Assembly: GCF_014251815.1 (NCBI RefSeq)
Contig: NZ_CP059202.1
Coordinates: forward strand, 1 to 64,000
Origin: Blattabacterium cuenoti
GTDB lineage: Bacteria; Bacteroidota; Bacteroidia; Flavobacteriales; Blattabacteriaceae
DNA: 64,000 bases
Direction: 5' to 3'
Shown piece by piece: positions 1 through 64,000 of the stretch (its first letter is position 1; each line of letters starts with the position of its first letter). The notes below the pieces were generated by a model, which made no database searches, was not told the origin of the DNA, and saw only the letters and a list, made by a program, of their open reading frames with translations. The position numbers were made by a program, and so were the translations under genes.

Positions 1-1254
1 ATGGACAATGAAGCTTTAATAGACTCTTTTTCAGATTTCAAATATGAAAAAAATATAGATAGAGTGAGTCTTATGGCCATTTTGGAAGAATCTATACGGT
101 GTGTTTTAAGAAAGAAATATGAATCATCAAAAAATTATGATATTATTGTAAATCCAGATCAAGGGGATTTAGAAATATGGAGAAACCGTGTAGTTGTACA
201 AGATGGAAAAGTAAAAGATATAAATAAGGAAATAGAATTATCTACAGCTAAAAAAATAGAACCCGATTTTGAAATCGGGGAAGAGGTGACAGAAAAAGTT
301 GAATTACAATCTTTAGGACGAAGATCTATTTTATCTTTAAGGCAAAATTTACTTTCCAAAATTAATGAATATGATAATACAAATACTTATAAAAAATTAA
401 AAAATAAAATAGGAGAAATCATTAATGTAGAAGTATATCACATTTTGCCCAAGCAAATAATTATGAGAGACGATGAACAAAATGAGATGGTTTTACCTAA
501 ACAAGAACAAATTCCAAATGACTTTTTTAGAAAAGGAGATCCAGTCAGAGTTTTAGTTAAACGAGTAGACTGGAAAGATAATAAACCTTTTGCTATTCTT
601 ACTAGAAAGGATGAGTCTTTCTTAGAAGAACTTTTTAAGTTAGAGATTCCAGAAGTTTCTGATGGATTGATTACAGTAAAAAAGGTAGCACGTATTCCAG
701 GAGAAAAAGCGAAAGTGTCTGTAGAATCTTATGACGACCGGATAGATCCAGTAGGAGCTTGTGTCGGGATGAAAGGTTCTAGAATTCATCCTATTGTTAG
801 AGAATTAAGAAATGAAAATATTGATGTAATTAATTATACTTCTAATACACAATTATATATAATGCGATCCTTGAGTCCTGCAAAAGTTTCTATGATGGAA
901 ATTAATGAAGTACATAAATATGTAAACGTATATGTAAAAATAGAAGAAATATCGAAAGCAATTGGAAAAGGAGGACAAAATATAAAATTAGCGAGTCAAT
1001 TGACCGGATACAAAATCCATATATTCAGAGATTTTCCTTATGAAGACGATGTAGAATTAACAGAATTTTCTGATGAAATAGAATCAGAAGTTTTGGAAAA
1101 ATTTCATAAAGTAGGTTTAAGTACCGCAAAATCTGTTTTAAATTACAGGAAAAACGATTTAAGTAAACGAACTAATCTTGAAGAAAAAATCATTGATAAA
1201 GTATTTTCCATATTGAGAAAAGAATTTGAAGAAGAATTAAATATAAATACATAA
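1..1254 (+). CDS. nusA: Transcription termination/antitermination factor NusA
   Basis: NusA binds RNA polymerase and nascent RNA and modulates pausing, termination and antitermination. The 417-residue protein has the family order: N-terminal polymerase-binding domain (about 1-130), S1 domain (about 135-205), then two KH domains. The KH GxxG-like loops are visible as VGMKGSRI near residue 255 and IGKGGQN near 321. A short C-terminal helical region (about 350-417) follows, and there is no long E. coli-type acidic repeat, so the length is normal for Bacteroidetes. The ATG at base 1 gives a natural flavobacterial N-terminus (MDNEALIDSFSDFK), so the gene is probably complete although the window begins on it. 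infB follows after 53 bp on the same strand, the classic nusA-infB order. Confidence 0.96.
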   Translation: MDNEALIDSFSDFKYEKNIDRVSLMAILEESIRCVLRKKYESSKNYDIIVNPDQGDLEIWRNRVVVQDGKVKDINKEIELSTAKKIEPDFEIGEEVTEKVELQSLGRRSILSLRQNLLSKINEYDNTNTYKKLKNKIGEIINVEVYHILPKQIIMRDDEQNEMVLPKQEQIPNDFFRKGDPVRVLVKRVDWKDNKPFAILTRKDESFLEELFKLEIPEVSDGLITVKKVARIPGEKAKVSVESYDDRIDPVGACVGMKGSRIHPIVRELRNENIDVINYTSNTQLYIMRSLSPAKVSMMEINEVHKYVNVYVKIEEISKAIGKGGQNIKLASQLTGYKIHIFRDFPYEDDVELTEFSDEIESEVLEKFHKVGLSTAKSVLNYRKNDLSKRTNLEEKIIDKVFSILRKEFEEELNINT

Positions 1255-1307
1255 TTTTTTCCTTTTAATATTTTTATTTTTGTTCCTAATATATTTTATA
1301 TTTTTAT

Positions 1308-3932
1308 ATGACTGATAAAATCAGATTAAAAACAGTATTAACAAAATTTAATATTTCCTTACAAAGAGTAATTAGTTTTTTACAAAAAAAAGGAATTGAA
1401 ATAGAAAATAATCCTAATGCAAAAATAGAAGAACAAGTATATAAATCTCTTGTTCTCGAATTTCAAAGTTACAAGAAAATACGAGATGAGTCTGAGAAAA
1501 TTTCTTTACAAAAGAAAATGGAAAAAGAGAGAATAAAAAAAGAATTGTTAAAGTCAAAACTCATTCACAATTGTAAAATTATACGTGCTAAATCAGAAAA
1601 ATTAGTGGGATTCAAAAAAATAGGAAAAATAGATATTGATACATTAGACAAAAAACATGGAACTCAAGAAGAAGAAGAAAAAAAAAACAATTTACATCAA
1701 CATAAAGAAAAAAAAATAGTAAATAAAATTAAAAATAAACCTGAACATATTGATACGATCTATCAAAAGCTAGATGGCGTCATGTTAACAGGAGATAGGA
1801 TAGATCTATCTCAATTTGAAAAAAAAAGAACGAAATTTGAAATTAAAAAAAAACGAAGAAGAATTAAAAAAGAAATTTTCATTGAGGAAATAAAAAACGT
1901 TATTACAGGAAAAAAACAAAACCAGAACAAAGAAAGGAAATATTATTTAAATCATAAACATTCTAACGATAAAAAAACAGAAAAGTCGAAAAATAAAAAA
2001 AATGTACAAAAATCGGTAATTACTGATGAACAAATCAAAAAACAAATTAAAGAAACTTTGGAAAAATTATCCTACAAAGGAGTAAAATCGAAAGCTTCAA
2101 AAATTAGAAAAGAAAAACGTCAGTCTAAAAAAGAAAAAAGACTTATAAAAAATGAAATAGAAAATAAAAAAGAAGAAAAAATTCTAAAACTAGCTGAATT
2201 TACAACAGTTAATGAATTAGCATCTATGATGAAAGTCAACGCAACTGATGTAATTATGTCTTGCATGTCTTTGGGTATTATGGTGACCATGAACCAAAGA
2301 TTAGATGCAGAGATACTGACTTTAGTCGCAGATGAATTTGGATTTAATGTAAAATTTGTTGGATTGGATTTAGAAGAGGCGGTTCAGGAGGATAAAGATT
2401 TAGAGGAAGATTTAAAACCTAGACCTCCTATCATTACCGTTATGGGACATGTGGATCATGGGAAAACATCTTTGTTAGATTATATTAGAAATACCAATGT
2501 TATTGCAGGGGAAGCTGGTGGAATCACTCAACATATAGCAGCTTATAGTGTGGAATGTTCCAATAATCAAAGTATTACTTTTTTAGACACTCCAGGTCAT
2601 GAAGCATTCACTGCTATGCGTGCTAGAGGAGCACAAATAACGGATATCGCTATTATAGTGATAGCTGCTGATGATCAGGTAATGCCACAAACTAAGGAGG
2701 CAATTAGTCATGCTCAAGCGGCTAATGTTCCTATTATTTTTGTTTTCAATAAAATGGATAAATCTAATGTCAATACAGATAAAATTAGGGAACAATTAGC
2801 AAATTTAAATTTCTTAGTAAGAGAATGGGGGGGGAAGTATATCACACAAGAAATATCAGCGAAGTTAGGAACTGGAATAGATGAATTATTAAAAAAAGTC
2901 CTTTTAGTCGCTCAATCATTGAATCTAAAATCCAATCCAAATAAACCGGCCGTAGGAACAGTTATAGAAGCTTCTTTAGATAAAGGAAGAGGATATATAA
3001 CAACTTTACTTATTCAAGGAGGTACATTAAAAATAGGGGATTATGTTTTGGCAGGAATTCATCATGGTAAAGTAAAAAATATTTTAGATGAACGAGGAAA
3101 ATCTATTCTATCAGCAGGGCCATCTAAACCTATTACCATTTTAGGATTAAATGGAGCTCCTACTGCTGGAGATAAATTCAAAATATTTAAAGATGAAAAA
3201 GAAGCCAAGCAGTTAGCTTCTAGAAGAGAACAATTACAAAGAGAACAAAATATACGAGCTCAAAAACATCTTACATTGGATGAGATAGGAAGACGGATAG
3301 CATTAGGAGACTTTAAAGAATTAAAGATTATTATTAAAGGAGATGTAGATGGATCAGTAGAAGCCATTGCTGATGCTCTCCAAAAATTATCTACAAATAC
3401 TATTATGGTCAATATTATTTATAAAGGAGTTGGTCAAATTACAGAATCCGATGTTTTATTAGCAAGTGCTTCAGATGCTATTATTATAGGATTTAACGTT
3501 CGTCCTAATATTGGAGCTAAAAATATAGAAAAAAAAGAAAATATAGAAATACGAACTTATTCGATTATATACGATGTGACTAACGATATACAAGAAGCTA
3601 TGGATGGGATGTTGTCTCCCGATATTAGAGAGAAAATATTAGGAAATGCTGAAATCAGAGAAATATTTAAAATTACAAAAGCAGGGACTATAGCAGGATG
3701 TATGGTTACAGAAGGAAAATTATTACGTCAAGCAAAAGTAAGATTGATTCGAGAAGGAATAGTGATTCATAACGGAGAATTTACTTCTCTAAAACGTTTC
3801 AAAGAAGACGTAAAAGAAGTATCCAAAGGATATGAATGTGGATTAGGAATCAAGAATTATAATAATATAAGATCTGGAGATATTATAGAAGTATATGAAG
3901 AATTATCTGATAGAAAAAGTGAAATCAAGTAA
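1308..3932 (+). CDS. infB: Translation initiation factor IF-2
   Basis: IF-2 is the GTPase that delivers initiator tRNA and promotes subunit joining. The 874-residue protein has an N-terminal IF2_N-like segment (about 1-50), then a long, low-complexity Lys/Glu-rich linker (about 55-300). The G domain follows, with P-loop GHVDHGKT near residue 380, DTPGHE near 427 and NKMD near 481, then the beta-barrel and C-terminal tRNA-binding domains. The conserved C-terminal half is intact; the linker looks AT-driven in composition. A run of eight G (2827-2834) encodes a Gly-Gly pair inside the G domain without breaking the frame. It lies between nusA and aspS in one transcription direction, with aspS 11 bp downstream. 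Confidence 0.97.
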   Translation: MTDKIRLKTVLTKFNISLQRVISFLQKKGIEIENNPNAKIEEQVYKSLVLEFQSYKKIRDESEKISLQKKMEKERIKKELLKSKLIHNCKIIRAKSEKLVGFKKIGKIDIDTLDKKHGTQEEEEKKNNLHQHKEKKIVNKIKNKPEHIDTIYQKLDGVMLTGDRIDLSQFEKKRTKFEIKKKRRRIKKEIFIEEIKNVITGKKQNQNKERKYYLNHKHSNDKKTEKSKNKKNVQKSVITDEQIKKQIKETLEKLSYKGVKSKASKIRKEKRQSKKEKRLIKNEIENKKEEKILKLAEFTTVNELASMMKVNATDVIMSCMSLGIMVTMNQRLDAEILTLVADEFGFNVKFVGLDLEEAVQEDKDLEEDLKPRPPIITVMGHVDHGKTSLLDYIRNTNVIAGEAGGITQHIAAYSVECSNNQSITFLDTPGHEAFTAMRARGAQITDIAIIVIAADDQVMPQTKEAISHAQAANVPIIFVFNKMDKSNVNTDKIREQLANLNFLVREWGGKYITQEISAKLGTGIDELLKKVLLVAQSLNLKSNPNKPAVGTVIEASLDKGRGYITTLLIQGGTLKIGDYVLAGIHHGKVKNILDERGKSILSAGPSKPITILGLNGAPTAGDKFKIFKDEKEAKQLASRREQLQREQNIRAQKHLTLDEIGRRIALGDFKELKIIIKGDVDGSVEAIADALQKLSTNTIMVNIIYKGVGQITESDVLLASASDAIIIGFNVRPNIGAKNIEKKENIEIRTYSIIYDVTNDIQEAMDGMLSPDIREKILGNAEIREIFKITKAGTIAGCMVTEGKLLRQAKVRLIREGIVIHNGEFTSLKRFKEDVKEVSKGYECGLGIKNYNNIRSGDIIEVYEELSDRKSEIK

Positions 3933-3943
3933 TAAAATAATGT

Positions 3944-5644
3944 ATGTATAGAACACATAATTGTGGTGAATTGAGTCAAAAAGATATTGGAAAAGAAGTC
4001 ATATTATCTGGATGGATCAAAAGAATAAGAAATTTTGGGTCTTTATTTTTTATAGATATTAGGGATTATTTCGGGATTACACAACTAATTATTTATAAAA
4101 AATCAGTAAAAAAAAATCTTCTTTTAAGTAAAGAATCTATAATTAGAGTGAAAGGAAAAGTTGTAGAAAGATTATCTAAGAATTATAATTTACCTACAGG
4201 TGAGATAGAAATCTACGTATCTCATATAGATTTGTTAAATTCATCTTTATCTCCTCCTTTTACTATAGAAGATAAAACTGATGGAAATGAAGAGATTAGA
4301 ATGATTTATCGGTATCTTGATATTAGAAGGGATCCTATTAAAAATAATTTAATAATTCGTCATAATTTGACATTAGAAACACGTAATTTTCTTTCTAAAA
4401 ATAAATTTCTAGAAATAGAAACCCCTTTATTAATAAATTATACTCCAGAAGGAGCTAGAAGTTTTGTTGTACCTTCTAGAATATATACTAATAAATTCTA
4501 TGCATTAGCTCAATCTCCACAATTATTTAAACAATTGTTGATGATAGGAGGAATAGACAGGTATTTTCAAATTGTTAAATGTTTTAGAGACGAAGATTCT
4601 CGTTCTGACAGACAAATAGAATTTACACAAATAGATTGTGAAATGTCTTTTGTAGAAGTTCATGATATATTAACATTTTTTGAAAATTTTATCAAACATA
4701 TTTTCAAAAAGATTAAGAATATTCAATTAGATTCTTTTCCTTGTATTTCTTATTATGATGCGATTAAAATGTATGGGACAGATTCTCCTGATATTCGTTT
4801 CGGAATGTCTTTTGTAGAATTAAATGATTTAACCAAAAAAGAAAATATAAATTTTTTGAAAAATCAAGAATTGGTCATAGGAATTAAAATTAGAAAATGT
4901 ATATATGAAAAAATAGATTGTTTTTTAAAAAAAATAGAAAATAAAAATTTTTTTTGGATAAAATATTTGTATGATCAAACTTTCCTTTTTTCTAATCAAA
5001 ATTTTTTGAATGAGGAAGTTATAAAAATTTTTATAAAATATTTTAAAGCTGTCCCTGGTGATTTTTTATTTTTTTCTTATGGAAAAAAAATAAAAACTCG
5101 AGAAGAACTTGGAAAAATACGATTAAGAATAGCAGAATTTTTGAATTTGAAGAATCCAAAAATTTTTAAACCTTTATGGATAACGGACTTACCTCTATTA
5201 GAATGGGATGAAGAATCTAAAAAATATAAATCAGTGCATCATCCATTCACAAGTCCAAAAGAAGAAGATATTTATTTATTAAAAAAAGATCCCAAAAACA
5301 TTCGTTCTAAATCTTATGATTTGATTATAAATGGAATAGAAATTGGAAGTGGATCTATACGTATTCATAATAAAAATATTCAAAATATAATTTTTAAATA
5401 TTTAGGATTATCTAAAAAGGAAATAGAATCCAGATTTGGCTTTTTTATAAAGGCTTTCGAATATGGTGTCCCTCCTCATGGAGGAATCGCTTTTGGATTA
5501 GATAGATTGGTTAATCTTTTAGAAGGAAATAAAAATATAAAAAATTTTATTGCTTTTCCAAAAAATAATTATGGAAAAGATTTAATGATAAATGCTCCAT
5601 CTTTTTTAGAAAAAGAAAAATTAAAAGAATTACATTTTCGTTAA
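3944..5644 (+). CDS. aspS: Aspartyl-tRNA synthetase
   Basis: This enzyme charges tRNA-Asp with aspartate. The 566 residues show an N-terminal OB-fold anticodon-binding domain (about 1-110) and a class II catalytic core. Motif 2 (FRDEDSRSDRQ) is followed by QIDCEMSF, and motif 3 (GIAFGLDRL) lies near the C-terminus. The bacterial GAD insertion between motifs 2 and 3 is present by length (about 270-420) but is Lys/Phe/Ile-rich and poorly conserved, suggesting erosion. The ATG at 3944 lies 11 bp after infB, so the two are probably cotranscribed. The last 15 bases overlap the 3' end of the convergent ppa gene. Whether it is discriminating or also charges tRNA-Asn cannot be told from sequence alone. 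Confidence 0.96.
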   Translation: MYRTHNCGELSQKDIGKEVILSGWIKRIRNFGSLFFIDIRDYFGITQLIIYKKSVKKNLLLSKESIIRVKGKVVERLSKNYNLPTGEIEIYVSHIDLLNSSLSPPFTIEDKTDGNEEIRMIYRYLDIRRDPIKNNLIIRHNLTLETRNFLSKNKFLEIETPLLINYTPEGARSFVVPSRIYTNKFYALAQSPQLFKQLLMIGGIDRYFQIVKCFRDEDSRSDRQIEFTQIDCEMSFVEVHDILTFFENFIKHIFKKIKNIQLDSFPCISYYDAIKMYGTDSPDIRFGMSFVELNDLTKKENINFLKNQELVIGIKIRKCIYEKIDCFLKKIENKNFFWIKYLYDQTFLFSNQNFLNEEVIKIFIKYFKAVPGDFLFFSYGKKIKTREELGKIRLRIAEFLNLKNPKIFKPLWITDLPLLEWDEESKKYKSVHHPFTSPKEEDIYLLKKDPKNIRSKSYDLIINGIEIGSGSIRIHNKNIQNIIFKYLGLSKKEIESRFGFFIKAFEYGVPPHGGIAFGLDRLVNLLEGNKNIKNFIAFPKNNYGKDLMINAPSFLEKEKLKELHFR

Positions 5645-6127
5645 ATTATTTTTATATCGCAAACAAGATTGTTTATATACAGAAATAGCTTCTTTTTTAT
5701 TTTTCCAATTTCCTATTTTCACTTTTTTATTTTCTAAATCTTTATATACCAAAAAAAAATGTTCTATCTCTTTTTTAGTATGTAAAGCTATTTCGTTAAT
5801 ATCATTTATAGTATTATAATTAGGGTCTTTAACAGGAACACAAATAATCTTTTCATCATCACCTTTTTCATCTGTCATGAAAAAAATTCCTATAGGTTTA
5901 ACCTCTATTAAACAACCAGGAACGGTAGGTTCCGTTAAAAAAACTAATACATCCAATGGATCTCCATCCATAGAAAGAGTTTTTGGAATAAAACCATAAT
6001 CTGTTGGATAACTCATAGGGGAGTACAATACTCGATCTAATCGAATCATATTATTTGTTTTATCAAACTCATATTTATTTCTGCTTCCTTTTGGAATTTC
6101 AATAAGTGCATCAAAACTGATTTTCAT
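5630..6127 (-). CDS. ppa: Inorganic pyrophosphatase (family I)
   Basis: It hydrolyses pyrophosphate to phosphate, pulling biosynthetic reactions forward. The 165-residue length fits soluble family I enzymes. Conserved features include the N-terminal EIPKGSRNKYE block, the Tyr-rich YPTDYGFIP stretch, and the metal-binding signature DGDPLDVLV (about residues 54-62). A further acidic site follows in the CVPVKDPNYN segment. It starts 11 bp downstream of the E2 gene on the minus strand, so the two may share a transcript. Its 3' end overlaps the 3' end of aspS by 15 bp in convergent orientation, leaving no room for a terminator. Confidence 0.95.
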   Translation of the reverse strand: MKISFDALIEIPKGSRNKYEFDKTNNMIRLDRVLYSPMSYPTDYGFIPKTLSMDGDPLDVLVFLTEPTVPGCLIEVKPIGIFFMTDEKGDDEKIICVPVKDPNYNTINDINEIALHTKKEIEHFFLVYKDLENKKVKIGNWKNKKEAISVYKQSCLRYKNNLTKM

Positions 6128-6138
6128 AGTTTTTTATA

Positions 6139-7308
6139 TTATATTTTTGTATAACAATTAAATTTTTCTAGATATAAAGCTACTTTTTTAGCGAAACCTC
6201 CACCTAAAACTCCGTCTATAACACGGTGATCATAAGAATGAGATAGATAAATTTTATGTCTTATTCCTATGAAATCCCCTTCTGGGGTTTCTATTATAGA
6301 CAATTTTTTTTGAATTAAACCTATAGCCATAATAGCTACTTGAGGTTGATGGATAATTGGTGTCCCAAAAAGATTTCCAAAACTTCCTATGTTACTAATA
6401 GTATAAGTTCCTCCTTGCGTTTCTTCAGGTTTTAATTGATTAGATTTAGCTCTTTTGATTAAATCATTAATAATTTTTATTAATCCTACTAAATTATAAG
6501 AATCAGCATTTTTTATTACAGGTACAATTAAATTACCATTAGGTAAGGCAGTAGCAAGTCCTATATGAATATTTCTTTTTTTGATTATGTTTGTTCCATT
6601 TACGGATATATTTATCATAGGTAAATCTTTTATAGCTTTCACCACACATTCTACAAAAACGGACATTAAGGTTAATTTTTCTCCTGTATTTTTCTGAAAT
6701 GAATCTTTTATTTTTTCTCTCCATTTTACTATATTAGTAACATCCGCTTCGACAAAAGAAGTAACATGTGCAGAAATATTTTTGCTATTCATCATATGTT
6801 CTGAAGTAATCCTACGCATTCTATCCATTTCAATTATTTCTTCATTATTTGTAACAACATTTTTGGGAATAATGATCTTATTTCTTTTGAAACGAATATA
6901 TTTCAGTATATCTTTCTTAGTGACACGTCCTTTATTACCAGTACCTTCTATTGTATCTAATTCATATAAGCTAATTCCTTCTCTATGAGCAATAGTACGT
7001 ACAAGAGGAGAGTAAAAATATTTTTTATTTTTTTCTATTATTGGAACTTTTTCTAAAGAAAATTGTTCTTCCGTTTCTAAAATCGCAATGAAACTTCCTA
7101 CCTTAGCAACTTCATTAGGAGCGAATAATTTCTTTTTTAAGATACCATTTACAGGTGAAGAGATTTCGGAATCTACTTTATCTGTAGCTATTTCTACCAA
7201 AATATCTTCTTTTTTTACAGAATCCCCTTCTTCTTTTAACCAACGAATGATAATAGCCTCAGCTATACTTTCACCCATGGCTGGAAGGGGCAAATTATAC
7301 TCGGCCAT
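6139..7308 (-). CDS. Lipoate-dependent 2-oxo acid dehydrogenase E2, branched-chain type
   Basis: E2 acyltransferases carry acyl groups on a lipoyl arm from E1 to CoA. The 389 residues contain one lipoyl domain (about 1-78; lipoyl Lys within EIATDKVDSE), a short peripheral subunit-binding domain (about 95-135; GTGNKGRVTKKDI) and the catalytic domain, whose active-site signature SYDHRVIDG lies near residue 368. The N-terminus (LPLPAMGESIAEA) resembles the flavobacterial branched-chain-type E2 more than the PDH E2. It is distinct from the 2-oxoglutarate E2 at 52632-53843. No E1 or E3 gene lies next to it, so the substrate (pyruvate or branched-chain oxo acids) is inference. It is divergent from nnr across a 101-bp gap and followed by ppa. 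Confidence 0.88.
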   Translation of the reverse strand: MAEYNLPLPAMGESIAEAIIIRWLKEEGDSVKKEDILVEIATDKVDSEISSPVNGILKKKLFAPNEVAKVGSFIAILETEEQFSLEKVPIIEKNKKYFYSPLVRTIAHREGISLYELDTIEGTGNKGRVTKKDILKYIRFKRNKIIIPKNVVTNNEEIIEMDRMRRITSEHMMNSKNISAHVTSFVEADVTNIVKWREKIKDSFQKNTGEKLTLMSVFVECVVKAIKDLPMINISVNGTNIIKKRNIHIGLATALPNGNLIVPVIKNADSYNLVGLIKIINDLIKRAKSNQLKPEETQGGTYTISNIGSFGNLFGTPIIHQPQVAIMAIGLIQKKLSIIETPEGDFIGIRHKIYLSHSYDHRVIDGVLGGGFAKKVALYLEKFNCYTKI

Positions 7309-7337
7309 CTAGATTAATCGTTTTATATTTGCTGATA

Positions 7338-7368
7338 TTAATCAGGTTTCATAATCTAATCTGATTAA
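7338..7368. promoter_or_regulatory. Inverted repeat in the E2/nnr divergent promoter region
   Basis: TTAATCAG (7338-7345) and CTGATTAA (7361-7368) are perfect reverse complements separated by 15 bases, in the 101-bp gap between the divergent E2 gene and nnr. A related AGATTAAT lies nearby at 7312-7319, and TATATTTG (7324-7331) resembles a Bacteroidetes -7 element but has no clear -33 partner. It could be an operator or a chance AT-rich match. Confidence 0.25.
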
Positions 7369-7409
7369 AATAGAAACAAAATTAAAAATAATAAATTCAT
7401 TTAAAAAAA

Positions 7410-8981
7410 ATGAAAATTCTTTCTTTAGATCAAATTAGAAAAGCAGATCAATATTGTATTGATTCTGAATCAATTTCTTATGTTCAATTAATGGAAAGAG
7501 CAGCTAAAGGTTGTTTTGATTGGATTATTAACAATAAATATTTAAAAATTAAAAAAATTCCATTTATAGTGTTAGTAGGAAATGGAAATAATGGAGGGGA
7601 TGGGCTTTCTTTGTCTTATATGTTATATTCATGCGGAGCCACAGTTTCTATATATGAACTAAATATTTCCAATCATTTTTCAAATGAATTTTTAATCAAT
7701 AAAAATAAAATATTACAACATAAAATAAGTTTTTTAACTATTAATGAAGGATCGAAATTTCCTATTCTTAATCAAGAAAGTTATCTTATTGATGCTATTT
7801 TTGGAATAGGATTTAACCGTCCAATTCATCAATATTGGAAACATTTTTTTCGTTATATTAACAAAAAAAAATTTAAAGCGGTTATATCCATAGACGTTCC
7901 ATCTGGACTTTTTATTGAAAAAAATCATGAAAATTTTGAGGGAATAATCAAAGCTACTCACACTTTGACTTTTCAAGTTCCAAAATTATCTTTTTTATTA
8001 CCAGATTATGAAAATTATGTTGGAAAGTGGTATTTGATAAATATTGGATGGAAAATTGATTTTATTCGAAAAATACAAGTTCATAATTATTATATAGATA
8101 ATGCCTATATTCATACTATATATAAGAAAAAAATAAGAAAAAAATTTTCACATAAAGGAAATTATGGTCATGGAATGATTATAGGTGGAAGTTTTGGAAT
8201 GATAGGATCTGTTGTCCTTTCCGCAACTGCTAGTTTTCGTTCTGGAATAGGAAAATTAAGTGTATATGTTCCTTATTGCGGATATCAAATTATACAAAAT
8301 ACGCTTCCAGAGGCTATTGTAAATACAGATATAAAAGAACATTATATTAGTAATATCGTAATTTCTAATAAAAATATCAACGCAATAGGAATTGGAATGG
8401 GAATGGGAGTTCATCCTAAAACTGTATATGCTCTAGAATCTTTTTTATTAAAAAATAAAAAAATACCAATGGTAATTGACGCAGACGCTATAAATATATT
8501 GTCACATCAATTACAATTATTAGATCTTCTTCCAAAAGAAACTATTCTTACTCCTCATCCAAAAGAATTTCAAAGATTATCTAAATCATGGAAAAATGAT
8601 TATGAAAAATTGCATCTTTTAAAAGAAATGTCTAAAAAATATACAATTTTTATTGTATTAAAAGGAGCACATTCCGTTATTTCAACACCTAATGGGGATC
8701 TGTACTTTAATAGTACAGGAAACCCAGGAATGGCAACAGCAGGGAGTGGAGATGTTCTTACTGGAATGATCATGAGTTTTTTATCCCAAGGATTTTCTCC
8801 AAAAGAATCATGCATCATGGGAGTTTATTTACACGGATTATCAGGAGATATTGCCTCAAAAAAATTAAACGAAGAATCTATTATAGCTAACGATATTATT
8901 AATCATATAGGTGAGGCATATTTGAAAAATAAAAATTTGAATGATATTAATGAAACAACTTTAGATTTTTTTGATCTGTGA
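7410..8981 (+). CDS. nnr: Bifunctional NAD(P)H-hydrate epimerase / ADP-dependent dehydratase
   Basis: It repairs hydrated NAD(P)H: the N-terminal YjeF_N domain (about 1-215) epimerises R/S-NAD(P)HX and the C-terminal carbohydrate-kinase-like domain (about 235-505) dehydrates S-NAD(P)HX with ADP. The epimerase nucleotide loop GNGNNGGDGLSL is at about residues 57-68. The dehydratase shows GNYGHGMIIGGS near 250 and its catalytic signature TAGSGDVLTG near 445. The 523-residue length is normal for the fused enzyme. The last 21 bases overlap the convergent lnt gene. Retention of a metabolite-repair enzyme in so compact a genome is in line with its near universality. Confidence 0.95.
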   Translation: MKILSLDQIRKADQYCIDSESISYVQLMERAAKGCFDWIINNKYLKIKKIPFIVLVGNGNNGGDGLSLSYMLYSCGATVSIYELNISNHFSNEFLINKNKILQHKISFLTINEGSKFPILNQESYLIDAIFGIGFNRPIHQYWKHFFRYINKKKFKAVISIDVPSGLFIEKNHENFEGIIKATHTLTFQVPKLSFLLPDYENYVGKWYLINIGWKIDFIRKIQVHNYYIDNAYIHTIYKKKIRKKFSHKGNYGHGMIIGGSFGMIGSVVLSATASFRSGIGKLSVYVPYCGYQIIQNTLPEAIVNTDIKEHYISNIVISNKNINAIGIGMGMGVHPKTVYALESFLLKNKKIPMVIDADAINILSHQLQLLDLLPKETILTPHPKEFQRLSKSWKNDYEKLHLLKEMSKKYTIFIVLKGAHSVISTPNGDLYFNSTGNPGMATAGSGDVLTGMIMSFLSQGFSPKESCIMGVYLHGLSGDIASKKLNEESIIANDIINHIGEAYLKNKNLNDINETTLDFFDL

Positions 8982-10556
8982 TAACAAATTATACGTGATG
9001 GGGTATAATAAAATTATAATTACTGTCAATAAACTTATTTTTGAAATGAAATCTCCGTATTTAATGTAAAAAGTTTTCTTTTTATTAAGATGTATTTTTT
9101 TATATAACACCCCTTCTTTTCCATAAGGAATATACGAAATGATTTCTCCTTTTTCGTCAATAAAACAAGAAATTCCTGTATTTGCAGATCTAGCTATATA
9201 TTTTCTATTTTCAATTGCTCTAATCCTAGCGTAATACATATGTTGTTTATGTCCTTGCGAAAAGCCCCACCATCCATCGTTTGTAAGAATAGCCATTAAA
9301 TCCACATTTTTTTTAAAAAAATTAGAAACATATTCTCCAAAAACGGATTCATAACAAATAATTGGAGCTATTCTGATTCCTAAATAAGGATGTTGAAAAA
9401 CGGAAGGATAGTTTTCTTTTCCAAGTTCCATTACAGTTCCACCAAAATTAAGTAATATATTTCCTAATATAGGAGAAAAAAATTTCTTATAAGGAAAAGT
9501 TTCTACTGCTGGAACTAGTTTAGATTTATGATGAAATTCAATATTTTTATTATTTCCTATTTGAATTGCAGAATTAAAAACATCTATCCATTGCATTTTT
9601 TTTGTTTTTTTTGAGAAAAAAGGAATGGAAGTTTTAGTTTTATTTTTATAATGATACAAAGTGGCTAATTCTACTCCTGTAATAAACACTGTATTTGGAG
9701 ATTTATTTTTCAAGTAATCTTTAAACGAAGAGATTATTTTATTCCTTCCCATATCTTTTATCTGTATTTTCATTGGAAACATAGTTTCTGGAGCAAGAAT
9801 AATCATAGATTTTTTAGATATTTTTTTATCTATTAACTTTTTTAATTTCGAAACCAATTCATTTGTTGAAATAAAGTATTTTTTACTATATGGATCTATA
9901 TTAGGCTGCAAAATTAACACATTTGCAGTATGTTCGCATTGACAGTCTTCGTATTTTATATATATAAGATTTGAAATTAAAATCATGAAAAAAATTATCC
10001 CTATATTTATAAATATTCTTTTATAGAATAAAAATACTTTCTTATCATTTTTATATTGAACAATGGATTCTGTTAATCCAATATTAACTATCCATATCCA
10101 TACAGTTCCTCCAAAAATTCCCGTATATTCATACCATTGAATCCATTTTGGACGATTCGCAAAACCATTTCCTAAATTAAGCCATGGCCAAGATAATTCC
10201 CATTCTAAATGCATTTTTTCGAATAAAATCCATAAACAAATTAAGAATGTATATCCTATTTTTTTATCTTTTATATACTTATTTTTAATACATGAATAAA
10301 AACAAAAAACAATTGACATGAAAATAGCATTCAATAACACAGGAATTAAATAAGCTTCTACAGCAAAAGTTCCATTAGTTCTTTTCGCATAAGATAACCA
10401 CCATGTAGAAATACCATTCCATATTAAAAAAGGAATAAAAGAAAATAATAAAACATAAAATGAAGAAGAATTCAAATAATTTTCTATATATAGCAAAGGA
10501 ACAAAAGCAATAAACAGATATATAGGGTTTCCTTCAGTAGGCCATCCTAATCCCAA
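8961..10556 (-). CDS. lnt: Apolipoprotein N-acyltransferase
   Basis: Lnt adds the third acyl chain to the N-terminal Cys of lipoproteins at the periplasmic face of the inner membrane. Several membrane segments span the N-terminal 200 residues, followed by the nitrilase-like domain. The catalytic triad is visible: Glu in ILAPETMFP, Lys in HHKSKLVPA and Cys in APIICYESV, with a final membrane helix near the C-terminus. The stated start is a TTG, but the frame stays open upstream to a TAA at 10626-10628 and those codons (KKIEFFIYSVFSGVI, then LGLGWP) look like a real Lnt first helix. No ATG, GTG or TTG exists there. The true start may therefore be a rare ATT or ATA between 10581 and 10616. The 3' end overlaps nnr by 21 bp. 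Confidence 0.93.
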   Translation of the reverse strand: MGLGWPTEGNPIYLFIAFVPLLYIENYLNSSSFYVLLFSFIPFLIWNGISTWWLSYAKRTNGTFAVEAYLIPVLLNAIFMSIVFCFYSCIKNKYIKDKKIGYTFLICLWILFEKMHLEWELSWPWLNLGNGFANRPKWIQWYEYTGIFGGTVWIWIVNIGLTESIVQYKNDKKVFLFYKRIFINIGIIFFMILISNLIYIKYEDCQCEHTANVLILQPNIDPYSKKYFISTNELVSKLKKLIDKKISKKSMIILAPETMFPMKIQIKDMGRNKIISSFKDYLKNKSPNTVFITGVELATLYHYKNKTKTSIPFFSKKTKKMQWIDVFNSAIQIGNNKNIEFHHKSKLVPAVETFPYKKFFSPILGNILLNFGGTVMELGKENYPSVFQHPYLGIRIAPIICYESVFGEYVSNFFKKNVDLMAILTNDGWWGFSQGHKQHMYYARIRAIENRKYIARSANTGISCFIDEKGEIISYIPYGKEGVLYKKIHLNKKKTFYIKYGDFISKISLLTVIIILLYPITYNLLSQIKKI

Positions 10557-10643
10557 AATAACACCAGAAAATACACTATATATAAAAAATTCAATTTTTT
10601 TTATCTTGTGTAAAATTTTAAATAATTATATATATATAAAAAG

Positions 10644-11049
10644 TGGAGCTGGCGGGATTCGAACCCGCGTCCAAACAAGTAGTGTAAAAGATTTCTACAT
10701 ATTTATCCAAAAAAAATTTATTTACATTTTTATTCAAGTTTTGGATCTAGAATAAAAACTTAAGATTCAAAACACTATTTCAGAAAACTTAAGAATCATC
10801 AGTTTTCTTATCCTTAACACTTTATCGTACCTCTATATCAGAAATTATAAGGAAAAATTTCTGAGAGATATTTTACTTCTGCTTTTTTTGCAGACTAAGG
10901 CTATAATGTAAAAAAACATTATGCAGCAAAAGCGTATTCTTTATCGCCATTTATATATTTTGTAAGGATTGATTTTCGTGTAATACCTTACGTGACACGA
11001 TATGCTTTCTTTTACCACTCACCTTGCTGTCAAATCCAAAATCAGCCCC
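10644..11049 (-). ncRNA. ssrA: Transfer-messenger RNA (tmRNA)
   Basis: The 5' end (minus strand from 11049) reads GGGGCTGATTTTGGATTTGA and the 3' end carries the T-arm GGGTTCGAATCCCGCC. Bases 11043-11049 pair with 10645-10651 as a 7-bp acceptor stem (one G-U) with A as discriminator at 10644. CCA is not encoded. The tag frame at 10919-10948 reads GDKEYAFAA followed by TAA, nine residues, matching the size of flavobacterial tags (for example GENNYALAA, quoted from memory). The RNA rescues stalled ribosomes and tags products for proteases such as ClpP, which is also in the window. It sits between rodA and lnt on the same strand, 12 bp after the rodA stop. Confidence 0.96.
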
Positions 11050-11061
11050 AAATAATGGTTT

Positions 11062-12306
11062 TTATATCAAACTGGTTTGATCTGATACATCCATTCTCAT
11101 AAATATAAATAATAAAACACTAAAAGACCAAAGAGAAGATCCTCCATAACTAAAAAAAGGTAAAACAATCCCTATTGTTGGAAAAAGCCCCATAACCATA
11201 CCTAAATTAATAACAAAATGAACAAAAATAATATTTCCAACTGAATAACCAAATATTCTTCCAAAAACGTATTTTTGTCTTTCAGATAAAAAATAAATAC
11301 GACTAATAAATAGTAAGTAAAATATAATTAAAATTGTACTTCCTATAAACCCCCATTCTTCTCCTACTGTACAAAAAATATAATCCGTATGTTGTTCAGG
11401 AACAAATTTTCCCTTTGTAATAGTTCCTTTTTTATATCCTTTTCCAAAAAATTTTCCAGATCCAATAGCTGTTTTAGAATATAATAAATTATATCCTACA
11501 TTTTCTCTGTATTTTCTATCAAATTCATTTTGAAATAGAATATTAATTCTATCTTTATGATGTTGTTTTAAAAATTTTTGAAAAAAAAAGGGAGAAGAAA
11601 TAGAAAAAATTGAAAAACTAATGAATAAAAATATATAAAAAAATAGATCAATAAACGATGTTGTTTTTTTCTTAATAAGAAAGAAAAAAATAAAAATAAT
11701 AAATAAAAATAAAACTACAATCCAGGGTGATAGATTTAATGAAATCACGAATAATAATATATAAAATAAAAAATATAGTATAAAAAAAATAGATAATCCT
11801 TCTCTATATAAAGTAAGAAAAAAAGAGAAGAATACTATAGAAGAACCGGGGTCTGGTTGTAGAAATATTAAAAAAGCAGGCAATATTAATATGATAGATA
11901 TATGTAATAACGCTTTATTATTATTCTCAATATTTTCTTGACTCATAATATGAGCTATCATCAAGGATGTTGATATTTTAGTTAATTCAGATGGTTGAAA
12001 ACTAATAGGCCCCAAAACATACCAAGATTTTGATCCATTTATATTTTTTCCGAAAAAAAATACTCCAATTAAAAGAAATAATGTAAATAAAAAGAAAAAT
12101 GGAGCTATATGTTTATAATGAATGGGTTTAAACAAAAAAGTAATAAATATGAAAATAAAACTCAACAATATCCATATGAATTGTTTTTCTGCTTTTTCTG
12201 GAGAAACGGAATATAAATTCATACATCCAAAGAAAATCATAAGAATATAGATGAGAATAATTACCCAATCTATATTTCTGAATAATATTTTATTTCTTTT
12301 TATCAA
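11062..12306 (-). CDS. rodA: Rod-shape-determining SEDS glycosyltransferase RodA
   Basis: RodA polymerises lipid II into glycan strands in the elongasome together with PBP2. The 414-residue protein is almost entirely hydrophobic with about ten predicted membrane segments. The SEDS signature appears near the C-terminus as LGMVMGLFPTIGIVLPFFSYGGSS, split here as LGMVMGLFPTIG followed by VLPFFSYGGSS. A family stretch IGSGKFFGKGYKKG lies in the large periplasmic loop, with EQHTDYIFCTVGEE after it. It overlaps the 3' end of mrdA by 17 bp and is the last gene of the mreB-mreC-mreD-mrdA-rodA operon, just before tmRNA. The central region is very Phe/Ile-rich, reflecting AT bias. Confidence 0.95.
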   Translation of the reverse strand: MIKRNKILFRNIDWVIILIYILMIFFGCMNLYSVSPEKAEKQFIWILLSFIFIFITFLFKPIHYKHIAPFFFLFTLFLLIGVFFFGKNINGSKSWYVLGPISFQPSELTKISTSLMIAHIMSQENIENNNKALLHISIILILPAFLIFLQPDPGSSIVFFSFFLTLYREGLSIFFILYFLFYILLFVISLNLSPWIVVLFLFIIFIFFFLIKKKTTSFIDLFFYIFLFISFSIFSISSPFFFQKFLKQHHKDRINILFQNEFDRKYRENVGYNLLYSKTAIGSGKFFGKGYKKGTITKGKFVPEQHTDYIFCTVGEEWGFIGSTILIIFYLLFISRIYFLSERQKYVFGRIFGYSVGNIIFVHFVINLGMVMGLFPTIGIVLPFFSYGGSSLWSFSVLLFIFMRMDVSDQTSLI

Positions 12307-14194
12307 TGTACTTTTTTATGTAAGAATTATTTAATTTTTTCATTTTCGCTATTGAATTATATACATGTTTCAATCCTGAAGTCATTATTTTTTTTTCAAG
12401 ATTTTTTCTATTCACACTATTTTTTATATATTTTTCTGCAATAAGACTAGCAATAGGGCCAGCCCAACGAGATCCAAATCCTCCATTTTCTATTATAACA
12501 GAAATAGCAATTTTAGGATCCTCTACTGGAGCAAACAATATAAAAATAGAATGATCGGGTAAAGAAGCAGTTTTATGATTTACCTTAATAAAATTTTGCG
12601 AAGTTCCTGTTTTGCCTGCCATTCTAATGTCAGATGATTTGAAACTTTTTCCAGTTCCAATAATAAAAACTTTTTCCATTCCATTAATAATAAAATCAAA
12701 ATACTTTCTTTCAACTTTAGTATGTTTAGCTATAGTATAATTAGGATTATACATAAGTTTATGATTAATTTTTCTTACTATATGTGGAGTATAAAAAAAA
12801 CCTTTATTTGCTATAGCACAAACCATATTTGCTAACTGTATAGGAGTTACATTTATTTCACCTTGACCAATACTATTAGAAATAATCGTAATAGCGTTCC
12901 ATTTTTTTGTTCCATATTTTTTATTATAATAATCTCCAGAAGGAATAACACCTTTTTCTCCTGTAGCTAAATCATTATACAAATAATTTCCAAAACCAAA
13001 ACTTTTGATAATATCACACCATTCATTTACTCCTTTTGTCAAATTTTTAGGATATTTTTCTATAACACGTTTATAAACTTGTGCGAAATAATTATTACAA
13101 GAAACAGCAACCGCGGTTTCTATCCCTATAGGGTATCCATGAACTCCAGAATGACAATGAATTCTTTTTTTTCCATATTTAAATCCATTATAACATATAA
13201 AAGTAGTATTAGTCTTAACGACTCCCATTTGAAGCCCTGCTAACTCAGTAAGTAATTTAAATGGAGAAGCTGGTGGATAACGAGCTTGTGTTGTTCTATC
13301 AAATAAAGGATTATCAATTGTATCTTTCATTAATTTTTGAAATTCCTTAGAACGATTTACCCCCACAAATAAATTAGGATTATTAATAGGACTGGATACC
13401 AAGGATAAAATTTCTCCATTTTTAGGATTTATGGCAACTATTCCTCCTTTTTTTTGAAACATAAGTTGTTCTGCATAGCTTTGTAAATTCCAATCTATGG
13501 TTAAAGAAATGTCATATCCACTTACAGCTTTTACATTGTTTTTTTTATTATTATAACTTCCTATAATACACCCTTTTCTATCTCGCACCCAATATTTTAT
13601 TCCTTTTTTTCCTCTCAAAATTTTTTCATAAGATTTTTCTACTCCAGCCCAACCAATAAAATCGCCTATTTGATAATAATTAGATTCCTTTTTAATATCT
13701 TTTTGAGTAACTTCCCCTATATATCCTAAAACATTAGCTGAACTTTCTACTTTATAATCTCTTAGAGAACGTTTTGTCCAATCAAAACCTTTATATTTAT
13801 ATAGTTTTTCTTGTATAGTAGCAAATTTTTCTTTAGAAATAAAAGGCAAAAAAACAGACGGTAAATATTTAGAATAAGCTTTTGCTTTTTCTAAATTTTT
13901 AGAAAAGGTATGTTTTTCAATTCCTACAAGATTACAAAATTCTATAATATTAAAATGCTCTTCTACAAGAATAGGAATGACTGTTAATTCATAAATAGAT
14001 TTGTTAAAAACCAATAGATTTTCATTTCTGTCAAAAATAGATCCTCTTTCAGGAATGATAATTTCCTGTTTTATGGAAGTATTAAAAGCATTTAACGTAT
14101 ATTTCTCTGTATATATTTGTATATAAAATAATCGAATTATCAAAATTATCCCTACAGAACTCAATAAAACGTAAAATTTATATAATTTTTTCAA
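12290..14194 (-). CDS. mrdA: Penicillin-binding protein 2 (elongasome transpeptidase)
   Basis: This class B PBP cross-links peptidoglycan during cell elongation. The 634 residues start with one membrane anchor (about 7-26) and the PBP dimerisation domain (RGSIFDRN at 50-57). The transpeptidase domain follows, with all three active-site motifs: SxxK as S310-P-F-K313, SxN as S365-C-N367 and KTG at 528-530. The Gly usual before the nucleophile (PPGS) is Ala here (PPAS). It begins 3 bp after mreD and overlaps rodA by 17 bp, so both are translated from the same mre transcript. The active site appears functional. Confidence 0.95.
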   Translation of the reverse strand: MKKLYKFYVLLSSVGIILIIRLFYIQIYTEKYTLNAFNTSIKQEIIIPERGSIFDRNENLLVFNKSIYELTVIPILVEEHFNIIEFCNLVGIEKHTFSKNLEKAKAYSKYLPSVFLPFISKEKFATIQEKLYKYKGFDWTKRSLRDYKVESSANVLGYIGEVTQKDIKKESNYYQIGDFIGWAGVEKSYEKILRGKKGIKYWVRDRKGCIIGSYNNKKNNVKAVSGYDISLTIDWNLQSYAEQLMFQKKGGIVAINPKNGEILSLVSSPINNPNLFVGVNRSKEFQKLMKDTIDNPLFDRTTQARYPPASPFKLLTELAGLQMGVVKTNTTFICYNGFKYGKKRIHCHSGVHGYPIGIETAVAVSCNNYFAQVYKRVIEKYPKNLTKGVNEWCDIIKSFGFGNYLYNDLATGEKGVIPSGDYYNKKYGTKKWNAITIISNSIGQGEINVTPIQLANMVCAIANKGFFYTPHIVRKINHKLMYNPNYTIAKHTKVERKYFDFIINGMEKVFIIGTGKSFKSSDIRMAGKTGTSQNFIKVNHKTASLPDHSIFILFAPVEDPKIAISVIIENGGFGSRWAGPIASLIAEKYIKNSVNRKNLEKKIMTSGLKHVYNSIAKMKKLNNSYIKKYIDKKK

Positions 14195-14197
14195 TGT

Positions 14198-14710
14198 TTA
14201 ACTTTTTCTGAAAAAAAAATATATAATACACAAAATAGTTGTAAAAATACTGCTAAATATTGTTTTAAATAAAAGAATTCTGTTTAAAAAAGCACCTTTT
14301 AATATTTCTAATATTAATAAACAAAAATGATGTGTAAAAACTAATGAAAATATATAAAGCATCTTTCTTAGAAAAGGTAATTCACAAATTGAAAAGTTAT
14401 TTCTATTTATAAAATTTTTTCCATCAAAAAATTGCAAAAATTTTGATCTTAAAAAAGCAGATAAAGTGGAAGAAAAAGCATGAACCCCCCCCAAATTCAT
14501 ACAATGATCTATTGTCCATCCTATTAAAAATGACAGAAACAAAAATATAAATTTGTTTTCATTATATGGATATATTAATATAAAAAGAATATATATATAA
14601 GAATAACATCCTAATAATAAGAAAAATAAAGGATTTAGTATTGATATTTGAATTAGACAAAGAAAAAAAATATAAAATATAGAAATGATAAAATTTTTAG
14701 TTAAATTCAT
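14198..14710 (-). CDS. mreD: Rod-shape-determining protein MreD
   Basis: MreD is a small integral membrane subunit of the elongasome that connects MreC with RodA/PBP2. The 170-residue protein has about five hydrophobic segments and little soluble sequence, as expected. Identification rests mainly on position between mreC and mrdA plus size and topology, because the family is poorly conserved. A family-like motif GWTIDHCMNLGGVHAFSSTL is present near residues 64-83. The stop-start junction with mreC overlaps by one base. A run of eight C on the plus strand (14485-14492) falls in the codons for this Gly-Gly pair. Confidence 0.88.
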   Translation of the reverse strand: MNLTKNFIISIFYIFFLCLIQISILNPLFFLLLGCYSYIYILFILIYPYNENKFIFLFLSFLIGWTIDHCMNLGGVHAFSSTLSAFLRSKFLQFFDGKNFINRNNFSICELPFLRKMLYIFSLVFTHHFCLLILEILKGAFLNRILLFKTIFSSIFTTILCIIYFFFRKS

Positions 14711-15543
14711 TATTTATTTTCAACTTTATAAAGTTGAATTTCATTCCATTCTTTTTTGAATAAATTTTTTACAACATAAGCATTTTCTATAGTCGAAAAA
14801 TTAGCCATTAGTTTTACTTTTATAATATAATTAGCGTGTTCTTCATCAAATTTATAAGAATCCACACTTCCAATCGGAATTCCTTCAGGAAAAGTAGCCG
14901 ATTTTCCATCTGTTTCTACAACGTCTCCTTTACGTATAGTGGAATGTCTTGGAATATCATACAAAACTACATATTCATGATCTAATCCATCCCAACTAAG
15001 AGTCCCAAAATATCTATTTTTTTTTAATCTAGCATTAACTTTAATTTTTGGATTTAAAAGAGAAATAGCCACACTAAAGTGTGGAGAAGTTTTAATAATA
15101 ATCCCCGCAATTCCGTTAGATAATATAATACCCATATCTGGTTTTATTCCATCTATGCTTCCTTTGTTAATCGTTATATAATTTTCTTGTTCATGAATGC
15201 TATTATTTATGATTTGTACTGGAGTGAATGTGTATTGTTGTAAGTATTGAATGTCTTCTTTTTTAAAATCTTTAGATATTTTCTTTATTTTATAAAATAT
15301 TTGAGCATTACGTAATTCTTTATTTTCATTTAAAAGTTTTTGATTCTCAACTTCTAATAAAAAATAACTACGTAATTTATAAATAGCTTCATAAATTTTT
15401 CCAATCATAAAATTGGAAGACCCTGTATAAATATATTGGTGTAATTTTGAATTTGAAAAAGAAAGAAAAATAGAAAAAAATTCTAATAACAAAAAAAATA
15501 TAAAGAAACGCCATTTTAAAAAAAAACTAAAAAATTCACGCAT
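14710..15543 (-). CDS. mreC: Rod-shape-determining protein MreC
   Basis: MreC is the periplasmic scaffold that activates PBP2/RodA. The 277 residues show an N-terminal membrane anchor (about 10-27), a helical coiled-coil stretch (about 45-85; LRSYFLLEVENQKLLNENKE) and the double beta-barrel domain, with family signatures INKGSIDGIKPDMGI, GIAGII and GDVVETDGKSATFPEGIPIG. The length is typical. It lies 10 bp downstream of mreB and overlaps mreD by one base in the operon. Confidence 0.95.
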   Translation of the reverse strand: MREFFSFFLKWRFFIFFLLLEFFSIFLSFSNSKLHQYIYTGSSNFMIGKIYEAIYKLRSYFLLEVENQKLLNENKELRNAQIFYKIKKISKDFKKEDIQYLQQYTFTPVQIINNSIHEQENYITINKGSIDGIKPDMGIILSNGIAGIIIKTSPHFSVAISLLNPKIKVNARLKKNRYFGTLSWDGLDHEYVVLYDIPRHSTIRKGDVVETDGKSATFPEGIPIGSVDSYKFDEEHANYIIKVKLMANFSTIENAYVVKNLFKKEWNEIQLYKVENK

Positions 15544-15553
15544 AAAATTGACC

Positions 15554-16594
15554 CTATTTCATTAAAAATGTAAATTTATCAATATTTTTCAATGCAACTC
15601 CTGTCCCCTTTACTACAGCTCTTAAAGGATCTTCTACCAAAGAAACAGATAGACCCGTCTTATTAGATATTCTTTTATCTAATCCTCTTAAAAGAGAACC
15701 TCCTCCAGCCATGTATATTCCTGTTTTATAAATATCTGCTGCAAGTTCCGGTGGAGTTTTAGAAAGAGTTTCCATTACAGCATCCTCAATTCGTAAAATT
15801 GATTTATCTAAAGCAGGAATTGTTTCTTTATAAGAAAGATTCATTTCTTTAGGTTTTCCTGTCGGAAGATCTCTTCCTTGTATATGGATATCTTCTGGAG
15901 GAGTTTCTATGGATTCCATAGCTGCTCCTATATCTATTTTTATTTTTTCCGCGGTTCTTTCTCCAATATACAAATTATATTTAGAACGTAAAAAATAGGC
16001 TATATCATTAGTGAAAACATCTCCAGCTATTTTTATAGATTTTTGACACACTATTCCTCCCAAAGCTATTACTCCACATTCTGTTGTACCTCCTCCTATA
16101 TCAATAATCATATTCCCTTCTGCTTTCGTAACAGAAATGCCTGAACCTATAGCAGCAGCCATAGGCTCTTCAATAAGATAAACTTCTTTAGCATTAAGAT
16201 GTTGAGCTGAATCTCTAACTGCTCTTTTCTCTACTTCTGTTATTCCAGATGGAATACAAATGACCATTGTTAATGATGGAGTAAAAAATTTATTATTAAC
16301 ACCTGGAACTTTTTTAAGGAACTCTTTAATCATAAGTTCTGCAACTTTATAATTTGCAATAACTCCATCTTTCAATGGTTTATATATTTTAATATTTTCA
16401 TGTGTTTTCCCTTGCATTTGTTTGGCTTCTTCTCCTACAGCTAACACTTTTTTTGTTCTCACATCTATGGCTATTATTGAAGGTAAATCTACTATTACTT
16501 TATTATTATGCATAATAAGTGTGTTTGCTGTCCCTAAATCTATAGCTATTTCTTGAGTGAAAAGATTCTTCATAAAATCTACTACTAATCCCAT
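15554..16594 (-). CDS. mreB: Actin-like cell-shape protein MreB
   Basis: MreB forms membrane-bound antiparallel filaments that direct lateral wall synthesis. The 346-residue length is standard. Actin-fold nucleotide motifs are visible: phosphate 1 loop IAIDLGTANT (about 17-26), phosphate 2 IDIGGGTTECGV (about 165-176) and the adenosine motif AGGGSLLRGLD near 295. The IEEPMAAAIGSG segment is also conserved. It is first in the five-gene mre operon. Upstream lies a 95-bp divergent gap to folK that contains a hairpin followed by a T-run in the mreB direction. Confidence 0.97.
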   Translation of the reverse strand: MGLVVDFMKNLFTQEIAIDLGTANTLIMHNNKVIVDLPSIIAIDVRTKKVLAVGEEAKQMQGKTHENIKIYKPLKDGVIANYKVAELMIKEFLKKVPGVNNKFFTPSLTMVICIPSGITEVEKRAVRDSAQHLNAKEVYLIEEPMAAAIGSGISVTKAEGNMIIDIGGGTTECGVIALGGIVCQKSIKIAGDVFTNDIAYFLRSKYNLYIGERTAEKIKIDIGAAMESIETPPEDIHIQGRDLPTGKPKEMNLSYKETIPALDKSILRIEDAVMETLSKTPPELAADIYKTGIYMAGGGSLLRGLDKRISNKTGLSVSLVEDPLRAVVKGTGVALKNIDKFTFLMK

Positions 16595-16630
16595 TAATAT
16601 TTTTTTTATGAAAACATTTTTCTAATTTAA

Positions 16631-16660
16631 ATAAAAAAAAATACACTTTTTTAGTGTATT
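16631..16660 (-). terminator. Hairpin with T-run upstream of mreB
   Basis: AATACACT (16640-16647) and AGTGTATT (16653-16660) form an 8-bp perfect stem with a 5-base loop. Read on the minus strand, the stem is followed directly by a run of T (complement of the A-run 16633-16641), the layout of an intrinsic terminator. It would stop antisense transcription coming from folK before mreB, or act as a leader element if the mreB promoter is upstream of it. Functional status is inference. Confidence 0.3.
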
Positions 16661-16689
16661 AAACGTATTAACAATTTTACTTTTAAGAT

Positions 16690-17187
16690 ATGAAAGAACA
16701 TGACGTATTCTTATTACAAGGAAGTAATAAAGAAGATAAAAAAAAATATTTGGATAAATCTTTAATTTTGATGTCTAAAAAAATTGGAAAAATCGTTAAA
16801 ATTTCATCGTACTTTGAAAGCGAAGCATGGAATATGAGAAATTATTCTATTTTTTATAACAGAGCTTTACATATAAAAACGAATTATTCTCCTATTGATC
16901 TTTTGAATCAAGTTTTAAATATAGAATTTCTCATAGGAAGAAGAAGAAATTTTTGCAAAGAGCACTATCAAGATCGAGAAATAGATATAGATATTTTATT
17001 TTATGATCGTATTATTATATGTAATTTTATTTTGACAATTCCGCATCCATTATTACATTTACGAAGATTTGTTTTAGAACCTATGTGTGAAATAGCTCCA
17101 AATAAAAATCATCCGATATTTAATTTGAGTATATTAGAAATATTAGGATTATGTATGGATAAATTATATGTAAAAAAAATTTTATAA
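16690..17187 (+). CDS. folK: 2-Amino-4-hydroxy-6-hydroxymethyldihydropteridine pyrophosphokinase
   Basis: FolK transfers pyrophosphate from ATP to 6-hydroxymethyl-dihydropterin in folate synthesis. The 165 residues show LLQGSNKEDKKKYL (N-terminal LGSN-type motif), the FESEAW segment, the metal-binding signature DREIDIDILFYD (about 97-108), and the PHPLLHLRRFVLEPMCEIAP stretch (about 117-136). The length is ordinary. It is divergent from mreB and precedes the LptD-like gene by 34 bp. No other folate gene is in the window. Confidence 0.94.
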   Translation: MKEHDVFLLQGSNKEDKKKYLDKSLILMSKKIGKIVKISSYFESEAWNMRNYSIFYNRALHIKTNYSPIDLLNQVLNIEFLIGRRRNFCKEHYQDREIDIDILFYDRIIICNFILTIPHPLLHLRRFVLEPMCEIAPNKNHPIFNLSILEILGLCMDKLYVKKIL

Positions 17188-17221
17188 TAAGTTTTTATTT
17201 TTCTTAAATTCTTAAAAAAAA

Positions 17222-19441
17222 TTGCATCAAATTAGATTTTATATTTGTTCTATCATATTATTTATTTTTTCCATTTCTATTTTTTATGGTAATGAAAATG
17301 AAGAAAAAAAAGAAAATGGGATATTTAATTATCATAATATTAAAAATGATTTTTCTTTTTTAAAAGATGTTTTAAAATACAAATCAAATATACAAGAGCA
17401 TGATATAAAAGAAGGAAAATCATATTTAAAAGGACAGGCCTCTATAGAATATTATAATATAAAAATTAAAGCAGATTATATAGAATTTAATTGGAAAAAT
17501 GGAGATTTATACGCTCAATCAAAAGAAAAATCTGTTTTTTTCCAAAAAGATAATCATCAATATACTTTCAGTAAAATTTACCTGAATATAAATGATCAAA
17601 TAGGGGAAGCAAAAAATTTTTATATAAAGGAAAAAAATCATATTATAATAGCCAATGATTTTTTAAAAAAAAAAGAGGATATTTTAATGAAAAAAGTTAT
17701 ATATATATCAGATCCTTTTTTTTTAAAAAATCAATACAGCTATCCTGATTTTTATTTAAAAACAAATTATTTGAAATATTCTTATTCAAAAAAATATGTT
17801 TTTTCTGGTCCAATTTTTTTCTATTGGTATAGAGTTCCAATGCCTATTTTCCTTCCTTTTTTCTACATGCCTATAAAGTTGAATCAATCCCCTTATGGTT
17901 TAAAGTATCCAAAATTTGGAATTCAAAATAAAAAAATATACATGGAAAATATAGGTCTATTTTTTACTATTTCTGATTTATTAAATTTTAGAGTAAATGC
18001 TTCTATGTATGATACAGAAAAAGAAAAATGGAAAGTTCAAACAAGAATAGAGTATAAATTAAAATATCCTTATCATGGATTTATTGATTTGGATTATCAA
18101 AATATATCAAGTCATAAAAAAAATTACTTATTTCAATGGAAACATAATTCAGATAACAAATCAAATTATGAAATAAGTTTCAATGCAAATGTTAATTATG
18201 ATAATGCTTTTTTATACAAAAAAAATGAAAATCTTTCTTCTATTAATATAAGAAAAAAATTATCTGATTCTTTATGGTTTATGGATATGTATATGATTCA
18301 AAGCCCAAGTAAAAAAAAAGTAAAGTTTATAATTCCAGAATTAATTCTACACACTAAAAGTGTACTTTTTGATGATAAAAAAAATCTATTGACAAGTCAT
18401 GTAAATATTGAAAATAGATTTTTTTTAAAAAATTCTATGGATTTTTATTATCACAAAACAACGTCTTTTAATGCTGTATTGAACCATCATATGATGATAA
18501 ATTCTTATTCTTCTTTTTTTTATCCTTATTTAAAAATTTCATCCCAAATTTTTTATAAAGATTTTTATACATGGAATATTCCTTATTTTCATATTTCGAG
18601 TTATCAAAAAATGGATATATCAACAAATATAGTATCTGTTCCATTTTATAAAATATGGAAATTAAAAAATAATGTACTATTAAAACATGAAATGGAACCC
18701 ATTTTATCTTTTAATATGATATACTATCCTCCTGTTTTTTATAACGCCAAAAATCATTTAGAAAAAAGGATAAATTTTATTTTAAATAACGATTTGACAA
18801 TAAAAACCACATGGTCCCATGTTAATATCTATAAAAAGATAGAAATTTTTAAAGAAATGAATTTTTCATTTATTGTGGATAATAATTTTATAAAATGTAA
18901 AAATTTTTATATTATGGGAAATGTTGATTTAACGAAAAATATGGAAGCAAAATATAAAGCAGGAGTAAATTGGGAAGAAGAAAAAAAGAAAAACCAAAGC
19001 AATATATTATTTGATTTTTCTTTTTTTTCTAATTATAATATTCATTTTTTACCTGTAAAAAATGAATATTATAAAAAAGGAAAAGATCGTTATGATTACT
19101 TTTTGTTTGATCAGAAAAATTACGCGAAATATACAATTCCGGTTACTTTAGAAATTGATTTTCATTCAAATTATGAAAATAAAAAAAAATTATTTCAAAA
19201 TTTATTAAGTATAAATGGATCCATAAATATTACAAAATATTGGAAAGTAAGTTTTCATACAGATTATGATTTTTTAAAAAAAAAGATAATATTCTCTAAT
19301 CTTATTTTTAATAGAGATTTGAGAAGTTTTGAAATGAGTTTTAATTGGAATTTTGAAAAAAGTTCTTATTGGTCTTTTTTTATAGGACTAAAAGATCCTA
19401 ATTTTAGGAATATCATACAGTATAATGAAAGAAAAAATTAA
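17222..19441 (+). CDS. lptD: LptD-like LPS-assembly outer-membrane protein
   Basis: LptD forms the outer-membrane barrel that inserts LPS at the cell surface. The 739-residue protein has an N-terminal hydrophobic signal segment (about 4-20), an OstA-type periplasmic domain (about 60-180) and a long C-terminal half of alternating aromatic and polar residues typical of a beta-barrel. The FGIQNKKIYMENIGLFF-like stretch near residue 235 matches the start of the family's barrel. It ends in Asn rather than the common terminal Phe. The start used is TTG. It is somewhat shorter than free-living flavobacterial homologues. A nearby OstA-like gene, surA and lptB support the LPS-export role; the call is by family shape and context. 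Confidence 0.8.
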   Translation: MHQIRFYICSIILFIFSISIFYGNENEEKKENGIFNYHNIKNDFSFLKDVLKYKSNIQEHDIKEGKSYLKGQASIEYYNIKIKADYIEFNWKNGDLYAQSKEKSVFFQKDNHQYTFSKIYLNINDQIGEAKNFYIKEKNHIIIANDFLKKKEDILMKKVIYISDPFFLKNQYSYPDFYLKTNYLKYSYSKKYVFSGPIFFYWYRVPMPIFLPFFYMPIKLNQSPYGLKYPKFGIQNKKIYMENIGLFFTISDLLNFRVNASMYDTEKEKWKVQTRIEYKLKYPYHGFIDLDYQNISSHKKNYLFQWKHNSDNKSNYEISFNANVNYDNAFLYKKNENLSSINIRKKLSDSLWFMDMYMIQSPSKKKVKFIIPELILHTKSVLFDDKKNLLTSHVNIENRFFLKNSMDFYYHKTTSFNAVLNHHMMINSYSSFFYPYLKISSQIFYKDFYTWNIPYFHISSYQKMDISTNIVSVPFYKIWKLKNNVLLKHEMEPILSFNMIYYPPVFYNAKNHLEKRINFILNNDLTIKTTWSHVNIYKKIEIFKEMNFSFIVDNNFIKCKNFYIMGNVDLTKNMEAKYKAGVNWEEEKKKNQSNILFDFSFFSNYNIHFLPVKNEYYKKGKDRYDYFLFDQKNYAKYTIPVTLEIDFHSNYENKKKLFQNLLSINGSINITKYWKVSFHTDYDFLKKKIIFSNLIFNRDLRSFEMSFNWNFEKSSYWSFFIGLKDPNFRNIIQYNERKN

Positions 19442-19447
19442 TTAATT

Positions 19448-19819
19448 ATGATGATACCCAAAAAATTTTCAATAGATAAAATTCCATCTTATGGGCCATA
19501 TAATACATGTGTTGTGGTTGGAGGGTTTTTATTTATTTCTGGACAAATAGCTGGAGAAGAACATACAAATAATATAGAAATGGAAACAAAAAAAGTTATG
19601 GAAAATATAAAAATTATTCTTTCAGAAAATGGAATAGGATTTCAAAACGTTATAAAGACTTCTATATTTGTTACAAATATGAGTAATTTTTATATAATCA
19701 ATAATGTATATTCTAAGTTTTTTCATAAAGGGAGTTATCCAGCTAGAGAAACAGTACAAGTTGTTGGCCTACCTAAAAACGCTAATATTGAAATATCTTT
19801 AATAGCATACAAAAATTAA
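19448..19819 (+). CDS. ridA: RidA family imine/enamine deaminase
   Basis: RidA proteins hydrolyse reactive enamine/imine intermediates released by PLP enzymes. The 123-residue size is canonical. Visible family features are the N-terminal GPYNTCVVVGGFLFISGQIA segment (about 18-37) and the catalytic Arg region PARETVQVVGLPKNANIEIS near residues 97-116. It lies 6 bp after the LptD-like gene and 21 bp before the OstA-like gene, so it shares their transcript. A PLP-dependent aminotransferase is two genes downstream, a plausible source of the intermediates it removes. Confidence 0.93.
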   Translation: MMIPKKFSIDKIPSYGPYNTCVVVGGFLFISGQIAGEEHTNNIEMETKKVMENIKIILSENGIGFQNVIKTSIFVTNMSNFYIINNVYSKFFHKGSYPARETVQVVGLPKNANIEISLIAYKN

Positions 19820-19840
19820 ATTATTTTATATTTTATAATT

Positions 19841-21523
19841 GTGAAATATGGGTATTTAATTTTTATTGTTTTTTCATTATTTTCATTGAATAAAATATTT
19901 TCTAATGAAGTCAAAAAAAATATACAAATTATTCATGCAGATTTAATACAGAATGATGTTCAGAATCAATCTTTTATTTTAATAGGAAATGTTCATTTAA
20001 AATATGGAAGACATCATCTTTTTTGTGATAAAATTGTATATCAAAAAAAAAATAATAAATATCATGGATATGGAAATGTAAGATTAGAATCAGGAAAAAA
20101 TAAAATAATTTCTCAAAATATAGTAGGTAATTTTGTCTATTTTAAATTGTCAGGTAAAGTAATTTTGTATCAAGGTAAAATAAGATTAACGGGGGATGTT
20201 ATTGATTTTAATTTAAAAAAAAAATTCTTTCAAGTCAAAGACAATGTCATTTTATTTTTCGGAAAAATAAAATTAAAGACGAACTTATTAGAATACGATT
20301 TAATATTAAACAAAATTTTTTATAAAAAAAGGAGTATTCTATATTATGGAGATGATTGCACCATATCTAGCAAAGAAGGTTATTTTTATGTTGATGGAAA
20401 AAAGGTAGAGTTGAAATATAATGTTCAATTGAATAGTGAAAATTATACTATACATACTAATATATTAGAATATTTGTTTGTACAAAATAAAGTCAATTTT
20501 CATAATCCCGCTATCATAATACAGAATACAAATTCTAATAATTTTATTTACGCTAAAAAAGCTGTGTTTCTAGTTCATAAAAAAATATTTTTGTTTAAAA
20601 GTTATGTAAGTATTCATTATAATGGTGTAATCATTAGAGGGGAATATTTATTTTTTAATTATGAAAAAAAAAGTGGATTTATTAAAAATATACTCTTAGA
20701 AGATACAATAAGAAAATGTTTTTTAACAAGCGGATATGGAGAGTTTGATTTTTATTCCGGTTCTTTAACTTTAAAAGAAAATCCCAAGATTATAAAAATC
20801 TCAAAAAATAATTCGGTTTTTATTTATTCAGATATTCTAAAAATAAAGATAAAAAAAAATAATACATATTCAATTCAAGCTTTTTCTGTAAAAAGTTTTT
20901 TTTTAAATGAAAAGATTCAAGGAAAATGTGATTTTTTCAATTATGAACCTTCAAATAACTATATGCACTTTGATGGAAATCCTATATTTTGGATTCAAAA
21001 TCAACAAATTACTGGAAAAGTCATATATATTTATCTTAGAAACGAAAACAGTAATTTATTAAAATATATAAAAATTGTTAAAAATGCTTTTTACATAGAA
21101 AAAATTAATTCAAAAGAATTTAATCAAATAGAAGGAGATATTATAATTGGTTTTTTCAATAAAGAAAATTCTTTAGAAAAAGTTAAAATTCAAGGAGATG
21201 TTAACAGTATTGTTTTCATTGATGCTGATAAAGGAAAAAAAATAATCAACAGATTATCTTGTAAAATACTATTAATATATTTAGATAACTCAAAAAAAAT
21301 AAGAAAAATTTCTTGTGAAAAAGAAGCTTATTCAGAACTTATTCCAGTATATAAAGATATTTCTAATAATATACTTTATCTTTCTAAATTCTCTTGGAAA
21401 GAAAAAGATAAATTGGATAAAAATAAAAAAAACCTTTTATACAAAGAAATCGACAAATATAAAAAAGAAAGCTTGTTAGAAAAAAAACAAATTGAAATTA
21501 TGGTAAAAAAACAAATAGAATAA
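19841..21523 (+). CDS. OstA/LptA-like periplasmic protein
   Basis: OstA-domain proteins form beta-jellyroll bridges carrying LPS across the periplasm. The 560-residue protein starts with a hydrophobic signal segment (about 4-20). It then repeats the pattern of this fold (IIHADLIQNDVQNQSFILIG and NVHLKYGRHHLFCDKIVY at about 28-65), with further copies to about 330. The C-terminal 200 residues are Lys/Ile-rich and unassigned. The start is GTG. It resembles the long Bacteroidetes OstA-like proteins rather than the short proteobacterial LptA, so it may fill the LptA role, possibly with LptC-like duties; that is inference. It is followed 7 bp later by the aminotransferase. Confidence 0.78.
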   Translation: MKYGYLIFIVFSLFSLNKIFSNEVKKNIQIIHADLIQNDVQNQSFILIGNVHLKYGRHHLFCDKIVYQKKNNKYHGYGNVRLESGKNKIISQNIVGNFVYFKLSGKVILYQGKIRLTGDVIDFNLKKKFFQVKDNVILFFGKIKLKTNLLEYDLILNKIFYKKRSILYYGDDCTISSKEGYFYVDGKKVELKYNVQLNSENYTIHTNILEYLFVQNKVNFHNPAIIIQNTNSNNFIYAKKAVFLVHKKIFLFKSYVSIHYNGVIIRGEYLFFNYEKKSGFIKNILLEDTIRKCFLTSGYGEFDFYSGSLTLKENPKIIKISKNNSVFIYSDILKIKIKKNNTYSIQAFSVKSFFLNEKIQGKCDFFNYEPSNNYMHFDGNPIFWIQNQQITGKVIYIYLRNENSNLLKYIKIVKNAFYIEKINSKEFNQIEGDIIIGFFNKENSLEKVKIQGDVNSIVFIDADKGKKIINRLSCKILLIYLDNSKKIRKISCEKEAYSELIPVYKDISNNILYLSKFSWKEKDKLDKNKKNLLYKEIDKYKKESLLEKKQIEIMVKKQIE

Positions 21524-21530
21524 AATTTTC

Positions 21531-22718
21531 ATGAAAGAATTAAAAAAATGTTTTTTTCAGTATCAAACTCAAGTTAATCCATATCCCATGAATATTATAG
21601 TAGATCATGCTGAAGGAAATTATATTTTTGGAAAAGATGGAAAAAAATATCTAGATTTTGTAGCAGGTCTTTCCGTAAATGTACTAGGACATGGAAATAA
21701 AAAAATTAAAGAAGCTATAAAAAAACAAGTCGATAAATATTTACATACTATGGTGTATGGAGAATTTATACAAAGTCCTTGTGTAAAACTTTGTAAAGAA
21801 ATATCAAAAAACATTCCATATCCACTTAAGACCACTTATCTAGTTAATTCTGGAACAGAAGCTGTAGAAGGAGCTTTGAAATTAGCTAAATGTTATACAG
21901 GAAAAGAAGAGATTATATCCTGTAAGTGGTCTTATCATGGAAGTACACATGGCTCTATGAGTGTTATGGGGCATGAAGATTATAAAAGATTTTTTAGACC
22001 TTTGTTGCCTTTAGTTAAGTTTTTCACATTTAATCATATAGAAGAATTTCTGGGTTCTATTACAGAAAAAACGGCTTGTGTAATTTTAGAAACCATTCAA
22101 TGTTCTTCTGGAATTAGATTACCGGATTCTTCTTTTTTAAAAGAGGTGAGAAAACAATGCGATAAAAAAAAAGCTTTAATGATACTTGATGAAGTACAAA
22201 CTGGATTTGGAAGAACAGGAAAGCTTTTTGCATTTGAACATTATAATGTTATTCCTGATATATTGATAATAGGAAAAGGAATGGGAGGAGGAATGCCTAT
22301 TAGTGGTTTTGTCTCATCTAAAGAAATTATGAAAACTTTTATTGATGTTGCTCCTTTAGGGCATTTAACTACTTTTGGAGGAAACCCTGTTTCTGCTTCT
22401 GCTTCTTTAGCTACTTTAAGACAACTTATCAATTCTGATATATTGGAACAAGTATCAGTAAAAGAAAAATATATTAGAAAATATTTGAGTCACGATGAAA
22501 TCAAAAATATTCATGGAAAAGGCCTTTTGTTGTCTTTTGAATTAAAAAATAAAAATACTGTAGAAAAGGTTTTGAAAAATTGTTTGAAAAAAGGATTAAT
22601 ATTGTTTCGTTTTTTATTTCATAGTAATTTTATACGTATATCTCCCCCTCTAACAATCACAAAACATGAAATCCAAAAAGGATGTTCTATTATTATTGAA
22701 AGTTTGAATCAACTTTAA
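21531..22718 (+). CDS. Class III PLP-dependent aminotransferase (acetylornithine aminotransferase-like)
   Basis: This family transfers amino groups between omega-amino donors and 2-oxoglutarate. The 395 residues carry NSGTEAVEGALKLAK (about 106-120), the PLP-ring motif WSYHGSTHGSMS (about 131-142), LDEVQTGFGRTG (about 222-233) and the PLP-binding Lys in IIGKGMGGGMP near residue 250. Its size and GGGMPI context resemble acetylornithine/ornithine or succinyl-DAP aminotransferases (ArgD type), which would serve Arg and Lys/DAP synthesis in a nitrogen-recycling symbiont. No arg or dap gene adjoins it, so the substrate is not proven. It lies in the LptD-OstA-truA transcription unit. Confidence 0.85.
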   Translation: MKELKKCFFQYQTQVNPYPMNIIVDHAEGNYIFGKDGKKYLDFVAGLSVNVLGHGNKKIKEAIKKQVDKYLHTMVYGEFIQSPCVKLCKEISKNIPYPLKTTYLVNSGTEAVEGALKLAKCYTGKEEIISCKWSYHGSTHGSMSVMGHEDYKRFFRPLLPLVKFFTFNHIEEFLGSITEKTACVILETIQCSSGIRLPDSSFLKEVRKQCDKKKALMILDEVQTGFGRTGKLFAFEHYNVIPDILIIGKGMGGGMPISGFVSSKEIMKTFIDVAPLGHLTTFGGNPVSASASLATLRQLINSDILEQVSVKEKYIRKYLSHDEIKNIHGKGLLLSFELKNKNTVEKVLKNCLKKGLILFRFLFHSNFIRISPPLTITKHEIQKGCSIIIESLNQL

Positions 22719-22723
22719 AAATA

Positions 22724-23467
22724 TTGAGATTTTTTATTGAATTAGCTTATAATGGTAAATACTTTTTTGGATGGCAAATTCAAAAAAAAGTAAATACAGT
22801 TGAAGAAAAATTGGAATATTGTTTATCAAAATTATTGAAAACATCTATAAATATTGTAGGGGCTGGTAGAACGGATAAAGGAGTTCATGCCAAACAAATG
22901 TTTGCTCATTTTGATTATGAAAAAGAAATCAAAAACAATTTTGTAGATAGACTAAATATTTTTTTACCGAAATCTATTAATGTATTCAATATTTTTCCGG
23001 TAAAAAATAATCTTCATGCAAGATTTGATGCTATAAAGCGAACATATAAATATTACTTAACACGAGAAAAAAATCCATTTAATCAAGATTTCTCTTGGTA
23101 CTGTTTTTATTCCTTAAACGTTTATAAAATGAATATAGCTTCAAAAAAGCTTATGCAATATAAGGATTTTAGTTCGTTTTGTAAAAAAAGAACTGATGAA
23201 AAAGAAAATAATATATGTAAAATTTATCATGCTTATTGGTATGAAAAAAACAATGTTTTATGTTTTACTATTGAAGCTAATAGATTTTTAAGATCAATGG
23301 TTAGAGCTATTATAGGCGCACTTATTGATGTAGGAAGAAATAAAATCAGTGTCGATGAATTTGTCAAAATTATAGAATCAAAAAATTCTAATTTTTGCAA
23401 ATTCATCGTTCCTGCACATGGTTTATTTCTAACTCAAATCCTTTATCCAGAAGATGTTTTTTTATGA
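22724..23467 (+). CDS. truA: tRNA pseudouridine(38-40) synthase
   Basis: TruA isomerises uridines 38-40 in the tRNA anticodon arm. The 247 residues begin with FFIELAYNGKYFFGWQIQ. The catalytic Asp is in GAGRTDKGVHA (about residues 46-56), and RTYKYYL plus FLRSMVRAIIGALIDVG later mark the family. The start is TTG, 5 bp after the aminotransferase stop; no ATG gives the conserved N-terminus. Its TGA overlaps the ATG of the next gene (ATGA), indicating translational coupling with the ABC exporter. Confidence 0.95.
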   Translation: MRFFIELAYNGKYFFGWQIQKKVNTVEEKLEYCLSKLLKTSINIVGAGRTDKGVHAKQMFAHFDYEKEIKNNFVDRLNIFLPKSINVFNIFPVKNNLHARFDAIKRTYKYYLTREKNPFNQDFSWYCFYSLNVYKMNIASKKLMQYKDFSSFCKKRTDEKENNICKIYHAYWYEKNNVLCFTIEANRFLRSMVRAIIGALIDVGRNKISVDEFVKIIESKNSNFCKFIVPAHGLFLTQILYPEDVFL

Positions 23468-25212
23468 AAAAAAAAATTCACAAACAAAAGAATCCATTAA
23501 AACAGTTGATTATAATTAGTTTAAATTATAAACTTATATTAATATCAATAATTATTACTTCTATATTAACTTCTTTTATATCTGCTTATCGTCCTAAATT
23601 AATACAAAAAGCTATAGACATTCATATTCTTTATAAAGATTTTCTGGGATTAAAAAATATACTGATGCTAATAATCGTACTTCTTTTTATAGAAAGCATA
23701 TTCCATTTTATTTTATTATATCTATCTAATATATTAGCTCAAAATGTGATTGAAAAAATTAGAATTCTTTTATTCGAAAAATTATTACATTTTAAAAACT
23801 CCTTTTTTAACAGGACACCAATAGGAAAATTGGTCTCTTATTCTGTATCAGATATAGAAACAATAACAGTAATATTTAATGATGGAATTTTACTTGTTTC
23901 TGGAGACGTTTTAAAAATTGTCATGATTATTATTATGATGTATACAGTTCATAAAAAACTATCCCTTATAGTTTTTTTAACTATCCCTTTTATGTATATC
24001 ATCACTCGTTTTTTTCAAAAAACGTTAAAAAAAACGTTTCATGAAGAACGGATTCAAACTTCACGTTTAAATAGTTTTTTACAAGAAAATATTATAGGGA
24101 TGTCTATTATTCAACTTTTTCATAAAGAAAAAGAAAAATATTTAAGATTTAAATCTATTAATCGTAATTTAATGAGTGCACATTTCAAAACTATTTTTTA
24201 TTTTTCTATTTTTTTTCCTATAGTAGAAATTATTTCTGCAATGACAATAAGTATTATTATATTTTATGGAGGATTTCATGCCCTTGAAAAAGGGAATGTT
24301 AAACCAGGACAAATTATTGCTTTCATTTTTTTTATTTATCTCCTTTTTCGTCCTATGCGACAAATAGCTGATAGATTTAATATTATACAAAGAGGAATAG
24401 CTGGAATAGAACGGATATTTTCCATATTAAATTCTGAAGAATTCATTGTGGATAAAGGAAACTTACGTTTTAAAAAATTAAAAGGACATATTGTATTTAA
24501 TAATGTTTATTTCTCTTATATAGATGATGAAACGGTATTAAATGGAGTTTCTTTTGAAATTAAACCAGGAGAAAAAGTAGCTATAGTAGGATCAACAGGT
24601 TCTGGAAAATCTACAATTACTCATTTAATTTCTAGATTTTATGAAATAAAAAAAGGAAAAATTTGGATTGATGGATATTCTATTCAAGATATAGAATTAA
24701 AAAATCTAAGATCTCATATAAGAGTAGTTACCCAAGATCCTTTTTTATTTAATGATTCAATCATGAATAATATTACTTTAGGGAATCCATCTATTAGTAT
24801 TGATAAGATAGAAAATATGGCCAAAAAAATAGGAATACATAATTTTATCACATCTTTACCTAACGGATACAAATTTATAGTCAAGGAAAGAGGGAGTTTA
24901 TTATCTATTGGGGAAAAACAATTGATTTCCTTCTTAAGAGTTCAAATGCACCCTTATTCTGTCCTTATATTAGATGAAGCGACTGCATCCTTAAATAAGG
25001 AATTAGAAAAAATGATTTATCGTGCTACAGATTTTTTAACAAAGAAAAAAACTTCCATTATTATCACCCACCGTCTTTCTACATTAGAAAATGCCGACAA
25101 AATATTAGTTATTGATAGAGGGTATATTGTAGAAAAAGGGACTCACAAAGAATTAATTCAATTAAACGGATCCTATGCTGGATTATACAAAGAATCTTTT
25201 AATAAAAAGTAA
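23464..25212 (+). CDS. ABC exporter with fused membrane and ATPase domains
   Basis: The 582-residue half-transporter has six membrane segments in residues 1-310 and a nucleotide-binding domain at about 340-575. Walker A is GSTGSGKST and Walker B is LILDEATASL. The usual LSGGQ signature is altered to SIGEKQ. The H-loop is present (TSIIITHRLS). It would export a lipid or drug-like substrate across the inner membrane as a homodimer; an MsbA-like lipid A role is possible given the LPS-export neighbours but is inference. The frame is open upstream inside truA; the ATG at 23464, which overlaps the truA stop, gives the natural start. It abuts convergent surA with no gap. Confidence 0.87.
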   Translation: MKKKIHKQKNPLKQLIIISLNYKLILISIIITSILTSFISAYRPKLIQKAIDIHILYKDFLGLKNILMLIIVLLFIESIFHFILLYLSNILAQNVIEKIRILLFEKLLHFKNSFFNRTPIGKLVSYSVSDIETITVIFNDGILLVSGDVLKIVMIIIMMYTVHKKLSLIVFLTIPFMYIITRFFQKTLKKTFHEERIQTSRLNSFLQENIIGMSIIQLFHKEKEKYLRFKSINRNLMSAHFKTIFYFSIFFPIVEIISAMTISIIIFYGGFHALEKGNVKPGQIIAFIFFIYLLFRPMRQIADRFNIIQRGIAGIERIFSILNSEEFIVDKGNLRFKKLKGHIVFNNVYFSYIDDETVLNGVSFEIKPGEKVAIVGSTGSGKSTITHLISRFYEIKKGKIWIDGYSIQDIELKNLRSHIRVVTQDPFLFNDSIMNNITLGNPSISIDKIENMAKKIGIHNFITSLPNGYKFIVKERGSLLSIGEKQLISFLRVQMHPYSVLILDEATASLNKELEKMIYRATDFLTKKKTSIIITHRLSTLENADKILVIDRGYIVEKGTHKELIQLNGSYAGLYKESFNKK

Positions 25213-26457
25213 TTAACAATTAATTTTTTCATAATAAGTTTTCTTTAATATTTCTTTTGCCCAATTTTTTATTTTATCTCTTTTTTTGATACTGATTACA
25301 ATATCTTTTAATATGGTGTAATTCTTTTCAAAAGAAAGGGGTTTAGATGGGATTTCGTCCAACAACTTAATTATAAAAAATGCTTCTTTTCCATTTATGG
25401 TTTCTTTATAAAGATTAGTTATTTTTCCTTTTTTTAAAAAAACAAATATTTTTTTCATTTTTTTTGATAATTGATCTTCATCAATCCAAATTTTATTTTT
25501 CCACACTACATCTACTATTTTATTATTATTAAGTAATTTAGGAATTTTATCTAAATCTATTTTATGAATAAGAATATCTTTTCTGAAAGATTCTAAAAAT
25601 AATTTTGTTTTGTACAATTCATATTTTGAATATTTAGGTTTGATCAAAATGTGTCTAAAATCAATTTCATCTTTTCTTTTTTTTTCTAATTTTATGAGAT
25701 GAAACCCTAAATCAGTTTCAAACGGTTCTGATATTTCTCCTTCTTTTAAAGATAAAATGAAACGTCCTAATTCAATTGGAATATTATTTATTTTTACACC
25801 TTTCATAACCCCCCCCTTGAATGCGGAATAATCATCTTCAGAAAAGAAAATAGCTTTTGCAGAAAAATCGATATCAGAATGTATTTCTTTTTTAATTTGA
25901 TTTAAAAAATCAATTATTTTTTTTTTGTTAGTCTTACTTAATTTAGGATAGAATATCGCATAAGAAATACAGATCTTTTTAGACGTATAAGGAATTTTAT
26001 TCTGTTTTTTAGTAAAAAAATGTTTTACCTCTTGAGGAGAGGCTTCTACATCTTCTGTTATTTTGTTGTAAATTTTTTCTATATACTGTTTATTTTCTAT
26101 TTCTTTACTTAATTCCTTTAAAAAGTCTTCAGTTTCAAATTGTGTTAAAAATTCTTTTTGGTTTATATATTTTTTTCTCATTTCTGACAAAAGTGCTTGA
26201 GTTTTAGATTCTAATTCTTTATTATTGATTTGTATGCTCTTATCTTTTTTTGCATGATAAAGCATTAATTTTTGTATAAAAAAATCATTTAAAACATCAG
26301 CACAAAACGATTTTTTATCACTTTTAATTTCAGAATCTAAAATGATATCGTTTCCGATGACTAAAGAAATTCCACTCATCTTTTCTAATTCATAAGAATA
26401 TGAAAAGAATGCACATAAAAATAGAATAAAAATAAAACATTTTCTTACGAAATTCAT
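25213..26457 (-). CDS. surA: SurA-like periplasmic peptidyl-prolyl isomerase/chaperone
   Basis: SurA escorts unfolded outer-membrane proteins through the periplasm. From the chosen ATG (26457) the 414-residue protein has a signal peptide (about 3-22), a SurA N-terminal helical domain starting GISLVIGNDIILDSEI, a parvulin domain (about 145-255; FKGGVMKGVKI, GEISEPFETDLGFHLIKL) and a second, more degenerate parvulin-like region beginning DFRHILIKPK. The frame stays open to 26547, but that start would run into the divergent lptB and lacks an immediate signal sequence. ATG 26460 is equally possible. A plus-strand run of eight C (25809-25816) lies in the parvulin Gly-Gly codons. The gene supports LptD and other porin assembly. 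Confidence 0.87.
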   Translation of the reverse strand: MNFVRKCFIFILFLCAFFSYSYELEKMSGISLVIGNDIILDSEIKSDKKSFCADVLNDFFIQKLMLYHAKKDKSIQINNKELESKTQALLSEMRKKYINQKEFLTQFETEDFLKELSKEIENKQYIEKIYNKITEDVEASPQEVKHFFTKKQNKIPYTSKKICISYAIFYPKLSKTNKKKIIDFLNQIKKEIHSDIDFSAKAIFFSEDDYSAFKGGVMKGVKINNIPIELGRFILSLKEGEISEPFETDLGFHLIKLEKKRKDEIDFRHILIKPKYSKYELYKTKLFLESFRKDILIHKIDLDKIPKLLNNNKIVDVVWKNKIWIDEDQLSKKMKKIFVFLKKGKITNLYKETINGKEAFFIIKLLDEIPSKPLSFEKNYTILKDIVISIKKRDKIKNWAKEILKKTYYEKINC

Positions 26458-26509
26458 CATAACATGCAAATATTCATATTTTTTTACTTTAAAAAAAATT
26501 TTAAACATT

Positions 26510-27247
26510 ATGACTTTAAAAGTTGATAATCTATATAAAAGATACAAAAATAAATATGTAGTAAAAAATGTTTCTCTACAATTAAAAGAGGGAGAGATAG
26601 TAGGATTAATAGGGCCTAATGGTGCGGGAAAAACAACTTCTTTTTATATGATTGTAGGATTAATAAAACCAGATAAAGGTAAAATACTTCTTTATGATCA
26701 AAATATAACATTAAATCCAATGTATATACGCTCTAAAAAAGGAATTGGATATTTATCTCAAGAACCATCTATATTTAGAAAATTGTCTGTGGAAGATAAT
26801 ATTTTTTGCATTTTAGAAATGCAAAAAATATCAAATTCAGAGAGAATAAAAATAATGGAAAAACTTATTGAAGAATTAAGATTGAAAAAAATAAGAAATC
26901 ATCGGGGAGATCTTATTTCTGGAGGAGAACGAAGACGTACAGAAATTGCTAGATGTTTAGCTACAAATCCTAAATTTGTTCTTTTAGATGAACCTTTTTC
27001 TGGAATAGATCCAATTGCTATAGAAGAATTGCAAGAAATAATTCTTTCTTTGAAGAAAAAAAATATAGGTATATTAATGACAGATCATAATGTGCAAGAA
27101 ATATTCACAATAACAGATCGTATTTATTTAATGTTTAATGGAACAATTATAAAGCATGGGGATACTACAAAAATTATGCGAGATCCCATAGTTAAAAAAA
27201 TTTATTTAGGAAATAGAATCATAAATTCTAAAAAAATAAAAAAATGA
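26510..27247 (+). CDS. lptB: LPS export ABC transporter ATP-binding protein
   Basis: LptB powers extraction of LPS from the inner membrane with LptFG. The 245 residues show Walker A GPNGAGKTT (35-43), Q-loop GYLSQEPSIFRKLSVEDN, signature ISGGERRRTEIAR (about 138-150) and Walker B FVLLDEPFSGID, all close to the LptB subfamily. The C-terminal ending KKIYLGNRI is also typical. lptF, lptG and lptC are not in the window. It is divergent from surA and its TGA overlaps the start of thiN (ATGA), so the two are probably coupled. Confidence 0.95.
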   Translation: MTLKVDNLYKRYKNKYVVKNVSLQLKEGEIVGLIGPNGAGKTTSFYMIVGLIKPDKGKILLYDQNITLNPMYIRSKKGIGYLSQEPSIFRKLSVEDNIFCILEMQKISNSERIKIMEKLIEELRLKKIRNHRGDLISGGERRRTEIARCLATNPKFVLLDEPFSGIDPIAIEELQEIILSLKKKNIGILMTDHNVQEIFTITDRIYLMFNGTIIKHGDTTKIMRDPIVKKIYLGNRIINSKKIKK

Positions 27248-27885
27248 ATCATCGATTTTATGGACCGGAAGTAGGATTGTTTCTGAATGGAGAAATTCCT
27301 CCTTTTTCAAAGAAGGAATTTTCTTTTTATAAAAAAATATTTGCAGTGGATGGAGCTTTTTATTATTTAAATACATTTGGTGTTTCAGTGGATTATCTTA
27401 TTGGAGATTTTGATTCTATCTTAAAAAAAGATATACCTAATATACCTTTAGAAACTTGTATATTGAAAACTTATGATCAGAGATATACTGATTTTGATAA
27501 AGCTTTAAACATTATTTATGATAAAGGATTTCTTAATATAAATGTTTGGGGGGCAAATGGAGTAGAACAAGATCATTTTTTGGGAAATCTTTCCACAGCT
27601 CTAAAATATAAAGAGAAATTATCTATTATATTTCATGATAAATATCATTCTTATTTTTTTTCTGATAAGAAAACCTCTTTTTATCAGAAAAAAAATAAGA
27701 AAGTATCTTTATTTCCATTTCCTAAAGTAGAAGGACTATACACTTATGGATTAAGATATTCCATAAAAAAAGGATTATTAAAAATAGGAAAAAATATAGG
27801 AATAAGAAACGAAGCTTATAACTATAATCAAAAAATAGAAATCCATTACAAGAATGGAGAATTATTAATTTTTATAGAAAGATAG
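27244..27885 (+). CDS. thiN: Thiamine pyrophosphokinase
   Basis: It converts thiamine to thiamine diphosphate, the cofactor of 2-oxo acid dehydrogenase E1 (sucA in this window). The 213 residues carry the family motifs FAVDGAFYYL (about 34-43), DYLIGDFDSI (about 50-59) and the TDFDKALN box (about 79-86). GANGVEQDHFLGNLS (about 99-113) follows. The C-terminal half forms the thiamine-binding beta sandwich. It is coupled to lptB by a 4-base overlap, an arrangement with no obvious functional link. mdh lies convergent 10 bp away. Confidence 0.9.
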   Translation: MNHRFYGPEVGLFLNGEIPPFSKKEFSFYKKIFAVDGAFYYLNTFGVSVDYLIGDFDSILKKDIPNIPLETCILKTYDQRYTDFDKALNIIYDKGFLNINVWGANGVEQDHFLGNLSTALKYKEKLSIIFHDKYHSYFFSDKKTSFYQKKNKKVSLFPFPKVEGLYTYGLRYSIKKGLLKIGKNIGIRNEAYNYNQKIEIHYKNGELLIFIER

Positions 27886-27895
27886 ATTTTTATAT

Positions 27896-28822
27896 TTAAT
27901 CAAATTTATCAAGTTTACTAATCATATTTAGTACATGATCTGCAGATTTTTTCAAAAGATTGTTTTCTTTTTGATTCAATCGCAATTCTACAATTTTTTC
28001 TATTCCAGATTTTCCTAGAATGACTGGTACTCCCAAAAATAAGTTTTTTAACCCATATTGCCCCGTTAAAAAAGCAGAACAAGAAAAAATACGTTTAGAA
28101 TCTTTTAAAATCGATTCCACTATTTTAACAACAGACGCACTAGGAGCCATCCAAGCAGACGTTCCTAATAAATTTACTATCTCTTCTCCTCCTTTTTTTG
28201 TTTTATCAATAATTATATCATTTTCTTCTTCTGATAAAAATTCTTTAATAGGGATTCCTGATACAGATGTGTATCTATATAAAGGGACCATCGTATCCCC
28301 ATGTCCTCCTAATAATAAAGATTGTATATCAATAGGAGAAACATTTATTTTCTTTGATAAAAAGAAACGATATCTAGTAGAATCTAATATACCAGCCATT
28401 CCAATTATACGAGAAGAATCTATTTTTGCAGTCATATAACTCACATATGCCATAACATCCAACGGGTTGGATACAATAATGAATTTAGCTTTTGGAGATA
28501 AAAAAATAGATTTTTTAGTTACAAAACTAATAATTTCTGCATTAGTATTGATTAGGTCATCTCTACTCATTCCAGGTTTTCTAGGGACACCACAAGTAAT
28601 AATAATGATTTCAGAATTTTTGGATTTATAATAATTATTAGATCCAATAATTTCAGTATTTGATTCCATTATAGAAAGCATTTGAGATATATCTAAACTT
28701 TTTCCTTCTGAAAATTTTTCTCTAATGTCTAATAATACTATTTTTTTGACTATATCTTTTTGAGCTAATAAACTCGCACAAGAGGCTCCTACATTTCCTG
28801 CTCCAATAATAGTTATTTTCAT
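27896..28822 (-). CDS. mdh: Malate dehydrogenase
   Basis: It interconverts malate and oxaloacetate with NAD in the TCA cycle. The 308-residue LDH-like enzyme has the Rossmann loop GAGNVGAS (7-14) and Asp32, which favours NAD. Substrate-binding Arg81 lies in GVPRKPGMSRDD with Arg87. The catalytic pair is Asp147 and His174 (GGHGDTMVP), with Arg150. The Arg at 81 supports malate rather than lactate specificity. It is divergent from gcvP across 99 bp and convergent with thiN. Confidence 0.95.
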   Translation of the reverse strand: MKITIIGAGNVGASCASLLAQKDIVKKIVLLDIREKFSEGKSLDISQMLSIMESNTEIIGSNNYYKSKNSEIIIITCGVPRKPGMSRDDLINTNAEIISFVTKKSIFLSPKAKFIIVSNPLDVMAYVSYMTAKIDSSRIIGMAGILDSTRYRFFLSKKINVSPIDIQSLLLGGHGDTMVPLYRYTSVSGIPIKEFLSEEENDIIIDKTKKGGEEIVNLLGTSAWMAPSASVVKIVESILKDSKRIFSCSAFLTGQYGLKNLFLGVPVILGKSGIEKIVELRLNQKENNLLKKSADHVLNMISKLDKFD

Positions 28823-28886
28823 TTTATTTATTTCTTTTTTTTATTTATTAACATTGTTTATTTAATTAATGATAATCTTATTTAGC

Positions 28887-28894
28887 TAAATTTG
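28887..28894 (+). promoter_or_regulatory. Candidate -7 promoter element for gcvP
   Basis: TAAATTTG matches the Bacteroidetes -7 consensus TAnnTTTG and lies 27 bp before the gcvP ATG. The -33 position offers only TTTA (28861-28864), so the match is partial. Confidence 0.35.
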
Positions 28895-28921
28895 TAATTT
28901 CTAAAGATAAACACAATTTTT

Positions 28922-31819
28922 ATGAAAGAGGATTACCTTATAAGAAAAAAATTTTGTTTTAGACATATAGGCACATCTTTTAATGAAATTAATGATATGT
29001 TAAAAACATTGCAATGTTCTTCTATTAAAAATTTTATAAATAAAACAGTGCCTAAAAAAATACGTTTAAAAAAACGATTAAATCTACCACACTCTATTTC
29101 GGAATATCAATATTTGAAACATATTCATAAAATAAGTAAAAAAAATAAAATTTATCGTTCTTACATAGGATTAGGATATAAAAACACTATCACTCCAAGT
29201 GTCATTCAAAGAAATATTTTAGAAAATCCTAGTTGGTATACTCCTTACACTCCTTATCAATCAGAAATATCTCAAGGAAGACTAGAAGCTTTAATTAATT
29301 TTCAAACTATGATTTCGGACTTAACTGGAATGAAAATTAGTAATGCTTCTATGTTAGATGAGTCTACGGCAGCAGCTGATGCTATGTTTATGATTTTTCA
29401 AGAAAAAATAAAAAAAAAACAAATAGATAATAACTATTCTTTTTTTATTTCGGATGGGATCCTTCCTCAAACTTTTTCTGTTTTGAAAACAAGATGTTTT
29501 GGGTTAGGGATACATGTTATAAGTGATACTCATAAAAATTTAAAAAAATATAATAAAAAAAAAATATTCGGATTAATAATATCTTATCCTTCTAGTTTAG
29601 GAGAAATATACGATTATTCTGAAACAGTTGAATATGCAAAACGTCAGAAAATATCAATAATAGTTTCTGCAGATCTTTTATCCTTATCTTTGTTAAAACC
29701 TCCGGGGGAATGGGGTGCTGATGTAGTTATAGGATCCAGTCAGTCTTTTGGTATTCCTATGGGATATGGGGGTCCTCATGCTGCTTTTTTTTCTACTCAT
29801 GAACAATACAAACGTTTTCTTCCTGGAAGAATTATTGGAGTATCTGTGGATCAAAATAATAAAAAGGCGTTTCGTATGGCGTTACAAACAAGAGAGCAAC
29901 ATATAAAAAGAGAAAAAGCGACTTCTAATATTTGTACTTCACAAGTCCTTCCTGCTGTAATGGCTTCTATGTATGCTTTATATCATGGAAAAGAAGGATT
30001 AACAGAAATAGCGAAACGTATTCATGAATATGCTAAAAAATTAGAATTTTTATTAACGAATAACATAAACCATATTTTTCAAGTAAATGCTTTTTATTTT
30101 GATACTCTTAGAATTAAAACAGATCATATAAGGAAAATAAGAAAAATAGCAGAACGTAAAAAAACTAATTTTAGATACATAAATCAAAATTATCTAACCA
30201 TCACTTTAGATGAAACTACTTGTCAAGAAGATATAAATCATATTTTATCAATTTTTTATGAGGCAAAAGAAAAAAAAACGGATATAAAAAAATGTCATAA
30301 AAATATTCATGATGAATATAAATTTCCTAATTCTTTAAAAAGAACTTCTAATTTTTTGGAACATAAAATTTTTCATAAATTTTATTCAGAAAATGAGCTA
30401 ATGCGTTATATAAAAAGATTAGAAAAAAAAGATATATCCTTAACTCATTCTATGATACCACTTGGATCATGTACTATGAAATTAAATGCTTCTTCAGAAT
30501 TATTTTCTTTGAGTCAACATGAATGGAGAGACGTTCATCCTTTTGTCCCTAATAAACAAGCTATGGGATATCATTTTGTTATTCGAAATTTAAAAAAATA
30601 TCTGAAGGAAATTACTGGATTTTCTGAAATTTCTTTACAACCAAATTCGGGAGCTCAAGGAGAATATGCTGGACTTATGACTATAAAATGTTATCATCAT
30701 TCATTACAAGAATTCAAAAGAAATGTTACATTAATCCCTTCTTCTTCTCATGGAACAAATCCTGCTTCAGCATATATGGCAGGTATGAAAGTTATACTCA
30801 TAGATACAAAAAATGATGGATCTATTAATAAAAATGATTTATTAAAAAAAGTAAAAGAAAATAAAGATTCATTATCTACATTAATGATCACTTATCCTTC
30901 TACTTATGGTATATATGAAAAAAATATTCAGGAAATTATAGAAATAATTCATGAAAATGGGGGACAAGTTTATATGGATGGAGCTAATATGAATGCTCAG
31001 GTAGGATTAATAAAACCTGCATATTTAGGAGTAGATCTTTGCCATCTCAATCTTCATAAAACTTTTGCTATTCCTCATGGAGGGGGAGGTCCTGGTATGG
31101 GCCCTATTTGTGTTGCTTCACATTTAAAACCTTTTTTACCAAAACATCCTTTTCAAATTCAAAGAGAACAGCAAGAAGAAAACAAAAGAAAAGAAGACAA
31201 AATATTGACGATTTCCTCTTCTCCATATGGTTCTTCATTAATTTTAACAATTTCTTATGCTTATATTCGTTTGTTGGGTCCAGACGGACTTAGAAAGTGT
31301 ACAGAAATATCTCTATTAAACGCAAATTATATTAAAGAAAAATTGAAAGAATTTTATAACATATTATACGTAGGAGAAAATAATACTGTAGCACATGAAT
31401 TAATTATAGACTGTAGGATTTTTAAATCTATGGATATAGGGGTTATAGATATAGCAAAGAGAATGATGGATTACGGATATCATGCCCCTACTATATCTTT
31501 TCCAGTAGAAGGATGTATGATGATCGAACCTACAGAAAGCGAATCTAAAGAAGAACTAGATCGTTTCATTGAAACTCTTATTAATATAAGACAAGAAATC
31601 AAAGAAATTGAAGATGGAAAATTTTCTAAAAAAAATAATGTTTTAAAAAATGCTCCGCATAGTATAGATGTTTTGACTCAAAATGAATGGAATTATCCTT
31701 ATAGTAGAGAAAAAGCTGCTTATCCTTTATCTTGGATTAAAGAAAGAAAATTTTGGCCCTCAGTTAGCCGTGTGGATGATGCATATGGAGATAGAAACTT
31801 AATTTGTTCATGCAAATAA
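28922..31819 (+). CDS. gcvP: Glycine dehydrogenase (decarboxylating), P protein
   Basis: The P protein decarboxylates glycine and loads the aminomethyl group on lipoylated H protein. The 965 residues show the two-domain alpha-beta fused form. N-terminal half: GLGYKNTITPSVIQRNILEN and PYQSEISQGRLEAL-type segments. C-terminal half: the PLP Lys in LNLHKTFAIPHGGGGPG, Lys713 by count. The length is typical of the single-chain form. gcvT and gcvH are not in the window. The enzyme feeds one-carbon units to folate. It ends 20 bp from convergent tsaD. Confidence 0.96.
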   Translation: MKEDYLIRKKFCFRHIGTSFNEINDMLKTLQCSSIKNFINKTVPKKIRLKKRLNLPHSISEYQYLKHIHKISKKNKIYRSYIGLGYKNTITPSVIQRNILENPSWYTPYTPYQSEISQGRLEALINFQTMISDLTGMKISNASMLDESTAAADAMFMIFQEKIKKKQIDNNYSFFISDGILPQTFSVLKTRCFGLGIHVISDTHKNLKKYNKKKIFGLIISYPSSLGEIYDYSETVEYAKRQKISIIVSADLLSLSLLKPPGEWGADVVIGSSQSFGIPMGYGGPHAAFFSTHEQYKRFLPGRIIGVSVDQNNKKAFRMALQTREQHIKREKATSNICTSQVLPAVMASMYALYHGKEGLTEIAKRIHEYAKKLEFLLTNNINHIFQVNAFYFDTLRIKTDHIRKIRKIAERKKTNFRYINQNYLTITLDETTCQEDINHILSIFYEAKEKKTDIKKCHKNIHDEYKFPNSLKRTSNFLEHKIFHKFYSENELMRYIKRLEKKDISLTHSMIPLGSCTMKLNASSELFSLSQHEWRDVHPFVPNKQAMGYHFVIRNLKKYLKEITGFSEISLQPNSGAQGEYAGLMTIKCYHHSLQEFKRNVTLIPSSSHGTNPASAYMAGMKVILIDTKNDGSINKNDLLKKVKENKDSLSTLMITYPSTYGIYEKNIQEIIEIIHENGGQVYMDGANMNAQVGLIKPAYLGVDLCHLNLHKTFAIPHGGGGPGMGPICVASHLKPFLPKHPFQIQREQQEENKRKEDKILTISSSPYGSSLILTISYAYIRLLGPDGLRKCTEISLLNANYIKEKLKEFYNILYVGENNTVAHELIIDCRIFKSMDIGVIDIAKRMMDYGYHAPTISFPVEGCMMIEPTESESKEELDRFIETLINIRQEIKEIEDGKFSKKNNVLKNAPHSIDVLTQNEWNYPYSREKAAYPLSWIKERKFWPSVSRVDDAYGDRNLICSCK

Positions 31820-31839
31820 GATATAAAACAGGAAAGCAG

Positions 31840-32874
31840 TTAAAATGTTTTAAACTTTGAGTATGGGGAGACATGAACAGAATCAAATAAATTTCTTTTA
31901 TACTTTAGCGACCCTACAATAGCAATCATTGCTCCATTATCAGTGGTATATTTCTTTTTTAGAATAAAAACTTCATACTTTTTATTCCCTTTTGAAAGGG
32001 CCATGAATGCTCTTCTAATTTCATGATTAGCGGAAACCCCTCCTGATAAAGCTATTCTGAAAATTCCAGTTTTTAAAATAGCTTTTTTTACTTTATCTAA
32101 AAGTATTTCTGATATGATTTTTTGTATAGAAGCACAAATATCAGATAAATTTTTCTTTATAAAAAATGAATCTTTTCTTGATTCATTTTTTATAAATTGT
32201 AATACATCACTTTTGAATCCACTAAAACTGAAATCTAATCCACTCACTGTAGGCTTAGAAAAAGTAAATTTTTTATTATTTCCATTTTGAGAAAAATATT
32301 CTATCATAGGTCCACCAGGATAATAAAAACCTAACATTCTAGCAATTTTATCGAAAGCTTCTCCTACAGAATCGTCTAAAGTAGATCCTAATATTTTCAT
32401 TTTAAAAAAATCATTCACTTTTATGATTTGTGTATGTCCCCCACTCACAATTAAGCCTAAAAATGGAAATTTTGGACAATAATCCTTGTTAAGATTAGCA
32501 TCTTGGATAAAATGAGAAAGAATATGAGCTTGTACATGATTTACAGTTAGTAATGGAACTCCTAAACCTATGGAAAATGATTTTGCAAAAGAAGCCCCAA
32601 CTAATAACGGGCCGATTAGTCCAGGCCCTAAAGTAAAAGCTACGGCATCAATTTCATGTCGTCTAATTTTTGCCGAAAAAATAGCTTTATTAACTGCCTT
32701 TGTAATATTTACATCATGTAGTCTTGATGCTAATTCAGGAACTACTCCTCCATATTTTTTATGGATTTCTTGATGAAGTATAATATTAGATAGGATATTT
32801 CTATTTTTAATAATAGAAACACCTGTGTCATCGCATGATGATTCTATCCCAATAATTATTGGTTCTTTTTTCAT
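31840..32874 (-). CDS. tsaD: tRNA N6-threonylcarbamoyladenosine synthase subunit TsaD
   Basis: TsaD transfers threonylcarbamoyl to A37 of ANN-decoding tRNAs. The 344 residues show the ASKHA fold with IGIESSCDDTG at the N-terminus, the metal-binding His pair His113 and His117 (VNHVQAHILSH), SGGHTQI and GEAFDKIARMLG. The last motif is SGGVSANHEIR. The length and all motifs are normal, so it should be active. Upstream (32875-33290) lies the largest gene-free stretch in the window. Confidence 0.96.
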   Translation of the reverse strand: MKKEPIIIGIESSCDDTGVSIIKNRNILSNIILHQEIHKKYGGVVPELASRLHDVNITKAVNKAIFSAKIRRHEIDAVAFTLGPGLIGPLLVGASFAKSFSIGLGVPLLTVNHVQAHILSHFIQDANLNKDYCPKFPFLGLIVSGGHTQIIKVNDFFKMKILGSTLDDSVGEAFDKIARMLGFYYPGGPMIEYFSQNGNNKKFTFSKPTVSGLDFSFSGFKSDVLQFIKNESRKDSFFIKKNLSDICASIQKIISEILLDKVKKAILKTGIFRIALSGGVSANHEIRRAFMALSKGNKKYEVFILKKKYTTDNGAMIAIVGSLKYKRNLFDSVHVSPYSKFKTF

Positions 32875-33290
32875 AATCTTTATTTTTTTTTATTTTAGGT
32901 ACAATTTTTAGACTTGAAAAATATAGTATATCAAATTTTTTGATAAAAAATCAATTTTAAGATTAGTAAAATTTTGTTTAAAAATAATATGGTAATAAAT
33001 TTTTATATATTTTTGAATAAAAATCATTTTATTTATAATTTTACAGTGTTTTATAATAAATAAAATAAAAAAAATGCAATATATTACAATTAATGATTAA
33101 AAAATTAAATGTTGATGTCGAAAACAGATCAATCATTACCATGTCAATAATTTATTGAATATCAAATACAAAGAAATTTTTTTCATGCATAATATATTGA
33201 AAAAATAATAATCTATTTCTTCAAAAGAAAGTTTTGTATCTTGGTATTTTTAATACCTTTATTCAAAAAAAAACAAAAAAATATAAAACA
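32875..33290. other. Gene-poor gap between tsaD and the Lrp/AsnC gene
   Basis: About 416 bp of very AT-rich DNA lie between two divergent genes. I find no long reading frame, tRNA or conserved RNA. A segment near 33110-33150 is visibly less AT-rich than its surroundings and falls in a 21-codon frame starting ATG at 33093 and ending TGA at 33156-33158. This could be a leader peptide, part of a small RNA or a decayed gene. The TTG-started extension of the regulator frame begins at 33234. Confidence 0.5.
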
Positions 33291-33809
33291 ATGATTCTAA
33301 GATATAATACAGACGAAATTGATAATACAATTGTCAAAAAACTAAACATAAATGCCAGAACTCCCTATACTGAAATTAGCAAACAAATTAGTGAAGAAAT
33401 CAAACCATTATCAGTTGGGACAGTTCATGTAAGAGTGAAAAAGTTGGAAGATGCAGGAATTATCAAAGGAAGCACTTTAATCATAGGATATGAATCATTA
33501 GGGTTTCATTTAATAGCTTTTGTAGGAATTTTATCAGATTCTCGTGAATCCAAATTAGTAAAAGAAGAATTAAAAAAAATACCAAATATAGTTCAACTAT
33601 ACATCACTTCAGGAAAATATAATCTTTTTTGTAGAATTATTGCTAGAGATCCTTCAGATGCAAGAGATGTGATTTCTAAAATAGGCGAAATAAAAGGAGT
33701 CTTAAGAACAGAATCTACTATTTGTTTAGAAGAAAGTATAAATGATGAAAATAGATTATTGTCCAATATATTACAAAAACATAAAATATCTCATAAAAAA
33801 AAAATATAA
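33291..33809 (+). CDS. Lrp/AsnC family transcriptional regulator
   Basis: Lrp/AsnC proteins sense amino acids and control transport and metabolism. From ATG 33291 the 172 residues have an N-terminal winged helix-turn-helix (about 1-65; TDEIDNTIVKKLNINART, then the recognition region PLSVGTVHVRVKKLEDAGII) and a RAM effector domain (about 75-155). The frame extends upstream to TTG 33234, but those 19 codons are Lys-rich and do not look like the family. It is the only recognisable DNA-binding transcription regulator in the window and has a long upstream region, compatible with autoregulation. An all-AT hairpin follows the stop. Confidence 0.9.
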   Translation: MILRYNTDEIDNTIVKKLNINARTPYTEISKQISEEIKPLSVGTVHVRVKKLEDAGIIKGSTLIIGYESLGFHLIAFVGILSDSRESKLVKEELKKIPNIVQLYITSGKYNLFCRIIARDPSDARDVISKIGEIKGVLRTESTICLEESINDENRLLSNILQKHKISHKKKI

Positions 33810-33813
33810 TAAT

Positions 33814-33834
33814 ATAATAATTACCAATTATTAT
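33814..33834 (+). terminator. Hairpin just after the Lrp/AsnC gene
   Basis: ATAATAATT (33814-33822) and AATTATTAT (33826-33834) form a 9-bp perfect stem with an ACC loop, starting 5 bp after the stop codon and followed by a moderately T-rich stretch. A second A/T hairpin lies at 33870-33890. All-AT stems are weak, so terminator function is tentative. Confidence 0.3.
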
Positions 33835-33937
33835 TATAATTTCTTGTTATTTCAATATGAAACTTCTTCTTTTTCTTTAAAAAAGAAAAAAAATTATCCT
33901 CCCCGAAAAAATTGTATGGAATTCAATTTTTTAGGTA

Positions 33938-35959
33938 ATGACTAATTACTTAAAATTTTATAATAAAAACATTGCATATAGAATACTAATTCTAATTATT
34001 GCAATCTTACTATTGACATTTTTTTTCCCAAAAAAAGAAATTTTAAAATATAAATTTTCAAAAGGAAAGACTTGGTCTTATGGAGATTTATTTTCTCCAT
34101 TTCATTTTTTAGTTCCCAAAACTAGTCGAGATATAGATTCAGAAGTTAAAAATTTAAAAAAAAATCAAGAAATATTCTGTATCAGAAATGAAAAAATAGT
34201 AAAAAATATAAAAAAAAAGATAAGAAAAGTTTCATTTATACGAAAAAACAAACATTACAATAAAATTGTTCATAGAATTATTGGTTCGATATATAAATAC
34301 GGATACATAAAAGATTATAATAATTTTACAAACAAAATTCACATAATTTTTTTGAAAAAGGATGAAAAATGGATTCCAATTTTATATAAAAGAATTTTCA
34401 ATCATAAAAAGGTTAATAATATCATTGAAAATAATTTTAGAAATCAAAGTTATCGTGCAAAAATTTTAAAAAAATTTTTAAGAAAAATTATCGTTCCTAA
34501 TTTATTTTATAGCCAATATTATACTGATTTTTTTTTTCAAAAAAAAATTCAATCTATAAACAAAATTGAATACACATTTACGAAAGGGGATAATATTATT
34601 AGAAATAATGAGATTATAAATAATAAAAAATTTAAAATTTTATCTTATTTCAAAAAGGAATATGAGAATAAAATATGGAATAAAAAAAAATATTATTGTC
34701 TTGTTATAGGAGACTTTTTAATAATAAGCATGATATTTATTCTGTTTATATTATACATTTTTTATTTTGAAAATAAAATATTCCAGAATAATAGAGAGAT
34801 AAATTTTTTGATTATTAATATATTATTAATATCATTAATTACCATTACAATTTTAAAATATCATTCTAAGATATTATATATTATTCCTTTTTGCATACTA
34901 CCTATAAGTATACGTGCTTTTTTCAATTTTAATTTGAGTATTTTTATTCATTTAATAACTATTTTATTATTATCATTAATTACTCCAAATAGTTTTGAAT
35001 TTATTTTTATTCAAATTACTACAGGTATTTTAGTTATGTTAACGAAACAAAACCCCTATAAGATGGCAAATCTTTTTATTGCTGCAACAAAAATAATCAT
35101 TACTTATATCATCACTTTCAGTTTACTCACTTTAATACGTGAAGGTTCTTTGGAAAAAATTTCTTTGTATACTTTTTCTCTATTTTTTTTTAGTGGAATT
35201 TTAACTTTATTTGTTCATCCATTAATATTTCTTTTCGAAAAGTTATTGAATTTAACTTCAGATATTTCATTATTAGAATTGTCTGATCCCAATACTCCTA
35301 TATTGAGATTATTATCTAAAAAAGCTCCAGGAACTTTACAGCATGTTTTAACAGTAGCAAACATTGCAGAAGAAGCAGCTGTTGCAATTGGGGCTAATTC
35401 TTTATTGGTAAGAATAGGGGCTATTTATCATGATATAGGAAAAATTAAAAACTCTACATTTTTTACTGAAAACCAACAGAATATAATTGATCCTCATAAA
35501 GAATTAAGTCCGATAGAAAGTGCTAAAATTATTTTAGAACATGTATCAGTAGGAGTTGAACTTGCAAAAAAATATCATTTACCTGATCCTGTTACTGATT
35601 TTATACGTACTCATCATGGAAATAATATTGTTTATTATTTTTATAAAAAACAAAAAAAAAAATATCCAAATGTAAAAGTGGATAAAAAACAATTCCAATA
35701 TTCTGGCCCTAAACCATTTTCCAAAGAAACCGCTATTGTCATGATAGCTGATTCTGTAGAAGCGGCTTCAAAAAGTATAAAAAATCCGTCTGCTAAAGAT
35801 TTAGAGAATTTAGTGGAAAACATAATAAAAAAACAAAAAATTGAAAATCAATTTTCTAATGCAGACATTACTTTAAAAGAAATAGAAAAAGTAAAACAAG
35901 TTTTAAAAAAGAAATTAAGGAATATTTATCACACTAGAATTGAATATCCGAAGCTTTGA
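33938..35959 (+). CDS. PgpH-type membrane HD-domain phosphohydrolase
   Basis: This 673-residue protein has the 7TMR-HD layout: one N-terminal membrane helix (about 10-28), an extracytoplasmic domain (about 30-255), seven hydrophobic helices (about 260-430) and a cytoplasmic HD domain (about 455-640). The HD metal ligands are visible as LQHVLTVANIAEEAA and IYHDIGKI, with later RTHHGNN and MIADSVEAAS. Proteins of this architecture (PgpH) hydrolyse the second messenger c-di-AMP; that function is transferred from the family. No diadenylate cyclase is in the window. It is followed by the tRNA cluster 57 bp later. Confidence 0.88.
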   Translation: MTNYLKFYNKNIAYRILILIIAILLLTFFFPKKEILKYKFSKGKTWSYGDLFSPFHFLVPKTSRDIDSEVKNLKKNQEIFCIRNEKIVKNIKKKIRKVSFIRKNKHYNKIVHRIIGSIYKYGYIKDYNNFTNKIHIIFLKKDEKWIPILYKRIFNHKKVNNIIENNFRNQSYRAKILKKFLRKIIVPNLFYSQYYTDFFFQKKIQSINKIEYTFTKGDNIIRNNEIINNKKFKILSYFKKEYENKIWNKKKYYCLVIGDFLIISMIFILFILYIFYFENKIFQNNREINFLIINILLISLITITILKYHSKILYIIPFCILPISIRAFFNFNLSIFIHLITILLLSLITPNSFEFIFIQITTGILVMLTKQNPYKMANLFIAATKIIITYIITFSLLTLIREGSLEKISLYTFSLFFFSGILTLFVHPLIFLFEKLLNLTSDISLLELSDPNTPILRLLSKKAPGTLQHVLTVANIAEEAAVAIGANSLLVRIGAIYHDIGKIKNSTFFTENQQNIIDPHKELSPIESAKIILEHVSVGVELAKKYHLPDPVTDFIRTHHGNNIVYYFYKKQKKKYPNVKVDKKQFQYSGPKPFSKETAIVMIADSVEAASKSIKNPSAKDLENLVENIIKKQKIENQFSNADITLKEIEKVKQVLKKKLRNIYHTRIEYPKL

Positions 35960-35969
35960 TTTAATATTA

Positions 35970-36001
35970 TTTGTTTATTTTATAGATCTGCTTTAGATTT
36001 G
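35970..36001 (+). promoter_or_regulatory. Bacteroidetes-type promoter for the tRNA cluster
   Basis: TTTG (35970-35973) and TAGATTTG (35994-36001) match the -33 TTTG and -7 TAnnTTTG consensus exactly, with 20 bp between them. The predicted start of transcription is about 7 bp downstream, just before tRNA-Ser at 36017. Confidence 0.7.
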
Positions 36002-36016
36002 TTGTATATTTTTTGG

Positions 36017-36104
36017 GGAGAGTTGCCGGAGTGGTTAACGGAGCAGTTTGCTAAACTGTCGGTATATTGTAAATACCGCGTGGGTTCGAATCCCACATTC
36101 TCCG
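36017..36104 (+). tRNA. tRNA-Ser (anticodon GCU)
   Basis: It folds with acceptor GGAGAGT / ATTCTCC (one G-U pair), a D-arm, an anticodon loop TTGCTAA with anticodon GCT at 36050-36052, a long variable arm typical of serine tRNAs and the T-arm GTGGGTTCGAATCCCAC. CCA is not encoded. It is first in a three-tRNA cluster. Confidence 0.97.
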
Positions 36105-36110
36105 CAACGG

Positions 36111-36185
36111 CGGGGTATAGCGTAGTTTGGTTATCGCGCCTGGTTTGGGACCAGGAGATCGTAGGTTCAAATCCTGCTACCCCGA
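36111..36185 (+). tRNA. tRNA-Pro (anticodon UGG)
   Basis: The acceptor CGGGGTA pairs with TACCCCG. The anticodon arm is CCTGG-TTTGGGA-CCAGG with anticodon TGG at 36146-36148, and the T-arm contains GGTTCAAATCC. Discriminator A; CCA is not encoded. Six bases separate it from tRNA-Ser. Confidence 0.97.
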
Positions 36186-36198
36186 TACTATTAATATA

Positions 36199-36269
<71 letters not shown>

Positions 36270-36272
<3 letters not shown>

Positions 36273-36992
36273 TTTCTTACCTTTCTTACCTTCTAACACT
36301 TCGTCTATCATCCCATACTCTTTAGCTTCTATAGAAGTCATCCAATAATCCCTATCTGAATCTTTTTCTATTTTTTCAATAGGTAATCCAGAATGTTTTG
36401 ATATAATCTCATAAAGTTCTTGTTTCAATTTTAAAATTTCACGAACTGTGATTTCAATATCTGAAGCTTGACCTTGCGTTCCTCCTATAGGTTGATGAAT
36501 CATAACTCTAGAATGTTTTAATGCAGATCTTTTATTTTTTTCTCCCGCACAAAGTAATACAGCTGACATGGAGGCAGCCATTCCAGTACAAATGGTTGCT
36601 ACATCTGGTTCTACAATTTGCATTGTATCATATATACCTAATCCAGCATAAACATCTCCTCCTGGAGAATTAATGTATATTTGTATATCCTTCGTAGAAT
36701 CTACAGATTGTAAAAACAATAGTTGAGCTTGTACTATATTGGATACTTGATCTTCTATTGCTGTTCCTAAAAAAATGACTCTGTCCATCATCAAACGAGA
36801 AAACACATCCATCTGAGCTACATTTAATTTTCTTTCTTCCACAATATAAGGAGTCATAAATTTAATATATTCATCAATTGTTAAACTACTAATTTTTTTA
36901 TGTTTTATTGCATACAGCATAAACTCTTTTGAGTTTTTATGATAATTCATTTTTTTTATATTGAAACTTTCGTCAAAGTTACTTTCTTCCAC
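36270..36992 (-). CDS. clpP: ATP-dependent Clp protease proteolytic subunit
   Basis: ClpP is the barrel-shaped serine peptidase fed by ClpC or ClpX. The 240 residues have the catalytic triad Ser141 (GMAASMSA), His166 (MIHQP) and, by alignment, Asp215 (SDRDYW), plus the oligomerisation segment INSPGGDV at 108-115. The N-terminal part has about 45 residues more than E. coli ClpP, with several in-frame ATG codons inside it (for example Met15 and Met46), so the real start may be later. The stop overlaps the end of tRNA-Arg on the other strand. clpC in this window retains the IGF loop that docks onto ClpP. Confidence 0.95.
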
Positions 36993-37043
36993 ATAAAATT
37001 TTAATAAAAAATATTGAAATTATAAACTTTTAATTTAAAAGTA

Positions 37044-38498
37044 TTGATTTTGTACAAAAAATTAACAATACAAACAATTATCTATTCTATAGGATTCATA
37101 TTTCCTAGAATTGTTAATTATGCTTTTTTAAAATTTTTTACTCTTTGTTTTAAAAGAGAAGAATTTTCTCTTTATACAGATATGTATGCATTGTCTTTTA
37201 TGATCATAGGATTTCTTTCTTTTGGATTAGAAAACACTTATTTTAGATTTTTATATAAAAAAAATTATAATCAAGAAATTGTTTTTTCAACAGGAGTTAT
37301 AATACAATTTCTTATAAGTTCTTTGTTTTTAATAATATCTATAAATATAGTAAAATATTTATCAGCCATTGCTGGATATGATAATCATCCAGAATATTTC
37401 TTGATGTTCTTTTTAATCATATTTTTTGATACAATTTGTATTCTTCCTATGGCTTGGTTTCGTGCTAATGATAAACCTTTACAATATTCTACAATAAATG
37501 TTACAAATATATTGATACAATCGTTTGTGATAATATATTTATTCTCTTGTTCTGATAAGATTTATCAAAAAACTTTCTTTTTTTTCATTTTTAAATGGGT
37601 AGACTCTTTTACCGATAAAATCGGTTATATATTTTTTGCAAATATGATCTCTTCTTTAATGAATTTATTTTTGATACTTCCTATTATTTTGAAAAAAGTA
37701 ACTATAAAAAAGTTTAGCAAAATTCTTGCTGTAAACATGTTAAGTTATGGGATCCCTGTAATGTTAGGAACTGTCTCTTTTTCTATTAATGAAAATTTGG
37801 ATAAAATTTTGATTAAAAGATGGGTTTCAGATGAAATTAATGGATCTTATTCGGCTTGCTATAAAATTGCGACTTTCATGAGTATATATATTAGAATTTT
37901 TAGATTAGGGATTGAACCTTTTTTTTTTAAAAAATCTAAAGATTCTGATGCTATATATTATTATGAAGAAATCACTTATATATTTGTTTTATTTGGATTA
38001 ATTTTTTATGTACTAATATGTGGAAATATTAATATTTTTATGAAATTTTTAATTGATAAAAAATATCATACAGCTATTTCCATCATTCCTATAATAATGA
38101 TGGGGAATATTTTTTTAGGAATTTACACTAATTTATCTATTTTTTACAAGATTATAGATAAACCTATTATTGGTACTTATATATCTTTAATCGGTGTATT
38201 AATTACTTTTTTATTTAATATTATTTTTATTATTATTTATAATAGTTTTATGATTCCTGCTTGGGGGACTTTGATCTCTTATGGATCTATGTTGGTAATT
38301 TTATACATTTGGGGAAAGAAACAGTTTTTTAAATTTTGTAATAAAAAAATAAGAAATATTATAATACATTTTTTATTTGCACTTTTTATTGTTTTTATGA
38401 TGAAAAAAAAAGTGCTATTGAATTTATTTTTACAGTTTTTATATTTGATAACTATTTTTTTATTAGAAAAAAAAAGATTGATTAGTCTAATCAAATAA
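37044..38498 (+). CDS. Polysaccharide/lipid flippase of the MOP (Wzx-like) family
   Basis: The 484 residues are almost wholly hydrophobic with about 12 to 14 predicted membrane segments, matching flavobacterial oligosaccharide flippases. The N-terminus (LYKKLTIQTIIYSIGFIFPR) is characteristic. The start is TTG (37044); no ATG precedes the conserved region. It would move a lipid-linked saccharide across the inner membrane. It sits 10 bp before a dut relative and a sugar-nucleotide transferase, an order familiar in flavobacteria. The substrate is unknown. Confidence 0.82.
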   Translation: MILYKKLTIQTIIYSIGFIFPRIVNYAFLKFFTLCFKREEFSLYTDMYALSFMIIGFLSFGLENTYFRFLYKKNYNQEIVFSTGVIIQFLISSLFLIISINIVKYLSAIAGYDNHPEYFLMFFLIIFFDTICILPMAWFRANDKPLQYSTINVTNILIQSFVIIYLFSCSDKIYQKTFFFFIFKWVDSFTDKIGYIFFANMISSLMNLFLILPIILKKVTIKKFSKILAVNMLSYGIPVMLGTVSFSINENLDKILIKRWVSDEINGSYSACYKIATFMSIYIRIFRLGIEPFFFKKSKDSDAIYYYEEITYIFVLFGLIFYVLICGNINIFMKFLIDKKYHTAISIIPIIMMGNIFLGIYTNLSIFYKIIDKPIIGTYISLIGVLITFLFNIIFIIIYNSFMIPAWGTLISYGSMLVILYIWGKKQFFKFCNKKIRNIIIHFLFALFIVFMMKKKVLLNLFLQFLYLITIFLLEKKRLISLIK

Positions 38499-38508
38499 AA
38501 ATAAGATT

Positions 38509-38895
38509 TTGTGTACAAAAATATGTAGATACACTTTGATCGCTAACATAAAAGAATCTATTTCTATTAAATTCTTGGAAAGAAAGTTAATTTCAACGGG
38601 TATTCTTATTAAAATTCCTAAAAATACTAGGTATTCTTTTTCTTTGATTAAAAAATTTATAGAATCTATTTGTATAATTCATCTCACAAAAAACATAAAT
38701 AATAAAAAATATTCATTATATAATGAAATTCAAATAATTGTCATCAACATTTTTTTTAAAAATATGATAATTGAACCTAATGATAAATTAGTAATATTCG
38801 ATATTATCGAAGGTGTTAAAATAAAATGGGAAAAATGTTCTATTCTAAGTAGAAGTATAAGAGGAAGTAATAGTTTTGGAAGTACTGGAATATAA
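38509..38895 (+). CDS. Degenerate dUTPase-like protein
   Basis: The 128-residue product aligns in order with flavobacterial Dut: LERKLISTGILIKIP near residues 24-38, EIQIIVIN in the middle, and the C-terminal motif 5 as RGSNSFGSTG. Motifs that build the active site are changed. Motif 2 (PRSG) reads about SLIKK, motif 3 (GxIDxDYRG) reads about NNKKYSLYN with no catalytic Asp, and motif 1 has lost its N-terminal half. The start is TTG at 38509. Dut removes dUTP and supplies dUMP; this version probably cannot. The frame is still open, so it is either a decaying gene or a protein kept for another reason. It lies between the flippase and the nucleotidyltransferase, the usual dut position in flavobacteria. 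Confidence 0.72.
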   Translation: MCTKICRYTLIANIKESISIKFLERKLISTGILIKIPKNTRYSFSLIKKFIESICIIHLTKNINNKKYSLYNEIQIIVINIFFKNMIIEPNDKLVIFDIIEGVKIKWEKCSILSRSIRGSNSFGSTGI

Positions 38896-38910
38896 AAAAA
38901 AACAAATGAT

Positions 38911-39927
38911 ATGAAAATTATAATACCAATGGCTGGAAAAGGGACACGTCTTCTTCCTCATACTTTAAATACTCCTAAACCACTGATATATGTTGCTGGA
39001 AAAACAATTTTAAGAAGATTAATGGAAAGTTTATCCAAACTTATTCAAGTTTTTTCTATACAAGAAATTGTTTTTATTATAGGAAGTTTCGGGGAGAAAG
39101 TAGAAAAACAATTAATTCAATTATCTCATGATATGAGTGTAAATCCAATTATATATTATCAAATCATTCCCCTTGGAACTGCTGATGCTTTGTTAAAAGC
39201 TAAAAAATCTTTAACAGGAGAACCTGTTATCGTTGCTTTTTCTGATTCTTTATTTTACCATAATTCTTTTGATAAAGAAATCACTCATGATAATATTATA
39301 TGGACAAAAAAAGTTAAAAATCCTCATTTATTTGGTATCGTAAAATGTGATTCTTTAGGGAGAATCACTCATTTTATAGAAAAACCAAAGAATCATGTAT
39401 CTAATCTTGCAATTGTAGGATTTTATTATTTTAATAATAGTTTGCTTTTAAAGGAAGAATTGCAGTTTCTATTTAATCATAATATTAAAAATGAACAAGA
39501 ATATCAACTAACGTCTGTTTTGGAAAATATGAGAAAAAAAGGCGAGAAATTTATTAGCAAACAAGTTGAAGAGTGGATGGATTTTGGGGATCAAAAAAAA
39601 ACTATTTCTTCAAATTCCAAACTACTATCTATGGAGTCCAAAAATTCAGAATTAATTCATAAAAAAGTTATTATAAAAAATAGTTTAATTATAAAACCTT
39701 GTTCAATAGGAAAAAGTACAAGTATTGAAAATAGTATTATAGGCCCTTATGTTTCAATAGGAAAATATTCAAAAATAAAAAATAGCAATATAAAAAAATC
39801 TTTAATTCAAAATTATACAATAGTTCAATATGCTAATTTGAAATATTCAATAATAGGAAATCATTCAATATATACAGGTGAAAAAACTAAAAAAGTAAGC
39901 TTGAGTGATTATTCTATTTTCAAATAG
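38911..39927 (+). CDS. Sugar-1-phosphate nucleotidyltransferase with hexapeptide-repeat tail
   Basis: The 338 residues start with the pyrophosphorylase signature IIPMAGKGTRLLPHTLNTPK (about 3-22), bind NTP through this loop, and carry LGTADALLKA (about 90-99) and FSDSLF. The C-terminal 90 residues contain short Ile-rich repeats (SIENSIIGPYVSIGKYSKIK) that form a left-handed beta-helix. The reaction would be sugar-1-phosphate plus NTP to NDP-sugar; the sugar is not evident. It sits behind the flippase and dut remnant, in keeping with surface polysaccharide precursor supply. Confidence 0.87.
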   Translation: MKIIIPMAGKGTRLLPHTLNTPKPLIYVAGKTILRRLMESLSKLIQVFSIQEIVFIIGSFGEKVEKQLIQLSHDMSVNPIIYYQIIPLGTADALLKAKKSLTGEPVIVAFSDSLFYHNSFDKEITHDNIIWTKKVKNPHLFGIVKCDSLGRITHFIEKPKNHVSNLAIVGFYYFNNSLLLKEELQFLFNHNIKNEQEYQLTSVLENMRKKGEKFISKQVEEWMDFGDQKKTISSNSKLLSMESKNSELIHKKVIIKNSLIIKPCSIGKSTSIENSIIGPYVSIGKYSKIKNSNIKKSLIQNYTIVQYANLKYSIIGNHSIYTGEKTKKVSLSDYSIFK

Positions 39928-39962
39928 AATAAAATAATTTTTTATATTTAAAAAAAATTCCA

Positions 39963-40160
39963 ATGGGGTTAATTTATATCTTTTCTGTGATACTTGGTAC
40001 TTTTGGCACCACAGAAATCGTGGTGATAGTCATACTTGCCCTTTTATTATTTGGAGGAAAGAAAATTCCAGAATTAATGAAGGGATTGGGAACTGGTTTA
40101 AAAGAGTTCAAAAAAGCATCTGAAGAAAAAGATTCAGAATCAGAAACGGATAAAGAATAA
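39963..40160 (+). CDS. tatA: Twin-arginine translocase subunit TatA
   Basis: TatA forms the variable pore component of the Tat system for folded proteins. The 65-residue size, single membrane helix (about 18-34), FGxxxIPEL hinge ([11 protein letters not shown], about 31-41) and amphipathic helix with acidic tail are typical. tatC is not in the window. The ATG at 39963 adds about 12 residues before the family's usual start. Confidence 0.93.
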
Positions 40161-40234
40161 AAATATTTCATATTTACGTTTGTTTATTAGTACTTTTTTT
40201 CTAAAATTTTAGAAATAAATCAAACTAATAAATA

Positions 40235-41332
40235 ATGGGAACGACAACGATAAGAAATATTATGTTTTTTATGTTCATATTAAAAAGCCTGGCAATTCAA
40301 TCAATATCAAAACCATTCTTAGAACAGAAAAACGTAATGAAAATGAACTTTTACAAAAATATTTATAACCCAAAATTAGAAGATATAAATAACATACATA
40401 ATACAGAAAAATTATGGAAAAAAATGTTAGGAGGGAAGAAAAAATCCTTATCTGGAAAAAGATTGTCTTTTCACCCTCGTAATAATAATAAAAAAAACGC
40501 TGTCATTATCAATATCAACCCTGAAGAACTTAGATTAAGATTAAATTTTTTAAATCAAAAATCTAAAATTAAAATTTTAAAATATAATAGTCTTGTACAT
40601 GCTTCTGTAGAAAGTTATCTTCGTATGAGTAAATATATAGGAAAAATTATTTCGTTGTCAGATTTTTACTTTCCTATGTTTGAAGAAAAACTTGAAAATT
40701 ACCGACTTCCCAAAGAATTAAAATATTTAGCTATTATAGAATCCAACTTAAATCCAGTTGCTATTTCTAAAGCAGGAGCACGAGGAATTTGGCAGTTTAT
40801 GCCAGAAACTGGAAAAATATATAATCTTAATATTAACAATATTTCTGATGATAGAAATGATCCTATTAAGTCTACGGAAGCAGCTTGTCGATACTTGAAA
40901 TTTTTATATAAAAAAATAGGAAATTGGGAATTAGTTTTAGCGGCTTATAATGCAGGGCCTGGAATAGTAGATAAAATATTACAACGGCATAATAACCGGA
41001 AAAGCTTTTGGGAACTATGGGAGTTTTTCCCTAAAGAAACTCAGAATTATATTCCTAAATTTATTGCTATAAATTATATAATGAATTATTATAAGGAACA
41101 TAATATTTCTATATATCATTCTTCTCCCTATAGATATAAATATACAGAAACTGTATTAATTCCTGTAAAAGAAAAAATTTCGCTGAAATTTTTTGCTTAT
41201 AGTTTAAATCTTTCTTATCAAGATTTAATTCTTCTGAACCCGCAATATCTTGTAGATCTTATTCCTCCTGGGAATAAATTAAGATTCCCAAAAAATAAGA
41301 TTTATCTTTTTAAAAAAAATTACAAAAATTAA
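40235..41332 (+). CDS. Lytic murein transglycosylase with LysM domain (MltD-like)
   Basis: It cleaves peptidoglycan between MurNAc and GlcNAc. The 365 residues have an N-terminal hydrophobic export segment (about 8-22) and an SLT domain (about 150-270). The catalytic Glu is in LAIIESNLNP near residue 170, followed by GARGIWQFMP and AYNAGPG. A single LysM-like motif lies at about 310-355 (ISLKFFAYSLNLSYQDLILL). It may be a lipoprotein or periplasmic enzyme; no clear lipobox is seen. It is followed by a hairpin and recA. Confidence 0.9.
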   Translation: MGTTTIRNIMFFMFILKSLAIQSISKPFLEQKNVMKMNFYKNIYNPKLEDINNIHNTEKLWKKMLGGKKKSLSGKRLSFHPRNNNKKNAVIININPEELRLRLNFLNQKSKIKILKYNSLVHASVESYLRMSKYIGKIISLSDFYFPMFEEKLENYRLPKELKYLAIIESNLNPVAISKAGARGIWQFMPETGKIYNLNINNISDDRNDPIKSTEAACRYLKFLYKKIGNWELVLAAYNAGPGIVDKILQRHNNRKSFWELWEFFPKETQNYIPKFIAINYIMNYYKEHNISIYHSSPYRYKYTETVLIPVKEKISLKFFAYSLNLSYQDLILLNPQYLVDLIPPGNKLRFPKNKIYLFKKNYKN

Positions 41333-41344
41333 CTATTATATACA

Positions 41345-41372
41345 AATACATAATAAAACCATATTATGTATT
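41345..41372 (+). other. Perfect 11-bp inverted repeat upstream of recA
   Basis: AATACATAATA (41345-41355) and TATTATGTATT (41362-41372) are perfect complements around a 6-base loop (AAACCA), between mltD-like and recA in the same direction. No T-run follows, so it looks less like a terminator than an operator or leader hairpin. AT-rich chance pairing is a real alternative. Confidence 0.4.
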
Positions 41373-41413
41373 ATGAGTGATATTAATTTTTCAAAAAATT
41401 TATTCTCAAAGTT

Positions 41414-42400
41414 ATGAACGAAAAAATTGAACAAAAAAGAAAATCTTTACAACTTCTTTTGGAAGAAATGGATAAAATATATGGGAAAGGAACTGTAATG
41501 CAAATGGGAAATTCCCATACAGAAAATTTAGAAATTGTATCTTCTGGATCTTTAAGTTTAGATATTGCTTTAGGAATAAAAGGGTTTCCAAAAGGTAGGA
41601 TTATAGAAATATTTGGTCCTGAATCTTCTGGAAAAACTACTTTAGCTTTACATGCTATAACTCAATCGCAAAAATTAGGGGGGTTTGCTGGGTTCATAGA
41701 TGCAGAACATGCTTTTGATCGTACTTATGCTAGAAAAATAGGAGTGAATGTAAAAGAATTAATAATATCTCAACCAGATAATGGAGAACAAGCACTTGAA
41801 ATTGTTGATAATTTAATTAGATCTGGTGTTATTGATATAATAGTAGTTGATTCTGTAGCAGCTTTAACACCTAAAAGTGAAATAGAAGGAGAAATGGGTG
41901 ATTCCAAAATTGGATTACAAGCAAGATTAATGTCTCAAGCTTTAAGAAAGCTAACTTCAAGTATAGGAAAATCTAAAAGCATACTTATATTTATTAATCA
42001 ATTAAGAGAAAAAATAGGGGTTTATGGAAATCCAGAAGTAACAACTGGAGGAAATGCTTTGAAGTTTTATTCTTCAATACGATTAGATATAAGAAGAGGA
42101 AATCAAATCAAAAACGGAGAAAAGATATTAGGAAATAGAACAAAAGTGAAAGTAGTGAAAAATAAACTATCTCCTCCTTTTAGAACTGCAGAATTTGACA
42201 TTATGTATGGAGAAGGGATTTCTAAAATTGGTGAAATATTGGATATAGGAGTAGATTTAGGAATTCTTAAAAAGAATTCATCTTGGTTTAGTTATGGAGA
42301 TATCAAATTAGGTCAAGGAAGAGATTCTGTTAAAAAGTTCTTGAAAGAGAAAGAAAATATGATAGATGAAATACAAAAGAATATATACAAAAATATATGA
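41414..42400 (+). CDS. recA: Recombinase RecA
   Basis: RecA pairs and exchanges DNA strands in recombinational repair. The 328 residues contain Walker [10 protein letters not shown] (about 69-77), the MAW motif region, Walker [21 protein letters not shown], loop 2 ([20 protein letters not shown]) and the C-terminal domain. All catalytic features are intact. The stop overlaps the start of the MBL hydrolase by 4 bp. No lexA lies nearby. Confidence 0.97.
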
Positions 42401-43179
42401 AAATTACTTTTTTGGGGACCGGAACTTCTCAAGGAATCCCTGTAATTGGATCTAAACATCCGGTATGTTTATCTAAAAATTTAAAAGATAAAAGATTAAG
42501 ATGCTCTGTTTTAATTGAAAAAGATAAAAAAAATTTTTTGATAGATTGTGGGCCAGACTTTCGTTATCAAATGTTAAGAAGCAATTATGAAAAATTGAAT
42601 GCCATTTTTATGACACATGAACATCAAGATCATATAGGGGGATTAGACGATATAAGGCCAATTAATCATAATATGAATATGCCTATTTCTATTTATGGAT
42701 TACGTAGAGTTATAGATAATTTAAAAAAAAGATTTTTTTATATTTTTTCTGAAAATAAAAAATCAAATGTTTCAAGGATTTTTTCGCATGAATTAGATGA
42801 TTACAAAGATTTTTTTTTAGTAGAGAATTCAAAAATTTTTCCTTTGTCTATATGGCATGGAGATCTTCCTATTCTAGGGTTTCGTATAGGTAATTTTGCG
42901 TACATCACAGATGCTAGCACAATTCCTATTCAAACAATACAACAATTAAAAGGTATAAATGTTTTAGTCTTAAATGTATTAAGAAACGTATTAAAAAAAG
43001 TAGAAAAAAATCCTTTTCCTTTCATGCTCTCTGACACTTTGAATATCATTCAAAAAATTTCTCCTAAAAAAACTTATTTGACACATATTAGCCATACATT
43101 TGGATTTCACGAAGAAATTGAAACACAATTACCTAATAATGTATATCTAGCTTATGATGAACTAATTATATATGAATAA
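42397..43179 (+). CDS. MBL-fold metallohydrolase (PhnP-like)
   Basis: The 260 residues have the metallo-beta-lactamase metal site [10 protein letters not shown] (His73, His75, Asp77, His78 by count), an upstream [12 protein letters not shown] loop, further metal ligands near WHGD and [11 protein letters not shown]. It resembles flavobacterial PhnP-like phosphoribosyl cyclic phosphodiesterases, but relation to RNase Z-type enzymes cannot be excluded. It starts inside the recA stop (ATGA), so it is likely cotranslated. Confidence 0.85.
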
Positions 43180-43202
43180 ATAAAAAAAATACAAACAAGT
43201 AA

Positions 43203-46200
43203 ATGCTAAAAACATTAAAAAAAATTCTTTTCTCCACAAAAATAACTTCTTTTTTATTCTTATTGTTAGCGTTATCTATGGCTACAGCTACTTTTATAGA
43301 AAAGAAGTATTCCACAAATGTGGCAAAAATATTTATTTATGAATCTACTTGGTTTGAAAGTATCATGTTGTTTATCATAATAAATTTAATGGGAAACATA
43401 TATAAATATAAATTATGGACTTACAAAAAATTTCCTTTATTGATTTTTCATTTATCATTTATATTAATTTTTATCGGAGGAGTTTTTTCTAGATATTTTA
43501 GTTTTGAAGGGACGATGTCCATAAGGGAAGGAGAAACAAATGGAAAAATTATTTCTAGTAAAAATTACATAAAATTAAAAGTAAGTCAAGGATCTTACAA
43601 TAGATTTTATCATGATCCTTATATCTTTTCTTCTTTTCACAAAGGATATCAGGGGAAATTTATTTTTAAAGATAACCCTTTAAAAATAAAAATTGTAGAT
43701 TATATACCATGCGCAAAGATTATTTTCTCAAAAGAGAAACCTACAGAGAAAATCATAAGAATAGTTTCAACAAATCAAAAAGAAAGAACAGAACATTTTG
43801 TTAAAAGCGGAGAAGTTACAGACGTGAATGGTGTTTTATTTTCTTTTAATAAAAAAATTCCTTTTGGAATTATAATTTTTGAAAAGAACAATAAACTTTA
43901 CATAAAGTCATCTTTTTATGGAAAAAGCATTAACATGACAAATCAAAAAATTAATTTTTTGTTAAAAGATAAACATAACATACTGAAGATAAAACATTTA
44001 TATCAAATGATAATTGATAAAAATCATGAATTTATGCAATGGGTTATTCCTGAAGGAGTTGTAGAAGGAAAATTAAAATATGTAAAATCATGTAATAATT
44101 ATGAAGAAAATAATCAATTAAGTGCTATTACGGCAAAAATTTTTTTCAAGAATCAATCCCAATTAGTAACATTTTTAGGAGGAGGAAATACAACAAGTAT
44201 GAGTCCTCCTTTATTTTTTAAAGATTATAAAATATCCATTGGATATGGTTCAATTTTTTTTAATCTTCCTTTTTTTTTGAAATTGAATAAATTCAAAATA
44301 GAAAATTATCCAGGTTCTGAATTTCCATCTTCTTTTATGAGTCATATAACATTAATAGATAAAAGCAAGAAAAAAAATCATTTCATTTATATGAATCATG
44401 TTTTAAATTATAAAGGATTTAGATTTTTTCAGTCCGGATACGATCCAGATAGAAAAGGAACTCATTTTTCTGTTAATAATGATTATTTAGGAACATGTTT
44501 TTCCTATATAGGTTATATTCTTATGAGTATAGGAATGTTTTTAACCTTATTCTGGAAAGGAACTAGATTTAGTTATCTCAAAAAAAAATTGAAATATTTA
44601 TCTTATAAAAACTATTCAATTTTATTGTTTATTATATTCTTCTTATTCAATCCCCAAAACTTGGGTTTTTCTCATGAATTCAAAAAAATTCCTTTAGAAA
44701 ATCTATTTGATGGAATTCATATTCCAAAAAAACATAGTGAAAATTTTGGACGTTTATTAGTACAAGATTATAAAGGGAGAATTAAACCCATTAATACGAT
44801 TGCGATTGAATTACTTAGAAAAATACACAAAAAAGATTCCATAGGAAGTTTAGACCCTAACCAATGGTTTATATCCATACATCAAGATAATATATTCTGG
44901 ACAAAAATTCCTTTTATTAAAGTAGATAAAAAAGGAGGGGAAAAATTTTTAAAAAAAATAAAGGCAAATAGACAATTTTACGTTTCCCTTATTGATTTGT
45001 ATTTCATAGATCCCAAAACTTCAAAGTTAAAATTCATTTTACAAGAAGACTATGAACAAGCTTTTTCCAAAAATCCTATTCAAAGAAATGAATACGATAA
45101 AGCTGTACTAAATATTAGTGAACGTGTGGGGATTATACATGAAATTTTTCAAGGAAAATATATTCGGATTTTTCCTATCCCTCATGATAAAAATAATACT
45201 TGGTCTAGTTGGATTTCAACTTCGAATAAATTGAATCCTTTAGGATTATCTATGTTTAATAATTATCTAAAATCTTTGTTATTATCTCAAAATGAAAAAA
45301 ATTGGGACATCGCAGATAATGAAATTCAAAAAATACGATTACATCAACTAAAATATGCAAAATCTATTTTGCCTTCAGAAAATAAAATATCTGTAGAAAT
45401 TCTTTATAATAAATTAAATATATTCTATGTCTTATCTTTTTTATATGCTTTTTTTGGGGTAATTATTATTATTCATTCTTTTTTTCTAATTTTTTTCCAA
45501 AAAAAATACATCCATTTTTTTTCTAAAATGTTTCTTTTCATTTTATTTATTTTGTTTATTTTAAATTTTTTAGGTTTAATTTCTAGATGGTATATTTCTG
45601 GACATGCACCATGGACTAACGGGTATGAATCTGTTATTTTCATTAGTTGGAGTTTAATCGGTATAGGTTTTTTATTCTATAAAAATAAATTTGTTTCAGG
45701 AATTACAACTTTAATCGCGTCCATTTTATTAATGGTAGCACATGGAAATGTTATGGATCCAGAGATAACCAATTTAGTTCCAGTTTTAAAATCACATTGG
45801 TTAATTATACATGTAGCAACAATAACATCAAGTTATGGTTTCTTTTTAACAGGAGCATTTTTGGGTTTTTTAGTATTGCTTTTTTTTATATTAAAAGCAT
45901 GTTTTCGAAATTATAGTGACATAATTCATATACATATTGAAAAATTGACTATTATTAATGAAATATGTTTGACTATAGGGCTTTTTTTGTTAACCATAGG
46001 AACTTTTTTAGGTTCTGTTTGGGCCAATAATAGTTGGGGGCGTTATTGGAGCTGGGATCCTAAGGAAACTTGGGCTTTGATTAGCATAATGGTCTATGCT
46101 TTCGTATTACATATTCGTTTAATTCCATATTTAAAAAACATATTTTTTTTTAACTTTTCCAGCATATTATCAGTGAGTTCTATTTTAATGACTTATTTTG

Positions 46201-46358
46201 GAGTAAATTATTATTTGTCAGGGTTGCATTCTTATGCAAAAGGAGATCCTATTTTTATTCCTTATTGGATATATTATAGTTTGTTAGTTTTATTAATTAT
46301 CACTATTTTATCTTATTATTCATTCAAATTTCATAAAACAAAAACATATAATAAATAA
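43203..46358 (+). CDS. ccsBA: Fused cytochrome c biogenesis protein CcsBA
   Basis: CcsBA exports haem and attaches it to apocytochrome c outside the membrane (System II). The 1051-residue fusion has a ResB/CcsB-like half (about 1-450, several membrane helices plus a large periplasmic loop) and a CcsA half. The haem-handling WWD motif reads WGRYWSWDPKETWAL near residue 950. Conserved His residues in the CcsA membrane region are present (for example in LMVAHGNVMDP). The single-chain fusion is the Bacteroidetes form. Retention implies a working c-type cytochrome respiratory chain. Confidence 0.92.
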   Translation: MLKTLKKILFSTKITSFLFLLLALSMATATFIEKKYSTNVAKIFIYESTWFESIMLFIIINLMGNIYKYKLWTYKKFPLLIFHLSFILIFIGGVFSRYFSFEGTMSIREGETNGKIISSKNYIKLKVSQGSYNRFYHDPYIFSSFHKGYQGKFIFKDNPLKIKIVDYIPCAKIIFSKEKPTEKIIRIVSTNQKERTEHFVKSGEVTDVNGVLFSFNKKIPFGIIIFEKNNKLYIKSSFYGKSINMTNQKINFLLKDKHNILKIKHLYQMIIDKNHEFMQWVIPEGVVEGKLKYVKSCNNYEENNQLSAITAKIFFKNQSQLVTFLGGGNTTSMSPPLFFKDYKISIGYGSIFFNLPFFLKLNKFKIENYPGSEFPSSFMSHITLIDKSKKKNHFIYMNHVLNYKGFRFFQSGYDPDRKGTHFSVNNDYLGTCFSYIGYILMSIGMFLTLFWKGTRFSYLKKKLKYLSYKNYSILLFIIFFLFNPQNLGFSHEFKKIPLENLFDGIHIPKKHSENFGRLLVQDYKGRIKPINTIAIELLRKIHKKDSIGSLDPNQWFISIHQDNIFWTKIPFIKVDKKGGEKFLKKIKANRQFYVSLIDLYFIDPKTSKLKFILQEDYEQAFSKNPIQRNEYDKAVLNISERVGIIHEIFQGKYIRIFPIPHDKNNTWSSWISTSNKLNPLGLSMFNNYLKSLLLSQNEKNWDIADNEIQKIRLHQLKYAKSILPSENKISVEILYNKLNIFYVLSFLYAFFGVIIIIHSFFLIFFQKKYIHFFSKMFLFILFILFILNFLGLISRWYISGHAPWTNGYESVIFISWSLIGIGFLFYKNKFVSGITTLIASILLMVAHGNVMDPEITNLVPVLKSHWLIIHVATITSSYGFFLTGAFLGFLVLLFFILKACFRNYSDIIHIHIEKLTIINEICLTIGLFLLTIGTFLGSVWANNSWGRYWSWDPKETWALISIMVYAFVLHIRLIPYLKNIFFFNFSSILSVSSILMTYFGVNYYLSGLHSYAKGDPIFIPYWIYYSLLVLLIITILSYYSFKFHKTKTYNK

Positions 46359-46361
46359 ACA

Positions 46362-47162
46362 GTGAATTTTCATTTGTCTTTTTTTAAAAAACATTTAAGA
46401 AAAAAAGAAAGTACTCTATTCAGAGATGCATTTGGAAATTTGCATTTCATAAAACGTTTTTTAATTCTTACTCTGGGTTGTATTTCTTACAATCGTTATA
46501 ATGGATTCAACCAGTTACATTTAGAAGGAACTGAATATATAAAAGATTTACCTGATAAAAAAGTTCTTTTTGTATCTAATCATCAAACTTATTTCGCGGA
46601 TGTTTTTGCTATGTTTCATGTATTTTGTAGCGTAAAAAATGGTTTTATCAATAGCATTAAAAACCCTATTTATCTATTAAATCCTAAAGTTAATTTATAT
46701 TATGTAGCGGAAAAGGAAACTATGAATCAAGGGTTTCTAACAAAATTATTCACTTATTCAGGTGGGATTACTGTAACAAGAACTTGGATAAAAAAGGAAA
46801 GAAAAGTTGATCGTTCCATAGATATAATATCTGAAATTAATCGTATGGGAATAGCTATTAATGATGGGTGGTTAATTACTTTTCCACAAGGAACAACTAA
46901 AGCTTTTGCTCCAGGACGAAGAGGAATCGTTCATGTAATCAGGAAGTATAATCCTATTGTTGTTCCTATTGTAATAGATGGATTTCAGAAAGCTTATGAT
47001 AAAAAGGGAATTCGTATTAAGAAAAAAGGAGTTTTACAAAAAATGAAATTCAAAAAGCCAATCCAATTAGATTTAAAAAAAGATACAACAGATTTCATAA
47101 TGGAAAAAATTATGGACGCTATAGAACAATCACAGAAATACAGATATACAGAAAAAATATAA
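46362..47162 (+). CDS. PlsC-family 1-acyl-glycerol-3-phosphate acyltransferase
   Basis: Members acylate lysophosphatidate for phospholipid synthesis. The 266 residues have the catalytic HX4D motif as NHQTYFAD (about 72-79), a GGITVTRT segment and a variant of the glycerol-phosphate motif FPxGT as TFPQGTTKA. The start is GTG, 3 bp after ccsBA; its TAA overlaps the alaS ATG by one base. This supports a ccsBA-acyltransferase-alaS transcript. Substrate specificity is not established. Confidence 0.82.
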   Translation: MNFHLSFFKKHLRKKESTLFRDAFGNLHFIKRFLILTLGCISYNRYNGFNQLHLEGTEYIKDLPDKKVLFVSNHQTYFADVFAMFHVFCSVKNGFINSIKNPIYLLNPKVNLYYVAEKETMNQGFLTKLFTYSGGITVTRTWIKKERKVDRSIDIISEINRMGIAINDGWLITFPQGTTKAFAPGRRGIVHVIRKYNPIVVPIVIDGFQKAYDKKGIRIKKKGVLQKMKFKKPIQLDLKKDTTDFIMEKIMDAIEQSQKYRYTEKI

Positions 47163-49831
47163 TGAAATATAAATTTATAAAAGACACTTTTCTCAATTTT
47201 TTTAAAAAAAAAGAACATAAAATCATTCCTTCCTATCCTATTTATTCAAAAAATGATCCTTCTCTTTTTTTTGTTAATGCGGGAATGAATCCTTTTAAAG
47301 ACTATTTCTTGGGACATGTAAAACCTGAATATACTAGAATTGCGAATGTTCAAAAATGTCTTAGAATAACTGGAAAACATAATGATTTAGAAAATGTTGG
47401 ATATGATAATTATCATCATACGATGTTCGAAATGTTAGGAAATTGGTCTTTTGGAGATTATTCTAGGAAAGAAACCATAGAATGGGCTTTAGAATTATTA
47501 ATCGAAGTATATAATATTCCCAATAAAAATATTTATGTATCTGTTTTTTCTGGAGATCAAGAAGATAAACTATCTATGGATAAAGAAACTTTCAAATATT
47601 GGAGAACTTTAATTGATGAAAAAAATATTCTTTTTTTTGGAAAAAAAGATAACTTTTGGGAAATGGGATTAACAGGTCCTTGTGGCCCTTGTTCAGAGAT
47701 TCATATAGATTTACGTAATGATAAAGAAAAACAAGTATTACCTGGGAAATATTTAATTAATAAAAAACATCCTGAAGTAATAGAGATTTGGAATCTTGTT
47801 TTTATAGAATTTATACGTAAATCGAATGGAACATTAGAAAAACTTTCTAAAAAACATGTAGATACAGGAATGGGACTGGAAAGATTATGTATGGTTTTAC
47901 AAGGTAAAGTTTCTAGTTATGAAACTGATATTTTTTATCCTATTATTCAAGATATAAAAGATTATTTAGGAAATATTTATCATGAAAAGGATTTTGATCA
48001 AAAAGTGTCCTTACGGATTATAGCAGATCATTTAAGGGCTATTGTTTTTTCTATTTCAGATGGTCAATTACCGTCCAATAATGGAGCCGGTTATGTGATT
48101 AGAAAAATATTGAGGAGGTCTGTTGTTTGTGCAAGACGTTTTTTTAATCAAAAAGAACCTTTTATTTATAAATTTGTCAATTCTTTGGTAAGAGAAATGA
48201 AAAGTTCTTTCCCAGAATTGGAAAATAAAAAAAAATATATACAAGACATTATCAATGAAGAAGAATTATCTTTTTTAAATATTATTGAAATAGGGAGCAA
48301 AAAAGTTCAACATATAATTAATAAACATAAAGAAAAAAAAGAAAAAATTATTGATGGAAAAAAAATTTTCAAATTACACGATACTTATGGTTTTCCTATC
48401 AAATTATCTAAAATATTAGTTGAAAAAAGCAATTTATCTATTGATGAAAAATCATTTCAAAAAAAATTGTTAGAACAAAAAAAAAGATCAAAAAAAGAAA
48501 ATAATTCAATGATAAAAAAAGATTGGATTAAAATCCATGATGATTTTCATGTCAACCAAAATTTCGTAGGATATAATTGTATGGAATGTGATATTTATAT
48601 ATTAAAATATAGAGAAGTAGAAAATAAATTAAAAAAAATTCATTATTATGAATTAGTTTTTTCTCAAACCCCTTTTTATCCTGAAGGTGGAGGTCAATTG
48701 GGTGATGTGGGTATTATAAAAAATAAATTTGAAAAAATTGATGTGTTAGATACTCAAATCGAAAATTCCATTATTATACATCATGTTAAAATATTGCCTT
48801 CAAATATTTTTTCTTCTTTTAAAGCCATCATAAATAAAAATAGAAGATCAAAAATAGAGAAAAATCATACTTCTACCCATTTATTACATTTTTCTTTAAA
48901 AAAAGTTTTAGGGGATCATATTCAACAAAAAGGATCTTATGTAGGAGACGATTATCTAAGATTTGATTTTTCTCATTATAAAAAAATAACTCATCAAGAG
49001 TTAAACAAAATAGAAAATCTTGTTCAAGAACTAATTTTTTATGATCTTTTATTGGAAATAAAAACGTTTCATTCTTTACAAGAAGCTAAAAAAAATATTT
49101 CTTTTAGTGGGATAAATGAAATATTTCAAGATAAATATAAACAAAAGGTTAGAGTTATTACTTTTGGGGAATCTTCCGAATTATGTATTGGAACACATGT
49201 TAAACGTACTGGATTAATTCATGTTTTTGAAATATTATCAGAATCTTCTATATCACATGGAATACGTAGAATTAAAGCCATAACTGATGAGAAAGCTGTT
49301 AAACATTTGAAATATATTCGTGATCAATATCAATCTTTGAAAAAGATAATGAAATGTCCAGAATCCCCCATAAAAAGTTTGTTAATTTTGAAAAAGTCTA
49401 ATGAAAAATTAAAACAAGAAATATCAGAAGTAAATTTACAAAAAATAAAAATATTAAAAAAAGAATATTCTTTGAAAGCAATACAATTATCTTCTTCTAT
49501 AAAATATATATGTGAAATTGATCCTCATGAAGAAAAAGAAATAAATATTATGAGAAAAGTAGTCTTAGACTTAAGACATGAGATAAATAATTTGTTTATA
49601 ATTATAGGGTTTACAAAAAATAAAAAAGCGATTATTTTTATATCTATTTCTGATTTTGTAATCAAAAATAATAATGTTCATGCTCATAAGATTATATGTA
49701 ATATGGCAGGTTATATACATGGAAAACATTGGGGGGACTCTTCTTTCGCTACAGCTATAGGATCTAGGAAAGAGGGGTTGAATTTAATTTTAAAAGATGC
49801 AATTGCGTATAAAGAATCATTAAAATCATAA
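47162..49831 (+). CDS. alaS: Alanyl-tRNA synthetase
   Basis: It charges tRNA-Ala. The 889-residue chain has the class II core, with NPFKDYFLG and RIANVQKCLR near the N-terminus and GPCGPCSEIH near residue 177. The editing domain carries its metal ligands in HTSTHLLH and ELCIGTHV, where the usual CGGTH has Ile. A C-Ala domain (HGKHWGDSSFATAIG) closes the chain. The length and all domains are normal. It overlaps the acyltransferase stop by one base. Confidence 0.97.
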   Translation: MKYKFIKDTFLNFFKKKEHKIIPSYPIYSKNDPSLFFVNAGMNPFKDYFLGHVKPEYTRIANVQKCLRITGKHNDLENVGYDNYHHTMFEMLGNWSFGDYSRKETIEWALELLIEVYNIPNKNIYVSVFSGDQEDKLSMDKETFKYWRTLIDEKNILFFGKKDNFWEMGLTGPCGPCSEIHIDLRNDKEKQVLPGKYLINKKHPEVIEIWNLVFIEFIRKSNGTLEKLSKKHVDTGMGLERLCMVLQGKVSSYETDIFYPIIQDIKDYLGNIYHEKDFDQKVSLRIIADHLRAIVFSISDGQLPSNNGAGYVIRKILRRSVVCARRFFNQKEPFIYKFVNSLVREMKSSFPELENKKKYIQDIINEEELSFLNIIEIGSKKVQHIINKHKEKKEKIIDGKKIFKLHDTYGFPIKLSKILVEKSNLSIDEKSFQKKLLEQKKRSKKENNSMIKKDWIKIHDDFHVNQNFVGYNCMECDIYILKYREVENKLKKIHYYELVFSQTPFYPEGGGQLGDVGIIKNKFEKIDVLDTQIENSIIIHHVKILPSNIFSSFKAIINKNRRSKIEKNHTSTHLLHFSLKKVLGDHIQQKGSYVGDDYLRFDFSHYKKITHQELNKIENLVQELIFYDLLLEIKTFHSLQEAKKNISFSGINEIFQDKYKQKVRVITFGESSELCIGTHVKRTGLIHVFEILSESSISHGIRRIKAITDEKAVKHLKYIRDQYQSLKKIMKCPESPIKSLLILKKSNEKLKQEISEVNLQKIKILKKEYSLKAIQLSSSIKYICEIDPHEEKEINIMRKVVLDLRHEINNLFIIIGFTKNKKAIIFISISDFVIKNNNVHAHKIICNMAGYIHGKHWGDSSFATAIGSRKEGLNLILKDAIAYKESLKS

Positions 49832-49837
49832 ATAAAC

Positions 49838-49867
49838 TTTGATAGATATTTAAAATGCTTAAATTTG
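49838..49867 (+). promoter_or_regulatory. Bacteroidetes-type promoter for sucAB
   Basis: TTTG (49838-49841) and TAAATTTG (49860-49867) match the -33 and -7 consensus with 18 bp between them, and lie 31 bp before the sucA ATG. The start of transcription would be close to 49874. Confidence 0.6.
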
Positions 49868-49898
49868 AAATAAAAACAATAAATAAATATATGAGTCT

Positions 49899-52619
49899 AT
49901 GAATGATAGATATTCTTTTCTAAATGGCATTCATTTCAAAGATATAGAATTTCTATATAATAAATATAAAGAAAATCCCAATTCAATAGAATCAACTTGG
50001 AGTGCTTTTTTTCATGGATTTGATTTTGGAAAAGAAAATTATAAAAATGTTATAAAATCAAAAGATATACAAAAAGAATTTTTAGTATATGATTTAATTC
50101 ATGCTTATAGAAAGAGAGGGCATTTTTTTGCAAATACAAATCCTATTCTACAAAAAATAAAAAAGCATATACCCTCTTTAGACTTGATAAATTTTGGATT
50201 ATCTGAAAAAGAATTAGACAGATATTTTAATGTAGGAAAATTAATAGGGATAGGGAAAACTTCGTTAAGAAACATAATTAATCATTTAAAAAAGATCTAT
50301 TGTCAATCTATAGGAATAGAATACATGTATATTTCTGATCCTGAAAAAATTAATTGGATTGAGAAATGGTTTTATAAAGAAAAATTGCAATTTTCTACAG
50401 AAGAAAAAAAATTTTTTTTGAAAAAATTAAATGAAGCTATTACTTTTGAAAATTTTATTCATACAAAATTTGTAGGTCAAAAAAGGTTTTCTATAGAAGG
50501 GAACGAATCCACATTGCCTGCATTAGAAGAAATGATAGAATATACATCTTACAGATATCTAACAGAAGAATTCATAATTGGAATGCCACACAGAGGCCGA
50601 TTAAATATTCTTTCTAATTTTTTTCAAAAAAATTATTCTCAGATATTCATTGAATTTCAAGGAAAAGAATATAAAGAAAAAAATTTCTCTGGCGATGTTA
50701 AATATCATTTAGGGTTTTCTAATAAAAGAAAAACTCGCAAAGGTAGATATATTAAACTCAATTTAGTCCCTAACCCTTCTCATTTAGAATCTGTGTATGC
50801 TATTGTAGAAGGAATTACACGTGCAAAAATAGATATAACCTATAATCAAAATACTAATTCTGAAAAAATTATTCCTATTTTAATACATGGAGATGCATCT
50901 TTATCCGCTCAAGGAATTGTATATGAAGTCCTTCAATTATCTCAATTAAAAGGATACAAAACTGGAGGAACAATTCATATTGTAATTAATAATCAAATAG
51001 GATTTACCACAAATCCTAGTGAAGGGCGTTCCAGTATGTATTGTACTGATATAGCTAAAATACTTATGGTCCCAGTCTTGCATGTAAACGCTGATGATGT
51101 GGAATCTGTTATTCGGGCTATTTATTTTGCTATAGATTTTAGAATGCGTTATCACGAAGATATTTTTATAGATTTGTTGGGGTATAGAAAATATGGACAT
51201 AATGAAGGGGATGAACCTAGATTTACACAGCCTTCTTTATATAAAGCTATTTCAAAACATACTAATTCTTATGAATTATATAAAATAAAATTGGAAAAAG
51301 AGAAAATTGTCAGTCATAATGATATAAAAAACATGGAAAAGGAATATGAAAATATTCTTAATGTGAAATATAATGATGCAAATAACATCAAATGGAATGT
51401 GTTGAATTCTTTTTTAGAAGAAGAATGGAAAGATACTCCTATCGTGTTTAATAATGAAGAAATCTTAAAAAAAGTAGATACACGATTTCCTATCGAAAAA
51501 ATCATAAAAATATCCCATAAAATTTTTTCTCTCCCCAAAGAGAAGAAATTTTTTAGAAAAACGGAATTCATCTTTAAAAAAAGATTAGAAATGATAAAAA
51601 AAGAATTTGTGGATTGGAGTATGGCGGAACTATTAGCTTATGGGACACTTTTATATGAAGGATATCATATTCGTTTATCAGGAGAAGATGTAGCAAGAGG
51701 AACATTTTCTCAACGTCATGTTGTTATTAAAACAGAAAAAGAAGAAGAAATTATTCTTCTAAACAAAATTTTTGAAAAACAAGGAAAAATACAAGTTTTT
51801 AATTCTCCTCTTTCAGAATATGGAGCATTAGGCTTCGATTATGGATATGCCATGTGTTCTCCTCATGTATTAACTTTGTGGGAAGCTCAATTCGGAGATT
51901 TCGGAAACGGAGGACAAATCATAATAGATCAATACATTTCTTCTGGAGAAAGTAAATGGAAAATTAGAAATGGAATTGTATTATTACTTCCTCATGGATA
52001 TGAGGGACAAGGGCCGGAACATTCTTCCGCACGTATTGAACGTTATTTACAACTTTGCGCAAATAATAATTTATTTGTAGTTAATTGTACCACCCCATCT
52101 AATTTCTATCATCTTATAAGAAGACAAATGAAATTAAAGTTCAGAAAACCTCTTATCGTTTTCACTCCTAAAAGTTTACTTAGAAATCCAAAATGTTTGT
52201 CCACAATAAAAGATCTTTCAACAGGAATATTTCAGGAGATATTAGATGATCCTTATGTGAAAAAGGCAAATAAAATCACAAAATTAATTTTTTGCTCTGG
52301 TAAAATATATTATGAATTACTGAACAAAAGGGAATCTATTCAAGATGAAAAAACGGCATTGATTCGGATAGAACAAATTTATCCATTGAAAATGGATGAT
52401 ATTAAAAAACTTATAGATAAATATGAAAATAAGAAAGAAATTTTTTGGGTGCAAGAAGAACCAGAAAATATGGGGTTATGGAGTTTTATTTTAAATAAAT
52501 TAGGAGATATAATTTCATTTCATTTAATAGCTCCATCTGAAAGTTCTAGTCCATCTACAGGATCTTATCCTGATTTTTTAAGAATTCAAAATAAAATATT
52601 AAAAAAAGCTTTTTTTTAA
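49899..52619 (+). CDS. sucA: 2-Oxoglutarate dehydrogenase E1 component
   Basis: E1 decarboxylates 2-oxoglutarate with thiamine diphosphate and passes succinyl to the lipoyl group of SucB. The 906 residues show the N-terminal FLNGIHFKDIEFLYNKY docking segment, MPHRGRLN near residue 228, the ThDP-binding region (HGDASLSAQG, LLGYRKYGHNEGDEPRFTQP) and GYEGQGPEHSSAR in the C-terminal half. The length is near normal. A good promoter lies directly upstream, and sucB starts 12 bp after it. Confidence 0.96.
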   Translation: MNDRYSFLNGIHFKDIEFLYNKYKENPNSIESTWSAFFHGFDFGKENYKNVIKSKDIQKEFLVYDLIHAYRKRGHFFANTNPILQKIKKHIPSLDLINFGLSEKELDRYFNVGKLIGIGKTSLRNIINHLKKIYCQSIGIEYMYISDPEKINWIEKWFYKEKLQFSTEEKKFFLKKLNEAITFENFIHTKFVGQKRFSIEGNESTLPALEEMIEYTSYRYLTEEFIIGMPHRGRLNILSNFFQKNYSQIFIEFQGKEYKEKNFSGDVKYHLGFSNKRKTRKGRYIKLNLVPNPSHLESVYAIVEGITRAKIDITYNQNTNSEKIIPILIHGDASLSAQGIVYEVLQLSQLKGYKTGGTIHIVINNQIGFTTNPSEGRSSMYCTDIAKILMVPVLHVNADDVESVIRAIYFAIDFRMRYHEDIFIDLLGYRKYGHNEGDEPRFTQPSLYKAISKHTNSYELYKIKLEKEKIVSHNDIKNMEKEYENILNVKYNDANNIKWNVLNSFLEEEWKDTPIVFNNEEILKKVDTRFPIEKIIKISHKIFSLPKEKKFFRKTEFIFKKRLEMIKKEFVDWSMAELLAYGTLLYEGYHIRLSGEDVARGTFSQRHVVIKTEKEEEIILLNKIFEKQGKIQVFNSPLSEYGALGFDYGYAMCSPHVLTLWEAQFGDFGNGGQIIIDQYISSGESKWKIRNGIVLLLPHGYEGQGPEHSSARIERYLQLCANNNLFVVNCTTPSNFYHLIRRQMKLKFRKPLIVFTPKSLLRNPKCLSTIKDLSTGIFQEILDDPYVKKANKITKLIFCSGKIYYELLNKRESIQDEKTALIRIEQIYPLKMDDIKKLIDKYENKKEIFWVQEEPENMGLWSFILNKLGDIISFHLIAPSESSSPSTGSYPDFLRIQNKILKKAFF

Positions 52620-52631
52620 AATATTTCAATT

Positions 52632-53843
52632 ATGATAATACAGATCAAAGTTCCTTCTCCAGGAGAATCAATTACAGAGTTAGAAGTTTCCGCATGGCTT
52701 GTAAAAAACGGAGATTATGTTCATAAAGACCAAACAATAGGAGAAATAGATTCAGATAAAGCGACTTTAGAAATATCTGCAGAAGAAAATGGAATCATTA
52801 CTTTAATGAAAGATAAAGGAGAAAAAGTAAGAGTTGGAGACGTTTTATGTATTATCGATTCTTCAAAAGAAAAAATAAAAGAACAACAAGAAAAAGTTAT
52901 TCATGAACATAAAAATCCTGTAGAAAAAGATCCTACCCAAATTCCTTCTCCAGCTTCAAAAAAAATTTTAAATGAAAAAAACATTTCTATAGAATCTATC
53001 CAAGGAACTGGAAAACATGGAAGAATAACAAAAAAAGACTGTATTTATCATTTAGAAAAATTAGAAAAAAATGAAACATCTTTTATTTCTAATATGAACA
53101 GACCTATTTATAGATCTAAGACTAGCGCCCCTCTTTCTTCTTTAAGAAAAAAAATTGCTGAAAGGTTGGTTTATGCAAAAAATCAGACCGCTTCTCTCAC
53201 CACATTTAATGAAGTAGACATGCGAGAGATTTTTATGATACGAAAAAAATATAAAGATCTTTTTAAGAAAAAACATGGAGTCAATTTGGGGTTTATGTCT
53301 TTTTTCACTCTTTCTTGTGTTAGAGCATTGCAACTTTATCCAGATATTAATGCTACGATTAGTGGAGAAGAAAAAATTAATTTTGAATATTGTGATATTA
53401 GTATTGCCATATCTGGACCTAAAGGATTAATGGTTCCTGTAATTAGAAATGCAGAACATTTATCATTTCGTGGAATAGAACAAGAAATATACAGGTTATC
53501 CACACGAGTTCATAATGGAACAATATCTATAGATGAAATGACGGGGGGGACTTTTACTATTACTAATGGAGGAGTTTTTGGGTCCATGCTATCAACTCCA
53601 ATTATAAATCCCCCACAAAGCGCTATATTAGGAATGCATAAAATTATGGAGAGACCTGTAGTGGTTAATGGATCGATTGAAATCCGTCCTATAATGTACT
53701 TAGCTTTATCTTATGATCATAGAATCATTGATGGGAAAGAATCTGTAGGATTTCTAGTCTCTATAAAAGAATCCATTGAAAATCCTGTTCAATTCCTGAT
53801 GGGGGGAAATGAAGGAAATATTTATAAAAAATTAGAATTGTAA
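52632..53843 (+). CDS. sucB: 2-Oxoglutarate dehydrogenase E2 (dihydrolipoyl succinyltransferase)
   Basis: It transfers succinyl from the lipoyl arm to CoA. The 403 residues have one lipoyl domain (about 1-78; lipoyl Lys in [10 protein letters not shown]), a subunit-binding domain (about 105-140; [12 protein letters not shown]) and the acyltransferase core ending [11 protein letters not shown] with the catalytic His and Asp. The paired order sucA-sucB fixes its identity versus the other E2 at 6139-7308. E3 is not in the window. Confidence 0.96.
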
Positions 53844-53887
53844 AAATAAATATAGGATAAGATCCATATAAAAACAATAAAATTATT

Positions 53888-53936
53888 AGGAAAAATTTTT
53901 TGAATGAATTTATTCAATTAATATGAAAAAATTCCT
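53888..53936. terminator. Possible bidirectional terminator between sucB and the TPR gene
   Basis: AGGAA (53888-53892) with TTTTTT (53896-53901) pairs with AAAAAA (53926-53931) and TTCCT (53932-53936), with a 3-base bulge. An inner stem TTGAAT/ATTCAA (53900-53905 / 53912-53917) lies within. It sits in the 115-bp convergent gap, the only one in the window with room for such a structure. Confidence 0.4.
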
Positions 53937-53958
53937 GATGTTCGTTTATTTATATATA

Positions 53959-54519
53959 TTAAAAATTTTTTCTAACATAAGGATTAGGTCTATTCATATT
54001 TCCTATATTCATTTTTTTCATTTGTATTTTTATGATTTGAATTTGGTTGTGTAATAGACCAGAAATATCCATTTTCTTTGCTTCTAACAGTAGAAATTCT
54101 GCTTTTTTTTTATTTCCTTTTGATAAGGCCGCTACTGCTAAATTGAGTTTTGCAATAGCTATATTTTGTTTAAATTTTAATCCTAAATCTAAAGCTTTCT
54201 GCATATAATTTTCTGATTGTAAAATATTATCCTCTGAATATAAAATTCCATTTAAAAAATAATAATAAGCCATTTGATTTTTAGTTAATTGTAATTTAGG
54301 GTTTTTAATGTGTCCTAAGTATTTCTTTAATCCTTTCATATCTTTTTTCCGTATTTTAAGAAAAGCTAATAATAAAAATTCATTTCTAAAAATAAAAAAA
54401 ACAGGGATTAAACTTAATAAAAATAGTATATATCCATACGTATAATTTTTTATAACAAATAAAAAAATAGATACCAATAAAATGAATAAAAATAATGTAA
54501 ATTTTGAATATTTACTCAT
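53959..54519 (-). CDS. Membrane-anchored TPR-like protein of unknown function
   Basis: I do not recognise a named family. The 186 residues begin with two hydrophobic segments (about 8-25 and 29-45) followed by a basic stretch and a helical TPR-like region (about 85-160; NLAVAALSKGNKKKAEFLLLEA). It probably faces the cytoplasm from the inner membrane and could be a protein-interaction scaffold. Its start overlaps the esterase by 8 bp, so it is the third gene of the lolD-like operon. Confidence 0.6.
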   Translation of the reverse strand: MSKYSKFTLFLFILLVSIFLFVIKNYTYGYILFLLSLIPVFFIFRNEFLLLAFLKIRKKDMKGLKKYLGHIKNPKLQLTKNQMAYYYFLNGILYSEDNILQSENYMQKALDLGLKFKQNIAIAKLNLAVAALSKGNKKKAEFLLLEAKKMDISGLLHNQIQIIKIQMKKMNIGNMNRPNPYVRKNF

Positions 54520-55198
54520 GATTCATGTTTTTTTCAGAATAAATATGTTTTTCTTTAACCCAATTAATAAGATCTTGATAATTTGTATTACATAAAGTAT
54601 GTTCAGATTCATATTCTTTATAAAAGAAAGAAAATATTTTTTTTTCTTTTAGAAATTTTAATCCTTTTTTTACCCAATCTATAGGAATTATCGGATCATA
54701 TTTACCATGAGATATGAAAAATTCTAAATCGGTGCAATGATTTATTTTTTGTGGAAAAAGACTATTTTCTAAATATCCACTTAAAGCAATTACTTTTTTT
54801 ATTTTATCAGAATTTTTTAACGCTATAGCATAGCTTAGAATAGCTCCTTGGCTAAAACCACATATCCATATTGGATTTTTTTTCAATTTATACTCTTTTA
54901 TGGCTTCATGTATAAAAAATGATATTTTTTCAATAGTTTTTTTTGCTTGTGTTATATTAATAAATTTTTTTTCGTTATCAAAATCTATATCATACCAAGA
55001 GTATTTCCCCGTTTCAATAGGATAAAACCCTTGAATACTAATTATAAAAAAATCTTTTGGAAGATCTTTTTCTAAAAAAGAAAAAAGATCTTTTTCATTA
55101 CTCCCATATCCATGTATCATTAAAAAGAGAGTCCTTTCTTTTACACTTACAGATTTTCTTATAATATGTTTAATTGAAAGTTTATTTTTCAAAAGCAT
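54512..55198 (-). CDS. Alpha/beta hydrolase, phospholipase/carboxylesterase family
   Basis: The 228 residues have the nucleophile elbow CGFSQGAIL (about 119-127), an Asp in HGKYDPIIP and the catalytic His in SEHTLCN, completing a Ser-Asp-His triad of the abhydrolase_2 family. Such enzymes hydrolyse short acyl or thioester bonds; the natural substrate is unknown. It lies 9 bp after the lolD-like gene and overlaps the TPR gene. Confidence 0.82.
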   Translation of the reverse strand: MLLKNKLSIKHIIRKSVSVKERTLFLMIHGYGSNEKDLFSFLEKDLPKDFFIISIQGFYPIETGKYSWYDIDFDNEKKFINITQAKKTIEKISFFIHEAIKEYKLKKNPIWICGFSQGAILSYAIALKNSDKIKKVIALSGYLENSLFPQKINHCTDLEFFISHGKYDPIIPIDWVKKGLKFLKEKKIFSFFYKEYESEHTLCNTNYQDLINWVKEKHIYSEKNMNHE

Positions 55199-55207
55199 AA
55201 TATATTT

Positions 55208-55885
55208 TTATTTATCAATTTTGTGTATTTTCCCATTTTCTATTTTTAGTTTTTCATCAGCCATATTTGCTAACTGCAGATTATGAGTGACAATTAAAAA
55301 AGTTTGTTTAAATTGATGATTAAGTAAAGAAAAAAAATTGTGTAATTCTTCTGCATTTTTTTGATCCAAATTACCAGAAGGCTCATCCGCAAAAATAATT
55401 TTAGGATTGTTGATCAAAGCTCTTGCTACAGATAATCTCTGTTTTTGCCCTCCAGATAATTCTTCTATTTTGGAATTCTCATACTTATATAGGTTAAACT
55501 TTTTCAATAAATCTATAGCTTTTTTTTTAACATATTCTTTATTTTTTTTATTGATAAAACCTGGTAAACAAATATTTTCTAATACAGTAAATTCGGGTAG
55601 AAGTTGAGGTGTTTGAAATATAAAACCTATTTTTCTATTTCTTAAACTAGAAAGTTCTTCATCTGTCATAGATAATATTTCTTTCTTGTTTATTTTTAAA
55701 ATAGTTTTTATTTTTTTGTTTATGGTTGGTTTGTCTAAAGTCCCTAAAATATGTAATAAAGTGCTTTTTCCAATTCCCGATTCCCCCAAAATACATACCA
55801 TACTTCCTTCTTTCACCATTATATTTACTCCTTTTAAAATTTTGTTTTCTCCAAAAGACTTGTAAATATTTTTAGCCTGAATCAT
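55208..55885 (-). CDS. LolD-like ABC transporter ATP-binding protein
   Basis: The 225-residue ATPase has Walker A GESGIGKST, signature ELSGGQKQRLSVAR, Walker B IIFADEPSGNLD and the LolD/MacB-type N-terminus IYKSFGENKILKGVN. LolD with LolCE releases lipoproteins from the inner membrane, which would fit with lnt in this window, but LolCE-type permeases are not adjacent. It heads a three-gene minus-strand operon and is divergent from sucC across 116 bp. Confidence 0.85.
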   Translation of the reverse strand: MIQAKNIYKSFGENKILKGVNIMVKEGSMVCILGESGIGKSTLLHILGTLDKPTINKKIKTILKINKKEILSMTDEELSSLRNRKIGFIFQTPQLLPEFTVLENICLPGFINKKNKEYVKKKAIDLLKKFNLYKYENSKIEELSGGQKQRLSVARALINNPKIIFADEPSGNLDQKNAEELHNFFSLLNHQFKQTFLIVTHNLQLANMADEKLKIENGKIHKIDK

Positions 55886-56001
55886 TTTTTCGTAAATTTA
55901 AATCTCTTCTTTTTAATTTAAAAAAAGAAATTAGAAAGCTAAAAAAAACGTCATAAAAATAAACGAATTTTAGTGAAAATTTAATTTAAAAATTATTTTA
56001 C

Positions 56002-57201
56002 ATGAATTTATATGAATACCAAGGTAGAGAAATATTGAGTTCTTTTTCAATCCAAGTTCCTTATGGAAGGCTTGCCTCTTCGCCTGAAGAAGCTGTAAAA
56101 GCTGCTGAAATTATTTTCAAAAAAACTAATAAAAATTCTTTAGTCATTAAAGCTCAAATTCATGCTGGAGGTAGAGGAAAAGCTGGTGGTATTCAGATAG
56201 CAAAAAGTTTAAATGAAGTTTATGAAAAATCAAAAAATATTTTAGGAAAATTTTTAGTTACTCCTCAAACTTCAAAAAAAGGAAAATTAGTTAAAAAAAT
56301 TTTATTATCTGAAGATGTTTATTTTTATGAACCCCCTACAGAGTATTATTTGTCTATATTATTGAATCGTGATATAGAAAAAAATATGATTCTTTATTCT
56401 AGAGAAGGGGGGGTTAATATAGAAGAATTATCAAAAAAAAATACAGATAAAATCTGTATAGAAGTAATAGATCCGATATTAGGACTTCAATTTTTTCAAA
56501 CAAGAAAAATAGGTTTTAATTTAGGAATTTATAATAATGAATCTATAAAAAATTTCAGTATTTTTCTTTTTTCGCTTTATAAAGCTTACATGACTTACGA
56601 TGCTTTATTATTAGAGATTAATCCTCTCATAATAACATTTGATAATAAATTTGTTCCAGTTGATATCAAAATGGTTTTGGATAATAACGCTTTGTTTCGT
56701 CATAAAAAATATGATTTGATACAACATGATATAGAGGACATAGAAGGCATTGAAAAAGAAGCAATTGAATATAAGTTAAACTTTTTAAAATTGGAAGGAA
56801 ATGTAGGATGTATGGTAAATGGGGCTGGATTGGCAATGGCTACTATGGATATGATTCAGTCTTGTGGTGGAGTCCCTGCTAATTTTCTAGATATAGGAGG
56901 TTCTGCTGATAGAGAACGTGTAGAAAAAGCTTTTTACTTGATATTAAAAGATAAATCTGTAAAAACAATATTGATTAATATATTTGGAGGAATTGTACGT
57001 TGTGATACAGTTGCAGAAGGAATTATAAATTTTTTTGATAAAATTTATCAGGATGTAGAGATCCCTGTAGTTGTTCGTTTACAAGGAACAAATGAAAAGG
57101 TGGCAAAAAAATTAATTATAAAAAGTTTATTACCGATTTATTTTACTGATACTTTGAAAGAAGCATCTGATAAAATTAAAGAAATTTTGCATCTAAAATA
57201 A
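56002..57201 (+). CDS. sucC: Succinyl-CoA synthetase beta subunit
   Basis: It works with SucD to make ATP or GTP from succinyl-CoA. The 399 residues carry MNLYEYQGREI, the ATP-grasp loop KAQIHAGGRGKAGGIQ (about 50-65), GSADRERVEKAF and the NIFGGIVRCDTVAEG signature (about 330-344). sucD is not next to it. Upstream product succinyl-CoA comes from SucAB in this window. dnaX starts 33 bp downstream. Confidence 0.96.
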   Translation: MNLYEYQGREILSSFSIQVPYGRLASSPEEAVKAAEIIFKKTNKNSLVIKAQIHAGGRGKAGGIQIAKSLNEVYEKSKNILGKFLVTPQTSKKGKLVKKILLSEDVYFYEPPTEYYLSILLNRDIEKNMILYSREGGVNIEELSKKNTDKICIEVIDPILGLQFFQTRKIGFNLGIYNNESIKNFSIFLFSLYKAYMTYDALLLEINPLIITFDNKFVPVDIKMVLDNNALFRHKKYDLIQHDIEDIEGIEKEAIEYKLNFLKLEGNVGCMVNGAGLAMATMDMIQSCGGVPANFLDIGGSADRERVEKAFYLILKDKSVKTILINIFGGIVRCDTVAEGIINFFDKIYQDVEIPVVVRLQGTNEKVAKKLIIKSLLPIYFTDTLKEASDKIKEILHLK

Positions 57202-57234
57202 GATTTATTTTATTTATGAATAACAAAGTTTTTT

Positions 57235-58740
57235 ATGCGTGTGTTATCTGAAAAATATAAACCATTAAAATGGAATGAAGTAATAGGACAAAAAGATATA
57301 ATTTTTGTTTTAAAAAAAGCAATACAAGAAAATCGTTTATCTAAAATTTTATTTTTTTTTGGACCAAAAGGAGTAGGAAAAAGTACATGTGCACGTATTT
57401 TATCAAATGAATTAAATTCTTTTTCAGGATTAGAAGATTTTTCTTTGAATCGATTTGAGATCGATGGTATTTTTAATAATTCATCAGAGTCCATTTATAG
57501 AATCATAAATCAATCTCGTTTTGTTCCTAGGACAGGGATGTATAATATATTTATTATTAATAATATACATATGTTTTCTCTGTGTTCGTTCAATGTTTTT
57601 ATCAAATTTATAGAAGAGAAACATCCACATATATTATTTATTTTTTGTGGAGATGAAGAAAAAAAAATACCAAAATTGATTTTATCACGTTGTCAAGTTT
57701 ATGAGTTTCAAGGACTTTCTACGAAAGAAATTTTTATACATTTGAAAATGATTGCGGAAAAAGAAGATATAGAAATAGAAAATGAAGCATTATTAATTTT
57801 GTCTAAACATGCAAAAGGATCTATTGGAAAAGCTATTTATTTATTTGAAAAATTGATTTTGTATAGTGAAACCAGTATATCCAAAGAATTTCTGATTCAG
57901 AAATTAGGAATCATTGACATTAAATATTATTTTAAGATAGTAGATTGCCTTTTAAATAAAAAAATGCATGAAATGTTTATTTTATTGGGTAAAATTTTAC
58001 AAAAAAAAACTAATTATTATGATTTAATTATAGGATTAATTAAACATTTTAGAAATTTATTTTTATCCAAAAATAATGAAACCATTTCTATTCTAAAATT
58101 TAGAAAGGGAATAATATTCTCTTATATTACGCAATCAAAAAAAATTTCATATTTTTTTTTAATGAACGCTTTGAATATCTGTTTTAGACTAAAAAAAGAA
58201 TATGAAAAAATTCATAAAAATCATCGATTAGTAATTGAAATCTATTTCATGCAATTATCATATTTATTTTATACTCATAATCATAATATGGAAAAAGAAA
58301 TGGAAGAAAACAGGAATAAAAAAGATCTTTCTTTAAAGATGGAAAAAGAAATGGAAGAAAACAGGAATAAAAAAGATTATAAGGATGATGAAAAAATTGA
58401 ACTTTTACAAAAAAATTGGATAAAATTCATACAAAAATTTTCAGATAAAATAAATCCTGTTCATTTATATTTTTTAAAAAATGAGACACGATTCCAAATG
58501 AAAAAAAATAAAATATTTTTTATAATTCCATATAAATTAGAAGATCGCAATATTTTGTTAATTCAAACATATTTTTTGAAGTTTTTTAAAGAAAAATTCA
58601 ATGATCCATATTTAGAATTTGAAATTGTAAAAAAAAATTCAAATAGAATAAAACAATATAATTTATTATATAAGAAAAATAAATTAGTAGAAAGATTAGT
58701 AGAACGATTAAATTTAAAAATTTCTTCTTCTGAAATATAA
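57235..58740 (+). CDS. dnaX: DNA polymerase III subunit gamma/tau, divergent
   Basis: DnaX is the ATPase motor of the clamp loader. The 501 residues keep the N-terminus of the family (EKYKPLKWNEVIGQ), Walker A GPKGVGKST (43-51), FEEKH-type helices and the Arg-finger motif SRCQ (151-154). Walker B, normally hhDExH, reads IINNIHM with Asn109-Asn110 (57559-57564). Sensor 1, normally ATTE, reads CGDE. The zinc module of proteobacterial DnaX is absent, as in flavobacteria. The C-terminal region is Lys-rich and holds a 39-bp duplication. Position and fold fix the identity, but ATP hydrolysis is doubtful. Confidence 0.88.
   Translation: MRVLSEKYKPLKWNEVIGQKDIIFVLKKAIQENRLSKILFFFGPKGVGKSTCARILSNELNSFSGLEDFSLNRFEIDGIFNNSSESIYRIINQSRFVPRTGMYNIFIINNIHMFSLCSFNVFIKFIEEKHPHILFIFCGDEEKKIPKLILSRCQVYEFQGLSTKEIFIHLKMIAEKEDIEIENEALLILSKHAKGSIGKAIYLFEKLILYSETSISKEFLIQKLGIIDIKYYFKIVDCLLNKKMHEMFILLGKILQKKTNYYDLIIGLIKHFRNLFLSKNNETISILKFRKGIIFSYITQSKKISYFFLMNALNICFRLKKEYEKIHKNHRLVIEIYFMQLSYLFYTHNHNMEKEMEENRNKKDLSLKMEKEMEENRNKKDYKDDEKIELLQKNWIKFIQKFSDKINPVHLYFLKNETRFQMKKNKIFFIIPYKLEDRNILLIQTYFLKFFKEKFNDPYLEFEIVKKNSNRIKQYNLLYKKNKLVERLVERLNLKISSSEI
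58288..58377 (+). repeat. Perfect 39-bp in-frame direct repeat inside dnaX
   Basis: The 39-bp unit encoding MEKEMEENRNKKD occurs at 58288-58326 and 58339-58377 with no mismatch, separated by 12 bp. The period of 51 bp keeps the frame. Perfect identity suggests a recent duplication in the linker region of the protein. Confidence 0.95.
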
Positions 58741-58797
58741 TTTGTAGAAATGAAAGAGATATTTTATCTTTTTTGATTTATTTAATGATTTTAATTT

Positions 58798-60921
58798 ATG
58801 ATTCATTATTCTTATTTTTCACAAAACAGTGTAATTCATTTATCTTCTGCTTATTCCGATGAAGATATTGAAAACGATAGTTCTACTTCTTCTTATGGTT
58901 TTGGTGGAAGTGGGACTGGTTCTGGTTATTATGGGGGAGGTGGATCTTCAATTAGAAGTAAAACTCCTGTTCTAGATAATTTTGGAAGAGATTTAAATTC
59001 AATGGCCATAGAAGGAAAGTTAGATCCAGTAGTAGGAAGAGACCAAGAAGTTGAACGTGTATCCCAAATATTGAGTAGAAGAAAAAAAAATAACCCTCTT
59101 CTTATAGGAGAGCCTGGTGTAGGAAAATCTGCAATTGCTGAAGGATTAGCATTACGCATTGTACAAAAAAAAGTTTCTAGAGTGTTATACAATAAAAGAG
59201 TGGTTGTGTTAGATTTAGCAAGTTTAGTTGCTGGAACTAAATATAGAGGGCAATTTGAAGAAAGAATGAAAGCTATTATAAATGAATCAGAAAAAAATAC
59301 AGGATTAATTCTTTTTATAGATGAAATTCATACTATGATTGGAGCAGGGGGTACTACAGGTTCATTGGACGCTTCTAACATATTTAAACCTGCTTTAGCA
59401 AGAGGAGATATTCAATGTATTGGCGCAACTACACTTAATGAATATAGACAATATATAGAAAAAGATGGAGCTTTAGAAAGAAGATTTCAAAAAATTATTG
59501 TGCAACCTTCTTCTGAAAAAGAAACTATAGAAATTTTAAAAAAAATAAAAGGGAAATATGAAACTCATCATAATGTTCTTTATACAGAAGAAGCGATCAA
59601 AGCTTGTGTCCATCTTACTGGACGATATATTGTAGATCGTTTTTTACCTGATAAAGCAATTGATGCTTTAGATGAAGCGGGGTCTCGTGTTCATATAAAA
59701 AATATAAAAGTTCCACAGGAAATAGTTCTTTTAGAAAAAGAATTAGACAGTATTCGAAAAGAGAAATCTAAAGTTGTTAAAAGTCAGAAATATGAAGAGG
59801 CGGCTCGTTTGCGAGATACAGAAAAACGTATAGAAAAACAATTAATCAAAGCCCAAAAAGAATGGGAAGAATCTTCTAAAAAAAATAAAGAAATTGTATC
59901 AGAAGAAAATGTTGAAGAGGTAGTATCTATGATGAGTGGAGTTCCAGTAAACAAGATTGCTCAAGCTGAAATGAAAAAATTGAGCAAAATGATGGACATA
60001 TTAAAGGAAAAAATAGTAGGGCAAGATGAAGCTGTTGAAAAAATAGTAAAAGCTGTTCAAAGAAACAGAACTGGATTGAAAGACCCTAATTCTCCTATAG
60101 GTTCTTTTATTTTTTTAGGACAAACAGGAGTAGGAAAAACTTATTTAGCAAAAATTTTTTCTAAAGAGTTATTTGATTCAGAAGAATCATTAATTCGCAT
60201 AGATATGAGTGAATATATGGAAAAATTTTCTGTATCTAGATTAATAGGAGCCCCTCCAGGTTATGTTGGTTATGAGGAAGGAGGACAATTAACAGAAATT
60301 ATACGTCGTAGACCTTATTCTGTAATATTATTGGATGAAATAGAAAAAGCGCATCATGAAGTATTTAATATATTATTGCAAATATTAGATTATGGATGTG
60401 TAACAGATAGTATTGGTAGGAAAATAAATTTTAAAAATACTGTAATTATTTTTACTTCAAATGCAGGGACACAACAATTAAAAGAGTTTGGTCAAGGGAT
60501 AGGGTTTCATACTCAGGCAAGAAAGTTTAATAATCATATTAAATATGTACTAGAACAAGCTTTAAAACGTACTTTTTCTCCTGAATTTTTAAATAGAATA
60601 GATGATATTATTATTTTTAATTCTTTAACAAAAGAGGACATATCGAAAATTACTCGTATAGAATTAGGTAAAGTGATTCTTCATGTATCCAATTTAGGGT
60701 ACAAATTGGTATTGTTTCCTGAAGTCATAGACTTCATTCAAAAAAAAGGATTTGATCAAGAGTATGGAGCACGACCTTTAAAAAGAGTAATAGAAAAATT
60801 TATCAAAAATCCAATATCAGAATATATAATTAGTGAAAAATTAAAAAAAGGAGATCAAATTTCACTAAAAATGAACACAAATAATGATAACGTGGAAATT
60901 ATGATTTGTAAAATCAAATGA
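58798..60921 (+). CDS. clpC: ClpC-type AAA+ unfoldase lacking the N-terminal domain
   Basis: ClpC unfolds substrates and threads them into ClpP. The 707-residue protein has D1 (Walker A GEPGVGKSA at 104-112, Walker B FIDEIH), a short middle domain with a UVR-like stretch (SQKYEEAARLRDTE) and D2 (Walker A GQTGVGKT near 441, LLDEIEKAHH), plus the ClpP-docking loop GQGIGF near 567. Flavobacterial ClpC is about 840 residues; the missing piece is the N-terminal adaptor/substrate domain. The first 55 residues are a short leader and a Gly/Ser-rich linker. No sign of the lost domain is in the 57 bp upstream. nth follows with a 4-bp overlap. Confidence 0.93.
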   Translation: MIHYSYFSQNSVIHLSSAYSDEDIENDSSTSSYGFGGSGTGSGYYGGGGSSIRSKTPVLDNFGRDLNSMAIEGKLDPVVGRDQEVERVSQILSRRKKNNPLLIGEPGVGKSAIAEGLALRIVQKKVSRVLYNKRVVVLDLASLVAGTKYRGQFEERMKAIINESEKNTGLILFIDEIHTMIGAGGTTGSLDASNIFKPALARGDIQCIGATTLNEYRQYIEKDGALERRFQKIIVQPSSEKETIEILKKIKGKYETHHNVLYTEEAIKACVHLTGRYIVDRFLPDKAIDALDEAGSRVHIKNIKVPQEIVLLEKELDSIRKEKSKVVKSQKYEEAARLRDTEKRIEKQLIKAQKEWEESSKKNKEIVSEENVEEVVSMMSGVPVNKIAQAEMKKLSKMMDILKEKIVGQDEAVEKIVKAVQRNRTGLKDPNSPIGSFIFLGQTGVGKTYLAKIFSKELFDSEESLIRIDMSEYMEKFSVSRLIGAPPGYVGYEEGGQLTEIIRRRPYSVILLDEIEKAHHEVFNILLQILDYGCVTDSIGRKINFKNTVIIFTSNAGTQQLKEFGQGIGFHTQARKFNNHIKYVLEQALKRTFSPEFLNRIDDIIIFNSLTKEDISKITRIELGKVILHVSNLGYKLVLFPEVIDFIQKKGFDQEYGARPLKRVIEKFIKNPISEYIISEKLKKGDQISLKMNTNNDNVEIMICKIK

Positions 60922-61553
60922 ATTTTTTTTCAAAAAAAATAAGAATTATTGAAAAAATATTAAATTTTTTATACCCTAATCCAATTAGTACTTTATATTA
61001 TATTAACGAATATACTTTACTAATATCTATAATATTAACTGCCAAAAGTAAAGAAAAAAAAGTTAACGAAATTACAAAATTTCTATTTAATAAGATAAAT
61101 TCCCCTATGGACACAATTCGTCTTTCTATTGAAAATATAAAAAATATTATAAAAAATATAGGACTTCATAACAAAAAATCCAAAAATATTTATGATTTAT
61201 CTGTTATTTTGTTGAAAAAATATAATGGAATTGTACCTAAAAACATTTCTGAATTAAAATCTTTACCTGGAGTAGGACACAAAACCGCATCTGTTTTTTT
61301 ATCTCATGTATCTGATGAGTTCGTCTTTCCTGTGGATACTCACATTCATAGAATGATGTTTCGTTGGAGGTTGAGTAATGGAAAAAATGTTAAACAAACA
61401 GAGATAGATGCAAAATGTGTTTTTCAAAAAGAAAACTGGAGAAAACTACATTTCCAAATTATTGCTTATGCAAGAGAATACTCCCCATCTCAAAAATGGG
61501 ACTCCAAAAAAGACATTATATACCAGGAATTATTAAAAAATAATTTAATTTAA
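60918..61553 (+). CDS. nth: Endonuclease III homologue lacking the Fe-S cluster ligands
   Basis: Endonuclease III removes oxidised pyrimidines and nicks the DNA. The 211 residues keep the helix-hairpin-helix LPGVGHKTA with catalytic Lys122, and catalytic Asp140 in PVDTHIHR. The four Cys that bind a [4Fe-4S] cluster near the C-terminus are absent: that region reads YAREYSPSQKWDSKKD. The substrate-side segment is also changed (ILTAKSKEKKVN in place of the usual LSAQxTDxxVN). The chain ends about where the family does. It overlaps clpC by 4 bp and the convergent DUF3127 gene by 4 bp. Confidence 0.87.
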   Translation: MNFFSKKIRIIEKILNFLYPNPISTLYYINEYTLLISIILTAKSKEKKVNEITKFLFNKINSPMDTIRLSIENIKNIIKNIGLHNKKSKNIYDLSVILLKKYNGIVPKNISELKSLPGVGHKTASVFLSHVSDEFVFPVDTHIHRMMFRWRLSNGKNVKQTEIDAKCVFQKENWRKLHFQIIAYAREYSPSQKWDSKKDIIYQELLKNNLI

Positions 61554-61906
61554 AAAGGTAAATCATCGAAATCATCAGAAGACAAAGAAGGAGATGGAGT
61601 AGAAGAAGTCTTATTTGAAGTTCCTGTTCCTTCAAAATAATGTTCTATTTTCCATCCTTGTATAGAATTAAAATATCTAACAATTCCTTTTGGGTTTGTC
61701 CATTCTCTTCCTCTAATATTAATAGAAATTTTTATCTTATCTTTTAATTTTATATTCTTTAATAAATCCACTTTGTCTTGAATAAATTCAATTAATACAT
61801 TTTGAGGATATGGTTCTTCAGTGGTAATAACTATTTCTCTCTTTTTAAATCCGCTATCAAATTTTTGAACATCAAATAATTTTTTGACTATTCCTATAAT
61901 TTCCAT
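61550..61906 (-). CDS. DUF3127 OB-fold protein with SSB-like acidic tail
   Basis: The 118 residues match the Bacteroidetes DUF3127 family: MEIIGIVKKLFDVQKFDSGF at the N-terminus, RREIVITTEEPYPQ-like sequence (here KKREIVITTEEPYPQN) and INIRGREWTNPKG, ending YFNSIQGWKIE. After a Ser/Thr/Pro linker the protein ends DDFDDLPF, very like the C-terminal tip with which single-stranded DNA-binding protein recruits partners. The function is unknown; nucleic-acid binding is inference. It is last in the M16-SufT-SPFH-DUF3127 series and overlaps nth by 4 bp. Confidence 0.85.
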   Translation of the reverse strand: MEIIGIVKKLFDVQKFDSGFKKREIVITTEEPYPQNVLIEFIQDKVDLLKNIKLKDKIKISINIRGREWTNPKGIVRYFNSIQGWKIEHYFEGTGTSNKTSSTPSPSLSSDDFDDLPF

Positions 61907-61911
61907 GAAGA

Positions 61912-62853
61912 TTAAAATTTATTTTTTTTACTATTGTTCTTTTTTTTAAGAGTTTCTCCAATTTGATTAGAAATATTAAATGAAGTGATCATATTATTTA
62001 ACATTTCACTAGCTGATCCTGGTGTATTAGGTAATAAAATCAAATTAGTGTTTCCACTTTCTCCCATAGATTGAAGAGTATCATAATGTTGTGTGACAAC
62101 AATCAAAGCGGAAGCTTCTTGTGAATTAATTCCTACATTATTTAATACTTCTACTGATTCTAAAATTCCTCTAGCTATCTCCCTACGTTGATCTGCTGTT
62201 CCTTTTCCTTGCAATTTTTTACTTTCAGCTTCTGCTTTAGCTTTAGCTACAATTTTTATCCTATCAGCTTCTGCTTGATATTCAGCCGCAACTTTCTCTC
62301 TTTCAGCTGTATTAATGCGATTCATAGCTTGTTTTACTTGTTCATCTGGATCAATGTCTGTAACTAATGCTTTAATTATAGAATATCCATAATCTAACAT
62401 AGACCCTTCCAATTCTCCTTTAACTGCTAAAGCTATATGATCTTTTCGTTCAAAAACATCATCCAAACGCATTTTTGGAACTTCAGCTCTTACCACATCA
62501 AATACATAAGAAGTGATTTGAGCATGAGAATTATCCAATTTATAAAAAGCTTCATATACTTTATCCTTAATTACTTTAAATTGAACTGATACTTTCACTT
62601 TAACAAAAACATTATCTTTTGTTTTTGTATCTACTAACACTTCCAATTGCTGAATTTTTAATGTAAGTTTTCCTACTATATTATCTACAATGGGGATCTT
62701 AAAATTTAATCCAGCATAGCGAATGCTGTGAAATTTTCCCATTCTTTCAAGAATTGCTGCTGTTTCTTGATTCACTATAAAAATAAAACTAGAAAAAAAA
62801 GATAAAATTAAAAGAGCTAATATTCCATAAAATAGTAAACCGAAAATACTCAT
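61912..62853 (-). CDS. SPFH/Band 7 (stomatin-like) membrane protein
   Basis: The 313 residues have one N-terminal membrane segment (about 5-27) and a Band 7 domain (about 28-200; NQETAAILERMGKFHSIRYA, then KIQQLEVLVDTKTKDNVFV). An Ala/Glu-rich coiled coil follows (about 190-235; EREKVAAEYQAEADRIKIVA). It resembles stomatin/QmcA-type proteins that form membrane rings and affect protease or lipid organisation; the exact partner is unknown. It is 13 bp after the SufT-like gene. Confidence 0.92.
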   Translation of the reverse strand: MSIFGLLFYGILALLILSFFSSFIFIVNQETAAILERMGKFHSIRYAGLNFKIPIVDNIVGKLTLKIQQLEVLVDTKTKDNVFVKVKVSVQFKVIKDKVYEAFYKLDNSHAQITSYVFDVVRAEVPKMRLDDVFERKDHIALAVKGELEGSMLDYGYSIIKALVTDIDPDEQVKQAMNRINTAEREKVAAEYQAEADRIKIVAKAKAEAESKKLQGKGTADQRREIARGILESVEVLNNVGINSQEASALIVVTQHYDTLQSMGESGNTNLILLPNTPGSASEMLNNMITSFNISNQIGETLKKKNNSKKNKF

Positions 62854-62866
62854 ATATTAAAAATTT

Positions 62867-63181
62867 TTATAAAAATCCTAGTTCTAAACGAGCTTCCTCG
62901 CTCATAAATTCCCTACTCCAAGGTGGATCAAATGTTAAAACTACATTTACTTCTTTTATTTCTCGTATAGATTCAACTTTTTTTTTTACTTCTAAAGGTA
63001 AACTTTCTACTACTGGACAATTAGGCGTAGTTAAAGTCATTGTTATTTTCACTTTTTTTCCGTAAACTTGAATATCGTAAATTAAACCTAACTCATAAAT
63101 GTCTACTGGAATTTCAGGATCATATATACTTTTTAACACAGAAATAATACGATCTTCTAAAGGAAAATTTTCATTATTCAT
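62867..63181 (-). CDS. SufT-like MIP18/DUF59 Fe-S maturation factor
   Basis: The 104 residues belong to the DUF59 family: VLKSIYDPEIPVDIYELGLI at about 15-34, TLTTPNCPV with the conserved Cys at about 59, and the C-terminal DPPWSREFMSEEARLELGF. Members help deliver Fe-S clusters to client proteins. suf genes do not adjoin in the window. It lies 4 bp after the M16 peptidase gene. Confidence 0.9.
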   Translation of the reverse strand: MNNENFPLEDRIISVLKSIYDPEIPVDIYELGLIYDIQVYGKKVKITMTLTTPNCPVVESLPLEVKKKVESIREIKEVNVVLTFDPPWSREFMSEEARLELGFL

Positions 63182-63185
63182 TTTT

Positions 63186-64000
63186 TTATTTCTTTATTAA
63201 AGCTCCAAATTGATCAAAATAGCGAATAGGATAACCTAATTTTTTAATCCCAGGTAATATATCATTCGCTTTTCCAACAATTATAATCCTTCCATTTTTT
63301 GTTAAGAAAAACTTACGGCATGATTGATATATATCATCTATAGTAACTGATTCTATTTTATTCAAATAATTTTTGTAAAATCCATTTGGAAGATTATTTT
63401 TTAATTCACATATAAAAAGATCACTAATCCTATTAGGATCTTCGAAATCAAGAATAAACTGACCACTCAGTTCTTTTTTTTTGATATTTAATTCCTCCAA
63501 AGGAATTTTTTTTTCTGTTATTTTCACAATTTCTTTTATGATATCCTTTATAGCATTTTCTGTTACTTTACTTCTTACTTGAGTGTAAACTGAAAAATAA
63601 CCAATATTTTTATCAGATTTTAAAATAGAATATGCTCCATATGTATAAGCCTTTTTTTCTCTAAGATTTATAAATAAACGACTTTGAGCTCCTCCTCCTA
63701 AAATTCCATTTGCCAACATAGAAGAAAAATATTCAGGATCATTTTTCTTTAAGCAAATTGGACCACCAAAACAAATAGAAGATTGCGTTAAAGAAGGAAT
63801 ATCTACTATATCTATTTCTATCTTAGATGGAAGAAAATATTCTTTTGGAACAGGGCTATCTATGTATGACTTTTTTTTCCATTTAGAAAAATAAATAGAA
63901 CATAATTTTTCTACTTCTTTTTTAGAAATATCTCCTATGAAAGAAAGATAGAATATATTCGGGATATAATATTTTTCGTATAATTTTTTTAAATCATGAA
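63186..64000 (-). CDS. M16 (insulinase-family) peptidase, 5' end cut by the window
   Basis: My translation of the minus strand from 64000 is open all the way to the stop at 63186, so the gene begins outside the window. About 271 codons are visible. Their first part (LKKLYEKYYIPNIFYLSFIG) is the family's hinge region and the rest is the M16 C-terminal domain (FGGPICLKK, NGILGGGAQSRLFINLREKK). The zinc-binding HxxEH motif would lie upstream and cannot be checked. Flavobacteria often have two adjacent M16 genes, one catalytically inactive. SufT-like follows after 4 bp. Confidence 0.88.
   Translation of the reverse strand, partial: HDLKKLYEKYYIPNIFYLSFIGDISKKEVEKLCSIYFSKWKKKSYIDSPVPKEYFLPSKIEIDIVDIPSLTQSSICFGGPICLKKNDPEYFSSMLANGILGGGAQSRLFINLREKKAYTYGAYSILKSDKNIGYFSVYTQVRSKVTENAIKDIIKEIVKITEKKIPLEELNIKKKELSGQFILDFEDPNRISDLFICELKNNLPNGFYKNYLNKIESVTIDDIYQSCRKFFLTKNGRIIIVGKANDILPGIKKLGYPIRYFDQFGALIKK

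Follow-up and report, generated by a model that had tools for sequence, protein, structure and literature searches.

The window, i.e. the entire stretch of 64,000 nucleotides of Blattabacterium cuenoti DNA analysed here, carries a dnaX gene flanked by sucC and a clpC-like gene. Blattabacterium species are bacteria that live inside cockroach cells. The genes and gene parts referred to below are located as follows:

56002..57201, + strand: sucC, upstream flank, used as synteny marker
57235..58740, + strand: dnaX open reading frame (stop included), 501 amino acids, supported by NCBIfam/Pfam matches, synteny and dN/dS
57361..57387, + strand: Walker A, GPKGVGKST, residues 43-51, by alignment
57553..57564, + strand: end of the Walker B strand, IINN, residues 107-110, by alignment and predicted strand
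57646..57657, + strand: sensor 1 region, CGDE, residues 138-141, by alignment
57685..57693, + strand: SRC Arg finger, residues 151-153, by alignment
57817..57834, + strand: sensor 2 region, GSIGKA, residues 195-200, by alignment
57880..58269, + strand: domain III (oligomerization), residues ~216-345, conserved; boundary approximate, from the alignment with E. coli gamma/tau
58270..58392, + strand: variable linker, in which MEKEMEENRNKKD is present twice in the window strain as a tandem duplication
58393..58737, + strand: C-terminal domain, residues 387-501, with homology to its counterpart in flavobacterial full-length DnaX (tau)
58798..60921, + strand: clpC-like gene, downstream flank, used as synteny marker

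The gene product is a DnaX by descent, with homology that spans its full length, i.e. the AAA+ core, the lid and domain III. In profile searches it matches PRK14971 (2.5e-85) and, over residues 2-341, TIGR02397 (4.6e-69), where its 233 bits stay below the curated cut-off of 250; its top PDB matches are E. coli gamma/tau, and the order sucC-dnaX-clpC is conserved within Blattabacterium. It is also the only dnaX present, a condition that a first-pass annotation of this DNA had set for its interpretation: a second copy was sought, and no other gene in the single-contig genome of 624,029 bp lies above the PF13177 cut-off. At the 5' end of the gene (L006-L034), several relatives have no Met opposite the start used in the window (FSVLSEKY...), so that the genus may use a non-ATG start codon or one located a few codons upstream.

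The nucleotide site of DnaX across the genus

In DnaX, the Asp-Glu pair of Walker B holds Mg2+ and activates water. In the window strain, codons 109-110 are AAT AAT (57559-57564), which places Asn-Asn exactly at the position where DE is found in 35 of 35 outgroup DnaX sequences, and the alignment with these sequences reveals no acidic pair shifted to an adjacent residue. Sensor 1 reads FCGDE in contrast to LATTE in relatives, with the Thr of ATTE gone, while the Walker A motif GPKGVGKST and the Arg finger SRCQ are present. The Asn-Asn pair, the altered sensor 1 and the intact Walker A and Arg finger had been read correctly in the first-pass annotation. Further changes go beyond it: the window has GSIGKA where relatives have GS-RDA, i.e. 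the Arg of sensor 2 is gone, and the Mg2+-binding residue of Walker A is Ser (GKS). A sequencing error as the source of Asn-Asn is unlikely, because the nearest relative (G046, 90% identical) has IINN too and the site is occupied throughout the genus by NN, ND, KE, RE and others. An AlphaFold2 model of DnaX built from a three-row alignment is of low confidence (pLDDT 51, pTM 0.29) and was used for secondary structure only; in it, a strand predicted for residues 103-109 ends at the Walker B position.

In order to place these replacements in the genus, 46 Blattabacterium DnaX sequences were compared residue by residue with 35 from outside, i.e. 30 from the order and five from the same family, which include that of the 309,299-bp genome G067 (~300-kb endosymbionts). 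All 35 outgroup sequences retain every residue scored, with one finger residue unread. Within Blattabacterium, Walker A has Asn in place of its Mg2+-binding Thr (GKN) in 41 of 46 sequences, Ser in four and His in one; the Asp of Walker B is retained in a single sequence and its Glu in seven, the Thr of sensor 1 in five and the Arg of sensor 2 in none (as against 35/35 elsewhere). The Arg of the finger persists in 27 sequences and is gone in 19. By contrast with this catalytic set, the P-loop, with its Lys and glycines, as well as the box II positions are unchanged in 46/46. Comparison with other Blattabacterium strains and with flavobacteria, which the first-pass annotation had recommended, thus reveals a genus-wide loss of hydrolytic residues that are intact in the outgroups.

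Residues 1-345 contain 103 positions that are invariant in the outgroups, 24 of which persist in 90% or more of the genus. These 24 include each of the seven nucleotide-binding positions tested (P10, G18, Q19, G43, G46, G48 and K49), but none of the six catalytic positions (Fisher p = 6e-4, with both residue sets chosen by ourselves). Among outgroup-invariant positions, it is not in itself unusual that all six catalytic residues are lost (p = 0.19), because most of these positions relax. With the binding set intact and the catalytic set lost, it appears that the site has given up its hydrolytic half throughout the genus and held on to the P-loop half.

Loader partners, polymerase and clamp

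A working clamp loader consists of three DnaX subunits together with delta and delta', with delta being the subunit that opens the clamp. A search of 49 Blattabacterium genomes with profiles for holA (PF06144, TIGR01128) and holB (PF13177) found no separate holA or holB gene in any of them. Most TIGR01128 matches in the genus are cross-matches to dnaX itself; the remaining ones are weak (E 1e-4 or worse) and lie inside an open reading frame of ~910-930 amino acids near 51-56 kb or its counterpart, and the PF06144 matches are weak and below the cut-off, so neither was taken as delta. The same-family genome G053 and the 309,299-bp G067 match both the holA and the holB profiles, and the controls were detected too.

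The polymerase and the clamp themselves are also altered. The clamp-binding pentapeptide of alpha (DnaE), which is QASLF in G053, QCSLF in G067 and KQSLF in G050, is absent in 49 of 49 Blattabacterium genomes. In beta (DnaN), the C-terminal MP, which in E. coli beta belongs to the peptide-binding pocket, is conserved in 12/12 outgroups and has become MS in all 38 readable Blattabacterium sequences. Thus, the alpha-beta contact has changed on both of its sides. Five Bacteroidetes DnaE1 proteins have previously been described as having no recognizable beta motif, and how processivity arises in these cases has been asked (PMC3919608). The motif is absent in the same way from the DnaE studied here; Blattabacterium is not named in the main text of that paper, and the missing motif is not tied there to DnaX, delta or beta. 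The DnaE open reading frame in the window's genome (L264, G000:C1:343874-344404) also includes an RNase_T-type exonuclease domain, which puts polymerase and exonuclease in one chain. A search of this genome for a PolA polymerase domain gave no match.

The gene for the clamp, dnaN, is present in 41 of 49 genomes and deleted in the other eight, which form one clade in the DnaE tree (bootstrap 99). In seven of these, both neighbours adjoin with no dnaN between them; in the eighth (G015), a single near neighbour could be located, and the gap is wider. A dnaN pseudogene has been listed for strain BPja (PMC6039017). Six of the eight dnaN-less genomes keep dnaX, with that of G009 split in the linker region; in G029 it is gone from between sucC and clpC, and in G038 the copy is broken. 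Conversely, G024 has cleanly lost dnaX, with 205 bp between sucC and clpC, and keeps a dnaN frame of 398 amino acids. With dnaX occurring without dnaN in six genomes and dnaN without dnaX in G024, the losses of the two genes are independent, and no joint function retains both. Altogether, dnaX was lost or broken three times independently (G024, G029 and G038). Decay of the alpha C-terminal domain was looked for in these three genomes without a working dnaX, and none is visible.

Domains of DnaX and selection on dnaX

The C-terminal domain of the window DnaX aligns with flavobacterial DnaX C-terminal domains with an hhalign probability of 94.9 (E 4.4e-8), compared with 0.1 for a reversed control. 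Outside the dnaN-less clade it is about as conserved as the core (0.60 versus 0.59), but inside this clade it is the least conserved domain, with a mean identity of 28% (0.28 versus 0.39 for the core). In three genomes (L021 of G021, L024 of G048 and L028 of G004), the dnaX frame breaks within the linker where about eleven A stand in a row, and a stop follows almost directly. Slippage at such a run, which is known to give short and long products from Thermus dnaX, would here yield a gamma-like short form and a tau-like long form. A fourth split of the frame in the same region (L043 of G009) has no A run.

Pairwise codon models, with omega quoted for unsaturated pairs, gave values of 0.11-0.33 for dnaX; the corresponding values are 0.06-0.14 in sucC and, for the most part, 0.02-0.08 in clpC. 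Between the window strain and G046, dN/dS of dnaX is 0.25. The omega of dnaX is mostly at least twice those of its neighbours, i.e. dnaX evolves two to three times or more faster than they do. For two pairs within the dnaN-less clade, omega = 1 is strongly rejected (LR 121 for G010-G039 and 44 for G011-G022), although the omega value itself is unreliable in these pairs because dS is saturated. All pairs tested thus show purifying selection on dnaX, also those that lack dnaN: selection on DnaX is relaxed but real, even where there is no clamp. Most genomes maintain open frames of 460-540 codons over very long branches.

What DnaX may be retained for

Overall, as far as can be judged from sequence, the Blattabacterium protein descends from DnaX but lacks key residues of an active clamp-loader ATPase. 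Those for Mg2+ binding, water activation and nucleotide sensing are gone or nearly so, the fold, the P-loop, domain III and the tau-type C-terminal domain remain under purifying selection, and the clamp-loading pathway around DnaX is dismantled: no separate delta or delta' gene was found, the alpha motif is missing, the beta pocket is altered, and in one clade dnaN is deleted as well. As DnaX is preserved by selection even without a clamp and with its ATPase lost, its present role in the replication machine is probably structural. We therefore favour, as a reasonably likely reading in which we infer the scaffold step, a pseudo-ATPase DnaX retained as a scaffold of the tau type, within a replicase that operates without standard clamp loading. 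Such a DnaX would oligomerize through domain III, its C-terminal domain would hold the polymerase at the fork, with DnaX perhaps holding the helicase as well, and its nucleotide pocket would either be empty or contain a structural nucleotide that is not hydrolysed; the single-copy replicase, i.e. DnaE with its fused exonuclease, would do without a clamp loaded by the standard route. The broader proposition that chromosomes are made without a standard-loaded sliding clamp, with a pseudo-ATPase DnaX that is purely structural and a clamp that has been re-purposed or discarded, is more tentative and falls just short of what we would call probable. Several observations count against a scaffold: dnaX was lost three times and evolves fast, so it is not indispensable, and in the dnaN-less clade its C-terminal domain is the least conserved one. 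Since no decay of the alpha C-terminal domain is visible where dnaX is lost or broken, the scaffold link also lacks independent support.

The main rival is slow decay. After the loss of delta, delta' and the alpha-beta contact, dnaX may have been left without an essential function and be drifting towards loss in a kind of domino effect, with Asn-Asn representing one decay step under the genome's AT-biased mutation pressure. Many of the replacements do fit such a bias (GAT to AAT, GAA to AAA), the three independent losses or breakages and the elevated omega of dnaX relative to sucC and clpC point in the same direction, and for Portiera a published table places the loss of dnaX, dnaN, holA and holB on a single branch (PMC5322561). 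However, purifying selection in all pairs tested, even without dnaN, the long open frames maintained in most genomes, and a P-loop and box II that are invariant in 46 of 46 sequences all argue against mere drift, and we regard decay as a serious but rather unlikely explanation.

Clearly less probable is what the first-pass annotation had proposed as the consequence of Asn-Asn, namely that ATP binding by DnaX oligomers is enough, without hydrolysis, to place beta on DNA, or that some other energetic scheme is used. A P-loop kept in all sequences and dnaN being present in 41 of 49 genomes would be in line with loading by binding alone, and in known clamp loaders ATP hydrolysis is not necessary for opening the clamp (PMC3331839). 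In RFC, however, the Walker B Glu is itself required for ATP-dependent binding of clamp and DNA (PMC3740443). With Mg2+ ligands and sensors, including sensor 2, lost, no delta or delta' found and alpha without a clamp motif, loading by binding alone is unlikely, and the altered peptide pocket of beta and the retention of dnaX in genomes from which dnaN has been deleted also speak against it. Thus, the loss of hydrolytic residues in a sole dnaX stands, but the consequence proposed for loading is not supported. Finally, that other residues have taken over catalysis and ATP is still hydrolysed is very improbable: the acidic candidates D140, E141 and E142 of the window DnaX (FCGDEEKK) adjoin sensor 1, i.e. 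are off the Walker B strand, and vary within the genus (CGTEEKK, CATEKNK, CSTKDYC); moreover, none of the 46 sequences has the sensor 2 Arg, and 19 are without the Arg finger.

Compared with the DnaX of free-living Flavobacteriales and of E. coli, that of Blattabacterium shows the same order of AAA+ core, lid, domain III and C-terminal domain and shares the P-loop, the SRC finger (in the window strain) and the status of sole dnaX gene, but is without Walker B, sensor 1, sensor 2, the Mg2+-binding Thr and a delta/delta' partner; it also has no zinc module, which several relatives do not have either. To our knowledge, ATP-driven clamp loading is regarded as universal in cellular DNA replication. 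A genus with genomes of 600 kb in which delta, delta', the ATPase residues and the alpha-beta contact are affected in all strains, and beta in one clade, shows this process dismantled while DnaX stays under selection; a natural loss of this kind would separate the scaffold role of DnaX from its loading role, and makes processivity without clamp contact, raised in print for a few Bacteroidetes DnaE1, a testable question.

In the literature searched, which did not extend to the gene-loss paper of Kinjo 2021, we found no earlier description of a Blattabacterium pseudo-ATPase DnaX. A partial parallel is the E subunit of RFC, which likewise keeps the AAA+ fold of a loader and has a site that can bind nucleotide without catalytic activity (PMC3331839); this subunit, however, adjoins active ATPases within the same loader, whereas the sole loader subunit of Blattabacterium looks inactive. 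Portiera, a symbiont of whiteflies, has dnaX, dnaN, holA, holB, dnaQ and ssb in its gene-loss table (PMC5322561), with genes listed as lost on one branch, whereas in most of Blattabacterium a pseudo-ATPase dnaX persists under selection. The same-family genomes G054 and G055 (~274 kb) have, besides a match for holA, only one PF13177 gene (L183, G055:C1:28268-28801), which Blattabacterium DnaX does not match, and G055 also has dnaN; here, the order of loss was possibly the reverse, with loader partners kept and dnaX lost.
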